Source: an uncultured Desulfobulbaceae bacterium
Lineage (GTDB): Bacteria > Desulfobacterota > Desulfobulbia > Desulfobulbales > Desulfocapsaceae
Direction of reading: 5' to 3'
NCBI GenBank assembly: GCA_937132035.1
Contig: CAKZOA010000442.1
Location: 1 to 36,831 of the forward strand
Length of the DNA: 36,831 nt
Shown: positions 1 to 36,831 of the stretch, piece by piece
Position numbering within the stretch: the stretch's first letter is position 1
How the letters are laid out: each line of letters opens with the position of its first letter
The notes under the pieces: generated by a model
The model's input: only the letters and a program-made list of their open reading frames with translations
Databases searched by the model: none
Told to the model about the DNA's origin: nothing
Translations under genes and position numbers: made by a program

Positions 1-319
1 GCTGTTTGAACAGTACCAGGGCGCTTTTGAATTCGGCAAGATGCACGGATATGCCGGCATCGTCATAATCCGTTGATTTGTCAGCAGGTCTTTCCACAAA
101 CCCCAGGGATTGGCGAATCCCCGTAATGTCAGCTTCTGCCGCTTCGAGATGGTTGGTGGTATTCTCCAGCCGTTTGCTGCGGGAGCTGATCCACGTTTGT
201 ATGCGGGAGAGGGTGTCGAGCATGGCCTTGACTTGCAGAGCGCCGTAGAAAACTATGGCCAAGAGGATAAGAAAGAGGCCGCCAACGAGAAAATGAGAGA
301 TGCTCAGTGTAATTTCCAT
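1..319 (-). CDS. Partial membrane-anchored coiled-coil protein (C-terminus off the left edge)
   Basis: An ATG at 319 opens a frame that stays open to the window edge (106 codons visible). Residues about 7-30 form one strongly hydrophobic segment. They are followed by a polar, heptad-like helix (LDTLSRIQTWISSRSKRLENT) and a charged region, so the protein looks like a single-pass membrane protein with a cytoplasmic or periplasmic coiled coil. The start lies only 3 nt after the stop of the response regulator at 323-703, so the two are probably co-transcribed and translationally linked. I do not recognise a family, and the missing C-terminus could hold the functional domain. Confidence is good that this is coding and low for any role. 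Confidence 0.6.
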   Translation of the reverse strand, partial: MEITLSISHFLVGGLFLILLAIVFYGALQVKAMLDTLSRIQTWISSRSKRLENTTNHLEAAEADITGIRQSLGFVERPADKSTDYDDAGISVHLAEFKSALVLFKQ

Positions 320-322
320 GGT

Positions 323-703
323 TTATCTCGATGAAGGGTGCTGTAGGCAACTCAAGATCGCATTCATGCTGAACGGTTTGAAAAAGAAATCGTCGACCCC
401 GTTCTGATACGCTTCGTTCTCATCCGTTTCATTGCAACTGCCGGTGATCATGACGACCCTGGTCTCAGGGTGCGTTCTTTTCACATGACGGATGATGTCC
501 TGGCCGCTGAGAGATCCCATCTTCAAGTCGGTGATCACGGCGAAAAACTGCTTTTCGGCCAGTATGTCCATGGCGTGTTCACCACTGTTGGCGCTGTGGG
601 ATTCAAAGCCGCTGCGGTCGAGGTAGGTGGTCAGCAGCTTGCATATGATCGTGTCGTCGTCAACAACGAGAATGGGTTTCTTTGCAGCCATTATTTTCAT
701 CAT
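323..703 (-). CDS. Single-domain response regulator (REC only, CheY-like)
   Basis: The 126-residue protein is one receiver domain with no output domain. It has the acidic cluster DDD at 15-17, the phospho-acceptor Asp59 in ITDLKMG, the switch Thr87 in MITGS and the conserved Lys109 in FFKPF. Such proteins relay phosphate from a histidine kinase to a partner protein or another receiver. No kinase is visible beside it. The next gene downstream (start at 319) is a membrane coiled-coil protein, a possible partner in the same transcript. Neither the first ATG nor the alternative at Met5 (position 691) has a strong Shine-Dalgarno sequence, so the exact start is uncertain. Confidence 0.9.
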   Translation of the reverse strand: MMKIMAAKKPILVVDDDTIICKLLTTYLDRSGFESHSANSGEHAMDILAEKQFFAVITDLKMGSLSGQDIIRHVKRTHPETRVVMITGSCNETDENEAYQNGVDDFFFKPFSMNAILSCLQHPSSR

Positions 704-732
704 GCTGGAGTAGAGGGTTATACGGCCGTGTA

Positions 733-742
733 CCCATATGGG
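733..742. repeat. 10-bp perfect palindrome upstream of the response regulator
   Basis: The palindrome CCCATATGGG lies about 30 nt upstream of the response-regulator start, between that gene and the hemerythrin gene. It could be an operator or part of a short hairpin. Nothing else supports a function. Confidence 0.25.
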
Positions 743-813
743 CTATACGCCGCCCGCATCCTGTGTCCTGTGGTATATGGTATGGGGGATGGGACGGCGA
801 CTCGGTACCTGGC

Positions 814-1260
814 CTACTTGGCCTGCTCTTCGGCTTTTTCGTAAGCCTGGAAAAGTTCGCTCAGCTTCTGTTTGTCGCAGAGCTTTTGCAGATGGGAGAA
901 GACATCCTCTTCCTCTTCCTCGATATGATGCCTGTTCAATTCATCGAGTACGGTGGCCTTGGCCTTGAAGACCTCGCTGTCGAGTTCGAGATCCATAAGC
1001 TCACGCAGCACAATCTTGGCGACATGATGCTCCTGGAGTGCCTCGAGGCCGTCGTCTCTTGCTTCCTCATCCTGTGCCTGACTGAGAAAGTGGAACATGG
1101 ATGCTTCTTCGCCGACCATGTGGGGATAGAGGGCGTCGTGAAATTTCGTGCGTAATTCCTCGCGTTCCGCGGAGGTGGTGGCGGAAATGAGTTTTTTTCC
1201 AAGGGCCTTCTGTTCTTCATGATCCTGGCGTAAATGGCTGAGAAATTCGTGTTCGCTCAT
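814..1260 (-). CDS. Hemerythrin HHE cation-binding domain protein
   Basis: The 148-residue, all-alpha, soluble protein has the spaced His/Glu ligands expected of a hemerythrin-like di-iron four-helix bundle: His14, His41, His47 with Glu51, His78/79, and His111/112 with Glu115/116. Family members bind O2, NO or iron, or sense redox state. In anaerobes they are commonly linked to oxygen or nitrosative protection. The start is well supported by AGGAGAAG about 6 nt upstream of the ATG. The acidic stretch EEEEED near residue 114 is part of helix 4. It shares strand with the response regulator downstream, but a gap of about 110 nt separates them, so it may be a separate unit. Confidence 0.88.
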   Translation of the reverse strand: MSEHEFLSHLRQDHEEQKALGKKLISATTSAEREELRTKFHDALYPHMVGEEASMFHFLSQAQDEEARDDGLEALQEHHVAKIVLRELMDLELDSEVFKAKATVLDELNRHHIEEEEEDVFSHLQKLCDKQKLSELFQAYEKAEEQAK

Positions 1261-1445
1261 GTGTTCTTCTCCTGCGTGTTAGGGGTGCGCTGCATGCACG
1301 TGTTGTGCATGTGGTAGACTAAGGAAGTGACGATCCGATGCGAGATCATGCAAGCCAGCATCTGTACCACCGGCTTTCTTCCCAAATCTCCCTGGTCTGC
1401 CGTGTATTTTCCGGCACTCTGGTGCTGCGCTTGAAGATGGTGTCA

Positions 1446-1494
1446 GAAAAAAACACGGTCGGAACAAGTATTTCCAACCACTGTCCGACCGTGT
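1446..1494 (-). terminator. Rho-independent terminator after the first DUF1328 gene
   Basis: A perfect 11-bp stem (1453-1463 pairing with 1484-1494) is followed on the minus strand by a run of seven or more T residues (1446-1453). It lies about 40 nt past the stop of the DUF1328 gene at 1532, in the right orientation to end that transcript. Confidence 0.85.
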
Positions 1495-1531
1495 GTACAT
1501 GTCTTATGTGCATGTCGTAAACAAGACCTTG

Positions 1532-1702
1532 TCATGGTCTTTTTGCGGACCCCCTGCCAACAATGAGAAAGACCACAAATAAGATGATGCCGAGGACGAA
1601 GAGAATCCAGGCTATGTTCGTTGCGGCGCCGGCAATGCCGGTAAAGCCGAAGACCGCTGCGATAAGTGCTATGACGAGAAAAATTATTGCCCATTTAAAC
1701 AT
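1532..1702 (-). CDS. DUF1328 (UPF0391, YtjA-like) small membrane protein
   Basis: This 56-residue protein consists of two hydrophobic helices (about 4-24 and 29-49) joined by the family signature [10 protein letters not shown]. That is the typical length and pattern of DUF1328/YtjA proteins. They sit in the inner membrane and are often induced by stress, with no known biochemical activity. The start is the ATG at 1702, preceded by GGAGG at good spacing; a longer upstream reading is not needed. A sigma-54-like site lies at 1905-1919 and a strong terminator at 1446-1494, so the gene is probably monocistronic. A second member of the family is at 7044-7220. Confidence 0.85.
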
Positions 1703-2448
1703 AAAGCCTCCATTATTATGATTACCGATTGTTTTTCTTACCCGGGTCAACGGAATCGAGTGATGCCCGGCCTGTCTTTCGTCAGCACACAGTCTGTCAA
1801 CTGATAACACGCTCTGTGCATGAAGGGACAGACGCTGGGATGCATTCTGTTTTTCAACCGCTTCCCCGTCAAAGGGATGTGATGACCCGTTTTTCAGGAA
1901 AGATGCGAAATGTATGCCAGTATAACGTTTTTTGGGTCTGGTTCCCCAAATAACTGTCCAGCCGCCTGGGCGTTTACCGTGGGTTCTCCAGGAATGAGTT
2001 CATGGCTTGCCGTGAAAGACCTCCCTAACAGCTGTACCGTGAGCTAAAAATGGCAAATACCTACAGATTGTTGTTGAGTAGGGAGTGAGAAGGGGAAAAG
2101 CAACTGGCCTGGAGGTTGGAGGGGAGGGTGGCGAGATGTGGCGCTGGTGTCCTGTTGGAGAGGAATCTTTCCTGTGACGCAGGAAAGGTGCGCTAGCGCC
2201 AAGAGCAGGCGCGGGCTTTTTGGAACCGGCCGCAAGCTGGTATTGCCGGGGATAATGTATATGCTCATTGAAAAAGAGAGTGCGGAAAGATGACTGATCT
2301 GGAATTGGGCCTGAAGTCTGCATCTCCTGCGGAAAATCGGAGAAGATCAGGGTAGATCACACGAGATGGGGGGGACCGGCGAAACCAAGGTGTACCTGAA
2401 AGATGCCTACTAAAAGATGCCTACAGGTAGGGGGGCAAAGCGATAAAT
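1703..2448. other. Non-coding region between the DUF1328 gene and the exchanger
   Basis: About 745 nt with no convincing gene. Open frames here lack ribosome-binding sites and protein-like composition. It holds a sigma-54-like site at 1905-1919 (minus) and a short direct repeat AAAGATGCCTAC at 2399-2410 and 2413-2424, just upstream of the exchanger gene. Confidence 0.5.
1905..1919 (-). promoter_or_regulatory. Possible sigma-54 (-24/-12) promoter for the first DUF1328 gene
   Basis: On the minus strand the site reads TGGCAT-N5-TCGC, against the consensus TGGCAC-N5-TTGC. The invariant GG and GC have the correct spacing. It lies about 200 nt upstream of the DUF1328 start at 1702 and closely resembles the site upstream of the PRC-barrel gene (15737-15751). 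Confidence 0.35.
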
Positions 2449-3492
2449 ATGAATGTACTCGGAGTTAGCACATGGCCCTTGACGATGGTGGTGGCGGTCT
2501 TCATCCTTGCCGCTGCGGTAATAGCTGTGGTCGGTTCGAAGATGACAAAGACCGCCGACCAGCTCGCCGATATAACCGGTCTCGGAGAGGCGATTTTCGG
2601 CGCGGTCTTTTTGGGCGGTTGCACCTCCCTGCCGGGCATCGTAACTTCGGTGGTCACAGCCTATCAGGGGTATCCGGAACTATCCCTGAGCAACGCCGTC
2701 GGCGGCATTGCCGCCCAGACGACCTTTCTTGCCATTGCCGATATTTTTCACCGCCGGGTCAACCTTGAGCATGCTGCCGCCTCCGTCGAAAATCTGGTGC
2801 AGGGGAGTCTGCTGGTAACCTTGCTGGCAATTCCCCTGTTTGCCGCGACCACACCCGATGTTACCTTCCTGAAGATACATCCGGCGACTCCGGTGTTGCT
2901 GGCCGCCTACATAATGGGCATTCGCCTGGTTGCCAAGTCCCGTTCAGTTCCCCTGTGGAAGCCGGAAAATACCAAGGAAACGAAGGTTGACACACCGGAC
3001 AAAGACACACTCGAAAACCGGAGCCGTGCGAGTATCTGGTCGAGATTTGCCATCTCCGCCGCAGTGGTGGCCGTGGCCGGCTATGCCGTTGCCCAGACCG
3101 GCATTGTCCTTGCCGATGAAACCGGTCTATCCCAGACCGTGGTGGGAGGGTTGTTCACCGCCTTAGCCACGTCCCTGCCCGAGCTGGTCACCTCGGTTGC
3201 CGCAGTGCGCCAGGGAGCGCTGACGCTGGCCGTCGGAGGGATCATCGGCGGCAACAGCTTTGACGTTATCTTCGTGGCCATCGCCGATATCAGTTATCGC
3301 CAGGGATCGATATATCACGCCGTCACCGACAGACAGATTTTTATAATCTCTCTGACAATCATCCTCACGGGAATCCTGCTAATGGGATTGCTGCGAAGAG
3401 AAAAACATGGCATTGGCAATATTGGCTTCGAGAGTTTCCTGGTGATTTTTCTCTACCTTGGTGCCTTCACCCTGCTTTTTTTCAGTCAGTAG
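2449..3492 (+). CDS. Sodium/calcium exchanger family (CaCA) membrane protein with a divergent first alpha-repeat
   Basis: The 347-residue polytopic protein has two inverted-repeat halves joined by a hydrophilic loop (about 165-197). The second alpha-repeat is canonical, with TSLPE at 241-245 and GGNSFD at 267-272. The first is altered: CTSLPG at 58-63 has Gly where the cation-binding Glu is expected, and NAVGGIAAQ at 82-90 lacks the usual GSN asparagine. CaCA proteins exchange Ca2+ or related cations for Na+ or H+ across the inner membrane. Here the lost acidic ligand suggests a changed ion or stoichiometry. The ATG at 2449 is preceded by a G-rich ribosome-binding site (GGTAGGGGGG). It converges on the DedA-like gene with a gap of about 32 nt. 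Confidence 0.85.
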   Translation: MNVLGVSTWPLTMVVAVFILAAAVIAVVGSKMTKTADQLADITGLGEAIFGAVFLGGCTSLPGIVTSVVTAYQGYPELSLSNAVGGIAAQTTFLAIADIFHRRVNLEHAAASVENLVQGSLLVTLLAIPLFAATTPDVTFLKIHPATPVLLAAYIMGIRLVAKSRSVPLWKPENTKETKVDTPDKDTLENRSRASIWSRFAISAAVVAVAGYAVAQTGIVLADETGLSQTVVGGLFTALATSLPELVTSVAAVRQGALTLAVGGIIGGNSFDVIFVAIADISYRQGSIYHAVTDRQIFIISLTIILTGILLMGLLRREKHGIGNIGFESFLVIFLYLGAFTLLFFSQ

Positions 3493-3524
3493 CTTTCGCG
3501 AAGCTGTCTTTGCCGAGACGGCGT

Positions 3525-4145
3525 TCATATAAGAACCGAAGACAGCCACTGTGTCAGCGCCCAGAGAGCGCCGACGATGAGTACCAGTGCCAGTCCGGCG
3601 ATCAAGCGATGATTGTCCCACAGTTTTTCCGCCTGTTCACCAAAAGCATATACCAGCCAAGCCAGTCCGAAGTAGCGGATGCCCCTGGCCAGAGTTGCCG
3701 CCAGTACGAATTTCCACACAGAGTAGCCGGCGGCTCCGGCGGTGAGCATAGCTGTTTGAAAAGGTATCGGAATCACCCCTACCATGATGATGGCAAAGAA
3801 GCCGTGCTGGTCGAAGAGTGTCTGGAATTTTTCATAGCCCTGCTGCCACCCCATGGTATGTATGATCCATTCTCCGGCGGTTTCAAAAAGGAAGTATCCC
3901 GTACCGTAGCCAAAAAGCGAGGCAGCCAGGCAGCCGGCAGTGACATAGGCGGCAGTCTTCCACAGCCTGTGACGGTTGGTAAGCATGAAAGGGATAAGAA
4001 CGAATTCTATGGGGATTGGCAGGATGAGGGTTTCTAGAAACGAAAGGCCGAAGAGAAGCCACATGACGTGCTGGGATCTGTTCAGGCGCTCCAGCCAGCG
4101 GCCGATGCGTTTTTCCTGTCGTTTTTTCGAGGTGATGGAATTCAA
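3525..4145 (-). CDS. DedA/YqaA-like VTT-domain inner-membrane protein
   Basis: The 206-residue protein has a basic N-terminus and about five hydrophobic segments. It carries the VTT/SNARE-associated family features: FLETLILPIP near 35-45, an internal Gly-rich helix with GYGTGYF, and GVIPIPFQ with a later ARGIRYF arginine motif. DedA-type proteins support membrane-potential and lipid-carrier homeostasis; recent work assigns undecaprenyl-phosphate or phospholipid translocation to relatives. The best start is TTG at 4145 with GGAGAG about 10 nt upstream. It follows the YrhK-like gene by 30 nt on the same strand and is probably in an operon with it. Confidence 0.8.
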   Translation of the reverse strand: MNSITSKKRQEKRIGRWLERLNRSQHVMWLLFGLSFLETLILPIPIEFVLIPFMLTNRHRLWKTAAYVTAGCLAASLFGYGTGYFLFETAGEWIIHTMGWQQGYEKFQTLFDQHGFFAIIMVGVIPIPFQTAMLTAGAAGYSVWKFVLAATLARGIRYFGLAWLVYAFGEQAEKLWDNHRLIAGLALVLIVGALWALTQWLSSVLI

Positions 4146-4175
4146 GGGATTTCTCTCCAGCCAGATGGCAGCTGA

Positions 4176-4394
4176 TCATTCTTTTTCCAAAATGTCTACC
4201 AGTAGACGGCCCACGGCTCCAATGAGCATTAAGAAGGAGCCGGCGATAAACAGCCAGACGCCGAGAGTTTTATAGGCCTCATAGCGAGGAAGGAACAGTA
4301 CGCTTCCCATGAAAAACGCCAGGTTGCCGGAGAGTCCCAAAGACTGGTGGATCCAACCGTAGTCATGAACAATGGTTCTTGCAATATTTCGCAT
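4176..4394 (-). CDS. YrhK-like small membrane protein
   Basis: The 72-residue protein has two hydrophobic segments (about 22-37 and 42-66) and the YrhK-family pattern GNLAFFMGSVLFL followed by a turn and LGVWLFIAGSFLMLIGA. The function of the family is unknown; the protein should lie in the inner membrane. It starts with ATG at 4394, with a weak ribosome-binding site. The DedA-like gene follows directly on the same strand, and a sigma-54-like promoter match lies at 4484-4498, about 90 nt upstream. Confidence 0.75.
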   Translation of the reverse strand: MRNIARTIVHDYGWIHQSLGLSGNLAFFMGSVLFLPRYEAYKTLGVWLFIAGSFLMLIGAVGRLLVDILEKE

Positions 4395-4483
4395 AAACTC
4401 AAGTAATTAATTTCTCTTAGAAGGAATTCTGTCCCCCTCTGCTGTTCTATGTGCATGACGCTTGAGGCAGCAAGTTGGGTTTT

Positions 4484-4498
4484 GCAGAAAGAGTGCCA
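4484..4498 (-). promoter_or_regulatory. Possible sigma-54 promoter for the YrhK-DedA unit
   Basis: The minus strand reads TGGCAC-N5-CTGC, a perfect -24 element and a one-base mismatch in the -12 element, at correct spacing. The YrhK start is about 90 nt downstream. Confidence 0.45.
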
Positions 4499-4569
4499 GC
4501 TTGCGCTCTTTTCTTCTTCGCTGTGCAGGCCGCCGCTTAAACGACCAGATGAGACAAAGCGCAGGTTTC

Positions 4570-4584
4570 TGGAGAGTTATTTGC
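4570..4584 (+). promoter_or_regulatory. Possible sigma-54 promoter for the DUF4235-PLD unit
   Basis: The plus strand reads TGGAGA-N5-TTGC, with a perfect -12 element and the GG of the -24 element correctly spaced. The DUF4235 start at 4760 lies about 175 nt downstream, so this is a weak candidate. Confidence 0.3.
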
Positions 4585-4759
4585 AGGGATTCATTGTGCT
4601 ATAAAAACAGCAGGCCTCCGAAAACGTATTTGCGGCGTCCCGATACAAGAGTATCCTTGTCTTATGACGTGCTGCTGGACATCAGGGGGAGCCAGTACTT
4701 TTTAGGAACGGACCTGTCTTAGTGTGTGAAGAGATGAATCCAGAGACCAGGAGATACCC

Positions 4760-5029
4760 ATGAATCGTAGAAAAAAACAAAAGACACTTCTTGAAAAAGC
4801 CCTTATGGGCAGTGCTGTGGTACTGAGTGCTTATGTCGTAAAAACCGGAGTCGATACCGCCTATGAAAAGCTTACCGGCAGTACGGCTCCCCGAAATCCC
4901 AAAGAGCCAGAAGTCTCATGGCGCCGGGCTCTTCTGTGGTCAGCGACAACAGGGGCGCTGCTTGGTGTCGCCAAAGCAGCTATGAGGCCGAAAATTGACA
5001 GCGGCGTGAAAAAGCTCCTCTCCGATTGA
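4760..5029 (+). CDS. DUF4235-like small membrane protein
   Basis: The 89-residue protein has a basic start, a hydrophobic segment at about 15-31, a Pro-rich charged linker (PRNPKEPEVSW) and a second amphipathic or hydrophobic segment at 54-70 with the pattern RRALLWSATTGALLGVAKA. This matches the DUF4235 family, whose role is unknown and which often neighbours other envelope-stress genes. The ATG at 4760 is preceded by AGGAGA at good spacing. The phospholipase D-like gene follows about 190 nt later on the same strand. Confidence 0.7.
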   Translation: MNRRKKQKTLLEKALMGSAVVLSAYVVKTGVDTAYEKLTGSTAPRNPKEPEVSWRRALLWSATTGALLGVAKAAMRPKIDSGVKKLLSD

Positions 5030-5091
5030 TCCTGGCCGCCGGTCTGCGTCTGCTGAGAGAGGTATGGTTTCTATCTGCAATAGGAGGTCAA

Positions 5092-5225
5092 ATGAGCAAT
5101 ACCCCAATGCGGCGGTACAGGCAAACCGATAGCCATCGACCGTAGAATCTCTTGCAGCCCATGCGGGGCTGAGTGAAAAACGCAACAACGACCCCCATGA
5201 ACTACTGGAGAAGGCAGTATCGTGA
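5092..5225 (+). pseudogene. Degenerate small ORF with intact ribosome-binding site
   Basis: A strong site (AGGAGG, 5083-5088) precedes an ATG at 5092, but that frame closes after 17 codons (TAG 5143-5145). A shift of one base near codon 5 continues through an in-frame TAG into a protein-like stretch containing AAHAGLSEKRNNDPHELLEK, which ends at 5225 and overlaps the GTG start of the PLD gene. This pattern fits a small gene broken by a frameshift and a stop. Alternatively it is a short leader peptide that couples translation into the PLD gene. The parent family is not recognised. Confidence 0.35.
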
Positions 5226-6874
5226 AATTTTCGTTTGTATCGCTAAAAAAAAGAACTAAGCGCCTCATTGTCGGAAGTGGCGTGGTTGCCATCCTGCTGG
5301 CTGCCGGAATCATTCAGCAGCAATTCTTCGAGGCCAGTGAGGTTAGCATCGGCAGACAGGCTCAGTACCGCCTTGATTCGTACCCGTGGCGGGAGGCACC
5401 GCACAGGGTTCGTCTGGTTCATGACCCCTCGGAGGCCTTTTCGCTGCGGAGGCAGCTCATTCGCCAGGCGACCACCAGCATCGATATGTGCACCTTTCTC
5501 TGGAAAGATGATGAGATGGGCCTGGCGCTGCTCCAGGAACTGGTGGCCGCCGCCGAACGAGGGGTCAAAGTGCGGCTGCTTGGCGATGGCATTTTTTTTA
5601 TGCGGCAGCCTGCAAAGGTCGCAGCCATAGCTCAGGCTCATCCCCGTCTGAACCTGCGCCTCTATAATCCTCTGGATCATGAGGTGGCCAGTCTTGAGCC
5701 GAGCAGTCTTGAGAAAATGGTGCTCGATTTTTCCGAAATCAACCAGCGGCTGCATATGAAAATCCTCGCCATTGATGACCGACAGGCCCTGGTGGGAGGA
5801 CGCAATGTGGGCAATGAATATTTCGGTCGGGATGAAGAACTCAATTTCATGGACCGGGATCTTCTCATAGAAGGACCGGCAGTCACGGATATAGCTGCTG
5901 CTTTCGGTCTTTTTTGGAATGATTTGAGGACAGAGACGGCTCTTGAACTCGATGATGTGGCCTCCAGTTCACCCAATACCAGCTGGCTACAGCAACCCAC
6001 CGGCGATTTTGTGACTGAAAAGAAAGAACAGCCCCTCTGGAGAGAAGTTGATAGAGTTGCCGTATGGCATGACAGGCCGGGCTTGATTGGCAGCGAGGAC
6101 GAATACAATTACCGGTTGCTGGCGGATAAACTGGTTGCGCTGGTCGGCGGTGCCGAGCAGTCCGTCATTATTGAGACTCCCTATCTTGTCCTGAGCGAGC
6201 GCACGCAGGTTCTCCTTAAGGAGTTGCGGCGGAAAAAACCCGAGATGCCTATCCGCTTCCTGACCAACAGCCTGGCCTCTACCGATACCTGGCAGGCCTA
6301 CGCTGCTTTTCAAGAGCAATTGCGAACCATGCTCGGAGAGTTGCGTTTGCTGCTGCACCTGAAAAAACCCGGCTCCCTGCGGGAGAGGTCGGGAGAAAGC
6401 AGTAAAACCAGCAGTCTGCATTCGAAAACCATCATCGTCGATGAACAGAAAAGTGCTATCGGATCCTACAACTGGGACCCGCGCTCGGGCATCTGGAATG
6501 CTGAGATTATGGTGGTCATCGACGATACGGCTTTTGCCAGGGAGCTTACACAGTATATGGAACCTCTCTGGACACCGGAGGTCTCCTGGGTTGTGGCCGA
6601 GCTTCAACAGCCTATTGGGCTGGAGCAGATAGATGCCATCGGCTCCACCGTCAATGCCCTTCTTGCCGAGACACTGGGAATAAACGCCTGGCCGCTGACC
6701 AATACCGCCTGCTTCGAATATAGCGGCTCAAGGGTGCTTTCTCCCTTTCACCCTGATTTTTATGATCACTATACCTCCGTCGGTTCCTTTCCCGAAGTGT
6801 CGATTACTGCCAGAAAGCGCATACTCACCAATCTGCTCCAGCCAATCAGCGGAACACTTGCTCCGACTCTGTAA
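5222..6874 (+). CDS. Phospholipase D / cardiolipin-synthase-like protein
   Basis: The 550-residue protein has one N-terminal membrane anchor (about 13-32) and two PLD catalytic HKD motifs: H178-K180-D185, followed by GGRNVGNEY, and H400-K402-D407, followed by GSYNWDPRSGIWNAE. The two-domain architecture and the anchor match bacterial cardiolipin synthases of the ClsB/ClsC type and related phospholipid transferases. A reaction such as phosphatidyl transfer between phospholipids, or phosphodiester hydrolysis, is likely on the periplasmic face. The start is GTG at 5222 with GGAGAAGG upstream. It overlaps the end of the degenerate ORF before it. The exact substrate cannot be told from sequence. 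Confidence 0.88.
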   Translation: MKFSFVSLKKRTKRLIVGSGVVAILLAAGIIQQQFFEASEVSIGRQAQYRLDSYPWREAPHRVRLVHDPSEAFSLRRQLIRQATTSIDMCTFLWKDDEMGLALLQELVAAAERGVKVRLLGDGIFFMRQPAKVAAIAQAHPRLNLRLYNPLDHEVASLEPSSLEKMVLDFSEINQRLHMKILAIDDRQALVGGRNVGNEYFGRDEELNFMDRDLLIEGPAVTDIAAAFGLFWNDLRTETALELDDVASSSPNTSWLQQPTGDFVTEKKEQPLWREVDRVAVWHDRPGLIGSEDEYNYRLLADKLVALVGGAEQSVIIETPYLVLSERTQVLLKELRRKKPEMPIRFLTNSLASTDTWQAYAAFQEQLRTMLGELRLLLHLKKPGSLRERSGESSKTSSLHSKTIIVDEQKSAIGSYNWDPRSGIWNAEIMVVIDDTAFARELTQYMEPLWTPEVSWVVAELQQPIGLEQIDAIGSTVNALLAETLGINAWPLTNTACFEYSGSRVLSPFHPDFYDHYTSVGSFPEVSITARKRILTNLLQPISGTLAPTL

Positions 6875-6951
6875 TATCGTCTTGCAGGCAATGCGTCTGG
6901 AGATGGTGTGTCAGCGTCTCGGGGGGCGCACATATTCGGACAATCCCGGGG

Positions 6952-6966
6952 TGGCACAGAACGTGC
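6952..6966 (+). promoter_or_regulatory. Possible sigma-54 promoter for the second DUF1328 gene
   Basis: The site reads TGGCAC-N5-GTGC: a perfect -24 element, and a -12 element with one mismatch that keeps the GC. It lies about 78 nt upstream of the DUF1328 start at 7044, a typical distance, and outside the PLD coding region. Confidence 0.45.
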
Positions 6967-7043
6967 ATTACGGGATATAACAGTATTCATCACCAAGGAG
7001 AACAGGTGGTGAACAACATAAAAACACAATAAAGGAGCAAGAC

Positions 7044-7220
7044 ATGTTAGGCTGGGCACTAGGATTTTTTATAATCGCACTGATCGCCGGCGTTCTCGGT
7101 TTTGGTGGAATAGCCGGAGCCGCAGCCGGGATTGCCAAAATCCTGTTCTTTATTTTCCTCGTTCTGCTCATTATATCGTTGGTTGTCGGAGCGTTTCGCG
7201 GTAGAGCGCCGAAAGTATAG
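7044..7220 (+). CDS. DUF1328 (UPF0391, YtjA-like) small membrane protein, second copy
   Basis: This 58-residue protein has the same two-helix plan as the protein at 1532-1702: hydrophobic segments at about 3-20 and 31-50 around the signature [14 protein letters not shown]. The ATG at 7044 is preceded by AAAGGAG at 7 nt. Function is unknown; family members are inner-membrane, stress-associated proteins. It is only about 158 nt before the entericidin-like lipoprotein gene, with which it may share regulation. The two window copies differ clearly in sequence, so they are not a recent duplication. Confidence 0.85.
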
Positions 7221-7304
7221 CCATCGTCAACTGCCGTACTCGACAGAGTTCTGATTGTCGGGGGCAGAGAGGACAAAAAGCCATAATACTGAAATAATGA
7301 CTGC

Positions 7305-7324
7305 TCGAGAAGAGATGTTCTCGA
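7305..7324. promoter_or_regulatory. Inverted repeat upstream of the entericidin-like gene
   Basis: TCGAGAA (7305-7311) and TTCTCGA (7318-7324) form a perfect 7-bp inverted repeat with a 6-nt spacer, about 54 nt upstream of the lipoprotein start at 7378. It could be an operator for a dimeric regulator or a short hairpin after the DUF1328 gene. Confidence 0.3.
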
Positions 7325-7377
7325 AAACTGCAGAAAATACACTGAGGTTTTAACCACCTTAAAGTAAAGGAGAAGAA

Positions 7378-7533
7378 ATGAAAAATTCTATGATGCGAAC
7401 ACTTTTGATGCTGTTGCTGGCCCTCTTCATTACCGCTTTCACGGCGGGGTGCAACACAATGGAGGGCATGGGGGATGATATTGAGGATGCCGGGGATGAA
7501 GTCGAAGAGGCGGCTGATGATGCTGCTGACTAA
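7378..7533 (+). CDS. Entericidin-like small lipoprotein
   Basis: The 51-residue precursor has a signal peptide with a hydrophobic core (about 7-20) and a lipobox ending TAGC at Cys25. The mature part is a short acidic peptide (GDDIEDAGDEVEEAADDAAD). Entericidin A/B-like proteins share this plan (lipobox, N-T-x-x-G-x-G-x-D-I-x-x-A-G) and are small cell-envelope lipoproteins, in enterics linked to stress and programmed lysis. Here no antidote partner is evident next to it. The ATG at 7378 has a strong AAAGGAGAAG ribosome-binding site. A terminator follows at about 7549. Confidence 0.8.
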   Translation: MKNSMMRTLLMLLLALFITAFTAGCNTMEGMGDDIEDAGDEVEEAADDAAD

Positions 7534-7548
7534 TTGTCGCCGCACCCT

Positions 7549-7592
7549 GAGCCGGCAGGCAGCCCCCTTGGGCTCCTCCGGCTCGACTCTTT
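7549..7592 (+). terminator. Probable terminator of the entericidin-like gene
   Basis: The outer stem GAGCCGG / CCGGCTC (7549-7555 with 7578-7584) encloses an inner AGCCC / GGGCT pairing. A short T-rich stretch follows. It lies 16 nt after the lipoprotein stop codon. Confidence 0.6.
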
Positions 7593-7763
7593 AATCAACT
7601 CGTTCTTTTAAAGCCCCCCCCTCGGCGTTTTCCCTTATTCTCCCTCTCGTCAATCTCACCCTGGGTTCTCCCGTCCTTCTTCTTTATCTTCTCACTGCCA
7701 AATTCATAAGGTATTGTATTTCTGGTAGCCGATAAAATCGGCCCGGCACCACCGGGAGGTACG

Positions 7764-7850
7764 CTGATTACCTATGGAACTCAGCTTCCTTCCTGCTCAT
7801 GCACCTCGTGAACACCAGTATGAGAGTGGCTGAAGGCCATGGGTAACCAG
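7764..7850. repeat. Short dispersed palindromic element, copy 1
   Basis: This 87-bp imperfect palindrome begins CTGATTACCTATG and ends CATGGGTAACCAG, with CTCAGC and GCTGA at matching inner positions. It aligns along its whole length with 22946-23027 and shares its ends with the 173-bp element at 19582-19754. No target duplication is obvious. It is probably a non-autonomous (REP- or MITE-like) element. Confidence 0.65.
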
Positions 7851-7870
7851 ATGTATTTATTGTTGTCAGA

Positions 7871-7920
7871 AAAAAAAAGTCCGATCCGGAAGGACAGGGC
7901 TGTCCTGTGGAAACGGACTG
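7871..7920 (-). terminator. Rho-independent terminator of the DUF748 gene
   Basis: On the minus strand an AGTCCG / CGGACT outer stem (7915-7920 with 7879-7884) and an inner AGGACAG / CTGTCCT stem are followed by nine T residues (7871-7879). It lies about 90 nt past the stop of the DUF748 gene. Confidence 0.85.
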
Positions 7921-8010
7921 TCTGGTTTTGTGAAGCTGAAACGATAAAACACGGGCCTCCGCTTCCGGTTTTTGCTGAGCGCTCCGGTGAAACCGGACAA
8001 GAGAACTGGC

Positions 8011-11000
8011 TTATTCCATGAAGGTAACCGTTGGCTGGGCCTCTTTGTCATAGAGGATGCCCGGCTGGAAAAGCTTGAGCTGCTTCTTCTCGATGGCGAA
8101 GTTGTCAGTGAGGTACTGTCTGACGTTTTCGGCCCGCTGCTCTCCGAGACGGTAGAGCTTGTGCCGCTGGTTTCGGCTGAGAAGGGCGGCATCATCACTG
8201 CCGGCGAGTTCCCCCGGTTTGACCTTCGGATAGACGTAATAGAGTGGTTTCTGCATATCTTCGAGGGCATTTTTGAGCTTTTTACCAATGGAGTCGAGCT
8301 GTCTGGTATGCTCCGGGGTCAGTCTCGTGCTTCCGGCCGCGAAGGTGAGTTCCGGCAGGTCGCTGCTGATGATATCTTTGCCGAGTTTCATGCCGAGATA
8401 GGCAAGAACACCGCCGGGGCCGAGGACGGTATAGGCCAGCATCGGTTTGACCGCCGAAGAGATGCCATTGCTCAAAGCGGTGACGATGATATCGGCATAG
8501 CTGGCATCGAGGGAGGAAAGCGTGCCGCCGATGGGGATTTGAAGCGTGATGGTATCTTCACCGTCCCTCAGGAAGGAAAGTGCCGTTTCAAACGGTATTG
8601 GCAGCTTGGCGTTGAACTGCCGGAACCGTTTTTTACTGGCGGTTTTCATCTCAACTTCTTTCAGCTCCAGGGTGTTTTCCATATCTACCTGATCGCCCTC
8701 GAGTGTCATCTCGGAAACCAGCTCGAGTTTGCCGCCGGTCAGGCGTTTACCAATGGGGTTGAGTAAAAAGGGAGTGAGGTTGGTCAGCGGATAACCGTTC
8801 AGATGCAGCTCGTGCTCCCATACTCTGGGTGAAGCGAGCAGGGCCGCGGAGCCGCTGAGCGTCAGAGGAGAATGCTTATCCACCCGTGCTTCGGCAGTGA
8901 AGGTGAACCGCTGGTCGGCGTCGCTGAGATTGATGTCTGCAAACTCGAGGGAGAGTATGTCTATATGTGCCTCGAAGGTTTCGGGTAAGGTTGGATCTTT
9001 GTAGAGGATATGATTATCACCTACAAGTTCCAGAGAGTCTATAATCACTGGAAGAGAGAGAGACCGATTATCGCCGGCGTCTCTTTCTCCGTCTTTGTGT
9101 TCCTCCGTATTCGTCTCGGAGTTCTTTGTGGCGATATAGGATATATCGAGCCCCGATCCGCTTAATTTTTTGATCCTGGTGTTGGTTTCGGATGCCCAGG
9201 CGGCTCTGGAACTCTCTAGGGAATCAAGGGTGATGGTGAGACCGCGCTCCGCCTGCGTGTTCGAATTTCGGTAGTGGATAGTATCGACAGTTATGGACTC
9301 AGCGGCCAGGGTATCCGCGCCGGCCTGCATGTCGTCTATGACAATCTCCCTGGCCCCGCCGACTGCCTCGCTGTCTTGTTCCTGGTGTAATGCGGCCTCA
9401 CTCACTTTGAGATGGTTGAGGGTATATTGATCGAAAGAGCTCGTTGCTATACCTTTAGCCAGAAGCGAATCGGCAGTGATAGAGTAAGGTGTCTGCTTGA
9501 TGGGACCAAAGACCAGGGATTGGGTCTCTGCTCTGTCGATTTCGAGATCGGAAAAATTGTCACTGTTGAGCCCTGAGAGCAGCAGAGAATCGGTTGAGAG
9601 CTTCGTCGGCAGAAAAGAGGAGGGGAGAAAACGGAGGCTGTTTACAGCGGCTTTGGGAGCACTGACAGTTCCGTTTTCCGTTCCTTCGAGTTGTCCAATG
9701 CTAAATGATCTCAGAGTGATGGCGGGATTTCCGTTTTCAAGTATTTCGGCGCTGGTTATATCGATGCTGCCGTTTCCGGAGAAAAAATGTTCACCGCCTA
9801 TAAAGAATGTGCCGTCTCCTTGGATAACCGCCTCGTTGAGCAGCCAATCCAGATTTTCTTCGAAAAGGTCGCCGCCGATGGCTTCTCCAAAAAGAGTGGA
9901 ATCAAATCCTATGTGCTTGGCATCGACTCCGGAACGGTAGGCGATCGACCCTTCCTGCTCCACTTTCGCTGCATGGTAGACGCCCCCGTTCAGCGTCAGT
10001 TTGCCATCGGAGAGGGAAGCGCTGCCTGAATAGAGTATCCCCGTCGTTTCGGCGGATTGGTTTCCATATTCCAATTCGACGGTGCCGCCCAGACTGATGG
10101 ATGATTGCTGCCAGCCGGTTTCTTCGGAAAAGCTCAGGGCCAGTTGAGCAGCCTCGGCCTGACCGTCGACGCTGAATCGCGCCGGGGCGGTGTCGGCGTT
10201 ATTGTCAAATTCCAAGGTTCCCTGCCAGGTGATGGATTCGGCATTGCCACGTGATTCTCCGGTCGAATATTCCGGATCAACGAGAGTAATGGCAAGCTCC
10301 CCTGTAAAAGGGCGTGCACCGGCACCTGCGACGGTTGCTTTGCCCTCCGCGGTGAGCTCGCCTGACTCTATAACCGTTGCACTTCCTTGTTCTTTAAAGA
10401 AAGGCGAATGAGCCGTGAGTGAACCATTGAGTCCGATTCCCTGCGAGTGATCCGAACGAATTTCTCCCCGCCAGCTCAGATCGCCGCCAGCTGACCAGGC
10501 GTCGCCGGCTGCGGTGAGTGTACCGAGGTCGATGGAGCCCTCGAAAAGCTGCACCATGGCACCATCAGCGGTTTCTTCCAGAGAAAATGTGCCGTCGACT
10601 GACGCTGACCCTTCAAGGCTCACCCCTGCGGGCACAAGGGCTTGGAAGGCATCAAGATCTAACCCTGTCAGGGAGATTTTACCGGACGCCGTTACGGCTT
10701 CTTCTAAATAGAACCTGGTCAACTCGAAGGAGACAGGCGCCTGGTTGAGCTTGCCTGAAAAGGAAAAGCTGCCGGTCTCCCCTTTGCTGCCGCTGTCGAG
10801 GTTTTTAGCGCGGGCCTCGTCTATCACCAGGGTAGTTGTTATATCGCCCTGATACTCTATGGCAATGTTTGTGAAGGAGGCCTCTTCGACTTTGAAGGTC
10901 CAGGGAGGAAAAAAAGACGTACCCTGATCTTGGTTATCTCCGCCGGGTGAGAGAAAATAGGAGCCCACCCGCATCCCCCCTTGAGGATAGTTGCGAATTT

Positions 11001-11346
11001 CGATGTTCATATCGCGCAAAATCGCTTTTTCCAACAGGGCGTCTTTTTCAAACAAGGCCGGTACACCGAAGTTGATCGTGAGGACGTTATCGCTGTAGAC
11101 GGTGTTGCCCGCAGTAGTGATTTCCACGCCGTTGAGAGTGAATATTCCGGAGAAGGGGTTGAACCAGAGTGTATCGATGGTGACACTGTCGGCGCCATTG
11201 TCGAGCAACCACTGCTTGAAAAAGTACTTGGCTCCTGCCTGCAGTACAATAAAGCAGAGTAGACTGAAAACGACGAGTGCGAGGGAGATGGCAACAGCCT
11301 GCTGGCGGGCACTGCCACTTGGTTGAGAGCGGTGATTGTACTTCAT
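8011..11346 (-). CDS. Large DUF748 / AsmA-like envelope protein with OmpA-like C-terminal region
   Basis: The 1111-residue protein has one N-terminal membrane anchor (about 17-38). A long beta-rich body follows, with repeated short hydrophobic strands and many 'L-x-G-x' turns typical of AsmA/TamB-like proteins. Near the C-terminus lies the DUF748 core (LTNLTPFLLNPIGKRLTGGK, then PIPFETALSFLRDGEDTI). The last ~100 residues (FAAGSTRLTPEH..., RAENVRQYL) resemble an OmpA-like peptidoglycan-associated fold. Such proteins span the periplasm, and some AsmA-like relatives carry phospholipids to the outer membrane. The chosen start is ATG 11346, preceded by AGGAG; an in-frame upstream extension to 11409 lacks such a site. 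A strong terminator follows at 7871-7920. Confidence 0.85.
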   Translation of the reverse strand: MKYNHRSQPSGSARQQAVAISLALVVFSLLCFIVLQAGAKYFFKQWLLDNGADSVTIDTLWFNPFSGIFTLNGVEITTAGNTVYSDNVLTINFGVPALFEKDALLEKAILRDMNIEIRNYPQGGMRVGSYFLSPGGDNQDQGTSFFPPWTFKVEEASFTNIAIEYQGDITTTLVIDEARAKNLDSGSKGETGSFSFSGKLNQAPVSFELTRFYLEEAVTASGKISLTGLDLDAFQALVPAGVSLEGSASVDGTFSLEETADGAMVQLFEGSIDLGTLTAAGDAWSAGGDLSWRGEIRSDHSQGIGLNGSLTAHSPFFKEQGSATVIESGELTAEGKATVAGAGARPFTGELAITLVDPEYSTGESRGNAESITWQGTLEFDNNADTAPARFSVDGQAEAAQLALSFSEETGWQQSSISLGGTVELEYGNQSAETTGILYSGSASLSDGKLTLNGGVYHAAKVEQEGSIAYRSGVDAKHIGFDSTLFGEAIGGDLFEENLDWLLNEAVIQGDGTFFIGGEHFFSGNGSIDITSAEILENGNPAITLRSFSIGQLEGTENGTVSAPKAAVNSLRFLPSSFLPTKLSTDSLLLSGLNSDNFSDLEIDRAETQSLVFGPIKQTPYSITADSLLAKGIATSSFDQYTLNHLKVSEAALHQEQDSEAVGGAREIVIDDMQAGADTLAAESITVDTIHYRNSNTQAERGLTITLDSLESSRAAWASETNTRIKKLSGSGLDISYIATKNSETNTEEHKDGERDAGDNRSLSLPVIIDSLELVGDNHILYKDPTLPETFEAHIDILSLEFADINLSDADQRFTFTAEARVDKHSPLTLSGSAALLASPRVWEHELHLNGYPLTNLTPFLLNPIGKRLTGGKLELVSEMTLEGDQVDMENTLELKEVEMKTASKKRFRQFNAKLPIPFETALSFLRDGEDTITLQIPIGGTLSSLDASYADIIVTALSNGISSAVKPMLAYTVLGPGGVLAYLGMKLGKDIISSDLPELTFAAGSTRLTPEHTRQLDSIGKKLKNALEDMQKPLYYVYPKVKPGELAGSDDAALLSRNQRHKLYRLGEQRAENVRQYLTDNFAIEKKQLKLFQPGILYDKEAQPTVTFME

Positions 11347-11405
11347 GGAGGTCTCCTGGCGTTTTTCATCCGCCGACGGTTGTGCGGGGGCATGTGAGAC
11401 TATAT

Positions 11406-11420
11406 ACAAGTTGTATGCCA
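11406..11420 (-). promoter_or_regulatory. Weak sigma-54-like site upstream of DUF748
   Basis: The minus strand reads TGGCAT-N5-TTGT, with a good -24 element but T in place of the usual C in the -12 element. It is 60 nt upstream of the start at 11346. The same TTGT variant occurs upstream of the lipoprotein at 13941. Confidence 0.25.
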
Positions 11421-11482
11421 GAAGAGAGGGAGTGTTCTGTCTGGCTGGTTATGGGGCGCTTACGGCACCGGCAAAGGAGAGC

Positions 11483-11512
11483 ATGGAAAAACCCCTGTCA
11501 AGCTGGCCCTGA
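11483..11512 (+). other. Possible 9-codon leader ORF before the AI-2E permease
   Basis: A good ribosome-binding site (AAAGGAG) precedes ATG at 11483. The frame encodes MEKPLSSWP and stops at TGA (11510-11512). The permease ATG at 11515 lies 2 nt later and has no site of its own, which suggests re-initiation or coupling from this short frame. Confidence 0.35.
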
Positions 11513-11514
11513 TT

Positions 11515-12621
11515 ATGCATGGCGTTATTCGACATTGCAGCCCAAATCAGCCAACGGATTCTATGCTATCTACCTCTCGTTATATACACTTCGTCATCAT
11601 CGGTCTTGGCCTCATCGGTTTGTTTCTGGTAGCGAAATGGTTCCTGCAGTCAGCACTGAATGTGCTGTTGCTGGTGTTCGCCGGGACACTTTTTTCCATC
11701 TTCATCCGTGGTGTGAGCCGGTTTGTTTTCGGACGGTTCAGGAAACTGCCGGAAAAAGCTGGTATAGTCGCCACCCTCATATTTCTGGTAACCATCTCCG
11801 CCGCATTTGTCATTTTCCTGGCGCCCCAGCTTTTCGAACAGATACCGAAGCTGGCTGAGGAGTTGCCCAAGGCGGTCAATGCCCTCCGGGAGAAGACGGA
11901 TTTCTTCAGCTGGCTTAAGGATTTCGTTGACGGTGGAGATGGAAAGTCCCCGGCGTTCACCGACAAACTCACCGGCAAACTCATGGGTGTTTTTACCACT
12001 ACTTTCGGCGCCATAACCAGTTTCTTTATAATTCTCTTTGTGGGGATATACCTCAGTTTTACTCCCTTTTATTATGTCGGCGGCTTTTTTCGTCTGCTCC
12101 CTTCACAGTGGCGGCCCCGTGCCGACCAGGTTCTGCAGGCCCTTGATTATGCCCTCAGTCACTGGCTTATAGGCAGGTTTGTGGGCATGCTGGTGGTCAG
12201 CGTCTGCACCTATACCGGACTGCTGCTGCTGGGAATACCTCTGCCGCTGAGTTTGGCCGTTCTCGCAGGCCTGCTCACTTTTATTCCCAATATCGGACCT
12301 ATTCTCTCGGCCATACCGCCGGTGCTGCTGGGGTATATGCAGTCGCCTTCGTCGGCGCTGTATGTAATTTTACTCTATCTGGCAATCCAGGCGGTCGAGA
12401 GCTATCTTATCACGCCGCTGATACAACAACGGGAGGTGTCGTTGCCGCCGGTGCTGACGCTGACCTCACAGATATTTTTCGTTAGCATCTTCGGTTTTCT
12501 CGGCCTGCTGCTGGCCACGCCGCTTACCGCCAGTGGCCTGGTGCTCGTGAAAATGCTCTATGTCGAGAATGTACTGGAGGAACCAACTGATATCAAAGGA
12601 GCTGGCGACAGTGACGACTGA
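11515..12621 (+). CDS. AI-2E family transporter (YdgG/PerM-like permease)
   Basis: The 368-residue protein has about seven to eight membrane helices, a soluble helical region at 105-155 (QLFEQIPKLAEELPKAVNALRE) and the family signature FIPNIGPILSAIPP at 256-269. AI-2E/PerM proteins are inner-membrane exporters or channels; proposed substrates include autoinducer-2 and ions (Na+/H+ antiport), so the substrate here is open. The start at 11515 lacks a ribosome-binding site but abuts a leader ORF stop. Met17 at 11563 is an alternative that gives a more usual length. The PAP2 gene follows 39 nt downstream on the same strand, an apparent operon. Confidence 0.85.
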   Translation: MHGVIRHCSPNQPTDSMLSTSRYIHFVIIGLGLIGLFLVAKWFLQSALNVLLLVFAGTLFSIFIRGVSRFVFGRFRKLPEKAGIVATLIFLVTISAAFVIFLAPQLFEQIPKLAEELPKAVNALREKTDFFSWLKDFVDGGDGKSPAFTDKLTGKLMGVFTTTFGAITSFFIILFVGIYLSFTPFYYVGGFFRLLPSQWRPRADQVLQALDYALSHWLIGRFVGMLVVSVCTYTGLLLLGIPLPLSLAVLAGLLTFIPNIGPILSAIPPVLLGYMQSPSSALYVILLYLAIQAVESYLITPLIQQREVSLPPVLTLTSQIFFVSIFGFLGLLLATPLTASGLVLVKMLYVENVLEEPTDIKGAGDSDD

Positions 12622-12660
12622 GGCCAGTAGAAACAGCTTACCGTAGCAAAGGAGCGCTTT

Positions 12661-13404
12661 ATGCAGGTGCAGGAAGAAAAGAAGCGATCGAGAAATTTCA
12701 TCTCCTCTCTTTTTTCACGCGTCAGGGCCTATGAGTTGTCGATTCTGCTTGCTTCGGCTCTGGCGGCCGGAGGAGTCTGGATGTTTGTGGAGATCGCCGA
12801 TGAGGTGTTTGAAGGCAAAACCAGCGGCCTTGACGAGGCTATCCTCTTGTCCCTGCGCAACCCGGCGGATGTGAGCGACCCGATCGGACCATTCTGGTTC
12901 GAGGAGGTGATGCGGGATTTCACCTCTCTTGGCGGAACAGCCATCCTCGTGGCAATCAGTCTGGCTGTTTTGGGATTTCTGCTGCTGCAGAAAAAATGGA
13001 GGATGGGGGTGTTCACCGTGGCGGCCGTAAGCGGCGGTTTTTTACTCAGTTCAACGCTTAAACGCTTCTTCGATCGGCCGAGGCCTGATATCGTTCCCCA
13101 CAGCACCTATGTGATGACCGCCAGTTTCCCCAGTGGCCACTCCATGCTCTCGGCCGTGGTCTTTCTCACTCTCGGCGGTCTGCTGGCCCGATACATCAGC
13201 AACAGAAGGCTGAAGATCTACGTGCTGACGCTGGCTGTTTTGACCACCATTACTGTCGGTTGCAGTCGGGTATATCTGGGGGTGCATTGGCCCACTGATG
13301 TGCTGGCGGGGTGGACAGCCGGCGCTTCCTGGGCCCTTGTCTGCTGGATGGTGGCGCTCCTCCTCCAGCGGCGTGGCCAGGTGGAGGAGGAGCTTGAAGA
13401 TTGA
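12661..13404 (+). CDS. PAP2-family membrane phosphatase
   Basis: The 247-residue protein has about six membrane helices and all three phosphatase motifs: K134-x6-R141-P142 (KRFFDRPRP), PSGH at 157-160 and R203-x5-H209 (SRVYLGVH) followed by WPTDVLAG. PAP2 enzymes remove phosphate from lipid phosphates such as phosphatidate, phosphatidylglycerophosphate or undecaprenyl pyrophosphate at the outer face of the inner membrane. All catalytic residues are present, so it should be active. ATG 12661 has AAGGAG upstream. It follows the AI-2E gene closely and converges on the lipoprotein gene. The precise lipid substrate is unknown. Confidence 0.88.
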   Translation: MQVQEEKKRSRNFISSLFSRVRAYELSILLASALAAGGVWMFVEIADEVFEGKTSGLDEAILLSLRNPADVSDPIGPFWFEEVMRDFTSLGGTAILVAISLAVLGFLLLQKKWRMGVFTVAAVSGGFLLSSTLKRFFDRPRPDIVPHSTYVMTASFPSGHSMLSAVVFLTLGGLLARYISNRRLKIYVLTLAVLTTITVGCSRVYLGVHWPTDVLAGWTAGASWALVCWMVALLLQRRGQVEEELED

Positions 13405-13473
13405 CGCGGCGAGTCTCTCCCAGCAGGTTGTCGACAAGAGCAGAATGTCCTGCTGAGGCATCCGTTCAGTCTG

Positions 13474-13941
13474 CTAGGTAGTAGCGTTTTTAGAATGACT
13501 TTCGCTCTTTTCCTTGGTCTGTTGGTCTGCGGGGGTGCCGTCGTCATCGTTCATCGACTGCGGGTCCTTGGTGCTTGGCGATTTTGATTGCACATCTGTG
13601 GATTTTTCATTGTACGGTTCAACCGTCCCTGTAGTGTCTCCGCCCATGGTTGACTGCTCTATCTCCTTGAGAATCCGTTGACGATCCTGCTCCGATTTCT
13701 CAAGCCTGGTTTTCGCCTGGTCCCGCTCTTGACGGGCCTCCGCAAGGTCTTCTTTTAATTCTTCGATTCGGGCTTTGGCCTCGGCAATCTCCTCCTGGGA
13801 ATCTTCTAACTGTTCTTTCTGCATCTGTACGGCTTCGTCGACTTCTTCGCCTGCCTCTTCTGCGGGTCCATCGCAGCCTGATAAGGCAACGGCGAAGAAA
13901 CAAAGGGAAAAAAGAAATATCAAAGTTCTTTTCTGTTTCAT
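13474..13941 (-). CDS. Coiled-coil lipoprotein
   Basis: The 155-residue precursor has a signal peptide (about 5-20) and lipobox ALSGC with Cys23. An acidic segment (EEAGEEVDEAV) is followed by a long heptad-rich coiled coil (about 38-95, rich in Glu, Arg, Lys and Gln). A low-complexity Ser/Asp/Lys tail follows. It would be an outer- or inner-membrane-anchored periplasmic rod, possibly linking envelope layers as Lpp or OmpA-associated lipoproteins do. The acidic start of the mature part resembles that of the entericidin-like lipoprotein at 7378. ATG 13941 is preceded by AAAAGGAG. No specific family was recognised. Confidence 0.75.
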   Translation of the reverse strand: MKQKRTLIFLFSLCFFAVALSGCDGPAEEAGEEVDEAVQMQKEQLEDSQEEIAEAKARIEELKEDLAEARQERDQAKTRLEKSEQDRQRILKEIEQSTMGGDTTGTVEPYNEKSTDVQSKSPSTKDPQSMNDDDGTPADQQTKEKSESHSKNATT

Positions 13942-14058
13942 GGGGGCTCCTTTTAAAAATGTTTGTACACCCTGGTATGGGTGAATGTATGGGCTGCAAG
14001 ATCACCTGTTGCGGTGCCTGTGTCGCAATAGGCTCTGCAATCTTCAGATGCTTACCTT

Positions 14059-14073
14059 ACAATATACGTGCCA
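14059..14073 (-). promoter_or_regulatory. Possible -24/-12-like promoter for the coiled-coil lipoprotein
   Basis: The minus strand reads TGGCAC-N5-TTGT: a perfect -24 element, and a -12 element lacking the final C. It lies 118 nt upstream of the lipoprotein start at 13941. Confidence 0.3.
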
Positions 14074-14284
14074 TATTCGGTAAATCACCTCCCGCTTTTG
14101 CCGCGAAGACACTGCGGGGAAGTCGCCGCCGAGGTGGATGTTGTCTGAAAGCAATACCGCAAGGCAGCAGGAGAGAGGCGCTGAGCTACGGCGGTAAAAA
14201 AAGTTTTCGCTAGATACTGTTGGTGGAGTTGCTTTCGGAAAAAATGCAGGTTGGATGAAGAAGGGGTCAGCTCTGCACGTTGGG

Positions 14285-14333
14285 CTCCAGCGTCCGGGGA
14301 GGAAGAGGCGCCTCCGCGCCCCGGTCGCTGGAG
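14285..14333. repeat. Long inverted repeat downstream of the PRC-barrel gene
   Basis: CTCCAGCG-T-CCGGGG pairs with CCCCGG-T-CGCTGGAG across a 19-nt loop that is itself partly self-complementary (GGAGG...CCTCC). It begins about 32 nt past the PRC-barrel stop but has no T-run. It may act as a Rho-dependent or mRNA 3'-end-stabilising structure. Confidence 0.6.
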
Positions 14334-14364
14334 AGCCCAGCTGCCTCAGAGATTCACTGATGTT

Positions 14365-15588
14365 TTACTGCTGCTGTTTCTTGGTGTTTTCCGCTTTGTT
14401 CGCGGATGTCTGGGCGCTGCTTGCGCTTTTTTTGTTCTTCTCGGTTTTGCTCAGGGAGGCGGTGCGCTTGTCCGGCCTATATTCCGGATCGTTTTTCAGT
14501 TCTTGCTTTGAGACATCATAGACGATGTAGTCGGCGTCTTCTTTGAACTGGATGTCCTGAAGATCGGCCTGAATTTTCTTGTCCTTGATGTTCAGAGCTT
14601 CACCGACAGAGAGCAGCAGGCGTATATCGCCCGCGGGGGTGATGACTACGTCATCGACCGTTCCCAGCTTTTCGTCATTGGTGTTGTGCACTTCCTTGTC
14701 CATCAGTTTGGAGGCCTGGATCCCCTGGCTGCCATATTCCTGCCAGTCTATATTCTGCATGGAATTGCTGCTGGAACGAAGAGAGGAGAGCCCTTTGTAG
14801 CCCTGGCGAGAACGATCCTGCCGGTTTGATTGCATCACCTTACTGTGCATCCGGTCCTTCTTGTCCATCTGACGCTGGTTATTCATGCCGGTCTTCTGGC
14901 CGGATCTTCTGTCACCCCGTTCATCGGTCGGAGTATAGGCCTGGGAATCCTGGTCGATATCGGTGTCGCTGTTGTTCATCTTCGCGTACCTTCCCGTTTT
15001 CTGTGTACGTTCTCCCTCGCGATTTTCGGCCCAACCATTAATTTCCATGTCACTGTTTTCATAGCGCTCGCTTTCGTTGTTGAACCAGGCATCGGATGAG
15101 GATTCGTAACGCCTGCCGGCCCATCCGTAGTCGCTGTAGTCAGGGAACATTTCCAGCTCTTCTTCGGTACCCTTAAAATAGACATAGCCCCGATTCTTAG
15201 TGAGACTCAGTTTGTCGAGCGGCACCATAGATTCTTCCGATCCGAGTCCCCAGAAGCCGTCGATTTCGACGATGACATATTGCACCTGGCCGGTACTGTC
15301 GACAACGACATTTTCGATTTCGCCGATTGTCTCACCGTTGCGGCTGCGGATCTCCCGGTCTATGAGTGCCCGGTTGCCACGCTTGATGGCCCGTTGCTCG
15401 TTCTGGTCCTGCGAGTCCATGGCGGTCTGGTTTGGCTTCATGTCATCGTGTTTTTCCTGGGCGCTGAATGCCGTCTGTACAAAGACGGAGGGGATGAACA
15501 GAACGGTGGCCAGGGAACCGACCATGAGATACTTTGAAGCGGTTGAGGTTTTTTTGCGGTGGGTGGTGATCGTTTTTTGGCGTTTCAT
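14365..15588 (-). CDS. Exported double PRC-barrel domain protein
   Basis: The 407-residue protein has a basic start, a hydrophobic signal (about 19-40) and a likely cleavage after AFSA. Two PRC-barrel domains follow, at 73-130 (ALIDREIRSRNGETIGEIEN) and 292-350 (LMDKEVHNTNDEKLGTVDD). They are separated by a ~150-residue polar, low-complexity linker rich in Asp, Arg, Gln and Ser. PRC-barrels are small all-beta modules used in photosynthetic reaction centres, RimM and many stress proteins; exported versions have no settled function. A Lys/Ser/Ala-rich tail ends the protein. The start at 15588 has AAGGAG upstream. It is likely a single-gene unit. Confidence 0.82.
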   Translation of the reverse strand: MKRQKTITTHRKKTSTASKYLMVGSLATVLFIPSVFVQTAFSAQEKHDDMKPNQTAMDSQDQNEQRAIKRGNRALIDREIRSRNGETIGEIENVVVDSTGQVQYVIVEIDGFWGLGSEESMVPLDKLSLTKNRGYVYFKGTEEELEMFPDYSDYGWAGRRYESSSDAWFNNESERYENSDMEINGWAENREGERTQKTGRYAKMNNSDTDIDQDSQAYTPTDERGDRRSGQKTGMNNQRQMDKKDRMHSKVMQSNRQDRSRQGYKGLSSLRSSSNSMQNIDWQEYGSQGIQASKLMDKEVHNTNDEKLGTVDDVVITPAGDIRLLLSVGEALNIKDKKIQADLQDIQFKEDADYIVYDVSKQELKNDPEYRPDKRTASLSKTEKNKKSASSAQTSANKAENTKKQQQ

Positions 15589-15736
15589 ATCATTTTCTCC
15601 TTGTACCTGAAATTAAAGGGTCGAGGAAACCGGCACGGCTTACCCAGGTTGAAGTGAGCGCCCTCTTCCGGATCTCCTGCGTTGTTGATTGCTGGCCATG
15701 TCGGAGGCGCCAGCAAAGCAATTATGCGGAAAGAGT

Positions 15737-15751
15737 GCGAAAAGCATGCCA
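15737..15751 (-). promoter_or_regulatory. Possible sigma-54 promoter for the PRC-barrel gene
   Basis: The minus strand reads TGGCAT-N5-TCGC, with GG and GC correctly spaced. It is about 150 nt upstream of the start at 15588 and shares both boxes with the site at 1905-1919. Confidence 0.35.
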
Positions 15752-15962
15752 AGTGTGGATAGGGGAAATAATCCAATATAACCGATAGCTTGATTATAGA
15801 GTGCCGACCGGTGCTCTTTCCACGGCGAGCTGGCATTCCATTCCTACAGGAATAAATCCGATGTTCCTGGAAAGCTGCAGCCACTCATCTTGACTGGACA
15901 ACCAGAGTTGAACCGTAATGGGCGGAAAAACAACGAAAGGCAGAGAGGCCTTGCGTTGTATC

Positions 15963-15977
15963 TGGACCGGTTTTTGC
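15963..15977 (+). promoter_or_regulatory. Possible sigma-54 promoter for the lipid kinase-DUF2183 operon
   Basis: The site reads TGGACC-N5-TTGC and is followed by A: a perfect TTGCA -12 box, and TGG with two mismatches in the -24 box. The predicted transcript start falls about 60 nt before the kinase ATG at 16050. Confidence 0.45.
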
Positions 15978-16049
15978 ATTTTATCGTGGGGGCGGCAAAA
16001 AGATGCCCTAAGCGTTATTCCACTAATAAAGAAGAACAGAGAGGCAAAC

Positions 16050-16946
16050 ATGGAAGAGGCACCCCTTATCATTATCAATGCCAGCGCTGGATACAGAAAC
16101 CAATCTGATATAGACGAATTGGCGCGCCAGCGGGGGTTCAGACTTGTACACACTCAGTATGCTGGTCACGGCAGAGAAATAGCCTGTCGTGAAGCTTCGG
16201 CCGGAACTCGCTTGCTGGTGGCATGCGGTGGCGACGGCACCATACATGAGGTGGCCTCGGGCATTCTTGACGCGAAAACAGAATCAACGCTGGGAATTAT
16301 TCCCTTCGGCACCGGTAACGATCTGTGCCGCAGTCTCGATATTGGTGAAGAAGCCGAGGAGGCCTTCGCTCTCCTGGAAGAGAACCTTCAGGTACAAGTC
16401 GATGTCGGCACGCTGTTGACAGGCGAGGATGAGCACATCTTTTTTAACGTTTCCTCCTGTGGCTTTTCCGGCGAAGTCGATAAACATCTGGAAGAGACGG
16501 ACAGGTCGAGTTGGGGAACGCTTTCTTATTTGAAGTCTGGTCTTTCGGCCCTGGCCGATCTGCAACCTTTCCATGTCGATGTTTATAGCGAAGGTGAAAC
16601 CATAAGCGTGGAGGCCCTCAATGTGGTTGCCGGCAATGGCCGGTACGCCGCCTCCGGTATTCCGGTGGCCTCCCGGGCCAGTCTCACTGACCGCAAGCTC
16701 GATCTGGTGATCTATCTGGGAAAGGGAATATCTGATCAGCTTTTCAATTCAAGGCTTATCCTTCAAGGCAAACAGGATCGTTCCGATACAATTTTATCGC
16801 TACGGTCGCAAAAATTTGCTATGAAGTTTTCGAGACCGCTTTCCATTAACTATGATGGTGAGTTGCATGACAGTGAGGTTGAAAAAGTAGAGTATGCCAT
16901 TCATCCGCAGCGTTTGAGGGTTATCGTTGGCAAAAATCACTTCTGA
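16050..16946 (+). CDS. Diacylglycerol kinase-family lipid kinase (YegS/DgkB-like)
   Basis: The 298-residue cytoplasmic protein has the DAGK catalytic signature: N10-ASAG near the start, the nucleotide-binding loop GGDGT at 60-64 and GTGND at 87-91. A C-terminal beta-rich domain with YDGEL completes the fold. The enzyme would transfer phosphate from ATP to a lipid alcohol such as diacylglycerol, giving phosphatidate at the inner leaflet. The chosen ATG at 16050 has GAGAGG upstream. A longer in-frame reading from 15918 lacks a site and covers the putative promoter. Its 3' end overlaps the DUF2183 gene by 20 nt, so the two are translationally coupled. Confidence 0.88.
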   Translation: MEEAPLIIINASAGYRNQSDIDELARQRGFRLVHTQYAGHGREIACREASAGTRLLVACGGDGTIHEVASGILDAKTESTLGIIPFGTGNDLCRSLDIGEEAEEAFALLEENLQVQVDVGTLLTGEDEHIFFNVSSCGFSGEVDKHLEETDRSSWGTLSYLKSGLSALADLQPFHVDVYSEGETISVEALNVVAGNGRYAASGIPVASRASLTDRKLDLVIYLGKGISDQLFNSRLILQGKQDRSDTILSLRSQKFAMKFSRPLSINYDGELHDSEVEKVEYAIHPQRLRVIVGKNHF

Positions 16947-18003
16947 AAACAGTCGGGGTGGAAAAGAAAGATCACCACCGGCTGCAGATATTTACATAGC
17001 CCGCAGTCTCCGCAATTTGAAAAAATACAGCGGTAGTCTGCGACCTTTCACCGTCGTTCCTTTTCTCAGCTATGGCTGCGATCGAAGAGCCATTCTCTGC
17101 GGCCGGGTTATCGAGAACCTTGAAACCGGTTCACCAAAAACCGAAGACCCCTGGTGGAGAAACCTGCGCAACATGATCAGGACCTTTCTGCGCGCCAGAG
17201 CCGAAAACGCCCTGCTCAGGGCATCTGTCAACGGTGAATCCGTTGCCATCAAGAGTGATGCCATCGGCTATTTCCATCGGGAAGTTGTGCTCGAGAGATC
17301 TCTGGAGCAGCCCGGCTGGGTTGATGTCGATTTTTCGCTGGACCCCCTGCCCGGATTTGCAACCCTGGACAGGCAGCAAGGCAGGATCCTCAGTCTTCCT
17401 TCGTCGTCTCCCTCGGGAATCGGCATTATCAGCGATATCGACGACACCATTCTCGAAACCTACGCCACCGATCTGTTGATGAGCGCCAAGATGACCTTTA
17501 TCAACAATTCCACCACTCGTATTGCCATTGCCGGCATGGCTTCGCTCTATCAGACCATTACTCAATCCACCTCCGTCTACCAGCCCGTCTTTTACATCAC
17601 CAGTTCCAGTTGGAGTCTCTACAGCCTCATGTCTGATTTTCTTGATCTGCAGAGCTTTCCCCGGGGACCGCTTCTGATGCAGAAAGTCGGCATGACCAAC
17701 AATAAGCTGATGCGCAAAGGGCATGGCCATAAGACTCGAAAAATAGAAAGAATACTCGATATTACCAGGAACCAGCGCTTCATTCTCATAGGCGACAATG
17801 GCCAGGCCGACCGGCAGATTTATCATGAAATAGCCAATCGCTATCCGGATCGTATCGCTGCAGTGTGCATCCGTGAGGCCAGACGGAAAAGCTCATCATT
17901 CACAGCTGATTACGATATGCTGGGCATTCCCTATTTTGAGTTCGAAGACGGCTTCATTCTCCAGGACAAACTGCGAACAACAGGAATCCTCGACCAGTCG
18001 TAG
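16927..18003 (+). CDS. DUF2183 (App1-like) phosphatidate phosphatase, cytoplasmic version
   Basis: The 358-residue protein has the DUF2183/App1 HAD-like catalytic motif D170-x-D172-D-T (ISDIDDTILET). A Ser-rich motif (YITSSSWSLY) and GDNGQAD near 289-295 complete the catalytic site, and FPRGPLL is a family hallmark. Yeast App1 dephosphorylates phosphatidate to diacylglycerol. There is no signal peptide, so it should be cytoplasmic. The start is TTG at 16927, inside the end of the kinase gene, with GAGGG upstream. The kinase makes phosphatidate and this enzyme would remove the phosphate, an opposing pair on one transcript. A paralogue with a signal peptide lies at 30588-31832. Confidence 0.85.
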   Translation: MAKITSENSRGGKERSPPAADIYIARSLRNLKKYSGSLRPFTVVPFLSYGCDRRAILCGRVIENLETGSPKTEDPWWRNLRNMIRTFLRARAENALLRASVNGESVAIKSDAIGYFHREVVLERSLEQPGWVDVDFSLDPLPGFATLDRQQGRILSLPSSSPSGIGIISDIDDTILETYATDLLMSAKMTFINNSTTRIAIAGMASLYQTITQSTSVYQPVFYITSSSWSLYSLMSDFLDLQSFPRGPLLMQKVGMTNNKLMRKGHGHKTRKIERILDITRNQRFILIGDNGQADRQIYHEIANRYPDRIAAVCIREARRKSSSFTADYDMLGIPYFEFEDGFILQDKLRTTGILDQS

Positions 18004-18030
18004 TGAATTCTTTTGCATATTCTCATGCCT

Positions 18031-18062
18031 TAGCTCTGCTTTTGAGCTGTTTTTCTGTTTTT
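18031..18062 (+). terminator. Weak terminator-like hairpin after the DUF2183 gene
   Basis: A 5-bp stem AGCTC / GAGCT (18032-18036 with 18044-18048) is followed by a T-rich run broken by single bases. It lies 28 nt past the stop codon. Confidence 0.35.
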
Positions 18063-18109
18063 CCCTGACCGCTCATATAGCTGGTAGCTGGTAGACGGCA
18101 GAACCGAAC

Positions 18110-18145
18110 TCAACGATAGTGTGCATTTCAACGATAGTGTGCATT
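18110..18145. repeat. Perfect 18-bp tandem duplication
   Basis: The 18-mer TCAACGATAGTGTGCATT occurs twice in tandem (18110-18127 and 18128-18145), in the gap between the convergent DUF2183 and YihY genes. An AGCTGGTAGCTGGTAG stutter precedes it. It may be a slippage product. Confidence 0.7.
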
Positions 18146-18279
18146 CTCGGCGTGTGTATCTGCACTTCGAATACAGCATAGTGTCTGGCCTTCAGGCTGA
18201 TATGGAGTGTAATCTTTGAGTCGTTCCGTCACCAGAAGGTGGAGGCGATGGATATTCATTTCATATTGTACCCTATGTG

Positions 18280-19245
18280 TTACGTACTCGAAGAGGAGTG
18301 CTCCCTGCCAACCGTATCAGCCACATGGGCGCCACGTTCCCCACGGGGCTGCGGTGGACCGGTAGTGGTATCTTTTTTCGTCTGGTGCTCCATCTCTGCG
18401 TTCAGTTCCGCTCCGAGAAGAACCGCCAGGGCTGAAATGAAAAACCACATGAGTAAAATGATTATGGCGCCGATGGATCCGTAGGTTTCGTTGTAGGTAT
18501 TCGAGTAGCTGACATACAGGGAGAAGAGTATCGAAACCACCATCCAGAGAACGGTGGCCATCACCGCTCCCCAGCTGAGCCATTTCAATTGCGGCCGGCT
18601 TCTGTAAGGGGCGTAGCGGTAGAGCAGACCCAGGCCCATGACAACAAAAAGACCAAGCAATGGCCAGCGTAGTAAGCTGGTCAGCTTCTCGGCGACACTC
18701 GAAAGTCCGAAGATGTTGAGAACAGCGGGAAATATGACGATGAATCCCAGAGAGATGACCACAAAGATGATGGCTCCGACGGTCAGCAGCAGGGCTGTTA
18801 TATTGAGGGATATGAAGCCGCGGCTCTCGTCTTCTCCGTAGACGATATTAAGACCGGTGATAAAGGCCTTCATCCCCTTGGTGGAACTTCCCAAACTGAA
18901 GAGAATGCCCGCTACAACGCCGAGGCTGAGGGCGCCCCCGGTATCTTCGCTCAACCGTTCGAGCTGATTCTGGAGGAGTTCCATGCCCTGCTGCGGCAGA
19001 ATTCCCGAGAGGGCGGCTACCTGCTGCTGCACCTGACCGGGGTCGGAGACGATACCATAGGTTGCCACCAGCGCTCCGATAGCCGGAAAGATGGCAAGCA
19101 GGGCATAGAAGGCCACTCCGGCGGCAACGATGGTAAGGTTGTCTTCGGCGAGCTTGTCCTTGACCCGGAAAAAAATATCCTTCCAGCCCGTCAGGGTGAT
19201 GCCGCCGGGGCGTAGCGCGTTTCGTCCTCTATTCGTGTTTTTCAT
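18280..19245 (-). CDS. YihY/BrkB family inner-membrane protein (UPF0761)
   Basis: The 321-residue protein has about six membrane helices and the family features: LTIVAAGVAFYALLAIFPAI near 37-56, a cytoplasmic or periplasmic helical loop (95-115), LLYRYAPYR near 207-215 and SNTYNETYGSIGAIIILLMW near 249-268. YihY proteins were once mis-annotated as ribonuclease BN. Recent work places relatives in lipid or cell-envelope transport, and no activity is certain. The C-terminal tail is polar and charged. It lies 21 nt after the Pmp3-like gene on the same strand, so the two form an operon. Confidence 0.88.
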   Translation of the reverse strand: MKNTNRGRNALRPGGITLTGWKDIFFRVKDKLAEDNLTIVAAGVAFYALLAIFPAIGALVATYGIVSDPGQVQQQVAALSGILPQQGMELLQNQLERLSEDTGGALSLGVVAGILFSLGSSTKGMKAFITGLNIVYGEDESRGFISLNITALLLTVGAIIFVVISLGFIVIFPAVLNIFGLSSVAEKLTSLLRWPLLGLFVVMGLGLLYRYAPYRSRPQLKWLSWGAVMATVLWMVVSILFSLYVSYSNTYNETYGSIGAIIILLMWFFISALAVLLGAELNAEMEHQTKKDTTTGPPQPRGERGAHVADTVGREHSSSST

Positions 19246-19266
19246 AGTAAGGCTCGTTGCGCGTGC

Positions 19267-19500
19267 CTACTTGGTCAGAATTACCCAGAGGGCATGAATG
19301 ATGCCCGGTATGTAGCCGAACAGTGTGAGAATGAGGTTGATCCAAAAGTGTTTACTCAGGCCGACTTCGAAAAAGACCCCCAGCGGCGGCAATATGACTG
19401 CCAGAATTATTTTGACAATGTCACTGATACCATCAAAGCCTCCGGTTTTGGGCGAGGCGGTGGCGTGCGTATTAGTGTGATTGTGATCCGATGTTTTCAT
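19267..19500 (-). CDS. Pmp3/YqaE family small membrane protein
   Basis: The 77-residue protein has a polar His/Thr-rich N-terminal extension (about 1-25) and two membrane helices. The conserved core is ILAVILPPLGVFFEVGL then FWINLILTLFGYIPGIIHALWV. This is the Pmp3/UPF0057 signature; in yeast and plants these proteins set membrane potential under salt or cold stress. The start at 19500 has GAAAGGAGG upstream. The N-terminal extension is longer than the ~52 residues usual for the family. Its stop is 21 nt before the YihY start. Confidence 0.88.
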   Translation of the reverse strand: MKTSDHNHTNTHATASPKTGGFDGISDIVKIILAVILPPLGVFFEVGLSKHFWINLILTLFGYIPGIIHALWVILTK

Positions 19501-19571
19501 TGCGGCCTCCTTTCTTTATTTCAGTAGTATGAAGTTTTTTTCCTGTACGAAGCAGACTGCTCTGCAGTTGC

Positions 19572-19581
19572 ATTCTTTTAT
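19572..19581. repeat. Target-site duplication, left copy
   Basis: The sequence ATTCTTTTAT is repeated exactly at 19755-19764, directly flanking the palindromic element on its other side. Confidence 0.7.
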
Positions 19582-19754
19582 CTGATTACCCCTAATGCTC
19601 AGCTACTCATTAGGAGACAGGGATACTCTTTTCCCGGGACGCCATAAACCCATCCCTGGGGGCTTGACCGCAGCCGTCCAGGCTGCGGAACACCCGTGAA
19701 AAGAGCACCCCTGCCTCTTTCGAATCGGCTAAGCTGAGTTTCAGGGGTAATCAG
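19582..19754. mobile_element. 173-bp miniature inverted-repeat element (MITE-like)
   Basis: The element starts CTGATTACCCCT and ends AGGGGTAATCAG, a perfect terminal inverted repeat extended inward by CTCAGC / GCTGAG. A second nested pair of arms (CAGGG-xx-CTCTTTT-x-CCGGG-like) and a central CGCAGCC / GGCTGCG hairpin make the whole element nearly palindromic. A perfect 10-bp duplication ATTCTTTTAT flanks it. It encodes nothing and must be moved in trans. It lies between the Pmp3 and MgtC genes. Confidence 0.8.
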
Positions 19755-19764
19755 ATTCTTTTAT
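19755..19764. repeat. Target-site duplication, right copy
   Basis: Exact copy of ATTCTTTTAT, matching 19572-19581 on the left of the element. Confidence 0.7.
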
Positions 19765-19852
19765 GAAGAAGCAAGCAAAATGTGTGCCCGGTAATTTCTG
19801 TGTATCAGAAAGAAAGATGACAAGGAAAGAGGGTGGAGGAGAGTAGGAACGA

Positions 19853-20332
19853 TTATCGGCGATGGGCGACTTTATACTCGAGCCAAGCAGCTCCGCGGAG
19901 AATGAGAATAGAAAAGATGGTGACGCCCACTGCCAGAAGCCACTGCTCCAGGGCTGCTGCAATTCCTATGGCACAGCATATGAGAATAGAGGCAGCCGTG
20001 GTCAAGCCTTCGATACCTTCACCATCGCCGGCGCGGAAGATGGTGCCGGCACCGAGAAAACTGATACCGGTAATGATCGCTTCGACGATACGGATGGGAT
20101 CCGTACGCAGGAATTCGTTGTAATCCTGGATGGTGAAGCGGTCGAGGAGGACATCGGAGAGGCCAACGAGCATGGCGGAGGTGCCGGCGACGAACATGTG
20201 GGTACGCAGCCCCGCGGGTTTTTTTTCCAGTTCCCGGTCAAGTCCAATAATTCCGCCAAGCACCATTGCGGCACCCACCGTGCCGAGGATGGCCAGTTGC
20301 CCGCCCCAGCGGCCCAGCATTTCTTCAAACAT
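19853..20332 (-). CDS. MgtC/SapB family membrane protein
   Basis: The 159-residue protein has four to five membrane helices and the family signature GGIIGLDRELEKKPAGLRTH at 26-45, followed by GAGTIFRAG and GLTTAASILICCAIG. It ends after the hydrophobic domain and lacks the C-terminal ACT-like domain of long MgtC proteins. Short forms are common in environmental bacteria. MgtC proteins aid growth under Mg2+ limitation and modulate ATP synthase. It lies downstream of CsbD on the same strand, but a terminator-like hairpin (20374-20413) separates them. Confidence 0.87.
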   Translation of the reverse strand: MFEEMLGRWGGQLAILGTVGAAMVLGGIIGLDRELEKKPAGLRTHMFVAGTSAMLVGLSDVLLDRFTIQDYNEFLRTDPIRIVEAIITGISFLGAGTIFRAGDGEGIEGLTTAASILICCAIGIAAALEQWLLAVGVTIFSILILRGAAWLEYKVAHRR

Positions 20333-20373
20333 AATCCGTTATTAACTCTAAAAAATTCATATTGCGGAAGAAG

Positions 20374-20413
20374 AACCGGCGGGGAGTAAGAGAATGAAAA
20401 GCCCCCGCCGGTT
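20374..20413 (-). terminator. Terminator between CsbD-like and MgtC genes
   Basis: An 11-bp perfect stem (20374-20384 with 20403-20413) sits about 45 nt past the CsbD stop. On the minus strand it is followed by TTCTTCTT. It could act in both directions. Confidence 0.7.
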
Positions 20414-20456
20414 TCTCTGGTGTCATTTGCTACAGATTACGAAATAGAAAATGGTA

Positions 20457-20657
20457 TCAACTGTGCTTTTCAAAGAACAGATCTGCTTCTCTTTCCGCTT
20501 CGGCTTTTTCGTAACCATATTTTTCCTGGAGCTTGCCAACCATCTTGTCGTAATCGCCATCGATCTGGTCTAACTCGTCGTCGGTGAGCTCGCCCCATTG
20601 CACTTTCGCTTCCCCTTTCAACTGATTCCATTTGCCCTTGATAATTTCTTTGTTCAT
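20457..20657 (-). CDS. CsbD-like stress protein
   Basis: The 66-residue soluble, highly charged protein begins MNKEIIKGKWNQLKGEAK and continues WGELTDDELDQIDGDYDKMV. It carries the CsbD family core (K-G-K-W-x-Q-x-K-G, then W-G-x-L-T-D-D-E) at full length. CsbD proteins are strongly induced by general stress (sigma-B in Bacillus, RpoS-type or cell-envelope stress elsewhere); their role is unknown. The ATG at 20657 has AGGAGC at good spacing; a longer reading from 20750 is not supported. A 9-bp inverted repeat lies upstream (20707-20745). Confidence 0.9.
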   Translation of the reverse strand: MNKEIIKGKWNQLKGEAKVQWGELTDDELDQIDGDYDKMVGKLQEKYGYEKAEAEREADLFFEKHS

Positions 20658-21199
20658 CGTTTTGCTCCTGTATAAATTTTGTAAGTTGAGTTCTGGCCTT
20701 CCTACGGCCTGCCTGCTCACTGGAGAGAAGAGAGAACAGGCAGGCAGCAATAGAAGGTTTCACCATCCATCGGATGGTAAAAGGGTTAATGCAATTACTG
20801 TTCTCGTCGGCCAGTAAACTCGAAAAATATGTTTAATGTACCGTTGTAATAGATATTATTTCTATTTCTTGAGCAGTCTGGGATTACTGGAAGTTCCTCG
20901 ACCAATAAATCAGGGGATGCTGAAGGAGGGCCGAATGTCAGCCGCAGCACCGGCAGAGGGGTAAGGACTGGCAGCAGAGATGGCCGAGGAAGGTGGACAG
21001 TGCCGTGAAATCTGTCCTGCCGGACAGGACGGGCTTTGAAGAACAGCAGGGCCATTAGGTTGCGGCATTTTGGGAAACAGGGGCGACTGTTGCAAAGAAA
21101 TACCACCGGTACGGCGGCGATGGGTGGAGAAGACCGTAGTCAAGGCCTGCCGTCAAGCAGGATTGATACGCTATCAGACTGGAAGAAGAGCGATGTCTG
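20658..21199. other. Intergenic region between CsbD and PAP2 genes
   Basis: About 540 nt without a convincing gene. The only recognised structure is the inverted repeat at 20707-20745 near the CsbD start. Confidence 0.5.
20707..20745. promoter_or_regulatory. Inverted repeat upstream of CsbD
   Basis: GCCTGCCTG (20707-20715) and CAGGCAGGC (20737-20745) are perfect complements separated by 21 nt, 50-90 nt upstream of the CsbD start. This fits an operator or a 5'-UTR hairpin. Confidence 0.35.
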
Positions 21200-21967
21200 T
21201 CACTTTCTCTGTCTTAAAACGTCCGTTTCGGAACCATTGATTGACCAGATGACGCTGCCCACCCAGCTACCGCCTATAACGAAGCCGGCGATAATATCGC
21301 TGGGCCAGTGGGTGCCCAGGCGCAGACGCGCCCATCCTACCAGAAAGAGCAGCACCGCCAGCAGTGCCAGGATGATGGTCCGCTCCGATCGGGAGCGAGT
21401 CGCCCTCCACCAGAGCCAGGCCAGAAAACCATACATGAAAATGGATATGGTGGCATGACCCGAGGGATAGGAATGGAAAGGGGGAGAGGCGATGCCCTCG
21501 GCAACCATTTCCGGACGGGCCCGGTCCCATATCCACCAGCCGAAGTAGATAAGCGGCCGCAAAAGAATGTAGCCCAGAATGATAGCGATGGCCGTGAGTG
21601 GGGCTCCTCGATGGCTGGCAATGGTGAAGGTCAGCACGAGAATGGGAATGGTCAGGGCCATATTGCCGAAAGATTCGAAGATTGTGGCATTATAGAAGGT
21701 AAAAAGCGGCATTTCTTCGACGATCCAGGACAAAACTCTCTGATCCCACTCCGTCAGACCGTGGTGGCCCAGCCACTTTCCAACCAGGGTTACGGCCGCG
21801 CAGATGGCCATTGCCAGCAGAAAGCCCGCTCCGAGACGCAGCCAGAAGCGGCTGCGGGCTCCAGAGGCAAGTGAGGTGTAGTTTTCTTTAAAAGTCCGCC
21901 ACAGCGCAACTGTGGCCGAGAAAGAAAGCCAGTTGGTGCCATGAGTTTTATGGTTGTCTTGAAGCAT
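21200..21967 (-). CDS. PAP2-family membrane phosphatase with altered first motif
   Basis: The 255-residue polytopic protein has the PAP2 motifs YPSGH at 167-171 and R214-x5-H220 (ARLRLGTHWPSD). The first motif keeps R151-P152 (WDRARPE) but has Trp144 where the conserved Lys should be, and the Ser of the third motif is Ala213. The catalytic His residues are present, so it may still be an enzyme acting on a lipid phosphate or pyrophosphate. The start ATG 21967 has AAAAGGA upstream. It is a distant relative of the protein at 12661-13404, not a recent duplicate, and appears to be a single-gene unit. Confidence 0.83.
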   Translation of the reverse strand: MLQDNHKTHGTNWLSFSATVALWRTFKENYTSLASGARSRFWLRLGAGFLLAMAICAAVTLVGKWLGHHGLTEWDQRVLSWIVEEMPLFTFYNATIFESFGNMALTIPILVLTFTIASHRGAPLTAIAIILGYILLRPLIYFGWWIWDRARPEMVAEGIASPPFHSYPSGHATISIFMYGFLAWLWWRATRSRSERTIILALLAVLLFLVGWARLRLGTHWPSDIIAGFVIGGSWVGSVIWSINGSETDVLRQRK

Positions 21968-22219
21968 AATCCTTTTCCGCCGCCGTTTTCCCAGTATATA
22001 AAGAATAGCGCAGTGTATGAAGAAATTGGAACTATTCTGCCAATATCAGTCCCGAAGCTGTGCTGTCAGGAAATTTATCAGAAGGTGCAGAGAGGGGTGA
22101 TGCATGCGGGTGAAACACCTGGTTGTGCCTGTGAAGCCCCTGGAAATTTGCAAAATGGTAGAATCCGCTCCCTCTCCAGCCGGGACGAGCATCTCTTTGT
22201 CCCCAGCCGATCTCAAAAT

Positions 22220-22735
22220 TCAGGACCCAAGCTTTGCCAACGACTCCCGGATAAAGGCCGGAAGGTCATCCGGGTTACGGCTGCTGATGAGATTACCGTC
22301 GACCACCACCTCTTGGTCGACGAATTCGGCGCCGGCGTTTTTGATATCCTGGATTATCGACGTGTAACCTGTGAACTTACGGCCCTGAAGCACCTTGGCT
22401 GTGATAAGCAGTTGACCGGCATGACAGATGGCAAAAACCGGTTTACCGCTCTTGACGAAATCGGCGGTGAAGTCAACCGCTTGATCATCGACCCGCAGCT
22501 GGTCAGGTGAAAAACCTCCCGGAATGAGCAGAGCGTCGAAATCATTCACACCGACCTCCGAGACGGCTCTGTCGATGACGACCTCGGTCCCTTTCTTTTT
22601 GCCCTTCACCGTTTTGCCTGACTCAAGTCCGATGTTGACGACTGTATGGCCGTCATCGACAAAGGCCTGTACCGGTTCGGTATATTCTGAGTCTTCAAAA
22701 AGATCGGTAAGTATGGCAGCAACTTTTTTCCCCAT
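22220..22735 (-). CDS. DJ-1/PfpI family protein (deglycase/protease-like)
   Basis: The 171-residue cytoplasmic protein has the class I glutamine-amidotransferase-like fold of the PfpI group. The nucleophile Cys104 with His105 sits in AICHAGQ, Glu17 lies in FEDSEYTEP, and IPGGFSPDQL and ISSRNPDDLPAF are family motifs. PfpI/YhbO-type proteins protect against oxidative, thermal and glycation stress. They have been called proteases or deglycases, and the deglycase activity is disputed. ATG 22735 is preceded by AAGGAGG. It is a stand-alone gene. Unusual direct repeats lie in its upstream region (22884-22918). Confidence 0.92.
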   Translation of the reverse strand: MGKKVAAILTDLFEDSEYTEPVQAFVDDGHTVVNIGLESGKTVKGKKKGTEVVIDRAVSEVGVNDFDALLIPGGFSPDQLRVDDQAVDFTADFVKSGKPVFAICHAGQLLITAKVLQGRKFTGYTSIIQDIKNAGAEFVDQEVVVDGNLISSRNPDDLPAFIRESLAKLGS

Positions 22736-22883
22736 GTTTTCCTCCTTGGTGTAGTCGGTGAGTGGCTAATAGGCCGGGTTTACAGAGCTCCCGCTGACCG
22801 GAGTCGGGCAGATTCATCAAGCTGTACATCAGTAGCTGGAGTGTGATGATATGCTGTAGTGCACTCGGATCGTTTGCAGGCCC

Positions 22884-22918
22884 TGCATACCCCACACCAT
22901 CTTGCATAAATCACACCA
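22884..22918. promoter_or_regulatory. Direct repeat in the upstream region of the PfpI gene
   Basis: TGCATA-N3-CACACCA occurs twice with a 19-bp period (22884-22899 and 22903-22918), about 150-180 nt upstream of the PfpI start. The spacing, close to two helical turns, suggests a regulator-binding pair. On the minus strand each copy also resembles a poor -24/-12 promoter (TGGTGT-N5-ATGC). Confidence 0.35.
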
Positions 22919-22945
22919 GCTTCTTTCTAACCCCAATATTTTGTT

Positions 22946-23027
22946 TGATTACCTATGAAACTCAGCTTCCTGTTCATACAGCTCCGCAACATTAGTATGA
23001 GATTGGCTGAAACCCATAGGCAATCAG
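22946..23027. repeat. Short dispersed palindromic element, copy 2
   Basis: This 82-bp imperfect palindrome begins TGATTACCTATG and ends CATAGGCAATCAG. It aligns with 7764-7850 throughout (for example both contain AGTATGAGA near the right arm) and shares its ends with the element at 19582-19754. It lies between the PfpI and DUF2252 genes. Confidence 0.65.
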
Positions 23028-23493
23028 CGCTCCGCTGCTCGTTGCAATTACCTGGCAGACAAATACAAAACCTCACGAATTTAGTAGATAGATTATGAAA
23101 AGTACAACTGTCCCTCATGTAATGATTCATTCAGGCCAAAATGGTGTTTTGGGGGCCTGCAGTCTTTCCGGGGACACTGTGGCTCTCGAAAAGGTAGCGG
23201 CCCACTCACGCGTGTTTTACTCCAGGGGTGTGCCTGCTGGTCCCATCACTACGTTATCAAGGGTTTGCGCCAAATTATCCAGCTACACCCTTTGGTGAAT
23301 CGGCCCGGAAATCTGCAGACAGGTAAAAGAGTGGGCTATAGTTCCCGTCTGCTGTGGAATATCGATTGCAAGTTCTCGTCAATACCCCGATGCCACTATA
23401 TGACAACCGAAAATAAAGGCGGCGGTTCAATCGAAGGGGAACAATGGTGGATATCCGGCCTTGCCGCTTGCTACAGGGAGCTTTGAATCTGAC
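23028..23493. other. Non-coding region upstream of the DUF2252 gene
   Basis: About 465 nt with no recognised feature. A 67-codon frame at 23095-23298 has no ribosome-binding site and no recognised family. Confidence 0.4.
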
Positions 23494-24870
23494 ATGGTAC
23501 GAAAAACGCAACAACAGACTGGTGAGAGGCGAGCGAAGCAGTTCAAAAAGTGGACCTCCCGGGTTACGGCCGACGAGGTTCTCATGCCCCCGTTATACCT
23601 GGGCAAGGAGGAACGCAGGCTCTATATCCGGGCAACCCTGAAGGAGGATCACACCCAAAGAATTCAGAACAAACCCGAGGCCACCGAGGCGAAATTCAAA
23701 AAATTACGAAAATCGTTTTTCCAATTCTTCCGCGGTACCGCTCTGCTCTACTATCGTGATTATGCCGGCATCGATCATAACCTGCCCGTAGTGTTCACCA
23801 TAGGTGATGTCCATCCGGGCAATTTCGGCGTTATGCCCAACAGCGACAATGTTCCCTTTTTCAGTGTCAACGATTTCGATGAAGCCTACTTCGCCCCCTT
23901 CAGCTGGGATATCCGCCGGGGAGCCACGGGTTTTTGGCTCTCGGCCAGAGAAAACGGCCATTCGAAAAAGAAGTGTCGTAAAATTGTACGGGCTTTCGTC
24001 ACCGGCTATATGAATGGTTTGCGGGAATTTTCTAGAGACGATCGCGAAAAATTCTTTCAATATAGAATCGACAACAGCCCAAAACGTATAAAAAAGCTGC
24101 TGGAGAATTCTCTGGAGAGCCGCGCTGAGTTTCTCAAGGAAAAAATTTCTCTCAAGAAAAGACGTTTCAAGGTCAGTGACGAGATTGTCCCCTACACGCA
24201 GCACATCAAGAAATTCCAGAAAATTGTCGACACCTATGTCGAGGAGAACGAAATATCCATCCCCAGAGGGGATGAGGAATATTTTCGGGTGGAGGATGTC
24301 GCCGTTAAAAAAGGCAGCGGTACCGCCAGTCTCGGACTTGATCGATTCTGGGTGTTGATCAGAGGCGAGTCGGCTACAGGAGATGACTGTCGGATACTGG
24401 AGATGAAGCAGGCCAGAACGTCGGCTTTATCGGGTTTGGTGCCGAAGACCGATTATGACGATATGAACAACCGAAAGAGCGCCCGGCAAATTGTCAAGGC
24501 CCATCGTGTTCATCTGGCCGGAGGTGACATCTTTTACGGCTATGCGCAGCGTCAGGGCAAGATGTATCTTGTCCGGGAGCGCAGTCCTTACAAAGACGAT
24601 ATCGACCTGGATGAACTCAGCGGCAAAACATTCAAAAAATATGCACGGATATGCGGGAAAGCACTTTCTCAGACGCATGCCCGTTCGGATGAAGATGCCG
24701 GGCTCAGTGTCGAGAATGCTGAAGAAAGCATACTCGGCTCCATCATTTGCGACGTTTTCGTTGATGACATGGTTCGCTTTGCCGGGTCCTCGGCGCAGCG
24801 GGTGATCGATGATCACGCGCTGTTCGTCAAAGATTTCGATCTGGGCGTCTTTCAGCTCGTCGGAAGCTGA
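23494..24870 (+). CDS. DUF2252 protein with protein-kinase/APH-like catalytic motifs
   Basis: The 458-residue soluble, basic protein matches DUF2252: MPPLYLGKEERR and FFRGTALLYYRD near the N-terminus, GDVHPGNFG at 104-112, NDFDEA at 126-131 and a C-terminal half with DDCRILEMKQAR. The pair GDxHPGN and DFD resembles the catalytic loop and metal-binding motif of aminoglycoside-phosphotransferase/choline-kinase-like enzymes, so a small-molecule or lipid-head kinase is plausible but unproven. The ATG at 23494 has AGGGAG about 13 nt upstream. A TTG at 23461 is an alternative start adding 11 residues. It converges on the DUF1206 gene. Confidence 0.85.
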   Translation: MVRKTQQQTGERRAKQFKKWTSRVTADEVLMPPLYLGKEERRLYIRATLKEDHTQRIQNKPEATEAKFKKLRKSFFQFFRGTALLYYRDYAGIDHNLPVVFTIGDVHPGNFGVMPNSDNVPFFSVNDFDEAYFAPFSWDIRRGATGFWLSARENGHSKKKCRKIVRAFVTGYMNGLREFSRDDREKFFQYRIDNSPKRIKKLLENSLESRAEFLKEKISLKKRRFKVSDEIVPYTQHIKKFQKIVDTYVEENEISIPRGDEEYFRVEDVAVKKGSGTASLGLDRFWVLIRGESATGDDCRILEMKQARTSALSGLVPKTDYDDMNNRKSARQIVKAHRVHLAGGDIFYGYAQRQGKMYLVRERSPYKDDIDLDELSGKTFKKYARICGKALSQTHARSDEDAGLSVENAEESILGSIICDVFVDDMVRFAGSSAQRVIDDHALFVKDFDLGVFQLVGS

Positions 24871-24878
24871 GGGTGATA

Positions 24879-24944
24879 CTCAGCGGATTTTCCTGTGCCG
24901 CAGGAGAGTATGTCCGATTGTCCCGTACCACAGGACTCGCTGAG
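24879..24944. repeat. Inverted repeat between convergent genes
   Basis: CTCAGCG at 24879-24885 followed by TCCTGTG pairs with CACAGGACTCGCTGAG at 24929-24944, forming a long imperfect stem just after the DUF2252 stop. There is no T-run. It may serve as a bidirectional transcript end. Confidence 0.5.
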
Positions 24945-24997
24945 CTACCAAATGCGCGCAGTGTGTGACAACGCAATAAACAAAAATTCCTGAGCGG

Positions 24998-25804
24998 CTA
25001 CTCCGGATTTATTCTTCTGTAGAACCCTTCAAGGAAACTGTAGACGCCGAAGGCGAAGAGGCCGAAGGCGACCAGGCCGAGGAGTACGGCCCCGTAGGCT
25101 TGGCCCTGTATGAACTCGAGAGCGGCTTTAAGGCCCTTCGCTTTGTCGGGATCATAGGTCCAGGCGGCGTAGGCGAAGAAAAAGGAGATAATGGTAAAAA
25201 CTACGGCGCGGGCCACAAGCCCAAACTTTATCAATGGATCCACCTTGTCCATGAGTTGGGAGTCCATGGAGAAATAGTCTTTATACTTTTCTTTGTAGGC
25301 CTTAATAACATGGGCAATGGCCGCTCCCAAGATGCATAATGCCGCCAGATAGAGAAGCCAGCGGCCCCAGGGCTGCTGCATAAGCTTTGCCGCAAGTCCG
25401 GATTTGTCGCCACCTCCGCCGCCGGTTCCAAAACCGAAAAGCATGCTGGCGGCATAGACTCCCAGGAGGGTGTGGGTAACGGCGCTGACAAGCAGACCGC
25501 CGCGAATGGCGAGACCTTTGGCGCCGTTGCCGTGGTTATCGACATCCTTGATTGCTTGAACCAGCCGCCAGATGGCATAGCCGAAGAGTCCGACAGCGAT
25601 GATGGCGATCATCACATCTCCGAAGGGCGATGATATGACAGTCTGCAAGGCGCCTTTGGTGCCGGTGGTTTTGCCCCCCTCACCGAAGGCGGCAAGCACA
25701 GTGAGCACCCCAACCAGTATATAGACGACTCCTCGGGTACAGTAGCCGGCACGTGCAAGCCACACCAGCTTTTCCTTGGCCTCTTCCTTGGTTTTTTCGG
25801 GCAT
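24998..25804 (-). CDS. DUF1206 membrane protein (three tandem repeats)
   Basis: The 268-residue protein has six membrane helices arranged as three tandem two-helix repeats, each opening with a Gly-x-x-x-Arg-Gly/Ala pattern: RAGYCTRGVVYILVG, KGLAIRGGLLVSAVTH and FGLVARAVVFTIISF. This is the DUF1206 plan at the usual length. The function is unknown. A Gly-rich loop (GTGGGGGD) lies near residue 130. No good ribosome-binding site is seen just before the start at 25804. A weak -24/-12-like match lies at 25960-25974 on the minus strand. Confidence 0.85.
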   Translation of the reverse strand: MPEKTKEEAKEKLVWLARAGYCTRGVVYILVGVLTVLAAFGEGGKTTGTKGALQTVISSPFGDVMIAIIAVGLFGYAIWRLVQAIKDVDNHGNGAKGLAIRGGLLVSAVTHTLLGVYAASMLFGFGTGGGGGDKSGLAAKLMQQPWGRWLLYLAALCILGAAIAHVIKAYKEKYKDYFSMDSQLMDKVDPLIKFGLVARAVVFTIISFFFAYAAWTYDPDKAKGLKAALEFIQGQAYGAVLLGLVAFGLFAFGVYSFLEGFYRRINPE

Positions 25805-26063
25805 GGTTTCACCTTATGAATTTGAATGTTGTTGGAAAGAACGCTTCAACGATTGTCTCAGTCGCGATGACCGCCGGTTTTTGGGGAGTCCTGCGCTGTC
25901 TCTTTGAAGGATGGCTCTCCTTTCGGCATGAGTCTGCCGCTGTTGTGTTCTGCGATGTTGCATTTTTCAAGCCATTTCCTCTCGCTCCTCGTGGCAATAT
26001 TTTGTGTGTCTGCTGGGATCGATGTCAATGACGGGGGATACTCAGGTTTATCAAAGTCTCGGC

Positions 26064-27629
26064 TCAGGGAATACTGCCCCGGACTATCTTGGCGAAACTT
26101 CCCTCCGGAAGTACTGCACTGCTCTCCATCTGATTCAGCCGTGCCAGCTCCTCTAGAGGAATCTCTACCTGATATCTGGCATGGAGGTCACTCAGGGATT
26201 CAGCCGAGCTGAGCTCGACGATCTGCAAATGCCTGGGTTCGACATTGCGATAGCGGCTCTCCTGGAGCCGTTCAAAACTTCGGAAGGGAATGTCGATCTC
26301 CTCTGTATATGCGCCCCATTTTTGCCTGGAGGTATAGCCGACGAGTTGATAGAGACGATCGCCGTCGGCGATGAACATCACCAGGCCCTGTATCTTCCCC
26401 TGTTGAGTAGTGGCCCTGAACTGGCCGTTGGCCGCTGTAAATCCGTTGAGCATATGACCTGAGGAGCGTAGAGCGGTTATTCCCCGTTGTCCGAGAAAAG
26501 AGCGCAGCGCCTGGCGCGGATTCTCTCCCTTGGCAAGTGTCATTTGAACGACAGCATCTTTTTGCGGACTGAGGCCGATAACGGCGCCACGTTGGTTGAT
26601 GATTTGCCAGCCATCGGCAAAATCCATCTGGAATTCCATGTCCGGATGATAAAAAGTTGATTGACGAATAATACCGTTGCGGGGATTATCGCCGTAGACC
26701 ATACCGTCGAGAAAGCTGAGATAGGTCTGTCGCTCCACTGGAGCATAGTTTCGGGACGGCGACTGGGCAATGCGGGAACGAATGTAGTCGAAGCGGTTCT
26801 CCGGCAGCGGGTGGGTGGAAGCCCATTGAGGAAGCCTGCCGCCCTCGCTGGCCTCGGAGACCTGACCGAGCATTTTCATAACATCCAGCAGTTGCTGTGG
26901 GTCCTTGTTGATATTGGCCATATACCGTATGCCAAGTCTGTCGGACTCGGTTTCGTCGTCCCTGCTGAACTTGAGGAAGAGGAGCTGCATGCCCTGGCCG
27001 AGCAGAGAGGCGAATTCGCGCAGTTCCGGGACGGCGATGGTGGCAATGCCCAAGCCGAGCTGGGTGACCATACTTTTGCTCATCCGGATGACGGAATGTT
27101 TGGCCGTTATATGGGCTATTTCATGGCCGAGCACTCCTGCCAGCTGGGCCTCGTTTTCAAAGTGGGCGAGAATGCCCCTGGTGAGATAGACATAGCCGCC
27201 TGGTACGGCGAAGGCGTTGATGGCGTCGTCGTCTATGACCTGAAAGGTCCAGGGCAGTTCGGGCCGCTCCGTGGTGGCAGCAATCTGCGCGCCGAGGCGC
27301 TGTACGTAGGCCTGGAGTTCATCGTCGTCGTAGAGTCCCATAGTGGCGACGATATCGCGGTTGGAGCTTTTGCCCATTTCTACTTCCTGGTCTCTGCCAA
27401 TAAAGCTCAGATGTCGTTCACCGGTGGCCTCGATAGTGGTGCACGAGGGAAAAAACGTCATGATCAGCACGACAAGCACCAGGGGCCGCAATGTTTTCCA
27501 TAATGGTGTATGTCGAAAAGACAGGCCGGCCGTCCGCTTTTTACCGCCTAAGTGTATGTCTGAGCCGCTGCAGGATGTCGTCATGGCGTTGCCGGTAAGC
27601 GTTTTTGCTTTCTGTCTCTTCGCTGTCAT
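26064..27629 (-). CDS. M48-family metalloprotease, probably membrane- or lipid-anchored
   Basis: The 521-residue protein has an unusual basic N-terminal extension, then a hydrophobic segment (about 48-60) ending in a possible lipobox (FFPSC, Cys63). The M48 catalytic domain carries HEIAH (H169, E170, H173) and the third zinc ligand Glu226 in DDETESD. A C-terminal region (about 370-520) contains a LysM-like or beta-rich segment. It resembles the BepA/YcaL/LoiP-type periplasmic proteases that control outer-membrane protein assembly. The start at 27629 follows the MscS stop by 1 nt, with its ribosome-binding site (GGAGGG) inside the end of mscS, so the two are translationally coupled. Confidence 0.88.
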   Translation of the reverse strand: MTAKRQKAKTLTGNAMTTSCSGSDIHLGGKKRTAGLSFRHTPLWKTLRPLVLVVLIMTFFPSCTTIEATGERHLSFIGRDQEVEMGKSSNRDIVATMGLYDDDELQAYVQRLGAQIAATTERPELPWTFQVIDDDAINAFAVPGGYVYLTRGILAHFENEAQLAGVLGHEIAHITAKHSVIRMSKSMVTQLGLGIATIAVPELREFASLLGQGMQLLFLKFSRDDETESDRLGIRYMANINKDPQQLLDVMKMLGQVSEASEGGRLPQWASTHPLPENRFDYIRSRIAQSPSRNYAPVERQTYLSFLDGMVYGDNPRNGIIRQSTFYHPDMEFQMDFADGWQIINQRGAVIGLSPQKDAVVQMTLAKGENPRQALRSFLGQRGITALRSSGHMLNGFTAANGQFRATTQQGKIQGLVMFIADGDRLYQLVGYTSRQKWGAYTEEIDIPFRSFERLQESRYRNVEPRHLQIVELSSAESLSDLHARYQVEIPLEELARLNQMESSAVLPEGSFAKIVRGSIP

Positions 27630-27630
27630 C

Positions 27631-28968
27631 TTATTCCCTCCCTGAGGATGCGCTACTTTTGTCTTCATCGTGCTCGTCCCCCTCATTCTTGCTGCTTTCG
27701 GGTTCGGCAACCTGTTCGTTTTCTTCACGTTTGCCTTCGGTTCCCTGCTTGCGCTTCCCGCTGCTCCTTTGTTGGCCGCCGTCGCCTTGCCGTTGGCCAT
27801 CGTCGCCAGCCCTTTCGGTGCCGTCATCCGAAGAGTCAATCACAACCTTCACGGGAGCGCTGGAGTCAAGGTGAACATCTCTTTGCGGGAAGGCGACGGC
27901 TATTCCGGCTTCCTTGAGCCGGTTGAAGCTCTCCCGTCGCAGTTTACTCTCAACGCTCCAGACCTCGAGCGGATTTTCCGCCTCAATCCAGAAAAACATT
28001 CTGAATATAAGACTGCTGTCTCCGAATTCCCAGAAAAGGACGGAGGGGGATGGTTCGGGGAGGACTTCTTCATTGTCTTCCATGCAGGCGATGAGGATGT
28101 CCATGGTCTCATCAACATCGGAGGAATAGCGGACGCCTATTTTGAACTCACCACGGATTCGCGCATCGCTCAAGGTCCAGTTGACCACCTCCTCTTCAAG
28201 GAATTTGGAATTGGGGACAAGTACGTCGATGCCGTCGAAGCGCCGCACCCTGGTGTAACGACCACGAATTTCATCGACGAAGCCGGCCTGGTCTCCCAGC
28301 TCGATGCAATCGTGGATACGAATCGGCTGCTCAATGGCCAGAACCAGACCGCTGAGATAATCATAGATGGTACTTTTGGCACCGAGTGAAGCACCGATGA
28401 GGATCATCGCTCCCATGACACTGACAATGGAAAAGGGCATGCCGGCGACGAGCACAGTTGCAAGAATGACAAAGAAGACAAGGAAGTAGACTACGATTTT
28501 GGAAAAGGCAATGGCAATATGCTCAGGTAGAGACTTGAACCGCATCATCGCACTCTTGAGAAGTCGACCGGTTACAGCCGAGAGCCAGCTGCCGGCAACA
28601 AGAATGATCAGTGCCGTGACCAATCCTTTTAGTCGGATCCATTCTCCGCCGGTTTTATAGAGAGGAAGATAGATGAGATAATCGATCCACCCACTGAGCG
28701 AATCCGGCGTCTGACGGTCTTTGTAAGGATGCTCGGTTTTTTGCTCTGATGCACCCGATTCACTACCGGAACCGCCGTCTTTCTTGCCGGTGATGGTTTT
28801 GACCGTTTCCATTGCCGCAGACCCCGCCGACGACGGCGAGGTCTGGGCTGACACCGCTGAGTGGACGAGCACTAAGGCGAGAGCCACCAGTAAAACAGCT
28901 GTTACCTTGACCGCGAAGCTGACCGTGCTGATATCATTTATCCGGAAAAAGAGAGAATGTGTTTTCAT
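27631..28968 (-). CDS. Mechanosensitive channel of the MscS family
   Basis: The 445-residue protein begins with a signal or membrane helix (about 17-41), then a polar periplasmic stretch (42-90) and three to four membrane helices. The MscS pore helix and beta domain lie at about 180-265 (LGAKSTIYDYLSGLVL, then QPIRIHDCIELGD, then RRFDGIDVLVPNSKFLEE). The C-terminal ~60 residues form a low-complexity Gly/Asp/Glu/Ser/Lys tail. Such channels release solutes when membrane tension rises on hypo-osmotic shock. It is the first gene of a two-gene unit with the M48 protease, an association hinting at shared control by envelope tension. Confidence 0.88.
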   Translation of the reverse strand: MKTHSLFFRINDISTVSFAVKVTAVLLVALALVLVHSAVSAQTSPSSAGSAAMETVKTITGKKDGGSGSESGASEQKTEHPYKDRQTPDSLSGWIDYLIYLPLYKTGGEWIRLKGLVTALIILVAGSWLSAVTGRLLKSAMMRFKSLPEHIAIAFSKIVVYFLVFFVILATVLVAGMPFSIVSVMGAMILIGASLGAKSTIYDYLSGLVLAIEQPIRIHDCIELGDQAGFVDEIRGRYTRVRRFDGIDVLVPNSKFLEEEVVNWTLSDARIRGEFKIGVRYSSDVDETMDILIACMEDNEEVLPEPSPSVLFWEFGDSSLIFRMFFWIEAENPLEVWSVESKLRRESFNRLKEAGIAVAFPQRDVHLDSSAPVKVVIDSSDDGTERAGDDGQRQGDGGQQRSSGKRKQGTEGKREENEQVAEPESSKNEGDEHDEDKSSASSGRE

Positions 28969-29171
28969 GGCGATACATGGTTGTCATCGGCAAAAAATGG
29001 CGTGAGACGTTGTTTAGTGATGAAATCCTTGGTCATACCTGTCCGCGTGGATGCAGTAAGCATGCCTGTTATTGTTTTTGGCTTCACAGGCGCCTGTATA
29101 ACCACTGAGAAAATCTTATCGGTTGTGACAGCAGCGTTTGCCAGAGCAGCAAAAATTATCCGACCGGCCAG

Positions 29172-29640
29172 TTATCGGAGGGCTGTTATCAGTAGGAAAT
29201 CGTCGCCGAAAACCATCTGTGCGCCTAGGCCGAGAAGGATCGTCAGAAGAGCGCTGACGCCAAGGACCAGCCGTGAAGAACCCTCAAGCAGAGCCACTCT
29301 GCCGGTGGCGCTGCCCAGATACATCACACCTACGATTCTCAGGTAATAGAAGATGGAGACAACGGTATTGACCACTGCCAGCAGGGCCAGCCAGCTGAAT
29401 CCGGCGTCGATGGCTGCCCCGAAGAGAGCGAGTTTGGCGGCGAACCCCACAAGCGGAGGAATTCCGGTAAGGGAAAGCAGGCTGACGGTAAGCGCTGCCG
29501 CATGCCAGGGATGGCTGCGGCAGAGGCCGCGGTAGTCTCGAAGCCGTGTGCGTCCGCGTAGTGAGACCACCGTTGCAAACGCAGCCAAGGTAGCCGAGGA
29601 CAAAGAGAATCAGTGCCGGCTTGGCCAGTGTCGCATGTCC
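29172..29640 (-). pseudogene. nuoN: Remnant of NADH-quinone oxidoreductase subunit N (nuoN), 3' part, frameshifted
   Basis: The frame ending at 29172 encodes about 145 residues with the NuoN/MrpD-family core: SLLSLTGIPPLVGFAAKLALF, then LAVVNTVVSIFYYLRIVGVMY. Upstream of about 29590 the protein-like signal (ALILFVLGYLG) continues in another frame, so there is a frameshift. The N-terminal two thirds of NuoN is missing. No other nuo genes are present. It looks like a decayed fragment left by rearrangement, with its upstream end abutting a receiver-domain fragment on the other strand. Confidence 0.75.
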
Positions 29641-29718
29641 GGCAGCGACTACAGCGAGCATCTGACCAAGCCCGTCGATCTTAAGGCGCTGAACGCGGTC
29701 CTGCGCGGCATCCTCTGA
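29635..29718 (+). pseudogene. C-terminal fragment of a receiver (REC) domain
   Basis: In one plus-strand frame the codons before TGA at 29716 read SEHLTKPVDLKALNAVLRGIL. This matches the end of receiver domains in hybrid histidine kinases (the conserved Lys-Pro and last helix). Only about 28 codons survive, with no upstream receiver core and no ribosome-binding site. It abuts the nuoN remnant and marks a recombination junction. Confidence 0.65.
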
Positions 29719-30036
29719 GCCTTGTATTCCCCCTGTTTTACCTCTTTTCCCCTGAAGGGCTTCGTCCATTCATGGCGCTGAATCAGAACTTTTCCTTCAG
29801 CGGTTGAAAGCTTTTCCCGCCTCACCCTCGGAATGCGCTCCGGCGCTGCTCCTGGACACTCTTCAGGTCGCGGTACTCCTCTTGCCCCAGTCGGAAACCG
29901 GATTCATCGCCGGAAGCGGGTTCTTGACGGGAGTATTTTCTGCTATACCATGGTTCTCAGGCAGATTCGCTGCCGGCAGGCATCCGCTCATGCCGGTACC
30001 GGATCAAACGATACTGTTACAAAAAGGAGTTCGGAT
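29719..30036. other. Intergenic region after the rearrangement scar
   Basis: About 318 nt with no convincing gene or repeat before the DUF5666-like gene. Confidence 0.4.
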
Positions 30037-30306
30037 ATGAAAATGTGTCTACGCATTACGCTCGCTGCACTGTTGCCCCTTATCTTCGCCCTGCCGGTAC
30101 TTGCCAACGAAATAGAAGGGCCGGTCGAAGCCATTGATAGAGGTAGCCGCACCTTCAAGGCGGAGGGTATTACCTTCCACATTACCGAGGAAACCGATTT
30201 CGATGATTTTGACAGCCTGGAAGAGATGAAAGTCGGCCATGAGGTGGAGGTTGATTTCGAATACCGCGACGGTAAACACTTCGCCCTCGAGGTCGAAGAA
30301 GAGTAA
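30037..30306 (+). CDS. Small exported DUF5666-like beta protein
   Basis: The 89-residue precursor has a signal peptide (hydrophobic core about 6-22, likely cleavage after VLA). The mature acidic part reads EIEGPVEAIDRGSRTFKAEG, then GHEVEVDFEYRDGKHFALEVEEE. The pattern (G-x-V-x-x-I-D, a strand, then V-G-x-x-V-x-V) matches DUF5666-type OB-like modules, exported and of unknown role. ATG 30037 is preceded by AAAAAGGAG. A terminator follows at 30323-30362, so it is a single-gene unit. Confidence 0.75.
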   Translation: MKMCLRITLAALLPLIFALPVLANEIEGPVEAIDRGSRTFKAEGITFHITEETDFDDFDSLEEMKVGHEVEVDFEYRDGKHFALEVEEE

Positions 30307-30315
30307 AATCTTTTC

Positions 30316-30364
30316 GAAAAAAAAGCCCCCAGTATGCTCGAACGGGTTGGTGCCGGGGGCTTCT
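30316..30364 (+). terminator. Terminator after the DUF5666-like gene
   Basis: AAGCCCCC (30323-30330) pairs with GGGGGCTT (30355-30362), 17 nt past the stop. The plus-strand tail (CTTGCC) is a poor T-run, but the 5' side has eight A residues, so it would also act well in the opposite direction. Confidence 0.7.
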
Positions 30365-30433
30365 TGCCGTCATACTGCTCGCTGCAGCGTGATAAATCTA
30401 TTTTTCCCTCAGGTTCAGCACCTCTTCTTGTGG

Positions 30434-30512
30434 CAGGAGAACCCTCTCCCCGGGAACACGACCCGCACCGTCCAGGCTGCAGATACCCGGCAAAAGAGCA
30501 CCCCGGTCCCTG
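30434..30512. repeat. Relic resembling the interior of the 173-bp element
   Basis: It contains CCGTCCAGGCTGC, then ACCCG, then AAAAGAGCACCCC in the same order and spacing as inside 19582-19754, with a partly paired left arm (CTCTCCCCGGG). The CTGATTACC ends are absent. It lies in the leader region of the exported DUF2183 gene. Confidence 0.55.
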
Positions 30513-30587
30513 AAGAAGAGGGAGAACTGGGTATTTTTTTTGGGTAGGCATCAGATAAAAACACAACCACCGGAGCGCAAGAACACC

Positions 30588-31832
30588 ATGACCGAAAAGA
30601 TGAATACACTCTGCGTTCTCCTGGCCCTGGCGACCCTGACAGTGATGGCAGGCGCGCATGGGATAGCGAGAGCCTCGGAAGAAGGCAAGGAGGAGAGCGT
30701 GAGCTGGCAGAAAGCATTTGCCGAGAAGGCCGCCTCATCACTCAATGATGTCGCCGGATTCGCCGAAACGCGCTGGCGGCAGTTCAGTGATGCGATGGGT
30801 TTCCACACACCGCGGCATATCGCGGCCTACCGAGGTTATGCAACCCGCGATGCGGTATATGTGCAGGGTCGGCTTTTGGCGAACAGGCCCTACGGTGGTC
30901 CGCAGGATGATGATCACTGGTGGGATAACCTGAAGGCGACCTATGAGCGGTGGGAGAGCGATGAAATCCCCAATGCCCGTATGCGACTCGAGTATCTTGA
31001 TCAGACAAAAAACGTGGTAACCGACGACGAAGGGTACTATAGCGCCGAGTTTGCGCTGCATGAACGCTACCCCGAAAGTGACTTTGTCACGGCGAAACAT
31101 GCTCTGGAAGAGCGCGTCCTCACCGGCAGCCACCATATTTCCGTCCTTGACGAAGAGGCGGAATTCCTCCTTATAAGTGATGTGGATGATACCATTATTC
31201 ACACCGGCATCACCAACCTGCTGGTCGCCGCCCAGTTGACCTTCCTCAATAATGCCAAAACCCGAAAGCCGCTGGCAGGGGCGGGCAGTCTGTATCAAAG
31301 CCTGGCCAGGGGCCACCAGGGTCATGCGGTGAACCCCGTTATCTACCTCTCCAACTCGTCCTGGAATATGTACGACCTGCTCCGCGACTTCATCGATCTC
31401 AACGACCTTCCTCGAGGTCCGCTGTTACTGCGGGACATTGGCCGTGAGGCTGATTCGGATAATCATAAAACGGAAACCCTCTCGAACCTGTTCAGACGAT
31501 ATGAGCATCTGCCGGTCGTGCTGATAGGCGACAGCGGCCAGCATGATGCCGCTTACTACTCAAGCATTGCCGCAAAGTACCCGGATCGGGTCAAAGCGAT
31601 ATATATCCGGGACATCGATCCGGCTGAAAACAGTGAATATGATGTTAAAATCGACGCAATCATCCACCGCAACGAGCAAAATGGCGTTCCCTTTGTCCGG
31701 GTCCAGAGCAGCGTGCAGATCGCCGAACACGCGGTGAATATAGGCTTATTGCCTGAAGGTGCGCTGGCATCCATCGAGGAGGATACCAAAAAAGACAAAG
31801 CCCGGGAAACGGTTGCCGAAAAGGCCGAGTGA
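30588..31832 (+). CDS. DUF2183 (App1-like) phosphatidate phosphatase, exported version
   Basis: The 414-residue precursor has a signal peptide (hydrophobic core 7-24, likely cleavage after ARA at 27-29). The DUF2183 domain has the HAD-like motif D198-x-D200-D-T (ISDVDDTIIHTG), the Ser motif YLSNSSWNMYDLL, LPRGPLLLRD and GDSGQHD. Its substrate should be phosphatidate or a related lipid phosphate, but in the periplasm, unlike the cytoplasmic paralogue at 16927-18003. The start at 30588 is chosen because it puts the signal peptide at the N-terminus and has GGAG upstream. The C-terminal tail is charged. It converges on the CheB-like gene, 14 nt away. Confidence 0.85.
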   Translation: MTEKMNTLCVLLALATLTVMAGAHGIARASEEGKEESVSWQKAFAEKAASSLNDVAGFAETRWRQFSDAMGFHTPRHIAAYRGYATRDAVYVQGRLLANRPYGGPQDDDHWWDNLKATYERWESDEIPNARMRLEYLDQTKNVVTDDEGYYSAEFALHERYPESDFVTAKHALEERVLTGSHHISVLDEEAEFLLISDVDDTIIHTGITNLLVAAQLTFLNNAKTRKPLAGAGSLYQSLARGHQGHAVNPVIYLSNSSWNMYDLLRDFIDLNDLPRGPLLLRDIGREADSDNHKTETLSNLFRRYEHLPVVLIGDSGQHDAAYYSSIAAKYPDRVKAIYIRDIDPAENSEYDVKIDAIIHRNEQNGVPFVRVQSSVQIAEHAVNIGLLPEGALASIEEDTKKDKARETVAEKAE

Positions 31833-31846
31833 GCAGAAAAAAAACA

Positions 31847-32821
31847 TCAGCAACTCCACTGCTCCTTCTCCTGGCTATGCAGCAGCCCCCGAAGATCAGC
31901 GGCATGTTTTCGCGCCTCTTCCAGGCGGTCGTCGAAGGGGTTTTTTTCTCTGCTGCCGCTGAGGTGTTCCAGCATCCGCACGCGCTCTTCCATGGAGCGC
32001 AAGGCCGCATAGAGCGCCTGCTCCTCGCTCTGGGCCAGGCCGTCGAGCAGGGACCTCTCCCCGAACGCGTGGCCGGTATGGCAGCGGAAACGCTTCGCTC
32101 CATCATCCACCTGCCAGAGCGGCCCGCCACAGGAGGGACAGCCGACGGGGATCAGAGCGCCCTTCCCGGCCATCTCCTTTATGCCCTCGGTGGTGCCCGT
32201 GAGTACGGAAAGCTCCGTTTTATACAGCTCATCGCCTTCCCCAGGCTCTTCCACCTTCTCCCGCACCAGGCTGTTGAGCATCTGCCCAATTTCCCCGGGG
32301 GGGAGAAAGAAGTCGATATCGCAGCTGTCGGCCGCGCTCTGCGGCATGGACGAAGAGGCGGCCGTTTCCGGGTGCTGAACAATGGCCAGCCCGCCGCACT
32401 TCTTTATGGCGATGAGCCCTGCGGTTCCATCGTCGAGTTCCCCTGAGAGAATCACCCCGGTGACGCGTGCGCCGCAGGCCACGGCCGCTGATCGAAACAG
32501 CGGGTCGATGGCCGGTCGGCTGAGATTTTCCCTGGGGCCGCTGCTGAGATAGGTATGGGTGCTGTTGATGAGCAGATGGCAATCCGCAGGGGCTATATAG
32601 ATGGTGCCTTTGCGTATTTCCTGACAGTGCTCGGCCGAGACGACCTCAAGTTGCGACACGCGGGCGAGAATGTCGACAAGAAAGTTCGTCGCGCCCTTGG
32701 AAATATGGCGGACGATAAAAACAGAGGCGGGGAGATCCGCCTCGAACTGTTGCACCAACTCGAGCAGCGGTTCCTGTCCGCCCTGGGAGGCGCCGATGAC
32801 GATCATATCCCGGTGAGGCAT
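31847..32821 (-). CDS. Stand-alone CheB-type methylesterase domain with zinc-ribbon-like tail
   Basis: The 324-residue protein has a CheB catalytic domain without a receiver: Ser12 in GASQGG, His39 in VRHISKG and Asp131 in SGELDDGTAG form the expected triad. The C-terminal third carries a CPSCGG...FRCHTGH pattern (Cys228, Cys231, Cys247, His248/His251), which looks like a small metal-binding ribbon, then a charged helix. CheB removes methyl groups from or deamidates chemoreceptor glutamates; without a receiver it must be controlled otherwise. The start at 32821 has GGAG upstream. It shares strand with the Rcp1-like regulator and faces the CheB-CheR protein. Confidence 0.85.
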   Translation of the reverse strand: MPHRDMIVIGASQGGQEPLLELVQQFEADLPASVFIVRHISKGATNFLVDILARVSQLEVVSAEHCQEIRKGTIYIAPADCHLLINSTHTYLSSGPRENLSRPAIDPLFRSAAVACGARVTGVILSGELDDGTAGLIAIKKCGGLAIVQHPETAASSSMPQSAADSCDIDFFLPPGEIGQMLNSLVREKVEEPGEGDELYKTELSVLTGTTEGIKEMAGKGALIPVGCPSCGGPLWQVDDGAKRFRCHTGHAFGERSLLDGLAQSEEQALYAALRSMEERVRMLEHLSGSREKNPFDDRLEEARKHAADLRGLLHSQEKEQWSC

Positions 32822-33033
32822 GAAGACTCCTTTCTCAAATAGTAGGCTGCAAATACTTCCTCTGCAGTTTCCGGTTTGCGGTTTCGCGGCGTGGACGGTA
32901 CCTCCTCATCCCCTAAGCAGGGCGGGACGGCCGGCGCGGGACAAAGGTCTTTGCCTCCCCTTGCCGGTGTATACTCTATACCGCCTCAGTATAGCACAGA
33001 AGCAGGCGGAAGGAAAAAAAGAGAGATTGGACG

Positions 33034-33513
33034 CTATTTCCCGGCGCTGCCAGGCAGGGAGCCTCTTCTCTCTTTCGGCAGCACGGCAAGCTTGAGCCAG
33101 AAATCGCATATCCGGCCGATCGCCTCCACGAAGTCGTGGAAGTCGAGTTTCTTGGGGATGTAGCAGTTGGCATGCAGCGCGTAGGCTTCTCTTATATCCT
33201 CGTCGGCCTCCGAGGTAGACAGGATAATGACGGGCAACCAGGTGAGTTCGGGATCCTTGCGTATTTCCCGCAGCACCTCGAAGCCCCCCAGGCGCGGCAG
33301 GTTCAGATCGAGCAGGATCAGATCCGGCCGCTCCACGGCGGCAAATTCATCCTGGCGTCGCAAAAAGGCAAGGGCCTGGAGACCATCGCCGACCACATGA
33401 CATGTGAGCGGCACATCGACGGTCCTCAAGGCCTCGCGGGTGAGGTCAGCGTCGTCGAGATTATCCTCCACCAGGAGAACGCGGAAGGGGGAGGGTGTTT
33501 TCGTGTCATTCAT
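33034..33513 (-). CDS. Rcp1-type single-domain response regulator
   Basis: The 159-residue protein is a receiver domain of the Rcp1 (phytochrome-partner) subgroup: acidic E/D pair after LLVEDN, phospho-acceptor Asp69 in LILLDLNLPRLGG, Ser99-Thr100 in IILSTS, and Lys121/122 in YIPKKLDFHDF. Rcp1-like regulators pair with soluble or PAS-type sensor kinases. The ATG at 33513 has GGAG upstream; a GTG one codon earlier is an alternative. It lies about 210 nt upstream of the CheB-like gene on the same strand and near the CheB-CheR-PAS sensor, whose kinase part, if any, lies beyond the window. Confidence 0.9.
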   Translation of the reverse strand: MNDTKTPSPFRVLLVEDNLDDADLTREALRTVDVPLTCHVVGDGLQALAFLRRQDEFAAVERPDLILLDLNLPRLGGFEVLREIRKDPELTWLPVIILSTSEADEDIREAYALHANCYIPKKLDFHDFVEAIGRICDFWLKLAVLPKERRGSLPGSAGK

Positions 33514-33704
33514 CACATTCTCCGCCTCAGGTTGCAGGCCAGAGAAACTGCAACAGCCGGTGCCATGGTTTTAGGAGGTGTCCCCCCCCTTGCCTGTGAG
33601 TTCATGTTTTCAATCATATTTTCTTCTTTTTCTCCCGGCAAGTTTTTTTGTCGGTTTCGCAAAACGCCGTGAAAGCCGACGGTTCAACTTTATAAGGTGC
33701 TGAA

Positions 33705-33884
33705 TTATCCTATTGCCCCTGCAGCTTCGAAGGCTTTTTCGAGTTCATCTTTTTTGACCCGTCCTGCAACGGTCACCTCTCCATGGTAAGTATACTGGTA
33801 TTTTTTGCAAGTGCAGGATCCGTGCGTACCCTCGACAAAGGCACTGGAAAAAAAACTACCCCGAAGTGTGGATTCTTCCCGCAA
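33705..33884 (-). CDS. Possible small ORF or gene remnant with Cys-x-Cys motif
   Basis: This frame ends at TAA (33705) and reads 59 residues back to a TTG at 33884. The C-terminal half looks protein-like: HGSCTCKKYQYTYHGEVTVA, then GRVKKDELEKAFEAAGAIG. The start has no ribosome-binding site and a TGA lies just upstream, so it may be the 3' remnant of a gene. No family is recognised. Confidence 0.35.
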   Translation of the reverse strand: MREESTLRGSFFSSAFVEGTHGSCTCKKYQYTYHGEVTVAGRVKKDELEKAFEAAGAIG

Positions 33885-33912
33885 AAAAAGGTAAACTCAT
33901 CGTTGGTGTAAC

Positions 33913-33940
33913 CTGACGGTCTCCATAGGCTCGGTATAAT
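33913..33940 (+). promoter_or_regulatory. Possible sigma-70 promoter for the CheB-CheR gene
   Basis: CTGACG (33913-33918) and a perfect TATAAT (33935-33940) are separated by 16 nt. The transcript would have a leader of over 200 nt before the ATG at 34165, so the assignment is weak. Confidence 0.25.
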
Positions 33941-34164
33941 CTCCTTGAAACAGCCTAATCGCGATCAATGGTTACGTATCTCAAGACTGACTGCACGAAA
34001 ACAAGCCGCTACGGGCTACTACCTGCAGTGACATCGGCAACGTGGAGGCACTGCTGCACCACTGCTGCACCACTGCTTTCAGCGCCTGCGCGGGTGGAGC
34101 CCGAGAGTTGGTGCACTGTGGACCACGCATTTGCGCGGAGCACATACTTTCGGTTTCATTTTCC

Positions 34165-36831
34165 ATGACTGACGACAAACACATGCACGATAAAAAGAGG
34201 GAGACGGCGCAGACCTCCGGTGCGCCCCGGGTTTCGAAGCCGCGGCAGAATACAGAATCCAGCAGCGATAGCCTCATCATCGTCGGCATCGGCTCCTCGG
34301 CGGGCGGGCTCGACGCCTTGAAAAAGATGCTGCCGACCCTGCCCATGGGTGTCGGCATGGCCTATGTGGTCGTCCAGCATCTGGCGCCCAAGCACCACTC
34401 TTCACTACCGCAGTTGCTGGCAGGCGACACCGACATGAAGGTCAAGAGCATCGAGGACAATGAGGCGGTTCTGGCCGACACCCTTTATATTTCGCCGCCC
34501 AATTACGATGTCCGCCTGGCGGGCGGCAGGCTCGAGCTGAAACCGCCCGCAGGCCTCGGGCCCAAGCCCTCCATCGACTCCTTTTTCCTCTCGCTGGCCG
34601 AGGAGAAGAAGGTCCGGGCGGTGGGCATCGTGCTTTCCGGCACCGGCAGCGATGGAACCCAGGGAGTCCGGGCGATCAAGTCCGAGGAGGGCATCACCAT
34701 AGCCCAGACGGTGGAGAGCGCCGGTTTCGATTCGATGCCGCGTTCCGCCGTGGAAACCGGCCTGGTCGACATGACGGTCGACCCCGAGGAAATAGGCGAG
34801 GCCCTCCAGGCGATTTTGCAGTACCCCCGTTTTCTCAAAAAGAATCCGGCCAAGCAGAGCCTTAATACCGTCGACGCCATTCTCAAAAAAGTGCACCAGG
34901 AATCGGCAATCAACTTTGGTGAATACAAAAGGAGCACTATCCACCGGCGCATCAACCGGCGCATGGCCATCGCCAGAATCGCCGAGCCGGAGGACTATCT
35001 TTCCTATTTGCAGGCGACGCCCGAGGAGGCCAGGGCCCTGGCCAGGGATATGCTGATTTCGGTGACCGGGTTTTTTCGCGACGGCGATGCCTTCGTGTCG
35101 CTCAAAACGCATCTTACCAAGCTGCTTGCCGCCAAAAATCCGGGAGACACCTTTCGCGCCTGGGTTCCCGGCTGCGCCACCGGCGAAGAAGCCTATTCGA
35201 TCGCCATCATCATCGCCGAAATACTAGGCGATGATCTCGACAAATACCATTTCCAGATTTTCGCCACCGACATCGACGACGATGCCATCCAGCAGGCCCG
35301 CCGCAGCGCCTATCCGGCGGTTTCGGTGATGGAAACCGACAAGGAGCGTTTCGACACCTACTTCACCCGCGACAAAGAAACCGTCACCGTCAACAAATCC
35401 ATCCGCAACATGGTGGTACTGGCCAAGCAGGATCTGCTCAAGGACACCAGCTTCCTGAACCTCGATCTCATAAGCTGCCGCAACCTCCTTATCTACCTCG
35501 AGTCCACTCTACAGGACAGGCTTTTGACCCTGTTTCATTTCAGCCTCAGGGAAAACGGGCTGCTCTTTCTCGGCAAATCGGAGTCCATCGGCCAGCGCAG
35601 CGACCTGTTCACCGCCCTTGACAACCGCTGGAAGATCTACCGCCAGCGCCAGGCGCCGGTCAAGCGACTCCCCGATATGCTGCAGCAGCACCGCAGTACG
35701 GCCGCGGAGTCACTGCCCCAGCACAGAGGGTTCAGGAAGAGGGAGCAGACGGATTACAGGGAGGGCCGTTTTTTCGACTCCCTCATGCAGGCGCTTGACT
35801 GCTGCGCCCTGCTCGTCGACAACAATTTCAACGTCCTCTATATCAGGGGCGACATATCCCCCTATTTCTCCCTGCCGGAAGGGACGGTCCGCGGCAACCT
35901 CAACCTCCTCGATCTCGCCCGCAAAGAGGTACGCTACGTGCTCCAGCCCCTGATGCGCAAGGTCGTCAAACAAGCGGCCGCCTGCACCAGCAGCCTTATC
36001 GTCATGGACGAGGGCCGGGGGGTGAGGCTGAGGATTTCGCCCATCGACGGCGACGACCGGACCAACACCCTGCTGGTGGTCTGCATGCCGGAGGAGATAG
36101 ACCGCGGCACGGTTTCCTCTCGGGCGGAGGAGGTCGAAGACGAAGAGGAACGGGGGCACATCCGTAAGCTGGAACAGGAGCTGGCCTTTACCCAGGAACA
36201 TCTGCAGGACACCATCGAGGAGCTGGAAACCTCCACCGAGGAGTTGCAGGCGCTCAACGAGGAGTTGCAATCCTCCAACGAGGAGCTGCAGGCGACCAAC
36301 GAGGAGCTGGAGACCAGCAACGAGGAGCTGCAGGCCTCCAATGAGGAGCTCAATACCGTCAACGAGGAGCTGCGCGCCAAGTCCGAAGAGGCGGAAAGAC
36401 TGGTGGAAGAGATCAGCGAAAGCGAAGGGCGCTACCGGAAGCTGATTGAAAATATGAGCGAGGGCCTGATGCTCTGCACCATCGACTATGATCCGGAGAG
36501 GCAGCCCTGCGACCTGGTGATACAACAGATCAACCGGTCGGCTGAAACATTGTTTAAGCTCGACGAGAAGATGCTGCCCGTGCGCGCCGGCGCCGCCAGG
36601 CTTCTGGAGATGGTGGAAGAGGAAACACTCGGGAAACTGGCGGCCATCGCCGACAGCGGCCGGCCGCAGCAGTTCGAGCTCTATATCGACTCGCTGGGCA
36701 GACACCTGCGGCTTTCCGCCTACGCCGTCGAGCACAACGTCCTCGGCCTGGTCTGCCATGATATAAGCAAGCGGAAAAAGGCGGAACTGGATCTGCGCGA
36801 GAGCCAGGCCACGCTCAAATCGGCCATGGAG
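34165..36831 (+). CDS. CheB-CheR-PAS multidomain sensory protein (C-terminus off the right edge)
   Basis: 889 codons are visible. Order: a short polar start; a CheB methylesterase domain (38-215) with Ser44/45 in GIGSSAGG, His72 in VQHLAPKH and Asp163 in SGTGSDGT; a CheR methyltransferase domain (about 230-495) with VTGFFRD, the SAM loop VPGCATGEEA (334-343) and LISCRNLLIYL; a PAS-like region (535-645); a coiled coil (660-755) with six near-identical 7-residue EELQxxN units; and a PAS domain (755-876). Such CheB/CheR/PAS fusions usually end in a histidine kinase, which would lie past the edge. They are soluble. The ATG at 34165 lacks a strong ribosome-binding site; Met7 at 34183 is an alternative. 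Confidence 0.88.
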   Translation, partial: MTDDKHMHDKKRETAQTSGAPRVSKPRQNTESSSDSLIIVGIGSSAGGLDALKKMLPTLPMGVGMAYVVVQHLAPKHHSSLPQLLAGDTDMKVKSIEDNEAVLADTLYISPPNYDVRLAGGRLELKPPAGLGPKPSIDSFFLSLAEEKKVRAVGIVLSGTGSDGTQGVRAIKSEEGITIAQTVESAGFDSMPRSAVETGLVDMTVDPEEIGEALQAILQYPRFLKKNPAKQSLNTVDAILKKVHQESAINFGEYKRSTIHRRINRRMAIARIAEPEDYLSYLQATPEEARALARDMLISVTGFFRDGDAFVSLKTHLTKLLAAKNPGDTFRAWVPGCATGEEAYSIAIIIAEILGDDLDKYHFQIFATDIDDDAIQQARRSAYPAVSVMETDKERFDTYFTRDKETVTVNKSIRNMVVLAKQDLLKDTSFLNLDLISCRNLLIYLESTLQDRLLTLFHFSLRENGLLFLGKSESIGQRSDLFTALDNRWKIYRQRQAPVKRLPDMLQQHRSTAAESLPQHRGFRKREQTDYREGRFFDSLMQALDCCALLVDNNFNVLYIRGDISPYFSLPEGTVRGNLNLLDLARKEVRYVLQPLMRKVVKQAAACTSSLIVMDEGRGVRLRISPIDGDDRTNTLLVVCMPEEIDRGTVSSRAEEVEDEEERGHIRKLEQELAFTQEHLQDTIEELETSTEELQALNEELQSSNEELQATNEELETSNEELQASNEELNTVNEELRAKSEEAERLVEEISESEGRYRKLIENMSEGLMLCTIDYDPERQPCDLVIQQINRSAETLFKLDEKMLPVRAGAARLLEMVEEETLGKLAAIADSGRPQQFELYIDSLGRHLRLSAYAVEHNVLGLVCHDISKRKKAELDLRESQATLKSAME

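Follow-up and report, generated by a model that had tools for sequence, protein, structure and literature searches.

The palindromic DNA at 19581–19755 of the window (the whole stretch of 36,831 nucleotides analysed here) is a genuine, gene-less palindromic MITE, and we hold with high confidence that it is a non-autonomous element of the IS1595 type, moved in trans by an IS1595-family DDE transposase and carrying a core at the tip of its hairpin. As far as sequence comparison carries the argument, the element belongs to a multi-copy family with IS-identical ends, 8-bp target-site duplications, intact autonomous relatives in sister genera and a conserved, covarying core. In the proposed mechanism, the DDE transposase of an IS1595-family IS would act in trans: it would recognise ends of the form TCTGATTACC..(N)..CTCAGC and would cut and paste the element into A+T-rich intergenic DNA, leaving 8-bp duplications; the IS would contribute the ends only, and the inside would be a long palindrome with a three-way-junction DNA core at its tip. 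The MITE itself is ordinary and of a kind already known; its partner family is identified and its duplication length is corrected here. The features in the window are listed below with their strand and basis.

19573..19580, + strand: left 8-bp target-site duplication TTCTTTTA (sequence; column test over 34 copies)
19581..19605, + strand: left terminal inverted repeat TCTGATTACCCCTAATGCTCAGCTA (end type as in IS1595-family IS copies)
19581..19755, + strand: entire 175-bp element, very probably a non-autonomous IS1595-type MITE, an end-to-end palindrome (copies, fold, column test)
19639..19692, + strand: three-way-junction core ACGCC ATAAA CCCATCCCTGGG GGCTTGA CCGCAGCC GTCCA GGCTGCGG AACA (alignment, fold, model)
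19641..19663, + strand: core hairpin P2, with an invariant TCC loop and a 5-nt bulge ATAAA (core alignment and RNAalifold)
19665..19692, + strand: core hairpin P3, with a GTCCA loop and stem bases that change in pairs between species (alignment and RNAalifold)
19731..19755, − strand: right terminal inverted repeat (25 outer bases identical to the left end of the Desulfopila IS)
19756..19763, + strand: right 8-bp target-site duplication TTCTTTTA (sequence; column test over 34 copies)

The perfect terminal inverted repeats reported in the initial annotation are present, 12 bp on each side (CTGATTACCCCT at 19582–19593 and AGGGGTAATCAG at 19743–19754), with nested palindromic arms between them and a 10-base flanking repeat, ATTCTTTTAT, at 19572–19581 and 19755–19764. 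Folded as a single strand, 19582–19754 reaches −88.3 kcal/mol, compared with −50.5 ± 3.9 for shuffled sequences (z = −9.7). The open-frame list contains no open reading frame of at least 100 aa within 19581–19755. Both flanking genes read leftward; the one at 19270–19500 encodes a 76–77-residue membrane protein, which we take to be of the Pmp3/YqaE type, and the one at 19853–20332 belongs to the MgtC family.

The duplication length was settled by comparing copies. From the window genome and related genomes, 45 end pairs were gathered, and a column-wise comparison was made of the 34 pairs in which six or more of ten flank bases agree. The eight inner duplication columns match at 85–97%. For the two outer columns the figures fall to 65% and 53%, and nearly every copy has Y (T or C) in the left one and R (A or G) in the right one; picking copies by total match lifts all columns alike and alone does not lower the outer two. 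Because the outer columns match poorly and are constrained as Y/R, the outer bases are part of the element, which therefore measures 175 bp with an 8-bp duplication, and the two extra matching bases at the window locus are chance matches to its terminal bases. The palindrome and the mobility described at the outset thus stand, with the size revised from 173 bp to include the outer Y/R bases, and the perfect 10-bp duplication gives way to one of 8 bp. That a transposase making true 10-bp duplications moves the element is extremely improbable: ten bases do match at the window locus and at several other loci, but the outer columns match poorly, and their bases are restricted because they belong to the ends; intact IS relatives have duplications of exactly 8 bp lying outside their TCTGATTAC ends, and the column test over the 34 copies tells strongly against a true duplication of this length. 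Among ten near-complete copies that a pattern caught in the window's own genome, two (L001, L004) keep 8/8 duplication bases and five keep 7/8, a mix that is expected if insertion ages differ.

The identity of the ends points to the partner. A search found the 22-bp end in 20 of 93 genomes of the same family, and several of these ends start insertion sequences with an IS1595-type transposase; autonomous IS1595-family IS of about 1,060 bp, the partner that the initial annotation had supposed to exist elsewhere, are thus present in sister genera, with ends of the element's type, as in Desulfopila. In Desulfopila sp. IMCC35006 (G090, family Desulfocapsaceae), the intact IS (L106/L336) is 1,062 bp long and its transposase matches PF12762 (DDE_Tnp_IS1595; 6.7e-33) and PF12760 (IS1595 Zn-ribbon); over its 25 terminal bases, the right end of the window element matches the left end of this IS (L336) without a difference, so that the window element shares its ends with an autonomous IS1595-family IS. 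Seven intact IS of 1,055–1,065 bp (L327, L328, L329, L331, L333, L335 and L336) each have exact 8-bp duplications, the length also found for the MITE, and have related ends of the TCTGATTAC type, one of them starting CATGATTACC. Both the 8-bp duplications and the combination of Zn-ribbon and DDE_Tnp_IS1595 are those of the IS1595 family (PMC8101967). One IS1595-type IS (L108, G013:C6) is broken by a gene resembling an IS4-like transposase.

The window's own genome (G000), a draft of 499 contigs, has 0 PF12762 matches, and among its two genus mates an IS1595 transposase is found in G001 alone, where it lacks these ends. A partner transposase in the same genome is usual and not strictly required, since relic MITE families outlive their partner, and draft assemblies often lose IS copies. 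In G004, many contigs (C10, C12, C15, C19, C24, C41) break about 72–94 bases inside an identical IS end, which indicates that high-copy IS1595 elements fragment that assembly; the same fragmentation may hide IS1595 copies in the window's genome. We infer that an IS1595 transposase moved this copy and that the source transposase has been lost from the window genome or is absent from the draft.

The element is dispersed. In the window's own genome at least 40 related places are found at E below 1e-19, a lower bound, since scoring covered 40 of the 170 first-look candidates, and CTGATTACCCC occurs there exactly 43 times, compared with 0 for the reversed control pattern. Multiple dispersed copies without genes are thus found, as for an IS1595-family MITE, and the many copies with duplications support the early proposal of a recent, non-autonomous transposition. 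The multiple copies predicted with that proposal do exist, with duplications of 8 bp rather than the 9–11 bp expected; because the element is multi-copy, it is not a single-copy sequence conserved in place. No empty site is seen at the exact locus, the neighbouring MgtC gene having no match at E ≤ 1e-20 in two same-genus genomes. An insertion whose prior state is recoverable occurs in Desulfopila sp. IMCC35006 (L176, 1–8000), where a core-bearing MITE lies inside another MITE of related end type, with the duplication ATTCCCATAT, which includes the 8 bp.

Elements with the same end type carry differing insides within the family: in G029 and G079 these are CGTCATTCCCGCG-type palindromes, in G066 and G077 others. 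MITEs with CTGATTACC-type ends (L094, L111 and L096 in G029 and G079; L091, L109 and L117 in G066) hold other palindromic cargo, including CGTCATTCCCGCG..GGCGGGAAT repeats that resemble dRS3/CGTC-type REPs, and one shell with CTGATTACC-type ends seems to pick up different hairpins. Small forms of 59–90 bp are also present; the core-less ones (L060, L089, L099) were considered as possible ancestors and rejected, L060 at least looking like a deletion between short direct repeats.

Distant relatives match the window element at its centre only. The central hairpin, at first taken simply as part of the element, is in fact a module common to gammaproteobacterial repeats. In the window this core is about 55 bp long (R1 match 19627–19713, 85.9 bits). 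Alignment of 24 cores gives 26 invariant columns, and RNAalifold, run without a supplied structure, returns a three-way junction made of closing arms P1, a hairpin P2 with a five-base bulge and a hairpin P3 with an R.A mismatch, in which 19 of 27 pairs are compensated by changes on both sides. Loops and junction are conserved while the stems change in step: 93.9% of cells pair in the first core alignment, compared with 39–47% when the partner is slid. A further 51 matches come mostly from genomes outside model-building, yet they were fitted to the model and so lean towards it; 96.3% are paired in them, compared with 34–42% when slid. Double changes number 359, against about 22 single changes. 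Even among copies of one genome (G354, G348), the arms differ and complementarity is kept.

At E ≤ 1e-4, the core model matches 70 of 369 sampled Gammaproteobacteria genomes (roughly a fifth) and 16 of 258 Desulfobulbia genomes, and many core-bearing genomes have at least 12 or at least 17 copies each. Among the matches listed in a pattern scan of named genomes are Stenotrophomonas, Erwinia, Pantoea, Mixta, Aliidiomarina, Reinekea, Neiella, Saccharospirillum, Sedimenticola, Desulfopila and Desulfocapsa. A search of phages, viral contigs, E. coli and plasmids found the core on one Marinobacter plasmid only, where BLAST matches part of it. The MITEs that contain the core have ends of four or more kinds. 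Two of these kinds come from genomes (G514, G582) sampled within Gammaproteobacteria, the class to which Stenotrophomonas belongs:

Ends TCTGATTACC: Desulfocapsaceae and family f12, 8-bp duplications
Ends GTGCCTCTATACGAAACTCAGC: Desulfocapsa and G068, 8–9 bp duplications
Ends CAGCAATTCCCA: G514 (L374–L383), Gammaproteobacteria, 9-bp duplications
Ends CAGGGCSGGA: G582 (L389–L391), Gammaproteobacteria, 8-bp duplications

A search of plasmids for IS with the ends of the G582 or G514 core-MITEs gave none that is convincing. A shared neighbour gene near the cores was sought and rejected: the clusters are scattered and small, apart from a large one made almost wholly of Stenotrophomonas frames, many of which read through the repeats themselves. 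In G371 (L311, 3468–5178), two cores in opposite orientation, the only ones found in that genome, flank a ccdAB-like toxin-antitoxin pair and an AbrB-like gene; a cassette around ccdAB was discarded as an explanation, the cores being in separate intergenic stretches with no cassette ends seen. Rfam has no family for the core at gathering score, and a search of openly licensed papers for its letters gave nothing relevant; that comparison concerned text, and a prior description is possible in the figures of PMC3733652. The core is thus apparently without a name in the openly licensed literature searched and in Rfam. In Aliidiomarina sanyensis (L136, 3347–3450), Rfam matches the Vibrio RNA AS9 (RF02820) at 55.5 bits, outside Vibrio.

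Its pairs bear on whether the core works as DNA or as RNA. Selected RNA stems normally show a G-U excess. In the cores, G-T accounts for about 1% of pairs, and A-C mismatches are at least as frequent (8 G-T vs 12 A-C and 11 vs 16 in the two core alignments), and relative to co-directional neighbour genes the Desulfobulbia copies lie on the same strand in 11 cases and against it in 9, counted from gene positions that a simple open-frame caller gives only approximately and least reliably for Stenotrophomonas. Having neither a G-T excess nor a strand preference, the core looks more like a DNA structure, or a palindrome kept perfect by repair, than like an RNA, and we infer that it works as folded DNA. 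The same two observations, together with the lack of an Rfam family, tell against a structured RNA (a regulator or a CsrA/RsmA-type binding site) borne into transcripts by the MITE, which we regard as quite improbable; nor do those two observations support a role for transcribed copies as RNA hairpins. The strong fold and extensive covariation would suit a structured RNA, as would the TCC that all 24 aligned cores share in the P2 loop and in P3, which places GGA in both hairpin loops of the reverse strand.

It is also unlikely that the core began as a REP-type unit that a Y1 (HUH) transposase (RAYT/TIRYT) mobilised, and became lodged in MITEs only secondarily. High copy numbers in intergenic DNA, paired copies of opposite orientation in Reinekea and Aliidiomarina, and the TIR families beside Y1 genes for which S. 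maltophilia is known (PMC3733652) would agree with it, but none of twelve Y1_Tnp loci in core-bearing genomes has a convincing core within 1.5 kb (best 15.8 bits), and the core-bearing Desulfopila, Reinekea, Erwinia and Mixta genomes, several of them drafts, have 0 Y1_Tnp. A Y1/RAYT partner was rejected, no such gene being flanked by the core or the ends, and the core differs from such a unit in having two hairpins on one junction rather than a single hairpin, with neither GTAG nor CGTC as a tag at its foot. At close to even chances stands hairpin-templated repair (quasipalindrome correction), which would keep the arms complementary so that only loops, bulge and junction are selected; covariation would then say little about selected function. 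This possibility concerns the core and is compatible with IS1595-mediated movement of the MITE. The arms that differ within G354 and G348 with complementarity kept, and double changes far exceeding single ones, are what such repair would give, whereas such repair leaves unexplained why loops, bulge and junction bases are alike in two phyla although the arms around them are unrelated. The likeliest reading is that the core is a DNA-level passenger module at the hairpin tip; that it represents a class of its own, so far unnamed, of modular folded-DNA elements with two TCC-loop hairpins on a three-way junction, repeatedly taken up by differently ended MITEs, we propose tentatively, at somewhat less than even odds. 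On that proposal, its uptake in Gammaproteobacteria and Desulfobulbia would probably reflect an advantage to the palindrome or its carrier, as a host protein site or by protecting the tip.

Among known systems, the IS1595 family (ISPna2/IS1595-type, relatives of eukaryotic Merlin) has ends and 8-bp duplications as in the window element and, in sister genera, a trans-acting transposase with Zn-ribbon and DDE_Tnp_IS1595 (PMC8101967); the window element differs from these IS in having no transposase gene and in sharing with them only about 25 bp of sequence per end. YPAL, ERIC, NEMIS, Nezha and MITEPye1, as described in PMC3733652 and PMC11578231, are likewise gene-less intergenic elements of 70–300 bp with inverted ends and a strong hairpin, but the ends and partner family of the window element are different, and unlike those MITEs it has at its centre a core module found again in MITEs with other terminal types and in a second phylum. 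GTAG/CGTC-tagged REPs and RAYT/TIRYT-associated repeats are also high-copy palindromic intergenic DNA, and some REP dimers lie inside longer palindromes (PMC3733652); in contrast to tagged REPs, the core consists of two hairpins on a three-way junction, without a tetranucleotide tag and with no Y1 transposase beside it. That one 55-bp fold, its loops fixed and its stems free to change, lies in differently ended transposons of two phyla is hard to explain. If the core is a selected DNA structure, it would offer a direct route to finding what recognises hairpins in bacterial chromosomes and would bear on why miniature transposons are so often long palindromes.
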